From Lachnospiraceae bacterium (GTDB lineage Bacteria > Bacillota > Clostridia > Lachnospirales > Lachnospiraceae): a stretch of 34,192 bases of DNA. The DNA lies in the NCBI GenBank assembly GCA_024681775.1, contig JAILAF010000009.1, positions 1 to 34,192 on the forward strand, written 5' to 3'. A model generated the notes under the pieces. The model saw only the letters and a program-made list of their open reading frames with translations, ran no database searches and had not been told where the DNA came from. This document shows positions 1 to 34,192 of this stretch, piece by piece. A program made the position numbers and the translations under genes. Each line of letters starts with the position of its first letter. The stretch's first letter is position 1.

Positions 1-168
1 GGGAGTGGATTCTGCTATTACGGTTATATCCATCATCTCTTCGTGTGTGATCCATTTTTTCTTCTCTACGCAGATATCTTCGATCAATGCCAGCATGGCA
101 TAGCCACCGCCAAAGGTAAACAGCCCGATTTTAAAGAACACAAGAAAGAGTGACGACAATACTTTCAC
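1..168 (-). CDS. Chromate transporter (CHR/ChrA) family protein, N-terminal part, cut by window edge
   Basis: Only the first 56 codons lie in the window; the frame is still open at base 1. The peptide has a hydrophobic start followed by FKIGLFTFGGGYAML and an EKKKWIT segment, the typical opening of CHR-family half-transporters (first helix, then the FGGG loop). Clostridia usually carry these as two adjacent short genes acting together, so a partner is expected outside the window. The start is GTG at 168-166, set by an AGGAGG ribosome site just upstream and an in-frame stop before it. Substrate is unproven: chromate is the family name, but many members have no tested role. The gene and its upstream region are much more AT-rich than the genes to the right. 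Confidence 0.8.
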   Translation of the reverse strand, partial: MKVLSSLFLVFFKIGLFTFGGGYAMLALIEDICVEKKKWITHEEMMDITVIAESTP

Positions 169-264
169 AGATCCCAGCCTCCTGCTTTATTTTCGTTATG
201 ATATCCGATATTTTCTATACTAAATACATCGCTAATCACTTCAGTGCTATACCATCCTTAATCC

Positions 265-465
265 TTAATTTATCTGATATGCCAATAATCTCGGAATATA
301 TTCCGGTGGAGTCCTTCGCCCCACTTCCCAGTCTTCCAATGTACAAACAGGGATGCCCGTATGCTCAGAAAACTCTTTGCGGGACATCCCTGTACTTTCT
401 CTCAGTTCTTTTATAGATTTTGCTATATCCATATCGCTGCCCCGATATGCTCCTTTGCGAATCAC
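265..465 (-). CDS. Small XRE-like helix-turn-helix protein
   Basis: A 66-residue protein with a helix-turn-helix of the XRE/antitoxin type: SIKELRESTGMSRKEFSEHTG, then IPVCTLEDWEVGRRTPPEYI. The LEDWE.GRR.PP pattern is common in small clostridial regulators and in antitoxins. The GTG start at 465 overlaps the rlmD stop codon (GTGA), which suggests coupling to rlmD. An ATG at 432 (55 residues, starting MDIAK) is the alternative; an AAAGGAG lies 17 bases before it, which is long. No toxin-like partner is visible beside it. It could regulate the chromate-transporter gene about 100 bases downstream, but that is only position. Base composition is AT-rich towards its 3' end. Confidence 0.65.
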   Translation of the reverse strand: MIRKGAYRGSDMDIAKSIKELRESTGMSRKEFSEHTGIPVCTLEDWEVGRRTPPEYIPRLLAYQIN

Positions 466-1868
466 AACCTTTCAAGTAAACAACAGACCTCTGTGTTGGC
501 AGTCCAGGGGAACTGGTCCACGCAGCCAATGCGCACTGCCTGATAGCCCGCCGCATGGATCATCTCCATATCCCGCACAAAACTGGTAGGCTTGCAGGAC
601 ACGTAGATAATATAGTCCACGCCGTAAGAAAGGATCTTGGGCAGCGCCTTGGGATGGATACCGTCTCTGGGAGGATCCAGGATGATGAGGTCCGGTTTGC
701 TCTCCAGGGTATCTATGACCTTCAGCACATCCCCGGCAATGAAGGTGCAGTTCTCCAGTCCGTTTTCCGCCGCATTCTTCCGGGCAGCCTCCACGGCTTC
801 TTCCACGATTTCCACACCCACTACGGCATCCGCTACGGGCGCGATGAGCTGCGCAATGGTGCCGGTACCGCTGTAGAGGTCAAATACCACGGGCTTTTTC
901 CCCGTTTTCTCCTCATACCCTTCCTGCGCTTCCTTCACATAGCTGCGGACCGTGTCATAGAGCACCTCCGCACTGTAGGAATTGGTCTGGAAGAAGGAAA
1001 AGGTGCTGATGCGGAACCGCAGTCCCAGGAGCTCTTCGTAGAACCAATCCTGCCCATAGAGCATCTCCATCCGGTCACAGAGGACGGCATCGGAGAGAGC
1101 ATCATTGACGATATGGGCGATGCCGGCGTAGCTGCCCTGCAGGGGAAGCCCCAGCAGCATGTCGCGATACTCCGCAAGGAGTGCATCCTCTCTGACGCCA
1201 CTGTCAGTCTGAGATGTGGTAACGAGGGCCACCAGAATTTCCCCGGTGCGGGATGCTTTCCGTACCAGAAGATGCCGCAGATACCCCTCGTGAGAATTCT
1301 TGTGATAGTAGGTGATCCCCCGTCCGCCGAAATAGTCCCTGGTGGCGGTGAGAATGGCGCGATAGTCCCCATCCACGATCCTGCAGTCGGATACGGTGAC
1401 CACATCATAAAAGCTGCCCCTTCTGTGCATGCCCAGCTCCAGCGGACCGTCCTTGGCGGAATCTCCGAAGGAAAACTCCATTTTGTTCCGGTATTCGTAG
1501 GCCTTCGGGCTCCCCTGGATGGGATCCACCCTGCATTCTTTCTCCTGCGCCTCCAGAACGGGCCGGATGAGCCGCTTTATCTGCTCCTCCTTCATCCGGA
1601 GCTGCTCCTCATAGGTCATGGACAGGGAGGTGCATCCGCCGCACACGCCAAAAAAGGAACACGTGGGGCCCTGCTCCCTGCATGAATCAATGACACGCAA
1701 AAGCTGGCCTTCCGCCTTCCCTTTTCTGATCTTGTTTATCCGAAATTCGATTGTATCACCGGGGAGCGCGTTTTTTACCACCACGTCGCCCTCCGGCGTC
1801 TGTACGATGCCCTTGTTGGGAAAGTCCATACGAAGGACCTTTCCCTGGGCGATCATTCCTTTTTTCAT
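462..1868 (-). CDS. rlmD: 23S rRNA (uracil-C5)-methyltransferase, RlmD/RumA type
   Basis: A 468-residue class I SAM-dependent enzyme of the TrmA/RumA family that makes 5-methyluridine in 23S rRNA. An N-terminal TRAM-like beta barrel (about 1-60) is followed by the iron-sulfur ligands C70, C76, C79 (CSFFGVCGGC) and C162. The SAM-binding motif is DLYSGTGT, the LDPPRDG motif follows, and the nucleophile is C425 in YVSCKP. Length is normal. The start has GAGG-type spacing and lies 8 bases after the stop of the small membrane protein upstream, so the two are probably cotranscribed. Clostridia often encode several TrmA-family paralogues with different target uridines (U747/U1939), so the exact site is inferred. 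Confidence 0.88.
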   Translation of the reverse strand: MKKGMIAQGKVLRMDFPNKGIVQTPEGDVVVKNALPGDTIEFRINKIRKGKAEGQLLRVIDSCREQGPTCSFFGVCGGCTSLSMTYEEQLRMKEEQIKRLIRPVLEAQEKECRVDPIQGSPKAYEYRNKMEFSFGDSAKDGPLELGMHRRGSFYDVVTVSDCRIVDGDYRAILTATRDYFGGRGITYYHKNSHEGYLRHLLVRKASRTGEILVALVTTSQTDSGVREDALLAEYRDMLLGLPLQGSYAGIAHIVNDALSDAVLCDRMEMLYGQDWFYEELLGLRFRISTFSFFQTNSYSAEVLYDTVRSYVKEAQEGYEEKTGKKPVVFDLYSGTGTIAQLIAPVADAVVGVEIVEEAVEAARKNAAENGLENCTFIAGDVLKVIDTLESKPDLIILDPPRDGIHPKALPKILSYGVDYIIYVSCKPTSFVRDMEMIHAAGYQAVRIGCVDQFPWTANTEVCCLLERL

Positions 1869-1876
1869 GAAAATGC

Positions 1877-2221
1877 TTAATTCTCGTCCGAGTCTACAAA
1901 AAAGTCGTCATCATCCTCAAAGGGATCATCATCCTCGAACTCGTCCTCAAAATCCTCCAGATAGTCGGGCTTGAAGTGGCGATATACCAGATAGCCAACC
2001 ACCAGGCCGATGACAATGATGCCCAGGATTGCAAGGATCACAAGCCATACCCTGGTCTTCTTCTCCTCGACGATCTCTTCCTCTTCCTCTTTCTTCAGGA
2101 AGCCCGCCAGCTTGGAAATATTCATGTTCTTCGCTGCGTCTGCAAGTCTGGACATGTCTACCATGTCGGAAAGCGCCTCAAGACTGATGCCATCCAGATT
2201 GATCTTTCCCAATTTACTCAT
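1877..2221 (-). CDS. Small single-pass membrane protein with very acidic tail, unknown function
   Basis: A 114-residue protein I do not recognise. Residues 1-45 are amphipathic (SKLGKINLDG start), followed by a short Glu run and Lys-Lys, then one transmembrane helix (WLVILAILGIIVIGLVVGYL), then a tail made almost only of Asp, Glu, Phe and Pro. The ATG at 2221 is preferred because AAAGGCGG sits just before it; the in-frame ATG at 2257 has no ribosome site. It lies between pcrA and rlmD on the same strand. The layout (folded cytosolic part, helix, acidic tail) resembles small anchor or adaptor proteins, but no function can be claimed. Confidence 0.7.
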   Translation of the reverse strand: MSKLGKINLDGISLEALSDMVDMSRLADAAKNMNISKLAGFLKKEEEEEIVEEKKTRVWLVILAILGIIVIGLVVGYLVYRHFKPDYLEDFEDEFEDDDPFEDDDDFFVDSDEN

Positions 2222-2277
2222 TGCGTCCGCCTTTCCGGGAACCCCCGTAAAATCCATATAAATACAGAATTATTTTA

Positions 2278-4563
2278 TCATATCTTCTCCAGTTTTGCAA
2301 AGGAGGCATACATAACTTTCGTGCCGAAGGCATCAAAGTCCACAGTGACTTTGTAATCTCTCGGTTCGGAAACCAGGGCTGTAACGGTGCCTGCCCCGAA
2401 TTTCTTGTGGCGCACCCGGTCTCCCACGACGTAGTCGGGAACCGTGCTTCCCGCCTGTGCTCCCGTCCCGATGCCGCTCTGCTTTAAGAGATCCAGTCCG
2501 CCCGAGAGGGCAAAGGGCTTCGCGCGCTGCGGTGTCTCCCGCTTCACGGCACGGAATCTGCCGTCACTGTCATCTCCGCCGATGCGGTCTTCCGGACCGT
2601 CGCCGTAAAGCTCCGGACGGCGTTTTTCCCTGGGCAGGTTTCCGCTCATCAACTCACGGGGGATCTCCCGGACGAAACGGCTCACGGGATTGAACTGGGT
2701 CTCTCCCCGGATCATCCGCATTTTGGCGCAGGTGATGATCAGCTCCTCCTGCGCCCTGGTGATACCCACATAAGCAAGGCGCCGCTCTTCCTCCAGTTCC
2801 CCGGGATCGTCGGAATTGATGCTCATATAGCCCGGGAACAGCCCGTCCTCCAGACCCGCCAGATATACCACGGGAAACTCCAGGCCCTTGGCGGAATGGA
2901 GGGTCATGAGCAGGACTCTCTCGTCCCCCTCACCAACACTGTCCAGATCGCTGACCAGCGCCACTTCCTCCAGGAAGTCCGTCAGGGACGCTCCTTCATG
3001 GGTTTCCTCAAAGGCCACGGCCTTGGTGATGAGCTCGTCCACGTTCTCCACCCGGTCCTCCCCGGTCTCATCGTCGGTCTGGAGCAGGTAGTTCTCATAA
3101 TCGATGGTATCGATAATGGTGCGCAGGGTCTCCGCCACCCCACGGATCTGCAGACCGGCCCGCAGAGAGAGGATCATATCCGTAAAGCTTTTCAGCTTCG
3201 CAGCGCTCTTCCCCATGCCTGCCACGTCCTCCGCCCGGGTCATGGCCTCAAAAAGGGAGATGTCCCGAACTTCCGCATACTCCGCCAGCTTGGAGATGGT
3301 GGCGGCGCCGATCCCACGCTTGGGCACGTTGATGATCCTGCGGAGCGCCACTTCATCCGTTGCGTTCTCGATGGTCTTCAGGTAGGCGATCATATCCTTG
3401 ATCTCGGCCCTGGAGTAGAAGTTGGTGCCCCCCACCACGTTGTAGGGGATCCCCTTCATCACCAGGCGTTCCTCGATGAGGCGGGCCTGGGCATTGGTGC
3501 GATAGAGCACGGCAAAATCCGAATAGGATCTGCCCTCCCGCACCTTCCGTCGCAGGTCCATCACAATGGTCTCCGCCTCCTCATAAGCGGAATCACATTG
3601 CTCGAACAAAATGGGCATGCCGCCTTCCTTGCTGGTCCAGAGGGACTTGCTCTTCCGCCCGCGGTTGTTGGCGATCACCGCGTTGGCCGCATCCAGAATG
3701 CACTGGGTGGAACGGTAATTCTGTTCCAGCTTGATCACGGTCGCATCGGGATAGTGCTGTTCAAAATCCAGGATATTGCGGATATCCGCTCCCCGGAACT
3801 TATAGATAGACTGGTCATCGTCTCCCACAACGCATAGATTCCGGTATTTCTCCGCCAGCAGCGAGATCAGACGGAACTGGGCATAGTTGGTATCCTGGTA
3901 CTCGTCCACCAGGATATAGCGGAACTTCTCCCGGTATTCCTCCACCACCTCGGGACACTCCGTAAAGAGGCGCACGGTGAGCATGATGATATCGTCAAAA
4001 TCCAGGGCATTGCTCCTGTGCAGGGTCTCCTGATACTCTCTGTAGGCTCTGGCGATCACCACCTTCGTAAAGTCACCGAAGGTCTCCCGCTCCACATCCT
4101 GCACCGTCATCAGCTGATCCTTGGCAGCGGATATCGCCCCCAGGATGGTCCGCTCCTTGGTCCGTTTGGTGTCGATCCCCAACTTCTTGCAGACATTCTT
4201 CATCACCGTTTTCTGGTCATCCGTGTCATAAACGGTGAACTTCAGATCATAACCGATCCTGTCAATATGTCTGCGGAGGATCCGCATGCAGCAGGAATGA
4301 AAAGTGGAGATCCACATCCGCTCCCCGTCGGGACCGATCATGTTGATGACACGCTCCTTCATCTCTCCCGCCGCCTTGTTGGTAAAGGTGATGGCCAGGA
4401 TGTTCCAGGGGCTGACGCCGCACTCCTCCATAAGGTATGCGATCCTGCAGGTCAGGGTCCTGGTCTTGCCGGATCCGGCGCCTGCCAGGATCAGGAGGGG
4501 CCCCTCCGTGTGCATCACGGCTCTTCTTTGTTCGTCGTTCAATCGATTCAAATACTCAGGCAT
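2278..4563 (-). CDS. pcrA: ATP-dependent DNA helicase PcrA (UvrD/Rep superfamily 1A)
   Basis: A 761-residue 3'-5' DNA helicase used in repair, plasmid replication and removal of RNA polymerase or RecA from DNA. Visible motifs in order: Walker A AGAGSGKT (27-34), Walker B ILVDEYQDTN, motif III GDDDQSIYKFRGAD, motif IV QNYRST, motif V TLHSAKGLEF, motif VI YVGITRAQ. The C-terminal stretch VGDRVRHKKFGAGTV is the Tudor-like RNA-polymerase-binding domain typical of PcrA. The start is the ATG at 4563 with GGAG five bases before it. Upstream in-frame codons would run through the stem of the preceding terminator (4585-4609), so the longer 780-residue reading is rejected. Confidence 0.95.
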   Translation of the reverse strand: MPEYLNRLNDEQRRAVMHTEGPLLILAGAGSGKTRTLTCRIAYLMEECGVSPWNILAITFTNKAAGEMKERVINMIGPDGERMWISTFHSCCMRILRRHIDRIGYDLKFTVYDTDDQKTVMKNVCKKLGIDTKRTKERTILGAISAAKDQLMTVQDVERETFGDFTKVVIARAYREYQETLHRSNALDFDDIIMLTVRLFTECPEVVEEYREKFRYILVDEYQDTNYAQFRLISLLAEKYRNLCVVGDDDQSIYKFRGADIRNILDFEQHYPDATVIKLEQNYRSTQCILDAANAVIANNRGRKSKSLWTSKEGGMPILFEQCDSAYEEAETIVMDLRRKVREGRSYSDFAVLYRTNAQARLIEERLVMKGIPYNVVGGTNFYSRAEIKDMIAYLKTIENATDEVALRRIINVPKRGIGAATISKLAEYAEVRDISLFEAMTRAEDVAGMGKSAAKLKSFTDMILSLRAGLQIRGVAETLRTIIDTIDYENYLLQTDDETGEDRVENVDELITKAVAFEETHEGASLTDFLEEVALVSDLDSVGEGDERVLLMTLHSAKGLEFPVVYLAGLEDGLFPGYMSINSDDPGELEEERRLAYVGITRAQEELIITCAKMRMIRGETQFNPVSRFVREIPRELMSGNLPREKRRPELYGDGPEDRIGGDDSDGRFRAVKRETPQRAKPFALSGGLDLLKQSGIGTGAQAGSTVPDYVVGDRVRHKKFGAGTVTALVSEPRDYKVTVDFDAFGTKVMYASFAKLEKI

Positions 4564-4584
4564 ATGTACTCCATACATAAGAAT

Positions 4585-4609
4585 GCGCCCGTCCAAACCG
4601 GACGGGCGC
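4585..4609 (-). terminator. Stem-loop terminator downstream of the SPFH gene
   Basis: A perfect 10-bp stem (GCGCCCGTCC / GGACGGGCGC) with a 5-base loop lies 25 bases after the SPFH stop codon and 21 bases before the pcrA start. The T-run on the minus strand is weak (ATTCTTAT), so some read-through into pcrA is likely. Confidence 0.65.
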
Positions 4610-4634
4610 ACAAACGTCATCTCAAATCCGAAAC

Positions 4635-5966
4635 TCAGATCTTGTCATTGTCATCAAAAGGATCACCGCACTGAGGGCAGAACTTCGGAGGATTTGCAGG
4701 ATCCTCTGGCTCAAATCCGCACTTGTCGCACTTATAAAGAGGTGCGCCTGCGGGCCTGGGAGATCCACAGTTCTGACAGAACTTGCCCTGGTTTACGGTA
4801 CCGCAGCTGCAGGTCCAGCCTGCATCCGACGGCTTCGGCTTGCCGCAGTTCGTGCAGAACTTACCGGTGTTGTTATCGGTGCCGCACTCGCACTTCCAGC
4901 CGATCTTGGCACCTGCTGCGGGAGCTGCTGCTGCAGCGGCTGCCTTTGCTGCCTGCTGCTGTGCTGCCACACCGTAGAGATCGCCTGCGTTCATGCCGCC
5001 TGCCATCTGTGCCATGTTCATGCCTGCAAAGGCCATCATCGGGCCTGTGGAGGTATTGGCTGCTGCTGCCTTCATAGCCTCTGCCTGCGCGTCGTTCAGG
5101 TTTGCGGCGCCCATGCCGGGATCGCGGTACACTGCCTTCTTCTGCAGCTCCTTGATCATGGCCTCGTCTTCCTCGGAAGCCTTGACGGAATTGAATGCGA
5201 TGCTCTCGAGGGTGATACCTCTCTTGTTCGCCCAATCCTCAGCCAGCTCTGCGTTCAGAGCAGCCTTCATCTCCTTGGTGTGGCCGGGGATCGCACTGTA
5301 GCGGACACCCTGCTCGGAAATGGTGGCAAATGCGGGCTGAAGCGCATCGATGAGCTCGGACTTCATCATGGAAGTGATCTGCTCGGTCTTGTAGGAATCG
5401 CTGACATTGGCTGCCACGTTCTTGTAGAACAGCAGCGGATCGGTGAGGCGGAAGGAATACTTACCGTTGCACTTGATGGAAATATCCACATCCAGGCCGA
5501 TATTATTGTCTACCACGCGGAAAGGAACCGGGTTGGGCGTGCCGAAGAGATTATTGGGAATCTCCTTGGTATTGAAGAAATACACTCTCTGGTCCTTGCC
5601 GGTGCTGCCGCCCATGGTAAATCTGCGGCCCAGCTGTGAGAAGGTTGCCTTCAGGTTGTCACCCAGGTTGCCATAGAGCAGGGAAGGCTCGGAGGAGGTA
5701 TCGTATACGAACTCACCGGGCTCCGCACAGAAGTCCACGATGGCGCCCTGATCCACGATGATCATACACTGGCCTTCATTGACGGCAACAATGGAACCGT
5801 TGGAAATGATGTTATCCGTTCCTTTATTGTTCTTGGATCCGTCCTGGCGGGTCTTGCCCTTGACCATCAGCACGGTCTCGGGAAGAGACTCACAATAGAA
5901 GTACTCTCTCCACTGATCCTTGAGCAGTGATGAAATCGAATCCTTTGCAGCTGCTATTAATCCCAT
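4635..5966 (-). CDS. SPFH-domain protein with C-terminal zinc ribbons (YdjI-like)
   Basis: A 443-residue protein. Residues 1 to about 290 form an SPFH/band-7-like domain of the group annotated 'virion core protein' or YdjI (start GLIAAAKDSISSLLKDQW...EYF; FNTKEIPNNLFGTP). An Ala/Met-rich linker follows (about 290-345), then three CxC/CxxC...CxxC zinc ribbons: WKCECGTDN..FCTNCG, WTCSCGTVN..FCQNCG and YKCDKCGF..FCPQCG. Bacillus YdjI belongs to a membrane-stress operon and SPFH proteins form membrane-associated oligomers. No transmembrane helix is seen, so attachment would be peripheral. It is transcribed alone: a GGGAGAAG ribosome site precedes it and the hairpin at 4585-4609 follows. The usual TPM-domain and phage-shock partners are not beside it. 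Confidence 0.85.
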   Translation of the reverse strand: MGLIAAAKDSISSLLKDQWREYFYCESLPETVLMVKGKTRQDGSKNNKGTDNIISNGSIVAVNEGQCMIIVDQGAIVDFCAEPGEFVYDTSSEPSLLYGNLGDNLKATFSQLGRRFTMGGSTGKDQRVYFFNTKEIPNNLFGTPNPVPFRVVDNNIGLDVDISIKCNGKYSFRLTDPLLFYKNVAANVSDSYKTEQITSMMKSELIDALQPAFATISEQGVRYSAIPGHTKEMKAALNAELAEDWANKRGITLESIAFNSVKASEEDEAMIKELQKKAVYRDPGMGAANLNDAQAEAMKAAAANTSTGPMMAFAGMNMAQMAGGMNAGDLYGVAAQQQAAKAAAAAAAPAAGAKIGWKCECGTDNNTGKFCTNCGKPKPSDAGWTCSCGTVNQGKFCQNCGSPRPAGAPLYKCDKCGFEPEDPANPPKFCPQCGDPFDDNDKI

Positions 5967-6046
5967 AATTCATCTTCTCCCTTCGATGTCAGGTCCCGAA
6001 ATCACTATATCCGGGTACCCTTTTCTTTTGATGCCCCAACGAGATT

Positions 6047-6061
6047 ATTTTAATTTAAAAT
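6047..6061. promoter_or_regulatory. AT palindrome upstream of the SPFH gene
   Basis: The 15-mer ATTTTAATTTAAAAT is symmetric (7-base arms) and lies about 85 bases before the SPFH start and just after the DUF1836 stop. A TATAGT-like -10 lies nearer the gene but without a clear -35. It could be an operator; it could also be chance in an AT-rich gap. Confidence 0.3.
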
Positions 6062-6080
6062 GCATTTGCTGACAAGTTTT

Positions 6081-6698
6081 TTAGTCACTTTCCCGGAAAC
6101 TTTCCATATCCATTTCGTCGATCATCTGCTCGATAATGCTTTTCTTCAGAAAGATGTCATACCCCATCTCGCAGATGTAGGCAAACTTCCGCAGATAGTC
6201 CCGCTGGTCTTCCGGCAGATCCTTAAAGGCATCGTCCGCCCTGCTGAACTTTTCCGTCATATCGCGGCGCACCGCCTCCCTGGAGCCCCGGCCCATCTTC
6301 AGGATCTCCGCGTAGATCTCCTGAATGCCGAAGTCCCCTTCCTTCCCGAAAAACTCATCGTTCAACGGCGTCAGAAGGGTCTGGATATCCCCAATGGAAA
6401 GGAAACTCTTAAAGTAAAAGATAAAGAGGAGCTCAAAGAGATGCTCCTTGTTGTATTTTTTCTTGTTCGGCGGGGGGATCAGGTCGTTTTTCGCATAATT
6501 GTTGATCATGGTCTTGGTCAGAACCTTGTCCCCGGGATTCCGGAGGGTTGCCCGCAGCTTGCGATCCATAAAGGTTGTCACCTGATCCATGTAAAGTTCG
6601 ATGTTCGGGAACTCATCCGGTGCGATGGTCTCCATAAAGTCAAGGGATCTCGCCGCCTTTTTCAGGGCCCGCTCCAGATCGTTGTTCTGATTTTCCAT
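6081..6698 (-). CDS. DUF1836 family protein (MerR-like helix-turn-helix)
   Basis: A 205-residue protein matching the DUF1836 family of Firmicutes. The hallmark segment is LTKTMINNYAKNDLIPPPNK followed by KYNKEHLFELLFIFYFK and FLSIGDIQTLL, a winged-helix arrangement resembling MerR DNA-binding domains. The C-terminal half is helical and charged and has no recognised ligand site. Family members are presumed transcription regulators; no target is known to me. It is divergent from the TrpR-like gene at 6976, with promoters for both in the 277-base gap, and its own -35 region carries a palindrome, so autoregulation is plausible. Confidence 0.82.
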   Translation of the reverse strand: MENQNNDLERALKKAARSLDFMETIAPDEFPNIELYMDQVTTFMDRKLRATLRNPGDKVLTKTMINNYAKNDLIPPPNKKKYNKEHLFELLFIFYFKSFLSIGDIQTLLTPLNDEFFGKEGDFGIQEIYAEILKMGRGSREAVRRDMTEKFSRADDAFKDLPEDQRDYLRKFAYICEMGYDIFLKKSIIEQMIDEMDMESFRESD

Positions 6699-6779
6699 TT
6701 CATCCCCCTAAATCTGTGATACGCACGGATTGCTCCGCCGCTGCGCAGCTCCCATCGGTAAAGGTGCCGCACCTCTTGT

Positions 6780-6808
6780 ATCATATCACAATATAGTTTT
6801 CAAAACTA
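6780..6808 (-). promoter_or_regulatory. DUF1836 promoter with overlapping palindrome
   Basis: On the minus strand an extended -10, TGATATGAT, occupies 6788-6780. Upstream, the perfect palindrome TAGTTTT-C-AAAACTA (6794-6808 as read on plus) covers the -35 region. This geometry suits a repressor site. A related GTTTTGAAAAC palindrome lies upstream of the LytM gene at 8810-8822. Confidence 0.5.
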
Positions 6809-6850
6809 CATCCCATTATGCGCCGCTCTTATTCTGTGCGAGCCGCCCTG

Positions 6851-6886
6851 CCCGGAGGCGGAATCCGTATCTTTTCCGCCCGGGAT
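6851..6886. other. Imperfect GC-rich inverted repeat between the divergent genes
   Basis: CCCGGAGGCGGAA and TTCCGCCCGGG can form an 11-bp stem with a 2-base bulge. It lies upstream of the promoter at 6899 and has no T-run. Purpose unknown; the rest of 6699-6898 shows nothing else I can support. Confidence 0.3.
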
Positions 6887-6898
6887 GAAAAATCCGTG

Positions 6899-6927
6899 TT
6901 TACTTTCACATGCTAAAGTGTTACTAT
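6899..6927 (+). promoter_or_regulatory. SigmaA promoter for the TrpR-like gene
   Basis: TTTACT (6899-6904), 17-base spacer, TACTAT (6922-6927). The spacer carries small inverted repeats (ACTTT...AAAGT and CACAT...ATGTG) that could be an operator. The start codon is about 50 bases downstream. Confidence 0.55.
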
Positions 6928-6975
6928 GTGACTATCGAAAACTTTTTTGGCCGAAAAGGTCATCAGGGGGCTATC

Positions 6976-7269
6976 ATGAACGACAAGTTACAAAACGATT
7001 CCGTCGATTTTCTCTTTGATGCGATCCTGCAACTGCGGACACGGGAAGAATGCTATTCCTTCTTTGAGGATCTGTGTACGGTAAAGGAACTGCAGAGCAT
7101 GTCACAGCGCATGGAAGTGGCTGCAATGCTCACTGGAAACGAGACCTACCTGACCATTGCCTCCAAGACGGGAGCATCCACCGCCACCATCAGCAGAGTA
7201 AACCGTTCCCTCGCTTACGGTAAGGACGGATACAAGCTCGTGCTGGACCGGATGAATGAGCTCGAATAA
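6976..7269 (+). CDS. TrpR-like DNA-binding protein of the YerC/YecD family
   Basis: A 97-residue all-helical protein with the TrpR/YerC fold: LCTVKELQSMSQRMEVAAML, then a helix-turn-helix (TYLTIASKTGASTATISRVN) and SLAYGKDGYKLVL. Length matches the family. The ATG at 6976 is chosen because AGGGGG lies six bases upstream; in-frame codons back to 6910 overlap the promoter. In Bacillus, yerC sits near pcrA, and here pcrA is 2.4 kb away, a loose echo of that order. Ligand and targets are unknown; tryptophan sensing should not be assumed. A hairpin overlapping its stop codon ends the transcript. Confidence 0.85.
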   Translation: MNDKLQNDSVDFLFDAILQLRTREECYSFFEDLCTVKELQSMSQRMEVAAMLTGNETYLTIASKTGASTATISRVNRSLAYGKDGYKLVLDRMNELE

Positions 7270-7286
7270 GCCCAAAGGGCTTATTC
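7264..7286 (+). terminator. Terminator overlapping the YerC-like stop codon
   Basis: GAATAAGCCC-AAA-GGGCTTATTC is a perfect 10-bp stem containing the TAA stop codon (7267-7269). The following tract is CTTTC rather than a long T-run, so termination may be partial; a second terminator follows at 7350. Confidence 0.6.
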
Positions 7287-7299
7287 CTTTCAAATGCTG

Positions 7300-7326
7300 A
7301 CAATAGAGCGCACAGCGGTCTATTGT
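7300..7326. repeat. Stem-loop of the conserved-loop family (member C)
   Basis: ACAATAGA / TCTATTGT forms a perfect 8-bp stem around an 11-base loop, GCGCACAGCGG. The loop has the same length and start as those at 7942-7952 (GCGCACAAACG) and 13433-13443 (GCGCATCAACG), although the stem sequence is unrelated. It lies between two convergent genes and has no T-run. Confidence 0.5.
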
Positions 7327-7349
7327 AGAGGAAAAATAAGGAGCACAGG

Positions 7350-7386
7350 AAAAGAGCTGCCCACACCCGTGGACAGCTCTTTTTTG
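7350..7386. terminator. Bidirectional terminator between the YerC-like gene and the bactofilin gene
   Basis: AAAGAGCTG-C-CCAC / GTGG-A-CAGCTCTTT is a 13-bp stem with one mismatch and a 4-base loop, flanked by A and T runs so it can act on both strands. It lies 10 bases after the bactofilin stop. Confidence 0.8.
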
Positions 7387-7395
7387 CGTTCTGTT

Positions 7396-7911
7396 TTATT
7401 CTTCGGAAGAGAGGCTCTCTGCCGAAACCGCATCGACCGTCTCGGTGCCCATGCCTTCCTTCTCTTCCTCATCCCGGACCTCCTGCAGAGCGGCTGCCAC
7501 CGCTGCGGCTGCGGAGCGCTTCCCGTTCCTGGCTGCCTTGCGGTATACGGCCTTGCGGCGGTTCTGATGGTCGGGAACCTCCTGGTTCATATTGCAGCTT
7601 CCCTGGAAGATGGCATGTTCATCGATAACAATGGACTCGGTGTTCACATCTCCGATGACTCTGGCGGTAGCGGTGATCTCCACCTTGCGCTGAGCTGTCA
7701 CATTTCCGTTGACCTCGCCGCCGATGATGGCGGCTTCCGCCTGAATATTACCGCTGATGACGGCTGCGGTGCCCAGGACCAGAGTCCCCTCCACCGTCAC
7801 ATCCCCATTGACACATCCGTCGATCCGCGCGGAATCCGGTGCAGAAAAATCGCCGTCCAGTACGGCACCCTTGCCGATCAGCGTCGTGATCCTAATCTCC
7901 TGTTTCTTCAT
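7396..7911 (-). CDS. Bactofilin (polymer-forming cytoskeletal protein)
   Basis: A 171-residue bactofilin. The core (about 10-108) is a right-handed beta-helix with the repeating pattern ISGNIQAEAAIIGGEVNGNV and GDVNTESIVIDEHAIFQGS; bactofilins assemble into nucleotide-free filaments that position cell-wall enzymes. The 60-residue C-terminal tail is charged and low complexity (NRRKAVYRKAARNGKRSAAAA, then acidic). The start is the ATG at 7911, seven bases after GAGGAG; an ATG two codons earlier is too close. It follows the LytM-domain gene by 65 bases with a hairpin between (7929-7965). Bactofilin beside an M23/LytM gene is a known pairing in cell-shape systems, for example Helicobacter ccmA with csd1. 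Confidence 0.9.
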   Translation of the reverse strand: MKKQEIRITTLIGKGAVLDGDFSAPDSARIDGCVNGDVTVEGTLVLGTAAVISGNIQAEAAIIGGEVNGNVTAQRKVEITATARVIGDVNTESIVIDEHAIFQGSCNMNQEVPDHQNRRKAVYRKAARNGKRSAAAAVAAALQEVRDEEEKEGMGTETVDAVSAESLSSEE

Positions 7912-7928
7912 TGACATTCTCCTCTTTT

Positions 7929-7965
7929 GTTTGAAAGAAAAGCGCACAAACGTTTTCTTTCAAAT
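7929..7965. repeat. Stem-loop of the conserved-loop family (member A)
   Basis: GTTTGAAAG-AAAA / TTTT-CTTTCAAA(T) forms a stem of about 12 bp around the 11-base loop GCGCACAAACG. It lies between the LytM and bactofilin genes, just before the bactofilin ribosome site. The copy at 13419-13457 has the same stem with one extra base inserted on each arm (T and G, a wobble pair), which supports a selected structure. Confidence 0.65.
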
Positions 7966-7976
7966 CCCCCTCAATC

Positions 7977-8714
7977 TTATCCGTTGATGGACAGCTCGTC
8001 CATCGGACTGATGTACTCACCCTCAAACATCATCTCATAAACCAGCTTGTGCTTTTTGTCGGAAATGACGAACAGGGTATTGCCCCGGGATACGCTCTCC
8101 CCTTCCTTCACCATCACATCGTCCGCATTGCGGTAGATGGTAATATAGCCGTTCCCGTGATCGATGGTGACGCAGTGACCATAGGTCTCGTCGTCCTCGA
8201 TGGATGTCACGACGCCGGCTGCGGAAGCAACCACCGCCGTACCGGCGGAAGCGGTAAAGATCAGGATCGGATGATCCTCATCGAACTCTTCCATGGAAGC
8301 GGAACTGGTCAGCGGGAACTCCGTAGGCACGGACTGGGAATTGATGGTCTCCGTCAGCTCTGCCTCGGCTGCAACCTTGGTATTCACGGTATCACTGAGG
8401 ATCTGAACCTCTCCCTGAAGAGAGTTGATGGTGGACTGGAGGGAAAGATTCTCCTCCTCCATGGCGGAGATCAGGTTGCCCTGCTCTGCGATCATATCCT
8501 GGTATACCGTCTCACGGTCCTTCTGAAGATAGAACAAACCCACCATGACGCCCAGAAAAACACTGAGTGTCAGAATCAGAATCCAGGAAACGACAGGGTG
8601 AAAAGTCATGGGCTTCACCTCAGCGTCTACTGCACTGGTGGTCATGATCATCAGATGCTGTGTCTTGCGACGATGCTTCTTTTGCTTTAAGGAAATCTGA
8701 TAAGAAGTTTCCAT
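7977..8714 (-). CDS. Membrane protein with coiled coil and degenerate LytM/M23 domain
   Basis: A 245-residue protein. A basic cytosolic N-terminus (KQKKHRRK) leads to one transmembrane helix (about 43-63), an extracellular coiled coil (65-125) and an M23/LytM-like domain (150-240). The domain keeps the fold signature (GTAVVASAAGVVTSIEDDETYG, TIDHGNGYITIY, VKEGESVSRGNTL) but not the zinc ligands: the HxxxD region is replaced by sequence around HPILIFTASAG, YAHL reads YRNA, and the HxH near the end reads YEM. It is therefore probably not a hydrolase but a regulator or scaffold, like the degenerate LytM factors EnvC and NlpD. The ATG at 8714 follows GGGAGG by six bases. It precedes the bactofilin gene in one operon. 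Confidence 0.85.
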   Translation of the reverse strand: METSYQISLKQKKHRRKTQHLMIMTTSAVDAEVKPMTFHPVVSWILILTLSVFLGVMVGLFYLQKDRETVYQDMIAEQGNLISAMEEENLSLQSTINSLQGEVQILSDTVNTKVAAEAELTETINSQSVPTEFPLTSSASMEEFDEDHPILIFTASAGTAVVASAAGVVTSIEDDETYGHCVTIDHGNGYITIYRNADDVMVKEGESVSRGNTLFVISDKKHKLVYEMMFEGEYISPMDELSING

Positions 8715-8756
8715 AACATACCTCCCAAATACCATTTATGACACTGGTGCCTTGTC

Positions 8757-8785
8757 ATAGTAACACATGGGATAAAAATATGCAA
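8757..8785 (-). promoter_or_regulatory. SigmaA promoter of the LytM-bactofilin operon
   Basis: Minus strand TTGCAT (8785-8780), 17-base spacer, TACTAT (8762-8757). The start codon is about 43 bases downstream. Confidence 0.65.
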
Positions 8786-8809
8786 CAAATAGTTAATATT
8801 TTTGTAATA

Positions 8810-8822
8810 TGTTTTGAAAACA
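8810..8822. promoter_or_regulatory. Palindrome upstream of the LytM-bactofilin promoter
   Basis: TGTTTTGAAAACA is a perfect 13-mer palindrome about 25 bases upstream of the -35 box. It shares the core GTTTTGAAAAC with the palindrome at the DUF1836 promoter (6794-6808). It could be a shared operator. Confidence 0.35.
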
Positions 8823-8829
8823 GGTGTGA

Positions 8830-9606
8830 CTAAACCTCACAAAACCGCGCTATTTCTGCAAAGTTCAGATTTCCGCCATAGATGTCAAGTGCGCTCCCCA
8901 CAGTGACATGGATCCTGTTCTTTCCCAGTTCCTTCAAGGCTTTCAGGTCATCCATGCTGTGCACGCCACCCGCATAAGTCACGGGAGACCGCTCCCAGTC
9001 TGACAAAAGGCTTACCAGAGCCCCTTCGATGCCACCACTCTTCCCCTCCACATCCACTGCGTGGATCAAATATTCGTCACAACTGTCAGAAAGATCTTCC
9101 AGCAATTTTAGGTTGACATAAGTCTTCGTTTCTTTCTGCCAACGGTCTGTCACAATGACATAACCGTCCTCCTTTTTGCGGCAGCTTAAATCCAGCACCA
9201 AATGCTCTTTTCCAACGGCTTTCACCATTTCTGACAGACGTTCCGGGTCCATTTTTCCGTCCCGAAAAACATAGGAAGTGACGATTACATGGGAGGCTCC
9301 CGCTCTTAAAAATTCCTCCGCATTGTCCGGACGGATGCCGCCTCCTGCCTGGAGGCCGCCGGGGTAAGCCCGCAAGGCCGCAAGGGCCTGGGCCTTCGTT
9401 GCTTCGTAGTGCTCGCTGGAGGCGGGATTGAGCAGGATCACATGGCCTCCCTTAAGGTGGTGCTCCGCAAAGAGGCGGGCATACGCCTCCGCCCCCTTTT
9501 CCGAAACAAAATTGTCCAGGGCGGCATCCCCCTCATCCTTGAGAGAGCTTCCCACGATCTGCTTTACTTTTCCGTTGTGGATATCGATACAGGGTCTGAA
9601 TTGCAT
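8830..9606 (-). CDS. hisA: Phosphoribosylformimino-AICAR-P isomerase, eukaryotic HIS6-type HisA
   Basis: A 258-residue TIM-barrel enzyme for the fourth step of histidine synthesis (ProFAR to PRFAR). It does not look like ordinary bacterial HisA but like yeast His6: FRPCIDIHNGKVKQIVG, QAGGGIRPDN, HVIVTSYVF, LVLDLSCRKKEDGYVIVTDR, EYLIHAVDVEGKSGGI, VTYAGGVHSMDDL and GSALDIYGGNL all have close equivalents in His6. The catalytic aspartates are plausibly in CIDIH and HAVDVEG. A strong AAGGAG precedes the ATG. The gene stands alone, with no other his genes in the window, just downstream of the dapB terminator. This class has been noted in a few bacteria and attributed to transfer. Confidence 0.85.
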   Translation of the reverse strand: MQFRPCIDIHNGKVKQIVGSSLKDEGDAALDNFVSEKGAEAYARLFAEHHLKGGHVILLNPASSEHYEATKAQALAALRAYPGGLQAGGGIRPDNAEEFLRAGASHVIVTSYVFRDGKMDPERLSEMVKAVGKEHLVLDLSCRKKEDGYVIVTDRWQKETKTYVNLKLLEDLSDSCDEYLIHAVDVEGKSGGIEGALVSLLSDWERSPVTYAGGVHSMDDLKALKELGKNRIHVTVGSALDIYGGNLNFAEIARFCEV

Positions 9607-9629
9607 GGACTTACTCCTTGTAATGCAAA

Positions 9630-9663
9630 AGAGGACTCCGAAACGAATCGTTCCGAGTCCTCT
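9630..9663 (-). terminator. Terminator after dapB, close upstream of hisA
   Basis: AGAGGACTC / GAGTCCTCT is a 9-bp stem with partial inner pairing, followed on the minus strand by TTTTGC. It ends dapA-dapB and lies only 24 bases before the hisA start codon, leaving little room for a separate promoter. Confidence 0.7.
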
Positions 9664-9685
9664 CGTTTTATCTGCACTTTTGCAC

Positions 9686-10441
9686 TTAACCGATCACATC
9701 GCTCATATTATAGAGGCCGGGCGCCTTCCCTACCAGGAACTGGGCTGCGCTGATGGCGCCTCTTGCGAATACAGCTCGGGAATATGCTCTGTGGGAGAAG
9801 GTGATGACCTCATCCTGTCCGGCAAAGATCACATCATGATCCCCTACGATGCTGCCGCCGCGGATGGCGGAGATACCGATCTCCTCCTTGGGTCTCTTCA
9901 TCCGTCTGCCGGTGCGGTCGTAGACATACTGGTACTTCTCGGGCAGGGCATCGTTGATGGCATTTGCCAGGGCGTAAGCCGTGCCGCTGGGAGCGTCCAG
10001 CTTGCGGTTGTGATGCTTCTCCACGATCTCGATATCGAATCCCGCAGGATCCAGGACAGCCGTAGCCTCCTTCAGGAGCTTCATCAAAAGGTTGATCCCC
10101 AGGCTCATGTTAGCGCTCATGAGGATCGCCACCTTGGTGGAACAGACTCTCAATTTGGAGATCTGGTCATCGCTGAGGCCGGTGGTGCACAGAACCAGCG
10201 GGATCCCGCGGTCCACACACTCGTCCAGGAGCCCGTCCAGCGCTACCACATTGGAAAAATCAATGATGACATCCGCATCCACTCTGCAATCCGCAATGTT
10301 GGAAAAAACGGGGTATTGATTGTGTCCGTCGTCAAAGGCATCCACACCGGCCACGATCTCCACATCATCCATCTCGTCGATCATCGCGGTGATGGTACGT
10401 CCCATACGGCCGTTACAGCCGTGCATGATCACTCTGGTCAT
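9686..10441 (-). CDS. dapB: 4-hydroxy-tetrahydrodipicolinate reductase
   Basis: A 251-residue NAD(P)H-dependent reductase of the diaminopimelate/lysine pathway, second enzyme after DapA. The nucleotide-binding loop is GCNGRMGR near the N-terminus; the substrate and catalytic segment is EKHHNRKLDAPSGTA, with IGISAIRGGSIVGDH further on. The ATG at 10441 follows TAAGGAGGGGAG. It lies 23 bases after the dapA stop, so the two form an operon that supplies diaminopimelate for the cell wall. Length is normal. Confidence 0.95.
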   Translation of the reverse strand: MTRVIMHGCNGRMGRTITAMIDEMDDVEIVAGVDAFDDGHNQYPVFSNIADCRVDADVIIDFSNVVALDGLLDECVDRGIPLVLCTTGLSDDQISKLRVCSTKVAILMSANMSLGINLLMKLLKEATAVLDPAGFDIEIVEKHHNRKLDAPSGTAYALANAINDALPEKYQYVYDRTGRRMKRPKEEIGISAIRGGSIVGDHDVIFAGQDEVITFSHRAYSRAVFARGAISAAQFLVGKAPGLYNMSDVIG

Positions 10442-10464
10442 AAAACTCCCCTCCTTATTCCGCA

Positions 10465-11349
10465 TTAAAGTACGCCGTAGTCCTTCATCGCCTTCGTCAG
10501 GCGCTCGACATTCGCAGGCTCCATCTCCGTCAGCGGCATACGAAGGGTTCCGCCGCACACGCCCTGAAGCTCCAGCGCCTTCTTCACGGGGATGGGATTG
10601 ACCTCACAGAACAGCGCCTTCACCAGCTCAATGGCTTCCAGCTGCATCCTGCAGCTCTCCTTCACATCGCCATCCAGGTACTTCTGACAGATCTCGTGGG
10701 TCTGTCTGGGGGCCACATTGGCGAGTACGGAGATCACACCCTTGCCGCCCAGGCTCATGATGGGAACGATCTCATCATCGTTGCCGGAGTAGATATCCAG
10801 CATGCCGTGGGTCAGAGACGCGAGCTCAGCCACCTGGCTGATGTTGCCGCTGGCTTCCTTCACACCTACGATATTGGGCACATCCTTCGCAAGTCTTGCG
10901 ATGGTGGCGGGCTGGATGTTGCAGCCGGTTCGGCTGGGAACATTGTACAGGATCACGGGGATATGAATGGACTCCGCCGTCGCCTTGAAGTGCTGATACA
11001 GGCCGTTCTGGGTGGCCTTGTTGTAGTAGGGGCTCACCAGCAGGACGCCGTCCGCACCGTATTTTTCCGCCTCCTGGGACAGGTAGATGGCAGTCTCGGT
11101 GCAGTTGGAGCCGGTACCCGCGATCACGGGGATGCGGCCATTCACCACCTCGATGCAGAAACGAACGGTCTCCAGGTGCTCCTCATGGCTCTGGGTCGCC
11201 GCCTCACCGGTGGTGCCGCAGACGATGATGGCATCGGTGCCACCCTCGATCTGGATCTCGATCAGTTTACGAAACGCTTCAAAATCTACAGAACCGTCCT
11301 CCTTCATGGGAGTGACGATCGCTACTCCGGAACCGGTAAATAATGCCAT
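10465..11349 (-). CDS. dapA: 4-hydroxy-tetrahydrodipicolinate synthase
   Basis: A 294-residue TIM-barrel aldolase that condenses pyruvate with aspartate semialdehyde. Visible features: TGSGVAIVTPM at the start, GTTGEAATQ, the catalytic tyrosine in ILYNVPSRTG, the Schiff-base lysine in GVKEASGN and YSGNDDEI. The ATG at 11349 has AAGGAGGAAG upstream; in-frame codons further back overlap the promoter. No lysine riboswitch is seen in the short leader. It heads the dapA-dapB operon. Confidence 0.96.
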   Translation of the reverse strand: MALFTGSGVAIVTPMKEDGSVDFEAFRKLIEIQIEGGTDAIIVCGTTGEAATQSHEEHLETVRFCIEVVNGRIPVIAGTGSNCTETAIYLSQEAEKYGADGVLLVSPYYNKATQNGLYQHFKATAESIHIPVILYNVPSRTGCNIQPATIARLAKDVPNIVGVKEASGNISQVAELASLTHGMLDIYSGNDDEIVPIMSLGGKGVISVLANVAPRQTHEICQKYLDGDVKESCRMQLEAIELVKALFCEVNPIPVKKALELQGVCGGTLRMPLTEMEPANVERLTKAMKDYGVL

Positions 11350-11422
11350 GAATCCTTCCTCCTTATGGATCATGGTGAGGGGAAATGCAAAGATATTCCC
11401 ACTCATCCGATAAATCACGGTA

Positions 11423-11451
11423 ATTATAACAAACGAAAGTGTGCTTGGCAA
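11423..11451 (-). promoter_or_regulatory. SigmaA promoter for dapA
   Basis: Minus strand TTGCCA (11451-11446), 17-base spacer, TATAAT (11428-11423). The leader is about 65 bases. The -35 box abuts the inverted repeat at 11450-11471. Confidence 0.8.
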
Positions 11452-11471
11452 TAATGCGGAAACGCATTATT
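11450..11471. promoter_or_regulatory. Perfect inverted repeat next to the dapA -35 box
   Basis: AATAATGCG-GAAA-CGCATTATT has 9-bp arms. It lies 4 bases after the typA stop and overlaps the dapA -35 by two bases. It lacks a T-run on the minus strand, so it is either a weak typA terminator or a binding site controlling dapA. Confidence 0.5.
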
Positions 11472-11475
11472 TCCC

Positions 11476-13308
11476 TTAATTGCTAAAGCCTGCGCGCTTT
11501 CGAAGACGGGGATCCAGGATTTTTTTACGGATCCGCAGATTGGAGGGGGTCACCTCCAGAAGCTCGTCGGTATCGATGAAGTCCAGCGCCTGCTCCAGGG
11601 AAAGGATCCTGGGGGGAACCAGGCGCAGCGCCTCGTCCGCACTGGAAGAACGGGTGTTGGTCAGCTGCTTTTTCTTGCAGACATTGATCTCGATGTCCTC
11701 GGACTTTCCGGTCTGCCCTACCACCATGCCGGCGTAGACCTTCTCGCCGGGGCCGATGAAGAGGGTCCCGCGCTCCTGCGCATTGAACAGGCCGTAGGTG
11801 ATGGCTTCGCCGGGCTCAAAAGCGATGAGGCTTCCCTGCTTCCGGTACTGGATATCTCCCTTGTAGGGCGCATAGCCGTCAAATACGGTATTCAGGATAC
11901 CGTTGCCCTTGGTATCCGTCATGAATTCCCCGCGGTAGCCGATGAGGCCTCTGGCGGGAATGGAAAACTCCAGTCTGGTATAAGTGCCGCCGGAAATGCT
12001 GCCCATATTCCGCAGCTCACCCTTCCGTGCCCCCAGCTTCTCGATGACCGCACCGGCGTAGTCGTTGGGTACGTCGATGTAGGCCAGCTCCATGGGCTCC
12101 GTCTTTTTGCCGTTCTCATCTTCATGATAGAGAACCTCTGCCTTGGATACGGCGAATTCATAGCCCTCTCTGCGCATGGTCTCGATGAGGACGGACAGAT
12201 GGAGCTCGCCTCTGCCTGAGACCTTAAAGCGGTCCATATCCTCCGTCTCCTCCACCCGAAGAGAAACATCCGTGTTCAGCTCACGGAACAGACGCTCTCT
12301 GATGTGACGGCTGGTGACATATTTTCCTTCCTGTCCTGCCAGAGGGCTGTCATTGACCATAAAGTCCATGGCGATGGTGGGCTCGGAGATCTTCTGGAAA
12401 GGAATGGGCTCTACCGCATCGGGGCTGCACAGGGTATCGCCGATGTGCAGATCAGAGATGCCGCTGATGGCAACGATGGAGCCGATGCCCGCCTCCCGGA
12501 CCTCCACTTTGTTCAGGCCGTCAAACTCGTACAGCTTGCTGACCTTGGTCTTGATCAGTTTGTCGGGCTCGTGGTGATTGCAGATCACCACCTCCTGGTT
12601 CACGCTGATGGTGCCGTTGTCCACCTTACCGACGCCGATCCGTCCCACATACTCATTGTAATCGATGGTGGAGATCAGCACCTGGGTCCCTGCTTCGGGA
12701 TCTCCCTCGGGTGCGGGGATGTAGTCCAGGATGGTCTCAAAAAGCGGCTCCATGTCGGTGCCGGGGGTGCTTGCATCCAGGCTGGCGACGCCGGTCTTGG
12801 CAGAGGCATAGACAAAGGGGCAGTCCAGCTGGGAGTCGTCCGCATCCAGCTCCAGAAACAGCTCCAGCACCTCATCCACCACCTCGTCGGGTCTGGCCTC
12901 GGGCCGGTCGATCTTGTTGATGCACACGATGACGGGGAGCTTCAGCTCCAGCGCCTTGCGCAACACGAATTTGGTCTGGGGCATGGCGCCCTCAAAAGCA
13001 TCCACCACCAGGATGACGCCGTTGACCATCTTCAGGACACGCTCCACCTCGCCGCCGAAATCCGCGTGGCCCGGGGTGTCGATGATGTTGATCTTGGTAT
13101 TTTTGTAGGTGACTGCAGTGTTCTTGGACAGGATGGTGATACCGCGCTCCCGCTCCAGATCGTTGGAGTCCATGACGCGCTCCGCCACCTCCTGATTCTC
13201 ACGGAACACACCGGACTGCTTTAACAGCTCGTCCACAAGGGTGGTCTTCCCATGATCGACATGGGCGATGATCGCTACGTTTCTTACGTCTTCTCTCTTC
13301 TGAATCAT
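11476..13308 (-). CDS. typA: Ribosome-associated GTPase TypA/BipA
   Basis: A 610-residue translational GTPase of the EF-G/LepA class that binds the 70S ribosome and supports ribosome assembly and growth under stress or cold. Motifs: [10 protein letters not shown] (G1), RERGITI (G2), DTPGHADF (G3), NKID (G4). Domains II, III and V follow, with the TypA-specific C-terminus ([38 protein letters not shown]). The ATG at 13308 follows CGGAGG by eight bases. The 179-base gap to recN consists largely of hairpins (13325-13457) and forms the typA leader if transcription starts upstream. Confidence 0.96.
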
Positions 13309-13324
13309 TTTTTCATCCTCCGAC

Positions 13325-13457
13325 GCCTGCAAATTTCATTTGCAGGCTCTTGAGGAGAAAACTGCGAATGCAGTTTCTCCGATAAGATCATGCAGTTTTG
13401 CCATCCGGCAAAACTGACGTTTGAAAGTAAAAGCGCATCAACGTTTTGCTTTCAAAC
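13325..13457 (-). ncRNA. Four-hairpin structured leader upstream of typA
   Basis: Four stem-loops stand in a row between recN and typA. In minus-strand order they are: H1 at 13457-13419 (GTTTGAAAG...CTTTCAAAC, about 14 bp, loop of the GCGCA family); H2 at 13416-13393 (CAGTTTTGCC-GGAT-GGCAAAACTG, 10 bp perfect); H3 at 13380-13354 (GGAGAAACTGC / GCAGTTTTCTCC, 11 bp with one bulge); and H4 at 13347-13325 (GCCTGCAAAT-GAA-ATTTGCAGGC, 10 bp perfect). None has a T-run. The 3' arms of H2 and H3 share AAAACTGC / GCAGTTTT and could pair with each other instead. The typA ribosome site lies just after H4. It may be a regulatory leader or a composite repeat. Confidence 0.55.
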
Positions 13458-13487
13458 AAATCTCCTCACATCTCAAGCGAGCGTTTT

Positions 13488-15164
13488 TCAGATTTTGCTC
13501 TTCGCCGCCTGCATCTTCATCTCGCGGGCATTTTCCAGCGCAGCCTCGGTGATCGTATCCGCCCCCAGGAGTCTGGCCAGTTCCGCAAGACTTTCCTCTT
13601 CACTCGCGGGATGGACCCCGGTGCTGGTGGAGCCCCCCTCAGAGGTTTTTTCGATGATGTAATGGGAATCCGCCATTGCGGCGATCTGGGGCAGATGGGT
13701 GATACAGATCACCTGATGGGCCCGGGATACCTTCCCCAGCTGGGTGCTGACCTTCCATGCGGTCTTGCCGCTGATGCCCGCATCGATCTCGTCAAAGATC
13801 AGGGCATCGCACCCGTCTCTCCCTGCAAGCACTGTTTTCACCGCCAGCATGATACGGGAAAGTTCACCGCCGCTGGCCACATTCTGCAACGGTTTTCTGG
13901 GCTCTCCGGGATTCACGGAAATGCGGAACTCCACATCATCCGCGCCCTTGCTTCCCATGGGAGCTTCCTCCACGGCGATCTCGAAATCCACCGCATCGAA
14001 ATTCAGCTCGGACAGCGCAGCGGAAAGTTCCTTCTCCAGCGCCTTCGCCCTGGCCCTGCGCACCGCGGTGAGCTTCCCGCAGAGGGAGGCCTGCTCGGCC
14101 TTCGCGGCGGAGAGCTTGCTACGGAGCTTCTCCAGGTAGGCGTCGTAATCCTCGAACCTCGCCAGGGATTCCCTGCATTTTGCCCCATACGCCAGCACTT
14201 CCTCGATGGTGCGGCCGTATTTGTCCTTCAGACGGTTCACCAGATCCAGGCGATCCTGCACCGTCCGAAAGGCGTCCTCGTCGAACTCCGCATCCGACAG
14301 ATAGGATGAGATGCTGCGGTTAAAATCCGCCAGCAGATCCTCTGCCTGCAGCAGCAGCTCTTCCTGCTCATGAAGCCTGTCATCATAGGCGGTGACCACC
14401 CGCAGACTCCGCAGTGCCCTGGAAACCTGCTCTGCCGCGGAATCCTCTCCCACACCGGTGTCCCGGTAGCACTCTCCCAGGCCTTCCAGAATCTGACGGG
14501 AATTCACCATCCTGCGGTAGTCCCGCTCCAGCTCCTCGTCCTCACCGGGAACGAGATGCGCTTCCTCGATCTCCCTGCATTCAAATTCCGCCAGGCTCTG
14601 CTCCCTGCTTAAGGCGTCCGTGTCCTTCTCCTCGCCGGCCAGTTCCGCCTCCAGATCCGCCACCAGACGGTAGGCACTGCGCACCTGCTCCGGAAGATTG
14701 CCCTCTTCCTCCGCGCCGTACTGGTCCAGGATCTCCAGGTGGGAGCTTTTGTGCAGCAGGGTCTCGCTCTCATGCTGACCATGGACGGTAATGAGCTCGG
14801 AAGCCAGGCTTTTCAGCTGTTTGGTGGTGACACTCTCGCCGTTGATCCGGCAGGAGCTCCTGCCGGGGGAAAACTTGCGGCTGATGATGACCAGGCCATC
14901 CTCCGGAGGGTCCAGATCCATCTCAGCCATGGCCTCCCTTAAGGTCTCGCTCTCGGAACGGAAGACCAGCTCTACCTGCGCGGTGTCCGCGCCGTGACGC
15001 AGCATCCCGGGATCAAAGCGATCTCCCAGCGCCAGTCCCACAGAGCCCATGAGGAGGCTCTTGCCTGCGCCGGTCTCACCCGTCAGGATGTTGAGACCGG
15101 GCCCGAAACGGGCCTCGGCGTCCTCCATCAGTGCCAGATTTTTGACATGAATACTTTCTAACAT
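13488..15164 (-). CDS. recN: DNA repair protein RecN
   Basis: A 558-residue SMC-like ATPase that acts early in double-strand break repair. The N-terminal ATPase half has LTGETGAGKSLL, a central coiled coil spans roughly 150-360, and the C-terminal half has ASGGELSRIMLA (signature) and IFDEIDAGISG (Walker B) followed by ITHLPQIA. The ATG at 15164 follows AAGGAG by seven bases. It is the last gene of the asp23-recN operon and lies 57 bases after argR, as in Bacillus. In sporeformers recN is usually followed by spoIVB and spo0A; here typA follows. Confidence 0.96.
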   Translation of the reverse strand: MLESIHVKNLALMEDAEARFGPGLNILTGETGAGKSLLMGSVGLALGDRFDPGMLRHGADTAQVELVFRSESETLREAMAEMDLDPPEDGLVIISRKFSPGRSSCRINGESVTTKQLKSLASELITVHGQHESETLLHKSSHLEILDQYGAEEEGNLPEQVRSAYRLVADLEAELAGEEKDTDALSREQSLAEFECREIEEAHLVPGEDEELERDYRRMVNSRQILEGLGECYRDTGVGEDSAAEQVSRALRSLRVVTAYDDRLHEQEELLLQAEDLLADFNRSISSYLSDAEFDEDAFRTVQDRLDLVNRLKDKYGRTIEEVLAYGAKCRESLARFEDYDAYLEKLRSKLSAAKAEQASLCGKLTAVRRARAKALEKELSAALSELNFDAVDFEIAVEEAPMGSKGADDVEFRISVNPGEPRKPLQNVASGGELSRIMLAVKTVLAGRDGCDALIFDEIDAGISGKTAWKVSTQLGKVSRAHQVICITHLPQIAAMADSHYIIEKTSEGGSTSTGVHPASEEESLAELARLLGADTITEAALENAREMKMQAAKSKI

Positions 15165-15221
15165 ATGCACACTCCTTGTGCCTTCTCCGAAAGGAGTCTG
15201 CCCGGACTCCAAAAGCAGGGC

Positions 15222-15680
15222 TTACGCCTTGCTGAGCATACTTGAGATCAGGTCCATCAGGGCCTCCGTATCTCTGGAGGTACGCACTGCGACGAAGATG
15301 GTATCGTCTCCCGCGATGCACCCCAGCACACGGTCAAAATGCATGGCGTCGATGGCCGCAGCCACCGCCATAGCCATCCCGGATACCGTGCGGATCACCA
15401 GGATATTCTCGGCTCTGTCCATGGACAGGAAGCCGTCCCGCAGCACGCGGATGAATTTATCTCCCAGGTCTTCCTTGCCGGCGGACAGGGCCACATAGCG
15501 CTGCCCCTTGTCGGTGGAAGCCACCTTGGTCAGACGCAGTTCCCGAATGTCTCTGGAGACCGTTGCCTGGGTTACCTGACATCCCCGCTCCAGAAGCAGG
15601 TCCGCAAGTTCCTCCTGGGTGGATACTCTGTTTGTTTCGATGATCTCCAGGATCAAATTGTGTCTGGCTTTCTTGTTCAT
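15222..15680 (-). CDS. argR: Arginine repressor ArgR/AhrC
   Basis: A 152-residue arginine-dependent hexameric regulator of arginine synthesis and breakdown. The winged-helix N-domain (about 1-70) contains TQEELADLL and QATVSRDIRELRL; the C-domain carries the oligomerisation and arginine site (GCIAGDDTIFVAVRT). The ATG at 15680 overlaps the nadK stop by one base (TGATG), with GGAG eight bases upstream, which indicates translational coupling. Length is normal. Confidence 0.94.
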   Translation of the reverse strand: MNKKARHNLILEIIETNRVSTQEELADLLLERGCQVTQATVSRDIRELRLTKVASTDKGQRYVALSAGKEDLGDKFIRVLRDGFLSMDRAENILVIRTVSGMAMAVAAAIDAMHFDRVLGCIAGDDTIFVAVRTSRDTEALMDLISSMLSKA

Positions 15681-16486
15681 CAAAGTTTCTCCTGTAAAAT
15701 GTCCAAAAAGCTGGTCTGCCGCAGAGTAAGCAGCTCTGTCACATTTTCCGCCCGGCTGACCAGGATCCGGTCTCCGGTGCGCAGGCGTACCACGGTACTG
15801 CCGTCAAAGGAAGCCTCCATCATCTGCTCACCGCCGTCCTTGGCAGGGAGCACCTCCACCTCGATCTCATCCTCTCCGGAAAAAACGATGCTGTTCCGGT
15901 TCAGATTGTGGGGACAGATGGGGGTCAGGGTAATGAGCTGGGCGGTGGGCTCCAAAAGGGGGCCGCCGGCGGACAGGTTGTAGCCCGTAGATCCGGTGGG
16001 GGTCGTGAGGATCACGCCGTCCGCATGAAACTCGTGCAGGAAGCGGCCGTTTACGCTGATGCGCAGGAGCTGGATCTTCAGGCTCCCGCAGCGGCTGATG
16101 ACCACGTCGTTCAGCGCCAGATCCTCTCTGGCAGAGCCGTCCGCAAAGCAGACTCGGCCTTTCAGCATCATGCGGTTCTCCAGATAATACTGCCCGGCGG
16201 CGATCCGGTCAATGGCTTCTTCGATGCAATCCGGCTCCACCTCCGTCAGGTACCCCAGCGCGCCCTTGTTCACGCCGATGATGGGAGCGTTCAGATTCCG
16301 CACCTCCCTGGCGGCCTGGAGCATGGTGCCGTCTCCGCCGATGGCGATGACAAAGTCCCCGTCCGAGATGGGATCCTCCGGATAGATGCCGTAAGGAATG
16401 CCCCTGGCTTCCAGACAGGAACGGATCCTGCCGGTGATGGAACCGTCCGGATCCTTATAAGTATTCGGATAGATTTTGACTGTCAT
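15680..16486 (-). CDS. nadK: NAD kinase
   Basis: A 268-residue ATP-dependent NAD kinase that makes NADP. Motifs: GGDGT at 50-54, GVNKGALGYLTEV, and the conserved block ADGVILTTPTGSTGYNLSAGG. A GAGGAAATGAT stretch precedes the ATG. It lies 36 bases after tlyA and overlaps argR by one base, matching the clostridial order tlyA-nadK-argR-recN. Length is usual for Firmicutes. Confidence 0.95.
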   Translation of the reverse strand: MTVKIYPNTYKDPDGSITGRIRSCLEARGIPYGIYPEDPISDGDFVIAIGGDGTMLQAAREVRNLNAPIIGVNKGALGYLTEVEPDCIEEAIDRIAAGQYYLENRMMLKGRVCFADGSAREDLALNDVVISRCGSLKIQLLRISVNGRFLHEFHADGVILTTPTGSTGYNLSAGGPLLEPTAQLITLTPICPHNLNRNSIVFSGEDEIEVEVLPAKDGGEQMMEASFDGSTVVRLRTGDRILVSRAENVTELLTLRQTSFLDILQEKL

Positions 16487-16522
16487 ATCATTTCCTCGAT
16501 AGCTGCACGCATTCCTCCCGCC

Positions 16523-17404
16523 TTACAGATTGTGGGAGGCATTTACGATCGAATCGATCCGTTCCTTCCATGCAGGAGAAGCCGACAGGCCGCTGCCCGC
16601 ATCCGTGACCATTTTTCCGGCGCTCTCCGCACCGGCTTCCTCCAGCGCTTCCTGCTCCGGGGTCAGCTCCTTTTTACGGATGTGGAGGAGATACTCGATA
16701 TTCCCCTCGGGTCCCTTGATGGGGGAAAACTCCAGTCCCAGCACCGCAAATCCCACGAGATCCGCAAAATCGATCACCTTGCAGATCACCTCTCTGTGGA
16801 CGGCGCTGTCCCGCACCACGCCCTTCTTCCCCACCTTCTCACGACCCGCTTCAAACTGGGGCTTGATGAGGGTCACCATCTCCGCCCCCGTCTTCAGGAG
16901 ATTCCGGGCGGGGATCAGGATCTTGGTCAGGGAGATAAAGGACACGTCCACGCTGGCAAAATCCAGCATCTCGCCGATGTCCTCAGGCTTTACGTAACGG
17001 AAATTGGTCTGCTCCATCACCACCACTCTGGGGTCTTCCCGGAGCTTCCAGTCCAGCTGGCCATGGCCCACATCCACACTGTAGACCTTTGTCGCACCGT
17101 TTTGGAGCATGCAGTCCGTAAAGCCGCCGGTGGAGGAGCCGATGTCCATACAGACCCGGCCGGTGAGATCAAAGCCCCAGACCTCCATGGCCTTTTCCAA
17201 CTTAAAGCCTCCCCGGCTGACGTACTTCGGGGAGGCTCCGCGTACTTCCAGTTCAAATCGGTCATCGGTCCGAAACATGGCGCCGGCCTTGTCTTCCCGC
17301 TGTCCGTTGACATAGACATTGCCGGCCATGATGATGGCCTTTGCTTTTTCCCGGGAGGGGGCATAGCCCCGCTCCGTCAGGATCACATCCAATCGTTCCT
17401 TCAT
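16523..17404 (-). CDS. tlyA: TlyA-family rRNA 2'-O-methyltransferase
   Basis: A 293-residue S4-domain plus FtsJ-like methyltransferase. The S4 RNA-binding part is residues 1-60 (RLDVILTERGYA, KAIIMAGNVYVNG). The SAM motif is DIGSSTGGFTDC, and the KDKE tetrad of 2'-O-methyltransferases fits K68, D153, K181 and E237. TlyA methylates 16S and/or 23S rRNA (C1409/C1920 in mycobacteria); the older 'hemolysin' name is misleading. The start overlaps the dxs stop by four bases (ATGA). It carries about 45 extra C-terminal residues, Ala/Glu/Ser-rich, beyond the catalytic core. Confidence 0.92.
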   Translation of the reverse strand: MKERLDVILTERGYAPSREKAKAIIMAGNVYVNGQREDKAGAMFRTDDRFELEVRGASPKYVSRGGFKLEKAMEVWGFDLTGRVCMDIGSSTGGFTDCMLQNGATKVYSVDVGHGQLDWKLREDPRVVVMEQTNFRYVKPEDIGEMLDFASVDVSFISLTKILIPARNLLKTGAEMVTLIKPQFEAGREKVGKKGVVRDSAVHREVICKVIDFADLVGFAVLGLEFSPIKGPEGNIEYLLHIRKKELTPEQEALEEAGAESAGKMVTDAGSGLSASPAWKERIDSIVNASHNL

Positions 17405-19266
17405 AATGCTACCTGAATCTTTCTGTCAATCCGTTCCGCCACGGATGCCGCATCGATGTGCAGCTCTTTCCGGAGCAGCTCCACGTTGCCGTGGGTGACA
17501 AAGGTGTCGGGAATACTGATGTTCAGATAGTCCGTGCCAAGGCCTTCCCTGTTCATGTAGGAAAGGACTCGCTCACCGAAGCCTCCGCTCTCCACATTCT
17601 CTTCCATGGTCACCAGCAGGGAATGATACCTGCAGGCCTCCAGGATGATCTCCTCATCGATGGGTTTTGCAAAGCGCGCATTGATCAGGCTCACATGCCT
17701 GCCTTCCGCTTTCAGGATCTCCCGGACCTTCTCGGCGATGGACACCATATTGCCCAGAGCCACCAGCACGATCTCATCCTCCCGGTAGATCCATTCCGCT
17801 CTGCCCTTCTCGATGGGGGAACGGAAGTCCTCCAGCCCGTCGTAGGCCTCCCCTCTGGGATAGCGGATGGCGATGGGCTCAGAGAGCTTCAGGGCAAATT
17901 TCAGCATATCGGAAAGCTCCCACTTGTTCTTGGGAGCGCAGATGGTCAGATTCGGAATGGAGCCCAGATAGCTCAGGTCAAAGATCCCCTGATGGGTCTC
18001 CCCGTCGGCGCCTACCAGGCCTGCTCTGTCCACCGCAAAGACCACCGGCAGCTTCTGGATGCAGACATCGTGGAGGATCTGATCGTAGGCTCTCTGCAGG
18101 AAGGAGCTGTAGATGGCCACCACAGGCTTAAAGCCGGAAGCGGCCAGGCCCGCTGCAAAGGTGACGGCATGCTGCTCCGCGATCCCCACGTCAAAGAGTC
18201 TGTCCGGGAATTTGATCCGAAAGCGCCGTAAGCCCGTTCCCTCGGACATGGCAGCGGTGACGGCCACCATCTTGGGATCCCGCTCCCCCAGCTTAAACAT
18301 GACGGTGGAAAAAATATCGGTCCAGGCAGCCTTGGCAGAATTCGCCGCAGGTATGCCGGTTTCGATCTCAAAAGGCGCCGTTCCGTGGAATCTGGCGGGA
18401 TGGCGCTCCGCAGGGGAGTAGCCCTTGCCCTTTTCCGTGATCACATGGATCAGCACGGCTCTGTCAAAATGCTTTGCTTCCCGCAGGGCTCTGCGGATGG
18501 CATCGATGTTGTGTCCGTCCACGGGGCCGAGATAGACGATCCCCATCTCCTCAAAGAGCATACCGGGCATCATCAGGGACTTGAAGCTGTTCTTTGCTCT
18601 GCGGATGGTGGTGACGATGGCGTCTCCCTTTTTGGATCCGACGAGCTTGTCATAAACACCCTTTTTCAGATCCAGATAGGGCATGGAAGTACGGAGGGTG
18701 TTGAGATACTTGGGGATCCCACCCACATTCTCCGAAATGGACATATTGTTGTCGTTGAGGATAATGATGAGATTGGAATCGAGCTTTCCCGCATTGTTCA
18801 GGGCTTCGAAAGCCATGCCCCCGGTGAGGGATCCGTCTCCGATGACCGCCACCACCGTCTCGTCTCCCAGGTTCATATCCCTGGCGGTGACCATCCCCAT
18901 GGCTGCGGAGATGGATGTGGAGCTGTGGCCCGTGTCAAAGGCGTCGCAATCACTCTCATTTCGCTTGGGAAAACCGCTCATTCCGCCGAATTGGCGCAAA
19001 TGATCAAAACCGTCCTTGCGGCCGGTCAGGATCTTGTGGGTGTAGCACTGATGGCCGACATCCCAGATCAGCTTATCCTTCGGCAGATCCAGCTCCAGAT
19101 GCAGGGCCATGGTGAGCTCCACCACCCCCAGGTTGGAGGCCAGATGTCCGCCGGTAAGACTCACGGACCGGATCAGGAAATCACGGATCTCCTGGGCCAG
19201 CCCGGCATATTGATCGGGCGGGAGCTTTTTAATGTCCCCCACCCGGTTAATTTCATCCAGCAACAT
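17401..19266 (-). CDS. dxs: 1-deoxy-D-xylulose-5-phosphate synthase
   Basis: A 621-residue thiamine-diphosphate enzyme that makes DXP from pyruvate and glyceraldehyde-3-phosphate, the entry to MEP isoprenoid synthesis and also used for thiamine and pyridoxal. Motifs: GHLASNLGVVELT, WDVGHQCYTHKI, the ThDP motif GDGSLTGGMAFEALNNAG, GPVDGHN, and the transketolase half with DVGIAEQHAVTFAAG and RAGLVGADGETHQG. It follows xseB by 11 bases. The prenyl synthase gene ispA usually found between xseB and dxs is absent here. Confidence 0.96.
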   Translation of the reverse strand: MLLDEINRVGDIKKLPPDQYAGLAQEIRDFLIRSVSLTGGHLASNLGVVELTMALHLELDLPKDKLIWDVGHQCYTHKILTGRKDGFDHLRQFGGMSGFPKRNESDCDAFDTGHSSTSISAAMGMVTARDMNLGDETVVAVIGDGSLTGGMAFEALNNAGKLDSNLIIILNDNNMSISENVGGIPKYLNTLRTSMPYLDLKKGVYDKLVGSKKGDAIVTTIRRAKNSFKSLMMPGMLFEEMGIVYLGPVDGHNIDAIRRALREAKHFDRAVLIHVITEKGKGYSPAERHPARFHGTAPFEIETGIPAANSAKAAWTDIFSTVMFKLGERDPKMVAVTAAMSEGTGLRRFRIKFPDRLFDVGIAEQHAVTFAAGLAASGFKPVVAIYSSFLQRAYDQILHDVCIQKLPVVFAVDRAGLVGADGETHQGIFDLSYLGSIPNLTICAPKNKWELSDMLKFALKLSEPIAIRYPRGEAYDGLEDFRSPIEKGRAEWIYREDEIVLVALGNMVSIAEKVREILKAEGRHVSLINARFAKPIDEEIILEACRYHSLLVTMEENVESGGFGERVLSYMNREGLGTDYLNISIPDTFVTHGNVELLRKELHIDAASVAERIDRKIQVAL

Positions 19267-19277
19267 TACAAATATCC

Positions 19278-19502
19278 TTACTCTTCCGCCTTCAAGGGAG
19301 TCGTGGTGCCATCGGCCTGAAGCTTTAATACCTGCTTCTCCACTCTGTCCACCTGCTCATTGCAGACCTTCAAAAGCTCCATGCCCTTACTGTACGCCTG
19401 GAAGGCCTCCTCCAGCGTGATGCCCTCGCGCTCCAGTAGAGATACGGTCTCCTGCAGCTCCTTGAAATTCTCTTCCAGTGTCAGTTCTTTCTTCTCATCC
19501 AT
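19278..19502 (-). CDS. xseB: Exodeoxyribonuclease VII small subunit
   Basis: A 74-residue helical protein with the XseB signature: LTLEENFKELQETVSLLERE, then the conserved LEEAFQAYSKGMELLKVCN region. Several small subunits coat each XseA helical arm in the nuclease. The ATG overlaps the end of xseA by eight bases, with GGGAG upstream inside xseA, so translation is coupled. Size is typical. Confidence 0.93.
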   Translation of the reverse strand: MDEKKELTLEENFKELQETVSLLEREGITLEEAFQAYSKGMELLKVCNEQVDRVEKQVLKLQADGTTTPLKAEE

Positions 19503-20757
19503 TTTTCGAAATCTCCCTCACTCTTGCAATCGCTGTGCCATCCGTCATGTAGAACCGGATCTCCTGATCCGGCTGCAAATCCTCTACCGACTTGATATTG
19601 TTGCCGTTCATATCCTCCACATAGGAGTAACCGCTGCTGAGCTTATTCAAGGGAGACAGTCCCTTCATACGCTCGATCAGCAGGCCGAGCTTGTGCTTTC
19701 GCAAGGTCAGGGCTTTATCCATATAGCGGTCCAGCCGGTCCTTCGTATGCTCCAGCTCGTCCTTCCGGTCCTGCAGAGCGTAGTACATACCCTGTTCCAG
19801 ATGCCTCTGGAGGACGACGAGCTGCTCTTTTTTGTGATCCAGCTGATTGACGGGGCTGAAACCCTCCAGACGGCTCCTGGCCATCTGCAGCTCGCTCCGG
19901 CGATCCCGCAGGTGCCTGCGCATGAGTTCGTTCAGGTACCGCTCCTGTTCCGCCAGATTCCGCAGCACCTCCCGCATGTCGGGAACGGAAGCCAGTGCTG
20001 CCGCCGTGGGTGTGGTCTCCCAGACATCCGCCACGAAGTCCGCAATGGAGGTGTCCGGCGTATGACCGATGCCGGTGATGATAGGCACCTTGCAATGGAA
20101 GATGGCTTCCGCTACGGAGCGGTCGTTAAAGCACCAGAGATCCTCGATGGTGCCGCCGCCTCTGCCCAGGACCATGACATCCACGCCGTATTTTTCCAGG
20201 GCCTGAATGCCGGCCACGATGTTGGGCGCCGCCTTCTCCCCCTGGACCAGTGTGGGATAAACGATGATCTGGACGTAGGGATCCTTTCCCAGGATCTTGG
20301 AGGTGATGTCCTCCACCGCATCTCCCTTGGAGGAGGTGAGGACACCCACCGTCTTCGGGAAAAGCGGGATGGGCTTTTTGTATTCCCGGGAGAACATGCC
20401 CATTTCCAGCAGCTCGGTCTTCAGTGCCTCAAAGCGCTCATGGAACTGTCCCATGCCCACTCTGGTGATGGTGACCGGATTCAGGGAATAGGTGCCGCCG
20501 GGCTGATGGACACTGACGGAGCCTTTACAGACCACCTCGATGCCGTCCTCCAGTTCGAAGGAAAGCCGCTGCATCAGGGAGGGCCGCATATAGCAGGTCA
20601 GCTTCGAATGCGGATCCTTCAGGGTAAAATAGAGTCCGGAAGGATGATACTTGCAGTTGCTGACCTCTCCCTGCACCTCCAGATCTGCCAGAAGGCCGTC
20701 CCCCTGGATCAGATCGGACAGATGCTTATTCACCTGACTGACTGAAAATACCGGCAT
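19495..20757 (-). CDS. xseA: Exodeoxyribonuclease VII large subunit
   Basis: A 420-residue catalytic subunit that degrades single-stranded DNA from both ends into oligonucleotides. An N-terminal OB fold (VSQVNKHLSDLI, GEVSNCKYHPSGLYFTLKD) is followed by the nuclease core (TSSKGDAVEDI, VLGRGGGTIEDLW, ITGIGHTPDTSIADFVAD, TPTAAA) and a long helical arm (about 280-390). Length is normal for clostridia. It starts 14 bases after nusB with a GAGGGG ribosome site. folD, which sits between nusB and xseA in Bacillus, is missing here. Confidence 0.95.
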   Translation of the reverse strand: MPVFSVSQVNKHLSDLIQGDGLLADLEVQGEVSNCKYHPSGLYFTLKDPHSKLTCYMRPSLMQRLSFELEDGIEVVCKGSVSVHQPGGTYSLNPVTITRVGMGQFHERFEALKTELLEMGMFSREYKKPIPLFPKTVGVLTSSKGDAVEDITSKILGKDPYVQIIVYPTLVQGEKAAPNIVAGIQALEKYGVDVMVLGRGGGTIEDLWCFNDRSVAEAIFHCKVPIITGIGHTPDTSIADFVADVWETTPTAAALASVPDMREVLRNLAEQERYLNELMRRHLRDRRSELQMARSRLEGFSPVNQLDHKKEQLVVLQRHLEQGMYYALQDRKDELEHTKDRLDRYMDKALTLRKHKLGLLIERMKGLSPLNKLSSGYSYVEDMNGNNIKSVEDLQPDQEIRFYMTDGTAIARVREISKNG

Positions 20758-20771
20758 ACCCCGCCCCCTCG

Positions 20772-21179
20772 TTAAGCCTTTTGAATCTTGCTTAGGATTG
20801 CATTGACAAAGCTTCCGGAATTCTCGCGCCCGTAGCGCTTTGCCAGTTCTACCGCCTCATCGATGGCCACTCCGTCGGGAATGTCATCATCGTATTTCAG
20901 TTCATAGGCTGCCAGCCGCAGGACGGCCAGTTCCACCTTACCGATGCGGCCGATGTCCCAGCCCTCGGTGTTTTTGTCGATCAGTTCGTCCAGTTCGGAC
21001 TGCTTAGCCAGGATCGCTTCGTATTTGTCCTGCACATAGGTGCGCTCTGTGTCTTCCCAGTCCAGGTTCTCCTCGTCCAGCCGGAAGGCCTCCCACTGCT
21101 CCGGAAGCTCCTCTGCGGGGAAAAATTCGATGCGAAACAGCATTTTGAAGATCCTGTCTCTCAGTTCATGTCTCGTCAT
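20772..21179 (-). CDS. nusB: Transcription antitermination factor NusB
   Basis: A 135-residue all-helical protein that with NusE binds boxA in rRNA leaders. The N-terminus TRHELRDRIFKMLFRIEF and C-terminal half (DIGRIGKVELAVLRLAAYEL, DIPDGVAIDEAVELAKRYG, SGSFVNAILSKI) are clear NusB signatures. The ATG follows AAAGGGG. It lies 13 bases after the Asp23 gene, the same adjacency as yqhY-nusB in Bacillus. Confidence 0.95.
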   Translation of the reverse strand: MTRHELRDRIFKMLFRIEFFPAEELPEQWEAFRLDEENLDWEDTERTYVQDKYEAILAKQSELDELIDKNTEGWDIGRIGKVELAVLRLAAYELKYDDDIPDGVAIDEAVELAKRYGRENSGSFVNAILSKIQKA

Positions 21180-21192
21180 TGTGATGTCCCCT

Positions 21193-21624
21193 TTACGCGT
21201 TCACATCCACGCCGACCACATGTACATTCACGTCACTGACGGTGAGGCCGGTCATGGTCTCCACCGCGGAGCTGACCTTGGACTGCACCTGCTGCCCGGT
21301 AGCGGGTACGGGATATCCGTACTTTACAACGATGGCGATGGAGATACGGACGGTGCTGCCGCCGATGTCCACCTTCACGCCTCTGTACTGGCTGCTGTTC
21401 TTGATGCCCACCTTGCCCATGAGTTCTCCGGTGGCGGATCCGGCTACCTCGCCGACGCCCTCCACCTCCAGGGCCGCCAGGGATGCGATGTTGGCCACCA
21501 CATCGTCTGCGATCATGACCTGTCCGATGTTCTCGGAGGTCTTCAGTACGATAGAGCTTCTCTCCGTCTTCTTCTTTGCGGAGTTATTCTTCACCTTTTT
21601 GCTGCCTGTTGTATTGCCTGCCAT
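21193..21624 (-). CDS. Asp23/Gls24 family protein (YqhY-like)
   Basis: A 143-residue protein with a basic, Ser/Lys-rich N-terminal extension of about 30 residues and an Asp23 domain: ENIGQVMIADDVVANIASLA, GVGEVAGSATGEL, VKVDIGGSTVRISIAIVVKYG and SAVETMTGLTVSDVNVHVVG. In Firmicutes YqhY-type members sit beside nusB and are linked genetically to acetyl-CoA carboxylase activity; others are envelope-stress proteins. The ATG at 21624 follows AAAGGAG by eight bases. It is the first gene of the long operon that runs to recN. Confidence 0.9.
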   Translation of the reverse strand: MAGNTTGSKKVKNNSAKKKTERSSIVLKTSENIGQVMIADDVVANIASLAALEVEGVGEVAGSATGELMGKVGIKNSSQYRGVKVDIGGSTVRISIAIVVKYGYPVPATGQQVQSKVSSAVETMTGLTVSDVNVHVVGVDVNA

Positions 21625-21642
21625 GGATGATCTCCTTTCGAT

Positions 21643-21664
21643 CATGTATAAAACATGTATAAAA
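21643..21664. repeat. Tandem 11-base repeat in the Asp23 leader
   Basis: CATGTATAAAA occurs twice in perfect tandem (21643-21653 and 21654-21664), between the promoter and the ribosome site of the operon's first gene. The unit includes TATAC/GTATA elements. It could be a binding site or a slippage repeat. Confidence 0.5.
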
Positions 21665-21681
21665 AGTCCATACTACTGTTC

Positions 21682-21710
21682 ACTATATCATAAAACGGGG
21701 TTTTGTTCTA
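21682..21710 (-). promoter_or_regulatory. Extended -10 promoter of the asp23-recN operon
   Basis: Minus strand TG-A-TATAGT: the TG lies at 21690-21689 and the -10 hexamer at 21687-21682. A weak -35 (TAGAAC, 21710-21705) is spaced by 17. It sits in the 101-base gap after prfC, so the operon has its own start. Confidence 0.6.
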
Positions 21711-21725
21711 TGTTTTTCTTGCATG

Positions 21726-23321
21726 CTAGCCCCGTCCGAACTCGGAAAGCTCCAGCCCCGGATTGCGCTCCAGGGTCATGCCCACGCTCCAGGGATTGAT
21801 GAACAGGAGCAACGGATTGCCCTTCATGTCCACCACCTTCTTCATGTCGGAGGTGCCGCTGAGCTTCTCCATGTCCACCGTCTCGGGATGCTCCACCCAG
21901 CGGATGTGCTCGTAGGGGAGATTTTCCAGCCGGATCTCCACGTTGTACTCGTTCTCCAGACGGTATTTCAGCACGTCAAACTGCAGCACGCCCACCACGC
22001 CCACGATGATCTCCTCCATGCCGGAATGCAGTTCCTGGAAGATCTGGATGGCGCCCTCCTGGGCGATCTGCTCGATCCCCTTCACGAACTGCTTGCGCTT
22101 CATGGTATCCATCTGCCGCACTCTCGCGAAATGCTCGGGGGCGAAGGTAGGGATCCCCTCGTAGCGGAAGTTCAGAGAGGGTGCGCATACCGTGTCGCCG
22201 ATGGAAAAGATCCCTGGATCGAAGACACCGATGATGTCTCCCGCGTAAGCCTCCTCCAGGATCTTGCGCTCATCCGCCATGATCTGCTGGGGCTGGGACA
22301 GGCGCATGACTCTGCCGCCCTGGACATGCCGCACCTCGTCATTGGCGTCGTACCGTCCGGAACAGATGCGCATAAAAGCAACGCGGTCTCTGTGGGCCTT
22401 GTTCATGTTGGCCTGGATCTTAAAAACAAAAGCGGAGAACCCCTCCTTCACGGGATCGATGACACCCGCGTCGGATTTTCTGGGAAGGGGCGTCGTCGCC
22501 ATGTTCAGGAAATGCTGCAGGAAGATCTCCACGCCGAAATTGGTCAGAGCGGAGCCGAAACACACGGGGGTCAGTTCTCCCGCCCGGACCGTCTCCAAGT
22601 CAAAATCAGCGCCGGCGCCGTCCAGGAGCTCGATCTCCTCTAAGAGCTTGTCCGCAGCCTCGTCCCCGATGGTCTCCCGCAGCAGCGCTTCATCGCTGAC
22701 GGGAACGGTGACGGACTTGCCTTCCTTCGTGCCCTTCTCCGTGTCGGAGTAGCAGATGATGGAGGCGCTTTCTCTGTCGTAGACGCCCTTGAAGCCCTTT
22801 CCGGAGCCGATGGGCCAGTTGATGGGGCAGGTGGCGATCCCCAGCTCCTTCTCGATGTCATCCAGCAGGTCAAAGGTGTCCATGGCATCCCGGTCCATTT
22901 TGTTGATAAAGGTAAAAATGGGGATCTTGCGCATGACGCAGACCTTGAAAAGCTTTCTGGTCTGGGCCTCCACGCCCTTGGATCCGTCGATGACCATCAC
23001 CGCGGAGTCCGCAGCCATCAGCGTCCTGTAGGTATCCTCGGAGAAGTCCTGGTGTCCGGGGGTGTCCAGAATGTTGATGCAGAATCCGTCATATTCAAAC
23101 TGCAGTACGGAGGAGGTGACGGAGATACCTCTCTCCTTCTCGATCTCCATCCAGTCGGAGACCGCATGTCTGGCGGTGGCTTTTCCCTTGACGGAGCCCG
23201 CCAGATTGATGGCGCCTCCGTAGAGCAGGAATTTCTCCGTCAGTGTGGTTTTACCCGCATCGGGGTGGGAAATAATGGCAAAGGTGCGTCTTCTGTTGAT
23301 CTCTTTGGAATAATCAGGCAT
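21726..23321 (-). CDS. prfC: Peptide chain release factor 3
   Basis: A 531-residue translational GTPase that recycles RF1/RF2 after termination. Motifs: SHPDAGKTTLTEKFLL (G1), EKERGISVTSSVLQFEY (G2), DTPGHQDFSEDTYR (G3) and FINKMDRD (G4). The RF3-specific INWPIGSGKGFKGVYDR and the C-terminal VVGVLQFDVLKYRLENEY follow. The ATG at 23321 (MPDYSKEINRRR) is chosen from family N-termini; an AAGGAG lies 12 bases upstream, a rather long spacing. It follows deoB by 70 bases on the same strand and may be read with it. Confidence 0.95.
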   Translation of the reverse strand: MPDYSKEINRRRTFAIISHPDAGKTTLTEKFLLYGGAINLAGSVKGKATARHAVSDWMEIEKERGISVTSSVLQFEYDGFCINILDTPGHQDFSEDTYRTLMAADSAVMVIDGSKGVEAQTRKLFKVCVMRKIPIFTFINKMDRDAMDTFDLLDDIEKELGIATCPINWPIGSGKGFKGVYDRESASIICYSDTEKGTKEGKSVTVPVSDEALLRETIGDEAADKLLEEIELLDGAGADFDLETVRAGELTPVCFGSALTNFGVEIFLQHFLNMATTPLPRKSDAGVIDPVKEGFSAFVFKIQANMNKAHRDRVAFMRICSGRYDANDEVRHVQGGRVMRLSQPQQIMADERKILEEAYAGDIIGVFDPGIFSIGDTVCAPSLNFRYEGIPTFAPEHFARVRQMDTMKRKQFVKGIEQIAQEGAIQIFQELHSGMEEIIVGVVGVLQFDVLKYRLENEYNVEIRLENLPYEHIRWVEHPETVDMEKLSGTSDMKKVVDMKGNPLLLFINPWSVGMTLERNPGLELSEFGRG

Positions 23322-23391
23322 TTCTAATATCGTCTCCTTAACATATGCAAAATACGAAAATCTCAAAAGGTAATTCTTAAGGAAATGCCCG

Positions 23392-24570
23392 TCAGAGATC
23401 TCTCAAAATACTGCTGCCCGCAAAGGCGGGGGTGATGCCGAAATGGTCCAGCACCGTGGAGCCCACATCCGCAAAGGTGGAACGGGTACCGAGGTTGATG
23501 CTCTTCCCCCGCAAGGAAGGTCCCCACAGCAGCATGGGAACATACTCTCTGGTGTGGTCCGTGGTGCGCTTGTAGGAAGGGTCGCAGCCGTGATCCGCCG
23601 TGATGAGGAGCAGATCCTCCTCTCCCAGCTTGTCCAGCATGGCCTGCAGGTGCTCATCAAAGTAGGTGAGGGCGGAAGCATAGCCGTCAATATCCCGGCG
23701 GTGTCCGTAGATCATATCCGTATCCACCAGATTCACAAAGCACAGTCCGTCAAACTCCCGGTCCAGGAGCTCCAGGGTACGGTCAATGCCCTCGGGATTC
23801 CCGGCGGTGGGGAAATGCTCCGTGATGCCCTTGCCCACGAAAATGTCCCGGATCTTGCCCACGGCCAGCACGTCCTTCCCGGCCTCTTTCAGCTGATCCA
23901 GCATAGTGACGGCAGGGGGCACCAGAGAAAAATCGTGTCTGCCGCTGGTCCTGGTAAAGTCCGCGGCACAGGTGCCCACAAAGGGTCTTGCGATGACACG
24001 GCCCACGCCGTGCTTTCCCTGCAGAATCTCCCGGGCCATATTGCAGTATTCGTAGAGCTGCTCCCTGGAAACGATGTCCTCATGGGCAGCGATCTGGAAT
24101 ACGGAATCCGCCGAGGTATAGACGATCAGATCCCCGGTGCGCATATGCTCTTCGCCGTAGTCGCGGATGACATCCGTGCCGGAATAGGGACGGTTGCAAA
24201 GCACCCCTCTTCCCGTCGCCTTCCGGAAGGGCTCCAGTACTTCCTCGGGAAACCCCTCGGGGTAAGTGGGCAGCGGATCCGGGGAATAGATCCCCGCCAG
24301 CTCCCAGTGGCCGATGGTGGTGTCCTTCCCGGCACTGCGCTCCTGCATTCTGGCGTAGACGCCCTCCGGCGCTCCGCCCCGGTCAAAACCTTCCGCGGTC
24401 TGTACGCCGTCGATGTGGAAGAGGCCCAGGCGCTTCATAACGGGAACCTTTAATTTCTCCGATGTGGTGACGGCACGGATCGTGCTCACGTCAAAATCTC
24501 CGAAAGCTGCGGCATCAGGCGCTTCTCCCGCGCCGAAGCTGTCCAGTACGATCACAAAAAATCTCTTCAT
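23392..24570 (-). CDS. deoB: Phosphopentomutase
   Basis: A 392-residue alkaline-phosphatase-superfamily enzyme that interconverts (deoxy)ribose 1- and 5-phosphate in nucleoside salvage. Features: N-terminal VIVLDSFGAGEAPDA with a metal-binding Asp, the phosphorylated-threonine region GKDTTIGHWE, IYTSADSVFQIAAHE-like salvage segment and C-terminal metal site LLITADHGCDPSYKRTTDHT. The ATG at 24570 follows GGAAAGGA. No other deo or nucleoside phosphorylase genes are adjacent. Length is normal. Confidence 0.95.
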   Translation of the reverse strand: MKRFFVIVLDSFGAGEAPDAAAFGDFDVSTIRAVTTSEKLKVPVMKRLGLFHIDGVQTAEGFDRGGAPEGVYARMQERSAGKDTTIGHWELAGIYSPDPLPTYPEGFPEEVLEPFRKATGRGVLCNRPYSGTDVIRDYGEEHMRTGDLIVYTSADSVFQIAAHEDIVSREQLYEYCNMAREILQGKHGVGRVIARPFVGTCAADFTRTSGRHDFSLVPPAVTMLDQLKEAGKDVLAVGKIRDIFVGKGITEHFPTAGNPEGIDRTLELLDREFDGLCFVNLVDTDMIYGHRRDIDGYASALTYFDEHLQAMLDKLGEEDLLLITADHGCDPSYKRTTDHTREYVPMLLWGPSLRGKSINLGTRSTFADVGSTVLDHFGITPAFAGSSILRDL

Positions 24571-24690
24571 ATCTGTCCTTTCCGTAAGGCGGCAGGCCGC
24601 CTGTCTGCCGGGTAGACGCCTCCCCTCCGGGGGACGATCCGGCACTTTCCGCATCACAAGAAGAGTCCGGTACACCCAAACTCCCACTGT

Positions 24691-24696
24691 ATTATA
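24691..24696 (-). promoter_or_regulatory. Probable -10 box for deoB with GC-rich leader
   Basis: TATAAT on the minus strand; no good -35 is visible. The leader of about 115 bases to deoB is GC-rich and can form several small hairpins (for example GGCGGC-CT-GCCGCC just before the ribosome site), so post-transcriptional control is possible. Confidence 0.5.
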
Positions 24697-24705
24697 CAGG
24701 AAATC

Positions 24706-24770
24706 GGACAAAAAGAAACCCCGAACTGCAGACGTTCGCTTGTTTACCGCTGAATCATCTACAGTTCGGG
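24706..24770 (-). terminator. Terminator of the B12-uptake operon
   Basis: CCCGAACTG (24770-24762 on minus) pairs with CAGTTCGGG (24728-24720); six further inner pairs with two wobbles give about 15 bp and a long loop. A TTTCTTTTT run follows. The stem overlaps the last codons of the ECF gene. Confidence 0.75.
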
Positions 24771-25346
24771 AGTCACCGCCACCTTTTTGATGGCTTTCTT
24801 GATGGGCTGATACAAAAGCAGCATAAATACGAAATTACCGGCGCAATGGATCAGATCGTACGGAATCCCGGCCACCCACCATGCCATCTGGGTGTGGATG
24901 GCATCTGTCAGGCCGTTTTCCGTCAGGCCCATCACCAGATAGACCAGACTGCACAGATATCCGAAGGACAGTCCGAAGGCGCCGGAAAGCACCGCCCAGA
25001 ACAGGGGCTCTTCCCGCTTCCGGAAGGTCCATGCCAGAAAGGCCAGAAGCGGCCACACGTACAGGTACATGATCCACCAGACATGGACGCCGTAGATCAT
25101 CCCTTCGATCAGAATGAACACCGGCACGATGGCGATGATCCGCCAGCCGAAGCACACGGTGAACATGATGATCCAAAAGCTGGTGAGCTCAACGTTGGGC
25201 AGACCGCTGAGCGCCGCTTTGCACACCTCGATCACCGCCACCATCAGCCCTACATAGGCGATGTCCCTGGCGGAGATCCGGGGGGATTTCTTTTTCGATT
25301 CTTCCGCGGTTCCGGTCTTTTCCGGATCAGAAGGATGCCGCTTCAT
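24759..25346 (-). CDS. ECF transporter S component, probably for cobalamin or a precursor
   Basis: A 195-residue membrane protein (from the ATG at 25346) with about six hydrophobic segments: IAYVGLMVAVIEVCKAALSG, SFWIIMFTVCFGWRIIAIVP, VFILIEGMIYGVHVWWIMYL and others, ending IPYDLIHCAGNFVFMLLLY. This is the S-component (substrate-binding) layout of energy-coupling-factor importers; the shared EcfA/EcfT module must lie elsewhere. It overlaps the DUF4430 gene by 20 bases and sits under the B12 riboswitch, so cobalamin or a corrinoid precursor is the likely substrate. No clear ribosome site precedes the start, which fits coupling; the true start could differ by some codons. Confidence 0.8.
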   Translation of the reverse strand: MKRHPSDPEKTGTAEESKKKSPRISARDIAYVGLMVAVIEVCKAALSGLPNVELTSFWIIMFTVCFGWRIIAIVPVFILIEGMIYGVHVWWIMYLYVWPLLAFLAWTFRKREEPLFWAVLSGAFGLSFGYLCSLVYLVMGLTENGLTDAIHTQMAWWVAGIPYDLIHCAGNFVFMLLLYQPIKKAIKKVAVTPEL

Positions 25347-25743
25347 AGACAATGCTGAACGCATCCTTGTCGGCAACGGGCTGGGAATCGATGCCGAAAT
25401 TGCAATACTCACCGTTCACATAGAATGCCCAGTAAGCATTATCGGTAGCGTACACGGCAGACTCGCCGTTTACCACCTCTACCATCATACCGTACTCGCT
25501 TTCGGTGCCGGAGAAGGTAAGGCCGTCTGCCTCCTCCATCGCCTGGCGGAGGTACTCCGCGTCCGTGTTTACCTCATAGGTCTTGGAGCTGCCATCCTGG
25601 CTTACCACTTCGATGGTGATGTTCTTTGCGCCTGCCTGCGCCTGAGGGCGGTTCAGGACAAATACGACGATCAGCGCAATGACAGCCACAGCAAGTGCAC
25701 AGACTCCGATAATGAGTCCTGTCTTTTTCTTCTTAGCTTCCAT
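25327..25743 (-). CDS. DUF4430 (transcobalamin-like) membrane-anchored protein
   Basis: A 138-residue protein. Residues 1-33 are a Lys-rich start plus a hydrophobic anchor (TGLIIGVCALAVAVIALIVV), then an extracellular DUF4430 domain: ITIEVVSQDGSSKTYEVNT, AEYLRQAMEEADGL, and YWAFYVNGEYCNFGIDSQPV. DUF4430 resembles the C-terminal beta domain of transcobalamin/intrinsic factor, and it is often found with corrinoid uptake genes in gut Firmicutes. No clear lipobox is present. Under the cobalamin riboswitch and joined to an ECF S component, it may present the corrinoid to the transporter. The ATG at 25743 follows AAAGGAG, part of the sequestering hairpin. Confidence 0.82.
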   Translation of the reverse strand: MEAKKKKTGLIIGVCALAVAVIALIVVFVLNRPQAQAGAKNITIEVVSQDGSSKTYEVNTDAEYLRQAMEEADGLTFSGTESEYGMMVEVVNGESAVYATDNAYWAFYVNGEYCNFGIDSQPVADKDAFSIVYEAASF

Positions 25744-25749
25744 TATTTG

Positions 25750-25789
25750 CTTTCTCCTTTATTCGATTGTAGCTTTGTCAAAGGGAAAG
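25750..25789 (-). promoter_or_regulatory. Ribosome-site-sequestering hairpin of the B12 riboswitch
   Basis: CTTTCCCTTT (25789-25780 on minus) can pair with AAAGGAGAAAG (25760-25750), 10 bp with one bulged A, which buries the Shine-Dalgarno sequence of the DUF4430 gene. No intrinsic terminator is seen in the 150 bases between aptamer and gene, so control is probably at translation. Confidence 0.55.
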
Positions 25790-25892
25790 ATGGGAAGCAC
25801 CCCTGCCCGGGCACTCCTGCAGAAATGTCAGCTTCTTTGATTAAAGATGCCGATGCTCTGCACAAACCATATCCGCGTGGTCTGCAGCTTAC

Positions 25893-26098
25893 GATTACAG
25901 GCAGGTCTCCTGGCTCGGATCTCTGCGCCGGATCAATACCTTCCCGGGATATCCCAGTGGCCTGCCTGCCACGGCAGTCATGTCCGGCTCCTTCCATACA
26001 GTGACGGGATCGCGCAGGCCTCGCACCTGCTTCCCTATTCTCCGGAACGGAAATCGCTAAAGCGACCGGCAACCGCCCCGGCACCTGTAACTCCTGAT
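25893..26098 (-). promoter_or_regulatory. Cobalamin riboswitch
   Basis: On the minus strand the stretch has the landmark blocks of the AdoCbl/cobalamin aptamer in order: CAGGTGCC near 26088, GGGAAGCAGGTG, the GCGATCCCGTCACTGTA segment and the B12 box GCCAGGAGACCTGCC near 25900-25914. The end of the aptamer is about 150 bases before the DUF4430 start codon. A CTGCA...TGCAG hairpin lies just downstream and may belong to the expression platform. Confidence 0.93.
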
Positions 26099-26114
26099 TT
26101 GACGAAACGTGGCT

Positions 26115-26143
26115 ATTTTAGCAGACAATGCGGCAAAGTGCAA
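26115..26143 (-). promoter_or_regulatory. SigmaA promoter of the B12 riboswitch operon
   Basis: Minus strand TTGCAC (26143-26138), 17-base spacer, TAAAAT (26120-26115), placed just before the aptamer. Confidence 0.7.
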
Positions 26144-26197
26144 ATCGCGTAAAAGTGCCTGCCTTTCCGGGCTCCGGATCCGAAACTGCCAGAACGG

Positions 26198-26227
26198 TTG
26201 GATTCGTGCTGCCTTGTATGCTATAAT
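26198..26227 (+). promoter_or_regulatory. Extended -10 promoter of trkA-trkH
   Basis: TTGGAT (26198-26203), 18-base spacer ending in TGC, then TATAAT (26222-26227), so TGnTATAAT is complete. Transcription is divergent from the B12 operon. The leader is about 70 bases with GAGG before the trkA ATG. Confidence 0.75.
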
Positions 26228-26303
26228 ATTTAGTCGACATTTCCTATGCAGGAAAAACGAATGGGAAGAATGGGCATGCGCCCTTCCTTTATAGAGGAAA
26301 CAT

Positions 26304-27659
26304 ATGAACATCATCATCGTCGGCTGCGGCAAGGTGGGCTCCACTCTGGCACAGCAGCTCAACAGAGAAAACCACAATATCGTCGTCATCGACAGCAACC
26401 CGGATCGCGTGGCCAACATGACGGATACCCTGGATGCCAAGGTGCTCCTGGGCAACGGCGTCAGCTTCAAGATGCTGCAGGAGGCCGGCATTTCCCATGC
26501 GGATCTCCTCATCGCCGTCACCGATTCCGACGAGGAGAACCTGCTGTGCTGCTGCATTGCGAAAAAAGCCGGTCACTGCAAGACCATCGCCCGGGTGCGA
26601 AACCCGATCTACAACGATGACGTGGCATTCCTGCGGGATGAGCTGGGCCTGGCACAGGTCATCAATCCGGAGCTTACCAGTGCCAACGAGATCGCCCGGA
26701 TCTTCCAGTTCTCTTCCGCCGTCAAGATCGAGTCCTTCTCCAAGGGCCTCATCGAGCTGATCCATTTCCGCGTCACCGGAGACTGTCTGCTGAAAGACTA
26801 CTCTCTGATGAACATCCGCTCGAAGCTGAATATGGACGTGCTCATCGCCTGCGTCAAGCGCGGCGACGAAGTGATCATCCCCAGAGGTGATTTCGTCTTC
26901 CGGGAGGGAGATGTGGCCGGCGTTATGGCCAGGCCCCAGATCGCCACGGAATTTTTCTCCAAGATCGGCATCCCCACCGGCAGGATCCGCACCGCCATGA
27001 TCGTGGGCGGCGGCAAGATTTCCTACTATCTGGCGCAGCGCCTGCTCCTGGGTGGGATCGATACCAAGATCATCGAGCAAAACGTTGCCCGCTGCCATGA
27101 GCTCAGCGAGCTCCTGCCCAAGGCCACGGTGATCTGCGGTGACGGAACGGATGAGAAGCTCCTGATGCAGGAGGGACTGGAAAATGTGGACGGCTTCGCC
27201 GCGCTCACGGGCCTGGACGAGGAGAACATCCTCCTGAGCCTGCTGGCAAAGCGCCAGTCCAAAGCCAAGGTGGTCACCAAGATCAACCGCATCAATTTCA
27301 ACTCCGTGCTGGGGGACATCCAGATCGACACCATGACTTTCCCCAGGCTCTTAACCGCTGACGTGATCGTCAGATATGCCCGCTCCATGGATGCCGCCTC
27401 CGACAATGTGGAGAACCTCTACCGCATCGAAGACGGCAAGGCGGAGGCGCTGGAGTTCCTCATCAGCGAGGAGAACCGTGTGACCAACATCCCGCTGGCA
27501 CAGCTGAAGCTCCGGAAGAATCTGCTGATCTGTTCCATCAACCGGAAAGGCCGCGTGTTCCTGCCCACCGGTTCCGACAGCCTTACGGTAGGTGACCACT
27601 GCATTGTCGTCACCACCAACCGGGGTATGAAAGACATTCAGGATATCCTCCAGGGATAA
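26304..27659 (+). CDS. trkA: Trk potassium uptake regulatory subunit TrkA
   Basis: A 451-residue cytosolic protein with two RCK units. The first NAD-binding fold is IIIVGCGKVGSTLAQQL with VIDSNPDRV; the second is MIVGGGKISYYLAQRL with IIEQNVARC and CGDGTDEKLL. A TrkA-C domain follows each (FSKGLIELIHFRVTGDC; ALEFLISEENRV). It gates TrkH in response to nucleotides. trkH follows by 19 bases in the same operon. The ATG has GAGG upstream. Confidence 0.95.
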   Translation: MNIIIVGCGKVGSTLAQQLNRENHNIVVIDSNPDRVANMTDTLDAKVLLGNGVSFKMLQEAGISHADLLIAVTDSDEENLLCCCIAKKAGHCKTIARVRNPIYNDDVAFLRDELGLAQVINPELTSANEIARIFQFSSAVKIESFSKGLIELIHFRVTGDCLLKDYSLMNIRSKLNMDVLIACVKRGDEVIIPRGDFVFREGDVAGVMARPQIATEFFSKIGIPTGRIRTAMIVGGGKISYYLAQRLLLGGIDTKIIEQNVARCHELSELLPKATVICGDGTDEKLLMQEGLENVDGFAALTGLDEENILLSLLAKRQSKAKVVTKINRINFNSVLGDIQIDTMTFPRLLTADVIVRYARSMDAASDNVENLYRIEDGKAEALEFLISEENRVTNIPLAQLKLRKNLLICSINRKGRVFLPTGSDSLTVGDHCIVVTTNRGMKDIQDILQG

Positions 27660-27678
27660 CCGCTAGGGAGACCTTTTT

Positions 27679-29121
27679 ATGAACATCATCATGGTCCTAT
27701 ATATCATCGGATGGATCCTGGAGTTTGAAGCCATGTTCATGCTCCTGCCCACCCTGGTGGGCGTGATCTACCGGGAGCCGAAGGCAGCCCTCTGCTACCT
27801 TCTGACCGCCCTCTTTACCTTCGCCGTGGGCTTTTGCCTGAAGGTGAGAAAGCCCCGGACCACCGATCTGTACATGCGGGAAGGTTTTGCCACCGTGGCG
27901 CTGGGCTGGAGTGCCCTGAGTATCTTCGGCGCCATCCCCTTCGTTGCGACGGGGGACATCCCGAACTACATCAACGCTCTCTTCGAAGCCGTCTCCGGCT
28001 TTACCACCACGGGAGCCAGCATCCTCTCCGACGTGAAGCATCTGACCCATGCGGGACTCTTCTGGCGTTCCTTTACCCACTGGATCGGCGGTATGGGCGT
28101 ATTCGTCTTTATCATGTCCGTCCTGCCTCTGATGGGAGGTTCTACCCTAAACCTCATGCGTGCGGAGAGCACCGGTCCCTCCGTAGGCAAGCTGGTGCCC
28201 AGAGTCCAGGACACGGCGAAGATCCTCTACCAGCTCTATCTGGCCCTGACACTCCTGTCAACCATCGTCTACATCCTCTGCGGATTGAAGCCCTTTGAGG
28301 CCGTCTGCATCAGTTTCGGTACCGTGGGTACCGGCGGATACGGGCTCGTAAATACCTCCATCGGCTCCTACAGCGCTGCAGCGCAATGGGCCATCGGTAT
28401 CTTTATGGTCATGGCGGGCATCAACTACTCGGCCTACTTCTACCTCATCCGCAGGCAACTGAAAAACGCCTTTGCCATCGAGGAGATCCGGCTGTACCTG
28501 ACCCTGGTAGCAGTGGCGACCATTGTCATCGCCCTGAACATCACCGGTTACTATCCTACCTTCGGGGAGGGGCTCCGGGCCGCCTTTTTCCAGGTGTCCT
28601 CCATCATCACCACCACGGGATATTCCACAGCGGATTTTGATCTGTGGCCCTCCTTCTCCAAGTCCATCCTGGTGGCCCTGATGTTCATCGGCGCCTGCTC
28701 CGGATCCACCGCCGGCGGCATGAAGGTATCCCGGGTACTGATCTACTTTAAGGAGCTGTGGAAGGAACTCTCCGGCATGGTGCATCCCCGCCAGGTCAAG
28801 GTTCTGCGGATGGACGGTCATGTTCTGGAAAATGAGACCCTGCGCAGCACCAGCGCTTTTCTGGGGGCCTATTTCATCCTGTATATGCTCTCCACCCTGG
28901 CCATCTCCATCGATAATTTCGATTTCACCACCAATTTCACCGCCGTGGCTGCCACCCTGAACAACATCGGCCCCGGCCTGGCCCTGGTGGGACCCACCTG
29001 CAATTACAACGGTTTTGGCATTTTCTCCAAGTTTGTCCTGATGCTGGATATGCTGGCAGGACGTCTGGAGCTCTTCCCCATCCTGATCCTCTTTAAGCCG
29101 GGATGTTGGAAAAAATACTAA
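27679..29121 (+). CDS. trkH: Trk potassium channel subunit TrkH
   Basis: A 480-residue membrane protein of the TrkH/KtrB superfamily with about ten transmembrane segments. The four pore loops are visible: SGFTTTGAS, FGTVGTGGYGL, SSIITTTGYSTAD and LNNIGPGLALVG, each with the selectivity glycine. The intramembrane-gate region GACSGSTAGGMKVSR and C-terminal GRLELFPILILF are typical. TrkA upstream is its gating ring. The protein appears complete. Confidence 0.95.
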   Translation: MNIIMVLYIIGWILEFEAMFMLLPTLVGVIYREPKAALCYLLTALFTFAVGFCLKVRKPRTTDLYMREGFATVALGWSALSIFGAIPFVATGDIPNYINALFEAVSGFTTTGASILSDVKHLTHAGLFWRSFTHWIGGMGVFVFIMSVLPLMGGSTLNLMRAESTGPSVGKLVPRVQDTAKILYQLYLALTLLSTIVYILCGLKPFEAVCISFGTVGTGGYGLVNTSIGSYSAAAQWAIGIFMVMAGINYSAYFYLIRRQLKNAFAIEEIRLYLTLVAVATIVIALNITGYYPTFGEGLRAAFFQVSSIITTTGYSTADFDLWPSFSKSILVALMFIGACSGSTAGGMKVSRVLIYFKELWKELSGMVHPRQVKVLRMDGHVLENETLRSTSAFLGAYFILYMLSTLAISIDNFDFTTNFTAVAATLNNIGPGLALVGPTCNYNGFGIFSKFVLMLDMLAGRLELFPILILFKPGCWKKY

Positions 29122-29150
29122 GGTGTGTTATAGTGGTTAGAGATAACTAT
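29106..29150 (+). promoter_or_regulatory. Promoter and candidate operator of the DtxR-type gene
   Basis: TTGGAA (29106-29111), 17-base spacer, TATAGT (29129-29134). A 21-base imperfect palindrome with ATAGT...ACTAT ends (29130-29150) overlaps the -10 and the start point, where a DtxR-family repressor would be expected to act on its own gene. The -35 lies inside the last codons of trkH. Confidence 0.55.
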
Positions 29151-29204
29151 CCGTCACTTCCGTAACTGTTGTATCGCCTGCATTTTGCGGGCTTAGGAGG
29201 AATT

Positions 29205-29591
29205 ATGAGAGGAAATGTGGAGACGGCTTCCGCCGAGGATTATCTGGAGTCGATCCTGATCATCCAGGAGAAAAAGCCTGTTGTGCGTTCCGTGGATATC
29301 GCCAACGAGTTGGGATTCAAGAAGTCCAGCGTCAGTGTTGCCATGCGCAACCTCAGGGAAAAGGATCATATCACGGTCTCCGATGAAGGATACATCTACC
29401 TGACGGAGTCCGGCCGCAGGATCGCGGAGATGATCTACGAGCGGCATAAGTTCCTGACCTCCCTCCTCACCGCCATGGGGGTGGATCCGGAGACTGCCCA
29501 GGAAGATGCCTGCCGTGTGGAGCACGATCTGTCGGAGCAGAGCTTTGCCGCCATCAAAAAGGTGGGAACGGAATATCTGAAGAAGCATTAA
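29205..29591 (+). CDS. DtxR/IdeR-family metal-dependent repressor
   Basis: A 128-residue metalloregulator lacking the C-terminal SH3-like domain. The winged helix is DYLESILIIQEKKPVVRSVD, IANELGFKKSSVSVAMRNL. Metal ligands by alignment from memory: D12, H81, C103, E106 and H107 (ACRVEHDLSE). Cys at the DtxR C102 position points to the iron-sensing type rather than MntR, which has Glu there; this is inference. AGGAGG precedes the ATG at 29205. It lies 83 bases after trkH but has its own promoter. No iron or manganese transporter is adjacent. Confidence 0.88.
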   Translation: MRGNVETASAEDYLESILIIQEKKPVVRSVDIANELGFKKSSVSVAMRNLREKDHITVSDEGYIYLTESGRRIAEMIYERHKFLTSLLTAMGVDPETAQEDACRVEHDLSEQSFAAIKKVGTEYLKKH

Positions 29592-29626
29592 AAAAATCCT
29601 CGAACCGTTTGGTTCGAGGATTTTTT
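29592..29626. terminator. Bidirectional terminator
   Basis: ATCCTCGAACC-GTTT-GGTTCGAGGAT is a perfect 11-bp stem flanked by A6 and T6. It ends the DtxR-type gene on plus and the transglutaminase gene on minus; its T-run touches the latter's stop codon. Confidence 0.92.
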
Positions 29627-31349
29627 ACTCCTGCCATGTCGTTACATTGTGATACAGTCTGTAATAACCGGAGCCCAGGTTCTGCACCTCCAGCAGAATG
29701 GAGAAATGATCCATTCCCAGGGTGGTGAGGGCGGAGTTTACATACCCCGTCTCATAGGCGCCGGTGCCGTACTCGGACTCGATCCTGGAAAGCAGCGCAG
29801 CAGGCACTACATTGTTAAAATGCTGCTCTCCGGGGCCTGCAGCCACCAGCTTGGACAGGCAGTCCGCGTAATACTCGTTCAGGGTCCATTCCACACCGTC
29901 CACGGTGAGGCCCAAAGCGCTTAAGGTCTCCTCCAGCGTAGGCCCGGAGGATTCGGTACTATTACCGGAACCACCATTCCCGGTATCGGAGCCGTTGCCG
30001 CCGCTGCCGGTGCCGCTTCCGCCGTTGCCGTTACCGGTGCCGGAGCCACTGCCCGATCCACTGCCGTTTCCGGAGCCGGTTCCATCCGCCACCTGAGAAT
30101 CCCGGTCCGTCATGTTCTGATAGTCCCCATTCGGATAGGGATCCGGATATCGCAGGGGCGTAAAGGGATCGTCGTTGATGTAAAAGGAATAATCCTCGAT
30201 CTGGGGTCTGATGGTGCCGTCATCCGCCACCTCCACCTCCGCCGTGCCGTCCTCCAGGCCGCGGTATTTGGCCCCCAGGCAGGCGGGCAGATTCACGGAG
30301 AGGCTGGTCCGCACATGGTTCCCGGCATAGTCCGCATCCGTGCGGTTAAAATACACATAGGTGGAAGGATCCGTATCGTCCCAGGTCACATCCACATTGT
30401 AATAATCCCCCTCCAGCTTCACGATGTCCCAGGCATGACTCTCTGTGGTCTTGCCGGTGCAATAGTAAGTGGGGATCCCCAGCTGTTGCATGCAGTACTG
30501 GAAGGCTCTGGCATAGCCCGCGCAGACGGTCTCGTGGTTCACCAGGGCGCTGTAGGCGCTCTGATTGTATTTTGCGGACTCCCGGTAGCTCACCAGGCTC
30601 ACCAGCGCATCATGCACCAGCTTCTCCCGGAAATAGGGCTCCTCCAGAGTGCGGGCCGCAGAGACGATGTTGTCCGCTGCCTCCTCAAAGGCTGCTCTGC
30701 TCTCCTCCAGGTTCTCCGCCAGATCGTAATACAGCAGATCCACCTCCACGATATTGCCGCCCTCCAGATACTTTACCGTGTAGGAGGACTCCATGTAAAA
30801 AAGCTCCGGATGATCGTTCATCACCGCTTCAAAGCAGTCCTGCAGCTTCGTCACGGAGATGGCGGTGACGGGGGTGAAGGCAGGGGTCACATTGCAGGCG
30901 TTGGCATAGATCTGTTTATAGATCCGCTTGCTGTCCTCATCCAGCATCCCGTAATAGGGATAAAGCGCCTCGTCAAAAGTCAGCCCCTCGCCAGTGTCTC
31001 CCTCTCCCACATCGCTTAAGGAAATCGAAGCCTCCTGCTCGCCGATGAGATCCTCGCTGCCAAAGACCGGCGTATAGCCGTTCAGATCCGCCACATTCTC
31101 GGGGACGGAATCCACCTCCCCCGTGAGAACATAGGTCAGATCCGCCAGCACCACGGTGGTGAGGTCATTTTCCTTCGGCTGCTCTTCTTTGTTCAGTTTC
31201 GTCAGGATCCCTTCCACGGTGCCGTTGCCGTAGAGCATGGTGGCCAGAGACTCGGTCAGCTGCGGGTTCATGGCGCAGACCAGGACTCCCGCGCACAGCG
31301 CGATCAGGAGCACCATCAGAAAAAGGATCAGTTTTTTGATGATTTTCAT
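29625..31349 (-). CDS. Exported transglutaminase-like (cysteine peptidase fold) protein
   Basis: A 574-residue surface protein. An N-terminal signal anchor (KIIKKLILFL, hydrophobic to about 27) is followed by a region of unknown fold (30-240) and a transglutaminase-like domain (about 240-330) with a complete triad: C276 (HETVCAGYARAF), H305 (ESHAWDIV) and D320 (YYNVDVTWDD). A Gly/Ser/Asn linker (about 421-469) joins it to a C-terminal helical domain of about 100 residues. Such proteins act in wall or protein crosslinking or cleavage; the substrate is unknown. The ATG at 31349 lies where the mRNA is expected to start, and no ribosome site precedes it. Confidence 0.82.
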   Translation of the reverse strand: MKIIKKLILFLMVLLIALCAGVLVCAMNPQLTESLATMLYGNGTVEGILTKLNKEEQPKENDLTTVVLADLTYVLTGEVDSVPENVADLNGYTPVFGSEDLIGEQEASISLSDVGEGDTGEGLTFDEALYPYYGMLDEDSKRIYKQIYANACNVTPAFTPVTAISVTKLQDCFEAVMNDHPELFYMESSYTVKYLEGGNIVEVDLLYYDLAENLEESRAAFEEAADNIVSAARTLEEPYFREKLVHDALVSLVSYRESAKYNQSAYSALVNHETVCAGYARAFQYCMQQLGIPTYYCTGKTTESHAWDIVKLEGDYYNVDVTWDDTDPSTYVYFNRTDADYAGNHVRTSLSVNLPACLGAKYRGLEDGTAEVEVADDGTIRPQIEDYSFYINDDPFTPLRYPDPYPNGDYQNMTDRDSQVADGTGSGNGSGSGSGSGTGNGNGGSGTGSGGNGSDTGNGGSGNSTESSGPTLEETLSALGLTVDGVEWTLNEYYADCLSKLVAAGPGEQHFNNVVPAALLSRIESEYGTGAYETGYVNSALTTLGMDHFSILLEVQNLGSGYYRLYHNVTTWQE

Positions 31350-31356
31350 GAAAAAT

Positions 31357-31385
31357 ATTATACCCCGAAGGCGCCGATTTCTCAA
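31357..31385 (-). promoter_or_regulatory. SigmaA promoter of the transglutaminase gene
   Basis: Minus strand TTGAGA (31385-31380), 17-base spacer, TATAAT (31362-31357). The -10 ends only seven bases before the ATG, so the transcript should start at or next to the start codon (leaderless). Confidence 0.8.
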
Positions 31386-31429
31386 CCGCTCCCTTGCGAA
31401 AACCGCTGATTTCGGGGCTTAGGTCACCG

Positions 31430-31458
31430 TTGAAAGAGTGCGGAAGAAATGGTATAGT
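31430..31458 (+). promoter_or_regulatory. SigmaA promoter of the nitroreductase gene
   Basis: TTGAAA (31430-31435), 17-base spacer, TATAGT (31453-31458). Divergent from the transglutaminase promoter; the -35 boxes are about 45 bases apart. Confidence 0.8.
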
Positions 31459-31524
31459 AGGACAAGAGTGCACCGGTCCGGATCCGGATCGTCGCAGCGC
31501 CGTGTCGCTGCTGAAAGGAGGCAT

Positions 31525-32061
31525 ATGGACGTTATTTCCTGTATCAAGAACCGCAGAAGTATCCGCAGCTTTGATGAGAGCCGCAAGGTCTCTCACGAGA
31601 CCATCGAATCCATCGTTGCCACTGCTGCTTACGCTCCCAGCTGGAAGAACACCCAGATCACCCGCTACATCGTTCTCGAGGGTGAGGCGAAGGAGCGGCT
31701 TGCTCAGTGCACCAGTATCTGGGCGAAGAACGGCGACATCATGAGGAGTGCTTCCGCCGTGGTGGCCGTTACTTTCATTTCCGGCAGATGCGGTTATGAG
31801 AGAGACGGTTCCTATTCCACTCCCCTGGAGGATCGTTGGCAGTATTACGATACCGGTCTTGCTTCCGAGGCTTTTGTCCTGGCAGCTTATGACGCAGGTG
31901 TCGGAAGTGTCATCCTTGGTTTATATGATGATAACGCAGCTGAGGTCATCGGTGTTCCCGAGGGCCAGAAGCTTGTTTCTCTGATCCCCATTGGTTATTA
32001 TGCGGAAGACCCCGTTGCTCCTCCCCGTAAGAGTGTGGAGGATCTCCTTTCCTATCGTTAA
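31525..32061 (+). CDS. Nitroreductase-family flavoprotein
   Basis: A 178-residue FMN-binding oxidoreductase of the NfsA/FRP-like fold. The FMN phosphate motif is the N-terminal CIKNRRSIRSF; APSWKNTQ is the second cofactor loop, and GLASEAFVLAAYDAGVGSVI plus the C-terminal LIPIGYYAEDPVAPPRKS are typical. Substrate is not predictable. A consensus AAAGGAGG lies directly before the ATG. It is a single-gene unit with a strong promoter and terminator. Codons end in T more often than in neighbouring genes, which may reflect high expression or a different origin. Confidence 0.88.
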   Translation: MDVISCIKNRRSIRSFDESRKVSHETIESIVATAAYAPSWKNTQITRYIVLEGEAKERLAQCTSIWAKNGDIMRSASAVVAVTFISGRCGYERDGSYSTPLEDRWQYYDTGLASEAFVLAAYDAGVGSVILGLYDDNAAEVIGVPEGQKLVSLIPIGYYAEDPVAPPRKSVEDLLSYR

Positions 32062-32067
32062 TGTTTG

Positions 32068-32095
32068 GAGCCGAAGATTTTTCTTCGGCTCTTTT
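32068..32095 (+). terminator. Terminator after the nitroreductase gene
   Basis: GAGCCGAAGA-TTTT-TCTTCGGCTC, 10-bp perfect stem followed by TTTT, six bases after the stop codon. Confidence 0.88.
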
Positions 32096-32183
32096 CACGC
32101 CGTCTGTGCATCCCACGTGCTGACCGGCCGACCATGCCGCTGATGAACCGGTAAATCATTAGAAAGAAAATGAGGAATGAACT

Positions 32184-33098
32184 ATGCGACATTTGATGAG
32201 TCCCCTGGATTTTTCCACGGAAGAGCTGGATCAGCTCTTTGATCTGGCAGCAAGGATCGAAGCGGATCCCGCACATTTTGCCCACGCCTGTGAGGGCAAG
32301 ATCCTGGCCACCTGCTTCTACGAGCCCAGCACCCGCACCAGACTCTCCTTCGAGTCTGCCATGACCAGACTGGGCGGAAGAGTCATCGGATTTTCCGATG
32401 CCAACTCCTCCTCCGCTGCCAAGGGCGAAAGCGTCTCGGACACCATCCGGGTCATCTCCTGCTACGCTGACATCTGTGCCATGCGCCATCCCAAGGAAGG
32501 TGCTCCCATGGTAGCGGCAAGCAGATCCCTGATCCCCGTGATCAATGCCGGAGACGGCGGTCACCAGCACCCCACCCAGACCCTGACGGACCTGATGACC
32601 ATCCGGTCCCTTCACGGCTCCCTGGGGGGCTACACCATCGGCCTCTGCGGCGACCTGAAGTTCGGCCGTACCGTCCACTCCCTCATCAATGCCCTCTCCC
32701 GCTATGACGATATCAAGTTCGTCTTCATCTCTCCCCAGGAGCTGCGGGTGCCGGATTACGTGATGGAGATGCTCCGTGAGAAAAAAATCCCCTACGAAGA
32801 GACCATCCGCCTGGAGGATGTGATCGCGGATCTGGATATGCTCTACATGACCAGAGTCCAGAAAGAGCGCTTCTTCAACGAGGAAGACTACGTCAGACTG
32901 AAGGATTTCTACATCCTGGACAAAAACAAGCTGGGCCTGGCCAAGGAGGATCTCATCGTGCTCCATCCTCTTCCCAGAGTCAACGAGATCTCCGTGGAGG
33001 TGGACGAGGATCCCAGAGCCGCTTACTTCAAGCAGGCGCAGTACGGCGTGTATGTGAGAATGGCACTGATCCTGACACTGCTGGAGATCGATGTCTGA
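32184..33098 (+). CDS. pyrB: Aspartate carbamoyltransferase catalytic subunit
   Basis: A 304-residue enzyme joining carbamoyl phosphate to aspartate, the committed step of pyrimidine synthesis. Carbamoyl-phosphate site STRTR (49-53) in [14 protein letters not shown], active-site K80 in [14 protein letters not shown], and HPLPRVNEI near the end. It is followed by pyrI, so a regulated holoenzyme is expected. In the 88 bases after the previous terminator I see no PyrR-type attenuator and no convincing promoter. GAGG precedes the ATG. Confidence 0.96.
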
Positions 33099-33185
33099 CA
33101 CCGGACTCGCGACAGACAAAAATGCCGCGTTGCAACGCAGAGCACTATGCAAAACGAACCATCGGAATAACGGAGGAATCTCTAT

Positions 33186-33614
33186 ATGTTGAACGTAGGA
33201 AAGATTGAAGAAGGCTTCGTGCTGGACCATATCCAGGCAGGGAAGAGCATGGATATCTACGAGCACTTAGGGCTCGATAAAATGGACTGCACCGTAGCCA
33301 TCATCAAGAATGCCCGGAGCAAGATCATGGGAAAGAAGGACATCCTGAAGGTGGAATGTGACATCGAGACCCTGGACCTGGACGTCCTGGCTTTCATCGA
33401 TCACAACATCACCATCAATGTCATCAAGAACGGCGAGATCGTGGAAAAGCGCGTCCTCTCCCTTCCTAAGGAAGTAAAGAACGTCATCCGCTGCCACAAC
33501 CCCAGATGCATCACTTCCATCGAGCAGGGGCTGCCCCACATCTTCGTGCTGGCGGATGAGGAGAAAGAGATCTACCGCTGCAAATATTGCGAAGAGAAAT
33601 ATTCCGGCAAGTAA
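33186..33614 (+). CDS. pyrI: Aspartate carbamoyltransferase regulatory subunit
   Basis: A 142-residue regulatory chain that binds CTP/ATP and holds PyrB trimers together. The N-terminal allosteric domain (LNVGKIEEGFVLDHI, GLDKMDCTVAI) is followed by a zinc domain with C103, C108 (CHNPRC), C132 and C135 (CKYC). ACGGAGGAA precedes the ATG. The 87-base pyrB-pyrI gap contains GCGTTGCAACGC, a 12-base palindrome (33125-33136), but no terminator. Confidence 0.95.
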   Translation: MLNVGKIEEGFVLDHIQAGKSMDIYEHLGLDKMDCTVAIIKNARSKIMGKKDILKVECDIETLDLDVLAFIDHNITINVIKNGEIVEKRVLSLPKEVKNVIRCHNPRCITSIEQGLPHIFVLADEEKEIYRCKYCEEKYSGK

Positions 33615-33619
33615 TTATC

Positions 33620-33679
33620 GCAGGAAAAAAGATCCCCCGGATAGCGGTTTCATACCGACATCCGGGGGATTCTTCCTGC
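33620..33679 (+). terminator. Long stem-loop terminator after pyrI
   Basis: ATCCCCCGGAT / ATCCGGGGGAT (11 bp) with an inner CGGT/ACCG and an outer GCAGGAA/TTCCTGC extension. It lies six bases after the stop codon. The T-run is interrupted (TTCTTCC). Confidence 0.75.
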
Positions 33680-33685
33680 ATTCCG

Positions 33686-33712
33686 GGGGCGGCTTTTCGG
33701 CCGCCCCTTTTT
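33686..33712 (+). terminator. Second terminator after pyrI
   Basis: GGGGCGGC / GCCGCCCC, 8-bp stem with a 6-base loop and a T5 tail. Two tandem terminators end the pyr operon before the convergent gene. Confidence 0.8.
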
Positions 33713-33778
33713 GTAATGTTCCGCTCAGAGATCTCCGTCGATGTACCTTAATTCTCTCCACCAATCGTACAGGTATGT

Positions 33779-34192
33779 CTATTTTTTCTTTCCGGGCTGA
33801 CCGGTTTTTTTCTGGATCTCCTCCAGGAATTCCCTGTATCTCTCGGAGGTAGTCATACCGGGATTCCCCCGCACCATGGAACGCACGAGGAAATCCTTTA
33901 CGGAGGACATCCGGTCATGTTCCTCCGTCATCCGCCGGTAGCGCAGCTGTGACTCCGTCATCTCATCCCGCATTTTCTGGATGGCTTCGGTGGGCAGTGC
34001 TTCCCTGTACCGGTCTTTCAGAAGGTTCATCTTCTGCTCGGTTTCAGCCTTCCAGTTCTCCCAGCTCTCCTGGGTTCTGTCAGTGATGTCATCGACCTTC
34101 TGGTTCAGCTCATCCAACTTCTGTGAGAGGGATTCTTTCATCTGGTCGATGTCCTGAGATCCCAGTGCGATGACCACATCCAGGCGCTTCTG
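33779..34192 (-). CDS. Coiled-coil protein of unknown function, N-terminus beyond window edge
   Basis: The frame is open to base 34192 (QKRLD upstream of VVIALGSQDIDQM), so at least 137 residues of a longer protein are seen. It is highly charged and helical: MKESLSQKLDELNQKVDDI and ESWENWKAETEQKMNLLKD predict a coiled coil, then RYREALPTEAIQKMRDEM and a Lys-rich end (QKKTGQPGKKK). No family is recognised. An internal GTG (34177) could be a start but has no good ribosome site. The TAG stop is followed in frame by 17 sense codons rich in Trp/Tyr before TGA. Confidence 0.6.
   Translation of the reverse strand, partial: QKRLDVVIALGSQDIDQMKESLSQKLDELNQKVDDITDRTQESWENWKAETEQKMNLLKDRYREALPTEAIQKMRDEMTESQLRYRRMTEEHDRMSSVKDFLVRSMVRGNPGMTTSERYREFLEEIQKKTGQPGKKK

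Follow-up and report, generated by a model that had tools for sequence, protein, structure and literature searches.

A dispersed, probably mobile element with a predicted pseudoknotted RNA at ribosome-binding sites in Lachnospiraceae

Two element copies in the window

We analysed a window of 34,192 nucleotides of DNA from a Lachnospiraceae bacterium (contig JAILAF010000009.1, positions 1 to 34,192). A first-pass annotation had grouped three intergenic hairpins into a family, at 7300-7326, 7929-7965 and 13419-13457. All three are present, with stems of 8, 13 and 14 bp, and an 11-base segment starting GCGCA sits inside each. Two of them belong to copies of a larger element, one between recN and bipA, the other between genes for an M23 peptidase and a bactofilin. 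They had been read on the wrong strand; the element is sense to genes on the minus strand. The features of both copies, with their Shine–Dalgarno (SD) sequences and the scores of covariance models R1 and R2, are as follows.

13309-13457, minus strand: complete copy of the element in the gap from recN to bipA (typA), in sense orientation relative to bipA; R2 match of 42.7 bits, E 8e-9
13462-13467, minus strand: left SD-like copy GAGGAG, immediately 5' of hairpin A, in the same register as in the family
13419-13457, minus strand: hairpin A, with a 13-bp outer stem carrying a C/A insertion, a CGU-UGAU-GCG inner stem and a bulged C; R1 46.5 bits
13393-13416, minus strand: hairpin B, CAGTTTTGCC-GGAT-GGCAAAACTG (from sequence and fold)
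13354-13380, minus strand: hairpin C, GGAGAAACTGC-ATTC-GCAGTTTTCTCC (from sequence)
13325-13347, minus strand: extra hairpin D, GCCTGCAAAT-GAA-ATTTGCAGGC (from sequence and fold), also present in the sister species (x_C46)
13317-13321, minus strand: right SD of bipA, GGAGG (from sequence); bipA start codon at 13306-13308
7966-7972, minus strand: left SD GAGGGGG of the second copy, which is the bactofilin gene's own SD and also stands at the empty site of the sister species (sequence comparison)
7929-7965, minus strand: hairpin A of the M23/bactofilin copy, which is short and has this hairpin only; R1 52.1 bits
7919-7924, minus strand: right SD GAGGAG of the bactofilin gene, whose start codon is at 7909-7911 (sequence comparison)

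The region 13300-13490 folds with a z score of -5.5, and the minimum-energy fold of the recN/bipA copy draws the outer stem of hairpin C differently. On the M23/bactofilin copy, R2 matched hairpin-A positions only (E 8e-4). In element-free congeners, an SD-like motif was read by eye at the same place before bipA. The extra T and G of the third hairpin, once taken for a selected pair, are real and form U.G on the plus strand, but they become a C.A mismatch on the minus strand and are absent from the orthologous sister-species copy (x_C46).

Recurrence of the 11-mer had been considered beyond chance expectation. This argument is weak: allowing one mismatch, the window holds 2 matches vs 0.37 expected, and 4 of 100 shuffled windows reach 2. 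Genome-wide, GCGCAYMAACG occurs 11 times, with 9 occurrences outside hairpins (stems of 0-2 bp), and a loosened 14-mer pattern has 47 matches. Two proposed members do not belong to the family. The hairpin at 7300-7326 gave no R1 match even at E<=10, and unrelated sequence occupies the sister-species locus; at 4606-4616 the exact 11-mer is real but sits at the margin of a terminator hairpin and is enclosed by a stem of just 2 bp. Both fit chance hairpins with a common short GC-rich loop. For the hairpins at 7929 and 13419, chance is refuted by the model matches, the covariation and exact 37-nt copies at several loci and in another genus, which makes it an extremely improbable account of the element.

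RNA structure of the element

What looked like an 11-base loop is, in the minus-strand reading, a 3-bp inner stem capped by a UGAU tetraloop, plus a bulged C. Hairpin A, the part already recognised, forms the 5' end of an element whose remainder had been missed. This element spans ~125-160 nt on the sense strand (124-158 nt in group 2) and comprises hairpins A, B and C and a predicted pseudoknot, in which the B loop pairs with a strand just 5' of the SD. Copies are modular, consisting of A only, A+C or A+B+C, or carrying the extra hairpin D.

Covariation was assessed on an alignment of 59 of the 60 references, leaving out L330, which has a group-1-like layout. A structure of 42 pairs was drawn manually on row L314, and RNAalifold independently found hairpins A, B and C. 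Covariation was observed at 34 of the 42 pairs overall and at 9 of 9 in the pseudoknot (0/500 shuffles). In the stems of hairpin A, 15 of 16 pairs covary, and among 93 full-length hairpins the loop is UGAU in 76 and the bulged C is present in 83, bearing out, for two of the hairpins in the window, the initial description of a conserved loop on changing scaffolds. Permutation of the pseudoknot gave a z score of 10.3 in those copies whose B hairpin could be delimited (60 of 100; 22-33 nt). An earlier version, in which the loops were poorly defined, likewise exceeded chance (1200 vs 1102, sd 21). As the copies are related, all permutation and shuffle figures, including those for the flanks below, overstate independence. 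In A, B and the pseudoknot, G.U pairs number 85 vs 13 A.C, which favours a sense RNA, whereas helix C has no G.U excess (10 vs 13). Rfam 15 gave no gathering-level match on the element in the window or in sets of 7 and 20 loci; in L063, a weak microRNA match (31.6 bits vs a threshold of 90) overlaps it.

Distribution among genomes

The covariance-model scan found the hairpin structure far above chance. R1 matched at least 14 places in this genome (E<1e-5) and at least 9 in one sister species (E<1e-4); among the candidates scored in the other 29 sampled congeners, the best E value was 0.0084. The congener scan scored the best 150 first-look candidates per genome and the genome searches the best 150, 19 or 7, and all copy numbers are lower bounds. 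Across the family, R1 matches were found in 28 of 348 genomes (~7-8%), a count that includes two doubtful matches without a loop motif by eye (L328 and L331, in genomes G211 and G172). R2, which was built only from other genera, matched 29 of 392 genomes of the order, in two families. An identical 37-nt copy of hairpin A also occurs in another genus (L306). Against 45 loci from other species (36 of 80 loci plus 9 others), R1 reached a best E value of 0.067.

From the family-wide matches, 60 further places were fetched. Dropped before counting copies were weak hits in G000/G003 (o_C103b, x_C47, x_C65 and x_C61), the doubtful L328 and L331, and hits cut by contig ends (L305, L310 and L327), of which L305 and L310 were re-fetched as L333 and L338. 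Of 107 copies, 103 were kept; the other 4 were duplicates or had insufficient sequence downstream.

Exact patterns had 0 matches in viral contigs. A group-1 copy had no match in plasmid or phage collections, and a group-2 sequence had none in the plasmid collection. Three "Bacteriophage sp." contigs without annotation matched the group-2 sequence at 77-78%. The one inspected carries genes for MBOAT and Tex proteins and appears to be bacterial.

Filled and empty sites

In the sister species G000 and G003, the 24 copies kept represent 19 sites, 5 of which are common to both, as judged by eye. Each of the remaining 14 is occupied in one species only, 9 in G000 and 5 in G003. For three of these (C93, x_C67 and x_C43), the corresponding gap in the partner species holds other sequence of 51-81 nt instead of the element. 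When the filled argF and cysS sites are compared with their empty counterparts, both flanks cover a common stretch, of 11 and 18 bp, as inexact copies. Identical 37-nt copies of hairpin A precede unrelated genes within one genome. The element thus appears to be mobile, and the suggestion of a mobile hairpin repeat was borne out by the 14 sites for the hairpins at 7929 and 13419. We infer that the filled/empty polymorphism reflects gain by transposition; the polymorphic sites could in part be precise losses between repeats.

Hairpin A has a loop of 4 nt and a bulged base that is conserved in most copies; these traits and the dispersed intergenic copies would suit a REP-type palindrome moved by a RAYT/IS200-like tyrosine transposase through a hairpin with an extrahelical base. 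A search for the Y1 (IS200-like, PF01797) transposase, however, gave 0 matches in G000 and G003, whose assemblies are 92% and 89% complete, and this enzyme was rejected as the mobiliser; the gene is present in 9 of 31 congeners. There is no GTAG foot, the left flank mostly ending in TA (group 2) or T (group 1), and the element, at ~130 nt, has three hairpins and a pseudoknot. To our knowledge, duplication of an SD region is not expected for REP or IS200 elements. Such an origin is very unlikely.

Position at ribosome-binding sites

The element typically lies between a gene's SD and its start codon, ~4 nt 3' of the SD in a fixed register, with an SD region on both sides. An SD-like left flank was found in 62 of 79 group-2 copies (12-20/79 in controls) and in 16 of 24 group-1 copies (3-6/24 in controls). 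The left flank of group 2 (n=79) has T at -2 in 70% and A at -1 in 77%; that of group 1 (n=24) has T at -1 in 75%. Targeting of ribosome-binding sites could be a survival bias, a reading disfavoured because the register is fixed.

The comparisons of left and right flanks and of start codons used those group-2 copies in which a pattern could parse the right end (61 of 79). The flank similarity score was 496 vs 414.6 when permuted (sd 12.7; 0/5000), and 449 vs 412.7 (sd 10.2, maximum 445; 0/5000) under within-genome permutation of 56 copies from 14 genomes. This copy-specific similarity between the SD regions supports a target site duplication, which is absent from view in some copies. In the 24 G000/G003 copies, the same comparison gave a permutation value of 0.0002, partly reflecting chance matches in coding sequence (C96bac and x_C37), and genuine repeats of at least 12 bp were present in only 3 (two exact, of 12 and 15 bp, and one imperfect, of 18 bp). 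In C16b, L311, L383 and L389, the left repeat may be the remnant of an earlier tandem copy's right end.

A short, structured, dispersed and modular repeat with an apparent ~11-bp duplication might also be a MITE or a BOX-like composite repeat moved by the DDE transposase of a resident IS. In the account of PMC3049150, a MITE by definition needs terminal inverted repeats. The element has none, the ends of 59 group-2 copies sharing 7.2 identities in 20 vs 7.4 when shuffled, and we regard this origin as unlikely.

An ORF of at least 50 codons begins 7-18 nt 3' of the right SD in 59 of the 61 parsed group-2 copies; in the other 2, another element copy follows. An orientation count with unequal windows (210 vs 80 nt) gave 95/103 sense and 2/103 antisense. 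A looser, non-specific scan with equal 210-nt windows gave 97 sense, 22 antisense and 55 in an upstream control stretch, out of 103. The downstream genes are unrelated and include argF, glgP, purC, an SSF transporter gene, glnA, cysS, neuB, yhbY and a pectinesterase gene.

These features bear on a further explanation, a riboswitch- or leader-like cis-regulatory RNA of the host, in which pairing of the B loop with the SD-adjacent strand would be the ON state and pairing of that strand with the SD itself the OFF state. A conserved RNA fold adjoins an expression signal, the covarying pseudoknot strand ends directly 5' of the SD, and in 59 of 61 copies a gene starts right after it. The alternative pairing of at least 4 bp with the SD region is possible in 48 of 59 copies, a count without a chance control that is suggestive only, as 4 bp are easily reached by chance. 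On the other hand, Pfam analysis of the 15 genes downstream of G000/G003 copies (10 + 5) found unrelated genes and no functionally related regulon, copies that are nearly identical lie dispersed through single genomes, and most sites are private to one sister species. We consider regulation by a host RNA an unlikely primary explanation.

Leader ORF

A start-like codon (xTG at positions 3-5 of hairpin A) is present in 88 of 103 copies, and its frame is open for at least 20 codons in 80/103 vs 14/206 for the other two frames. No clear purifying selection was detected on this leader ORF, with a nonsynonymous/synonymous ratio of 0.83 vs 0.67 and 0.96 in the other frames. A 6-codon uORF of group 1 (MFERKR) was dropped in favour of the xTG frame, which is common to both groups.

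Proposed mechanism

Taken together, the element is likely a small non-autonomous mobile element with a pseudoknotted sense RNA, which would insert at ribosome-binding sites with duplication of the SD region. At the level of sequence, its structure, covariation, filled and empty sites, register at the ribosome-binding site, orientation and similarity between the two SD regions are established. Insertion would occur in sense orientation between SD and start codon, ~4 nt 3' of GGAG, and would duplicate ~11 bp including the SD (11 and 18 bp at the two compared sites). The resulting order would be SD copy 1, hairpins A, B and C, the pseudoknot strand, SD copy 2 and the start codon. Because the SD would be duplicated on insertion, the downstream gene would keep an SD and insertion would be tolerated in operons. 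SD copy 1 may drive the leader ORF from the xTG, 6 nt after the SD, in which case ribosomes would cross the element. The pseudoknot beside SD copy 2 may tune initiation, and some enzyme that recognises the folded element would mobilise it in trans.

A more speculative and rather improbable version is a bacterial SINE-like retroelement, a gene-less pseudoknotted RNA of ~130 nt reverse-transcribed in trans by a host or resident RT. It would recognise SD sites, perhaps via its own anti-SD segment, and leave variable 11-18-bp target duplications without terminal inverted repeats. Restoring the ribosome-binding site and supplying a leader start codon at the correct spacing would domesticate the insertion site.

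A dispersed, pseudoknotted RNA in ~7-8% of the sampled family genomes, without a match in Rfam 15, is worth describing in itself. Its address is unusual, since the SD is split from the start codon, yet an SD adjoins the start codon again. It lends itself to tests of how mobile DNA can adapt to operon interiors without silencing genes, could readily supply genes with new 5' leaders and may point to a mobilising enzyme with specificity for ribosome-binding sites.

Comparison with known systems

Literature searches, mainly of openly available papers without preprints, found no report of the element, nor of any mobile element with the ribosome-binding site as its target. Mobile group II introns, which are characterised by domain V and an intron-encoded RT, are structured RNA mobile elements with orientation-specific target recognition, and their 5' end is GUGYG. 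Many group-2 copies begin with GUGUG, which resembles this end; the match is probably a coincidence because the element's 5' end varies with its pairing partner. No Rfam group II match was obtained on the element (7 + 20 loci), which differs from these introns in its length of ~130 nt, the lack of its own RT and the apparent target duplication.

The bcr1 repeat has an RNA fold. The bcr repeats of the Bacillus cereus group are 100-400 bp long with features of mobile DNA, bcr1 reaching up to 130 copies per genome (PMC6542083). The cited description associates bcr mobility with a TTTAT motif, within one species group, and makes no mention there of ribosome-binding-site targeting (PMC6542083). REP palindromes are dispersed hairpins of 20-40 bp with a GTAG or CGTC foot and RAYT, and their subfamilies differ by complementary stem changes (PMC3733652); the present element is multi-hairpin and pseudoknotted, without a GTAG foot and without a Y1 gene in G000/G003.

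BOX elements of Streptococcus pneumoniae consist of boxA-boxB-boxC modules, are dispersed and are predicted to fold when transcribed (PMC3049150). They are seen as parasitic and as likely to affect co-transcribed genes, and some large ones encode ORFs (PMC3049150). The register at the ribosome-binding site, the duplicated SD region and the pseudoknot are features of our element that go unmentioned in that description of BOX (PMC3049150). Compared by description, the element is like BOX, which was described in streptococci, in being modular, folded and dispersed.

Hairpin A and its family

The window's genome (G000; 2.9 Mb in 143 contigs) looks like a MAG, and many of the sampled genomes are fragmented. 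Copy numbers per genome are lower bounds. Its closest sampled relative is a sister species, G003, in which BipA is 100% identical and bactofilin 89%. The features concerned are as follows.

7264-7286: 10-bp hairpin behind a TrpR-like gene (within 7264-7326)
7300-7326: unrelated 8-bp GCGCA hairpin in the same stretch
7929-7965, minus strand: hairpin A of the bactofilin copy, 13-bp stem
13419-13457, minus strand: hairpin A of the bipA copy, 14-bp stem
25883-26100, minus strand: cobalamin riboswitch (Rfam RF00174, 91 bits)

The first-pass annotation had grouped the hairpins at 7300-7326, 7929-7965 and 13419-13457 by an 11-base GCGCA loop, and all three fold where it placed them. The repeated 11-mer, which it held to be beyond chance, turned out to be weak evidence (2 matches with at most one mismatch vs 0.37 expected). 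Across G000, GCGCAYMAACG matched 11 times, with a stem only in two of these hairpins and 0-2 bp at the other nine. The unit that recurs is the complete hairpin: G000 has TTTGAAAG...CTTTCAAA around this loop at 6 places and G003 at 3. Among the other 38 relatives the pattern matched in 5, all with unrelated loops.

The strand that is sense to bactofilin and bipA is the minus strand, and there the family reads GUUUGAAAGAAAA-CGC-UGAU-GCG-C-UUUUCUUUCAAAC. It folds into an outer stem of 13 bp and an inner one of 3 bp that closes a UGAU loop, with one bulged C. The loop is kept in 76 of 93 full-length A hairpins and the bulged C in 83. The window copies carry CGU opposite GCG, which pairs as U.G on the minus strand and is a mismatched A.C on the plus strand.

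The covariance-model scan that had been proposed was run with R1, a six-sequence model of hairpin A whose ends were chosen by hand and whose seed shows covariation at 10 of 16 pairs. From 98 sources it returned 82 matches, 46 of them distinct, and 15 of 16 pairs changed on both sides. In that alignment, which was fitted to the model and so biased towards it, 98.8% of cells are paired, and none of 500 shuffles reached any measure; the copies are related, so this and the permutation counts below overstate independence. Over 31 congeners, R1 matched at least 14 places in G000 (E<1e-5) and at least 9 in G003 (E<1e-4); in the remaining congeners none was better than E 0.0084 among the matches listed. 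The proposed family thus holds for 7929-7965 and 13419-13457, and excludes 7300-7326, which has no R1 match. The sister species shows neither 7264-7286 nor 7300-7326 at the equivalent position.

A larger element with a pseudoknot

Many copies continue beyond hairpin A with two further hairpins, after which come the Shine-Dalgarno (SD) sequence and start codon of a gene. The layout, clearest in copies from other genomes of the family, is A (GTGTGAAAAATCACACTGATGTGCTGATTTTTCACAC), B (GGCTATTTGTG-CCGGAGCGT-CACAAATAGCC), C, the strand ACGCTCCGG, AATGGAGATTA and the start codon. ACGCTCCGG and the B loop are complementary. In 60 of the 100 copies with a B hairpin, pairing of the loop with its own strand scored 1314, compared with 991 for permuted partners (sd 31.5, maximum 1112 of 5000) and 930 for reversed loops. 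A 59-copy MAFFT alignment, not fitted to structure, was read against 42 base pairs drawn on row L314. Covariation is seen at 34 of them, including 9 of 9 in the pseudoknot, and 95.3% of cells pair. RNAalifold, which cannot draw pseudoknots, found A, B and C unaided. G.U outnumbers A.C by 85 to 13 in A, B and the pseudoknot, as expected if the folded molecule is the sense RNA; helix C alone (10 to 13) is without the excess.

R2, a covariance model of the full element built only from other genera, recovered both window copies: the one before bipA (13309-13457) at E 8e-9 and, through its hairpin A alone, the one before bactofilin at E 8e-4. Because it matches both, the 24 copies of G000 and G003 (group 1) and the 79 from other genomes (group 2) form one family. 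R2 also found two copies not among the R1 matches, G000:C34:24168-24308 and C135:26855-26997.

Across 348 genomes of the family, R1 matched in at least 28, of which two (G172 and G211) look unrelated by eye. For R2 the count was at least 29 among 392 genomes of the order, 5 of them belonging to a second family and the other 24 to that of the window; a class sample of 391 genomes gave at least 3, each from the window's family. One R2-positive genome comprises 2 contigs (4.5 Mb), which argues against an assembly artefact.

Location at ribosome-binding sites

The 20 nt upstream of hairpin A hold GGAG in a fixed register (group 2, n=79: -8 G 62%, -7 G 71%, -5 G 62%, -2 T 70%, -1 A 77%). An SD-like motif lies in the last 16 nt before A in 62/79 group 2 copies, vs 12-20/79 in windows further upstream, and in 16/24 group 1 copies, vs 3-6/24. 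Downstream, 59 of the 61 group 2 copies that could be parsed have an ORF of 50 or more codons beginning 7-18 nt past the right SD; in the exceptions, L356 and L385, another copy comes next. A looser, less specific orientation scan with equal 210-nt windows gave 97 sense, 22 antisense and 55 in a control stretch, of 103.

Left flanks resemble their own right flanks more than those of other copies (496 vs 414.6, sd 12.7; 0/5000 permutations, 61 copies), also when permuted within genomes only (449 vs 412.7, sd 10.2, maximum 445; 0/5000, 56 copies). The duplication spans some 11 bp, SD included; L339 has AACGGAGAATA, and L323 AATCGGGGTAAAA, on both sides of the element. It is not visible in every copy, and some of the left repeats may represent the terminus of a former tandem copy. 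Head-to-tail runs, in which the SD end directly adjoins another copy or remnant, occur at L356, L385, L311, L383 and L389.

Filled and empty sites

The 24 kept copies in G000 and G003 occupy 19 sites. Judged by flank similarity, five are common to both species (bipA, an ABC transporter gene, yhbY, an aminotransferase gene and one more). All 14 others aligned to a partner site without the element. Nine are filled in G000 only (bactofilin, argF, glgP, purC, neuB, an SSF transporter, an ABC substrate-binding protein and two others) and five in G003 only (glnA, cysS, an rpiR-type regulator, a pectinesterase and a DUF6492 protein). In C93, x_C67 and x_C43, three of the 14, a different sequence of 51-81 nt occupies the partner gap. 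The two flanks of the filled site overlap on the empty site by 11 bp at argF and 18 bp at cysS, with mismatches. Upstream of bipA, the element is present in 2 of 26 readable congeners (G000 and G003); two others were unparsed and two were cut by a contig end. In the next closest congener (G019:C82; L131, L304), the contig ends 8 nt upstream of bipA, where the element would be.

The element therefore appears to be mobile, and some private sites could reflect precise losses in the partner. One G003 copy of the element (L063 3160-3354, minus strand) has hairpin C twice in tandem, separated by the 12-bp flank CAGGGAATAATG; this hints at the way in which modules multiply.

Proposed mechanism

What we say of the element's function we infer from sequence. 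It appears to insert just 3' of an SD and to duplicate the SD region, so that the host gene keeps an SD beside its start codon. The displaced SD then faces an xTG at element positions 3-5, 6 nt away. This triplet is GTG, TTG, ATG or CTG in 88/103 copies, and its frame is open for at least 20 codons in 80/103, vs 14/206 for the two alternative frames and 31% of shuffles. Ribosomes could in this way traverse the element while translating, and polarity would be limited as a result; a codon test on the leader frame gave no clear sign that the peptide matters. The pseudoknot strand adjoins the second SD and could pair with it instead in 48/59 copies, a count without a chance control. An effect on translation of the downstream gene is plausible.

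Comparison with known systems

The tag does not match REP, there being no GTAG foot, and an IS200-like Y1 transposase gene is absent from both copy-bearing congeners, G000 and G003. With no terminal inverted repeats found in 59 group 2 copies, the element is not a MITE in the strict sense; nor, since the 15 downstream genes compared in G000 and G003 are unrelated, is it a riboswitch with a regulon. No Rfam 15 family reached the gathering threshold on the element in the window or the other loci searched. Nearby, Clostridiales-1 RNA (RF01699, 118 bits) lies at L060:3080-3247 (minus strand), with roughly 40 nt between it and the element copy at glgP downstream, and L330 has two weaker, sub-threshold matches. 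Similar sequence occurs in two 'Bacteriophage sp.' records (L393, MT838414.1; L422, MT836788.1); MT838414.1 has genes for MBOAT and Tex proteins and resembles a fragment of bacterial DNA.

We found no report of the element in the literature searched, which covered few subscription journals and no preprints. Going by the portions of the BOX and bcr accounts consulted, these repeats are the nearest in character; ribosome-binding-site targeting, not mentioned for BOX in those portions of PMC3049150 or for bcr in those of PMC6542083, would set the present element apart from both.
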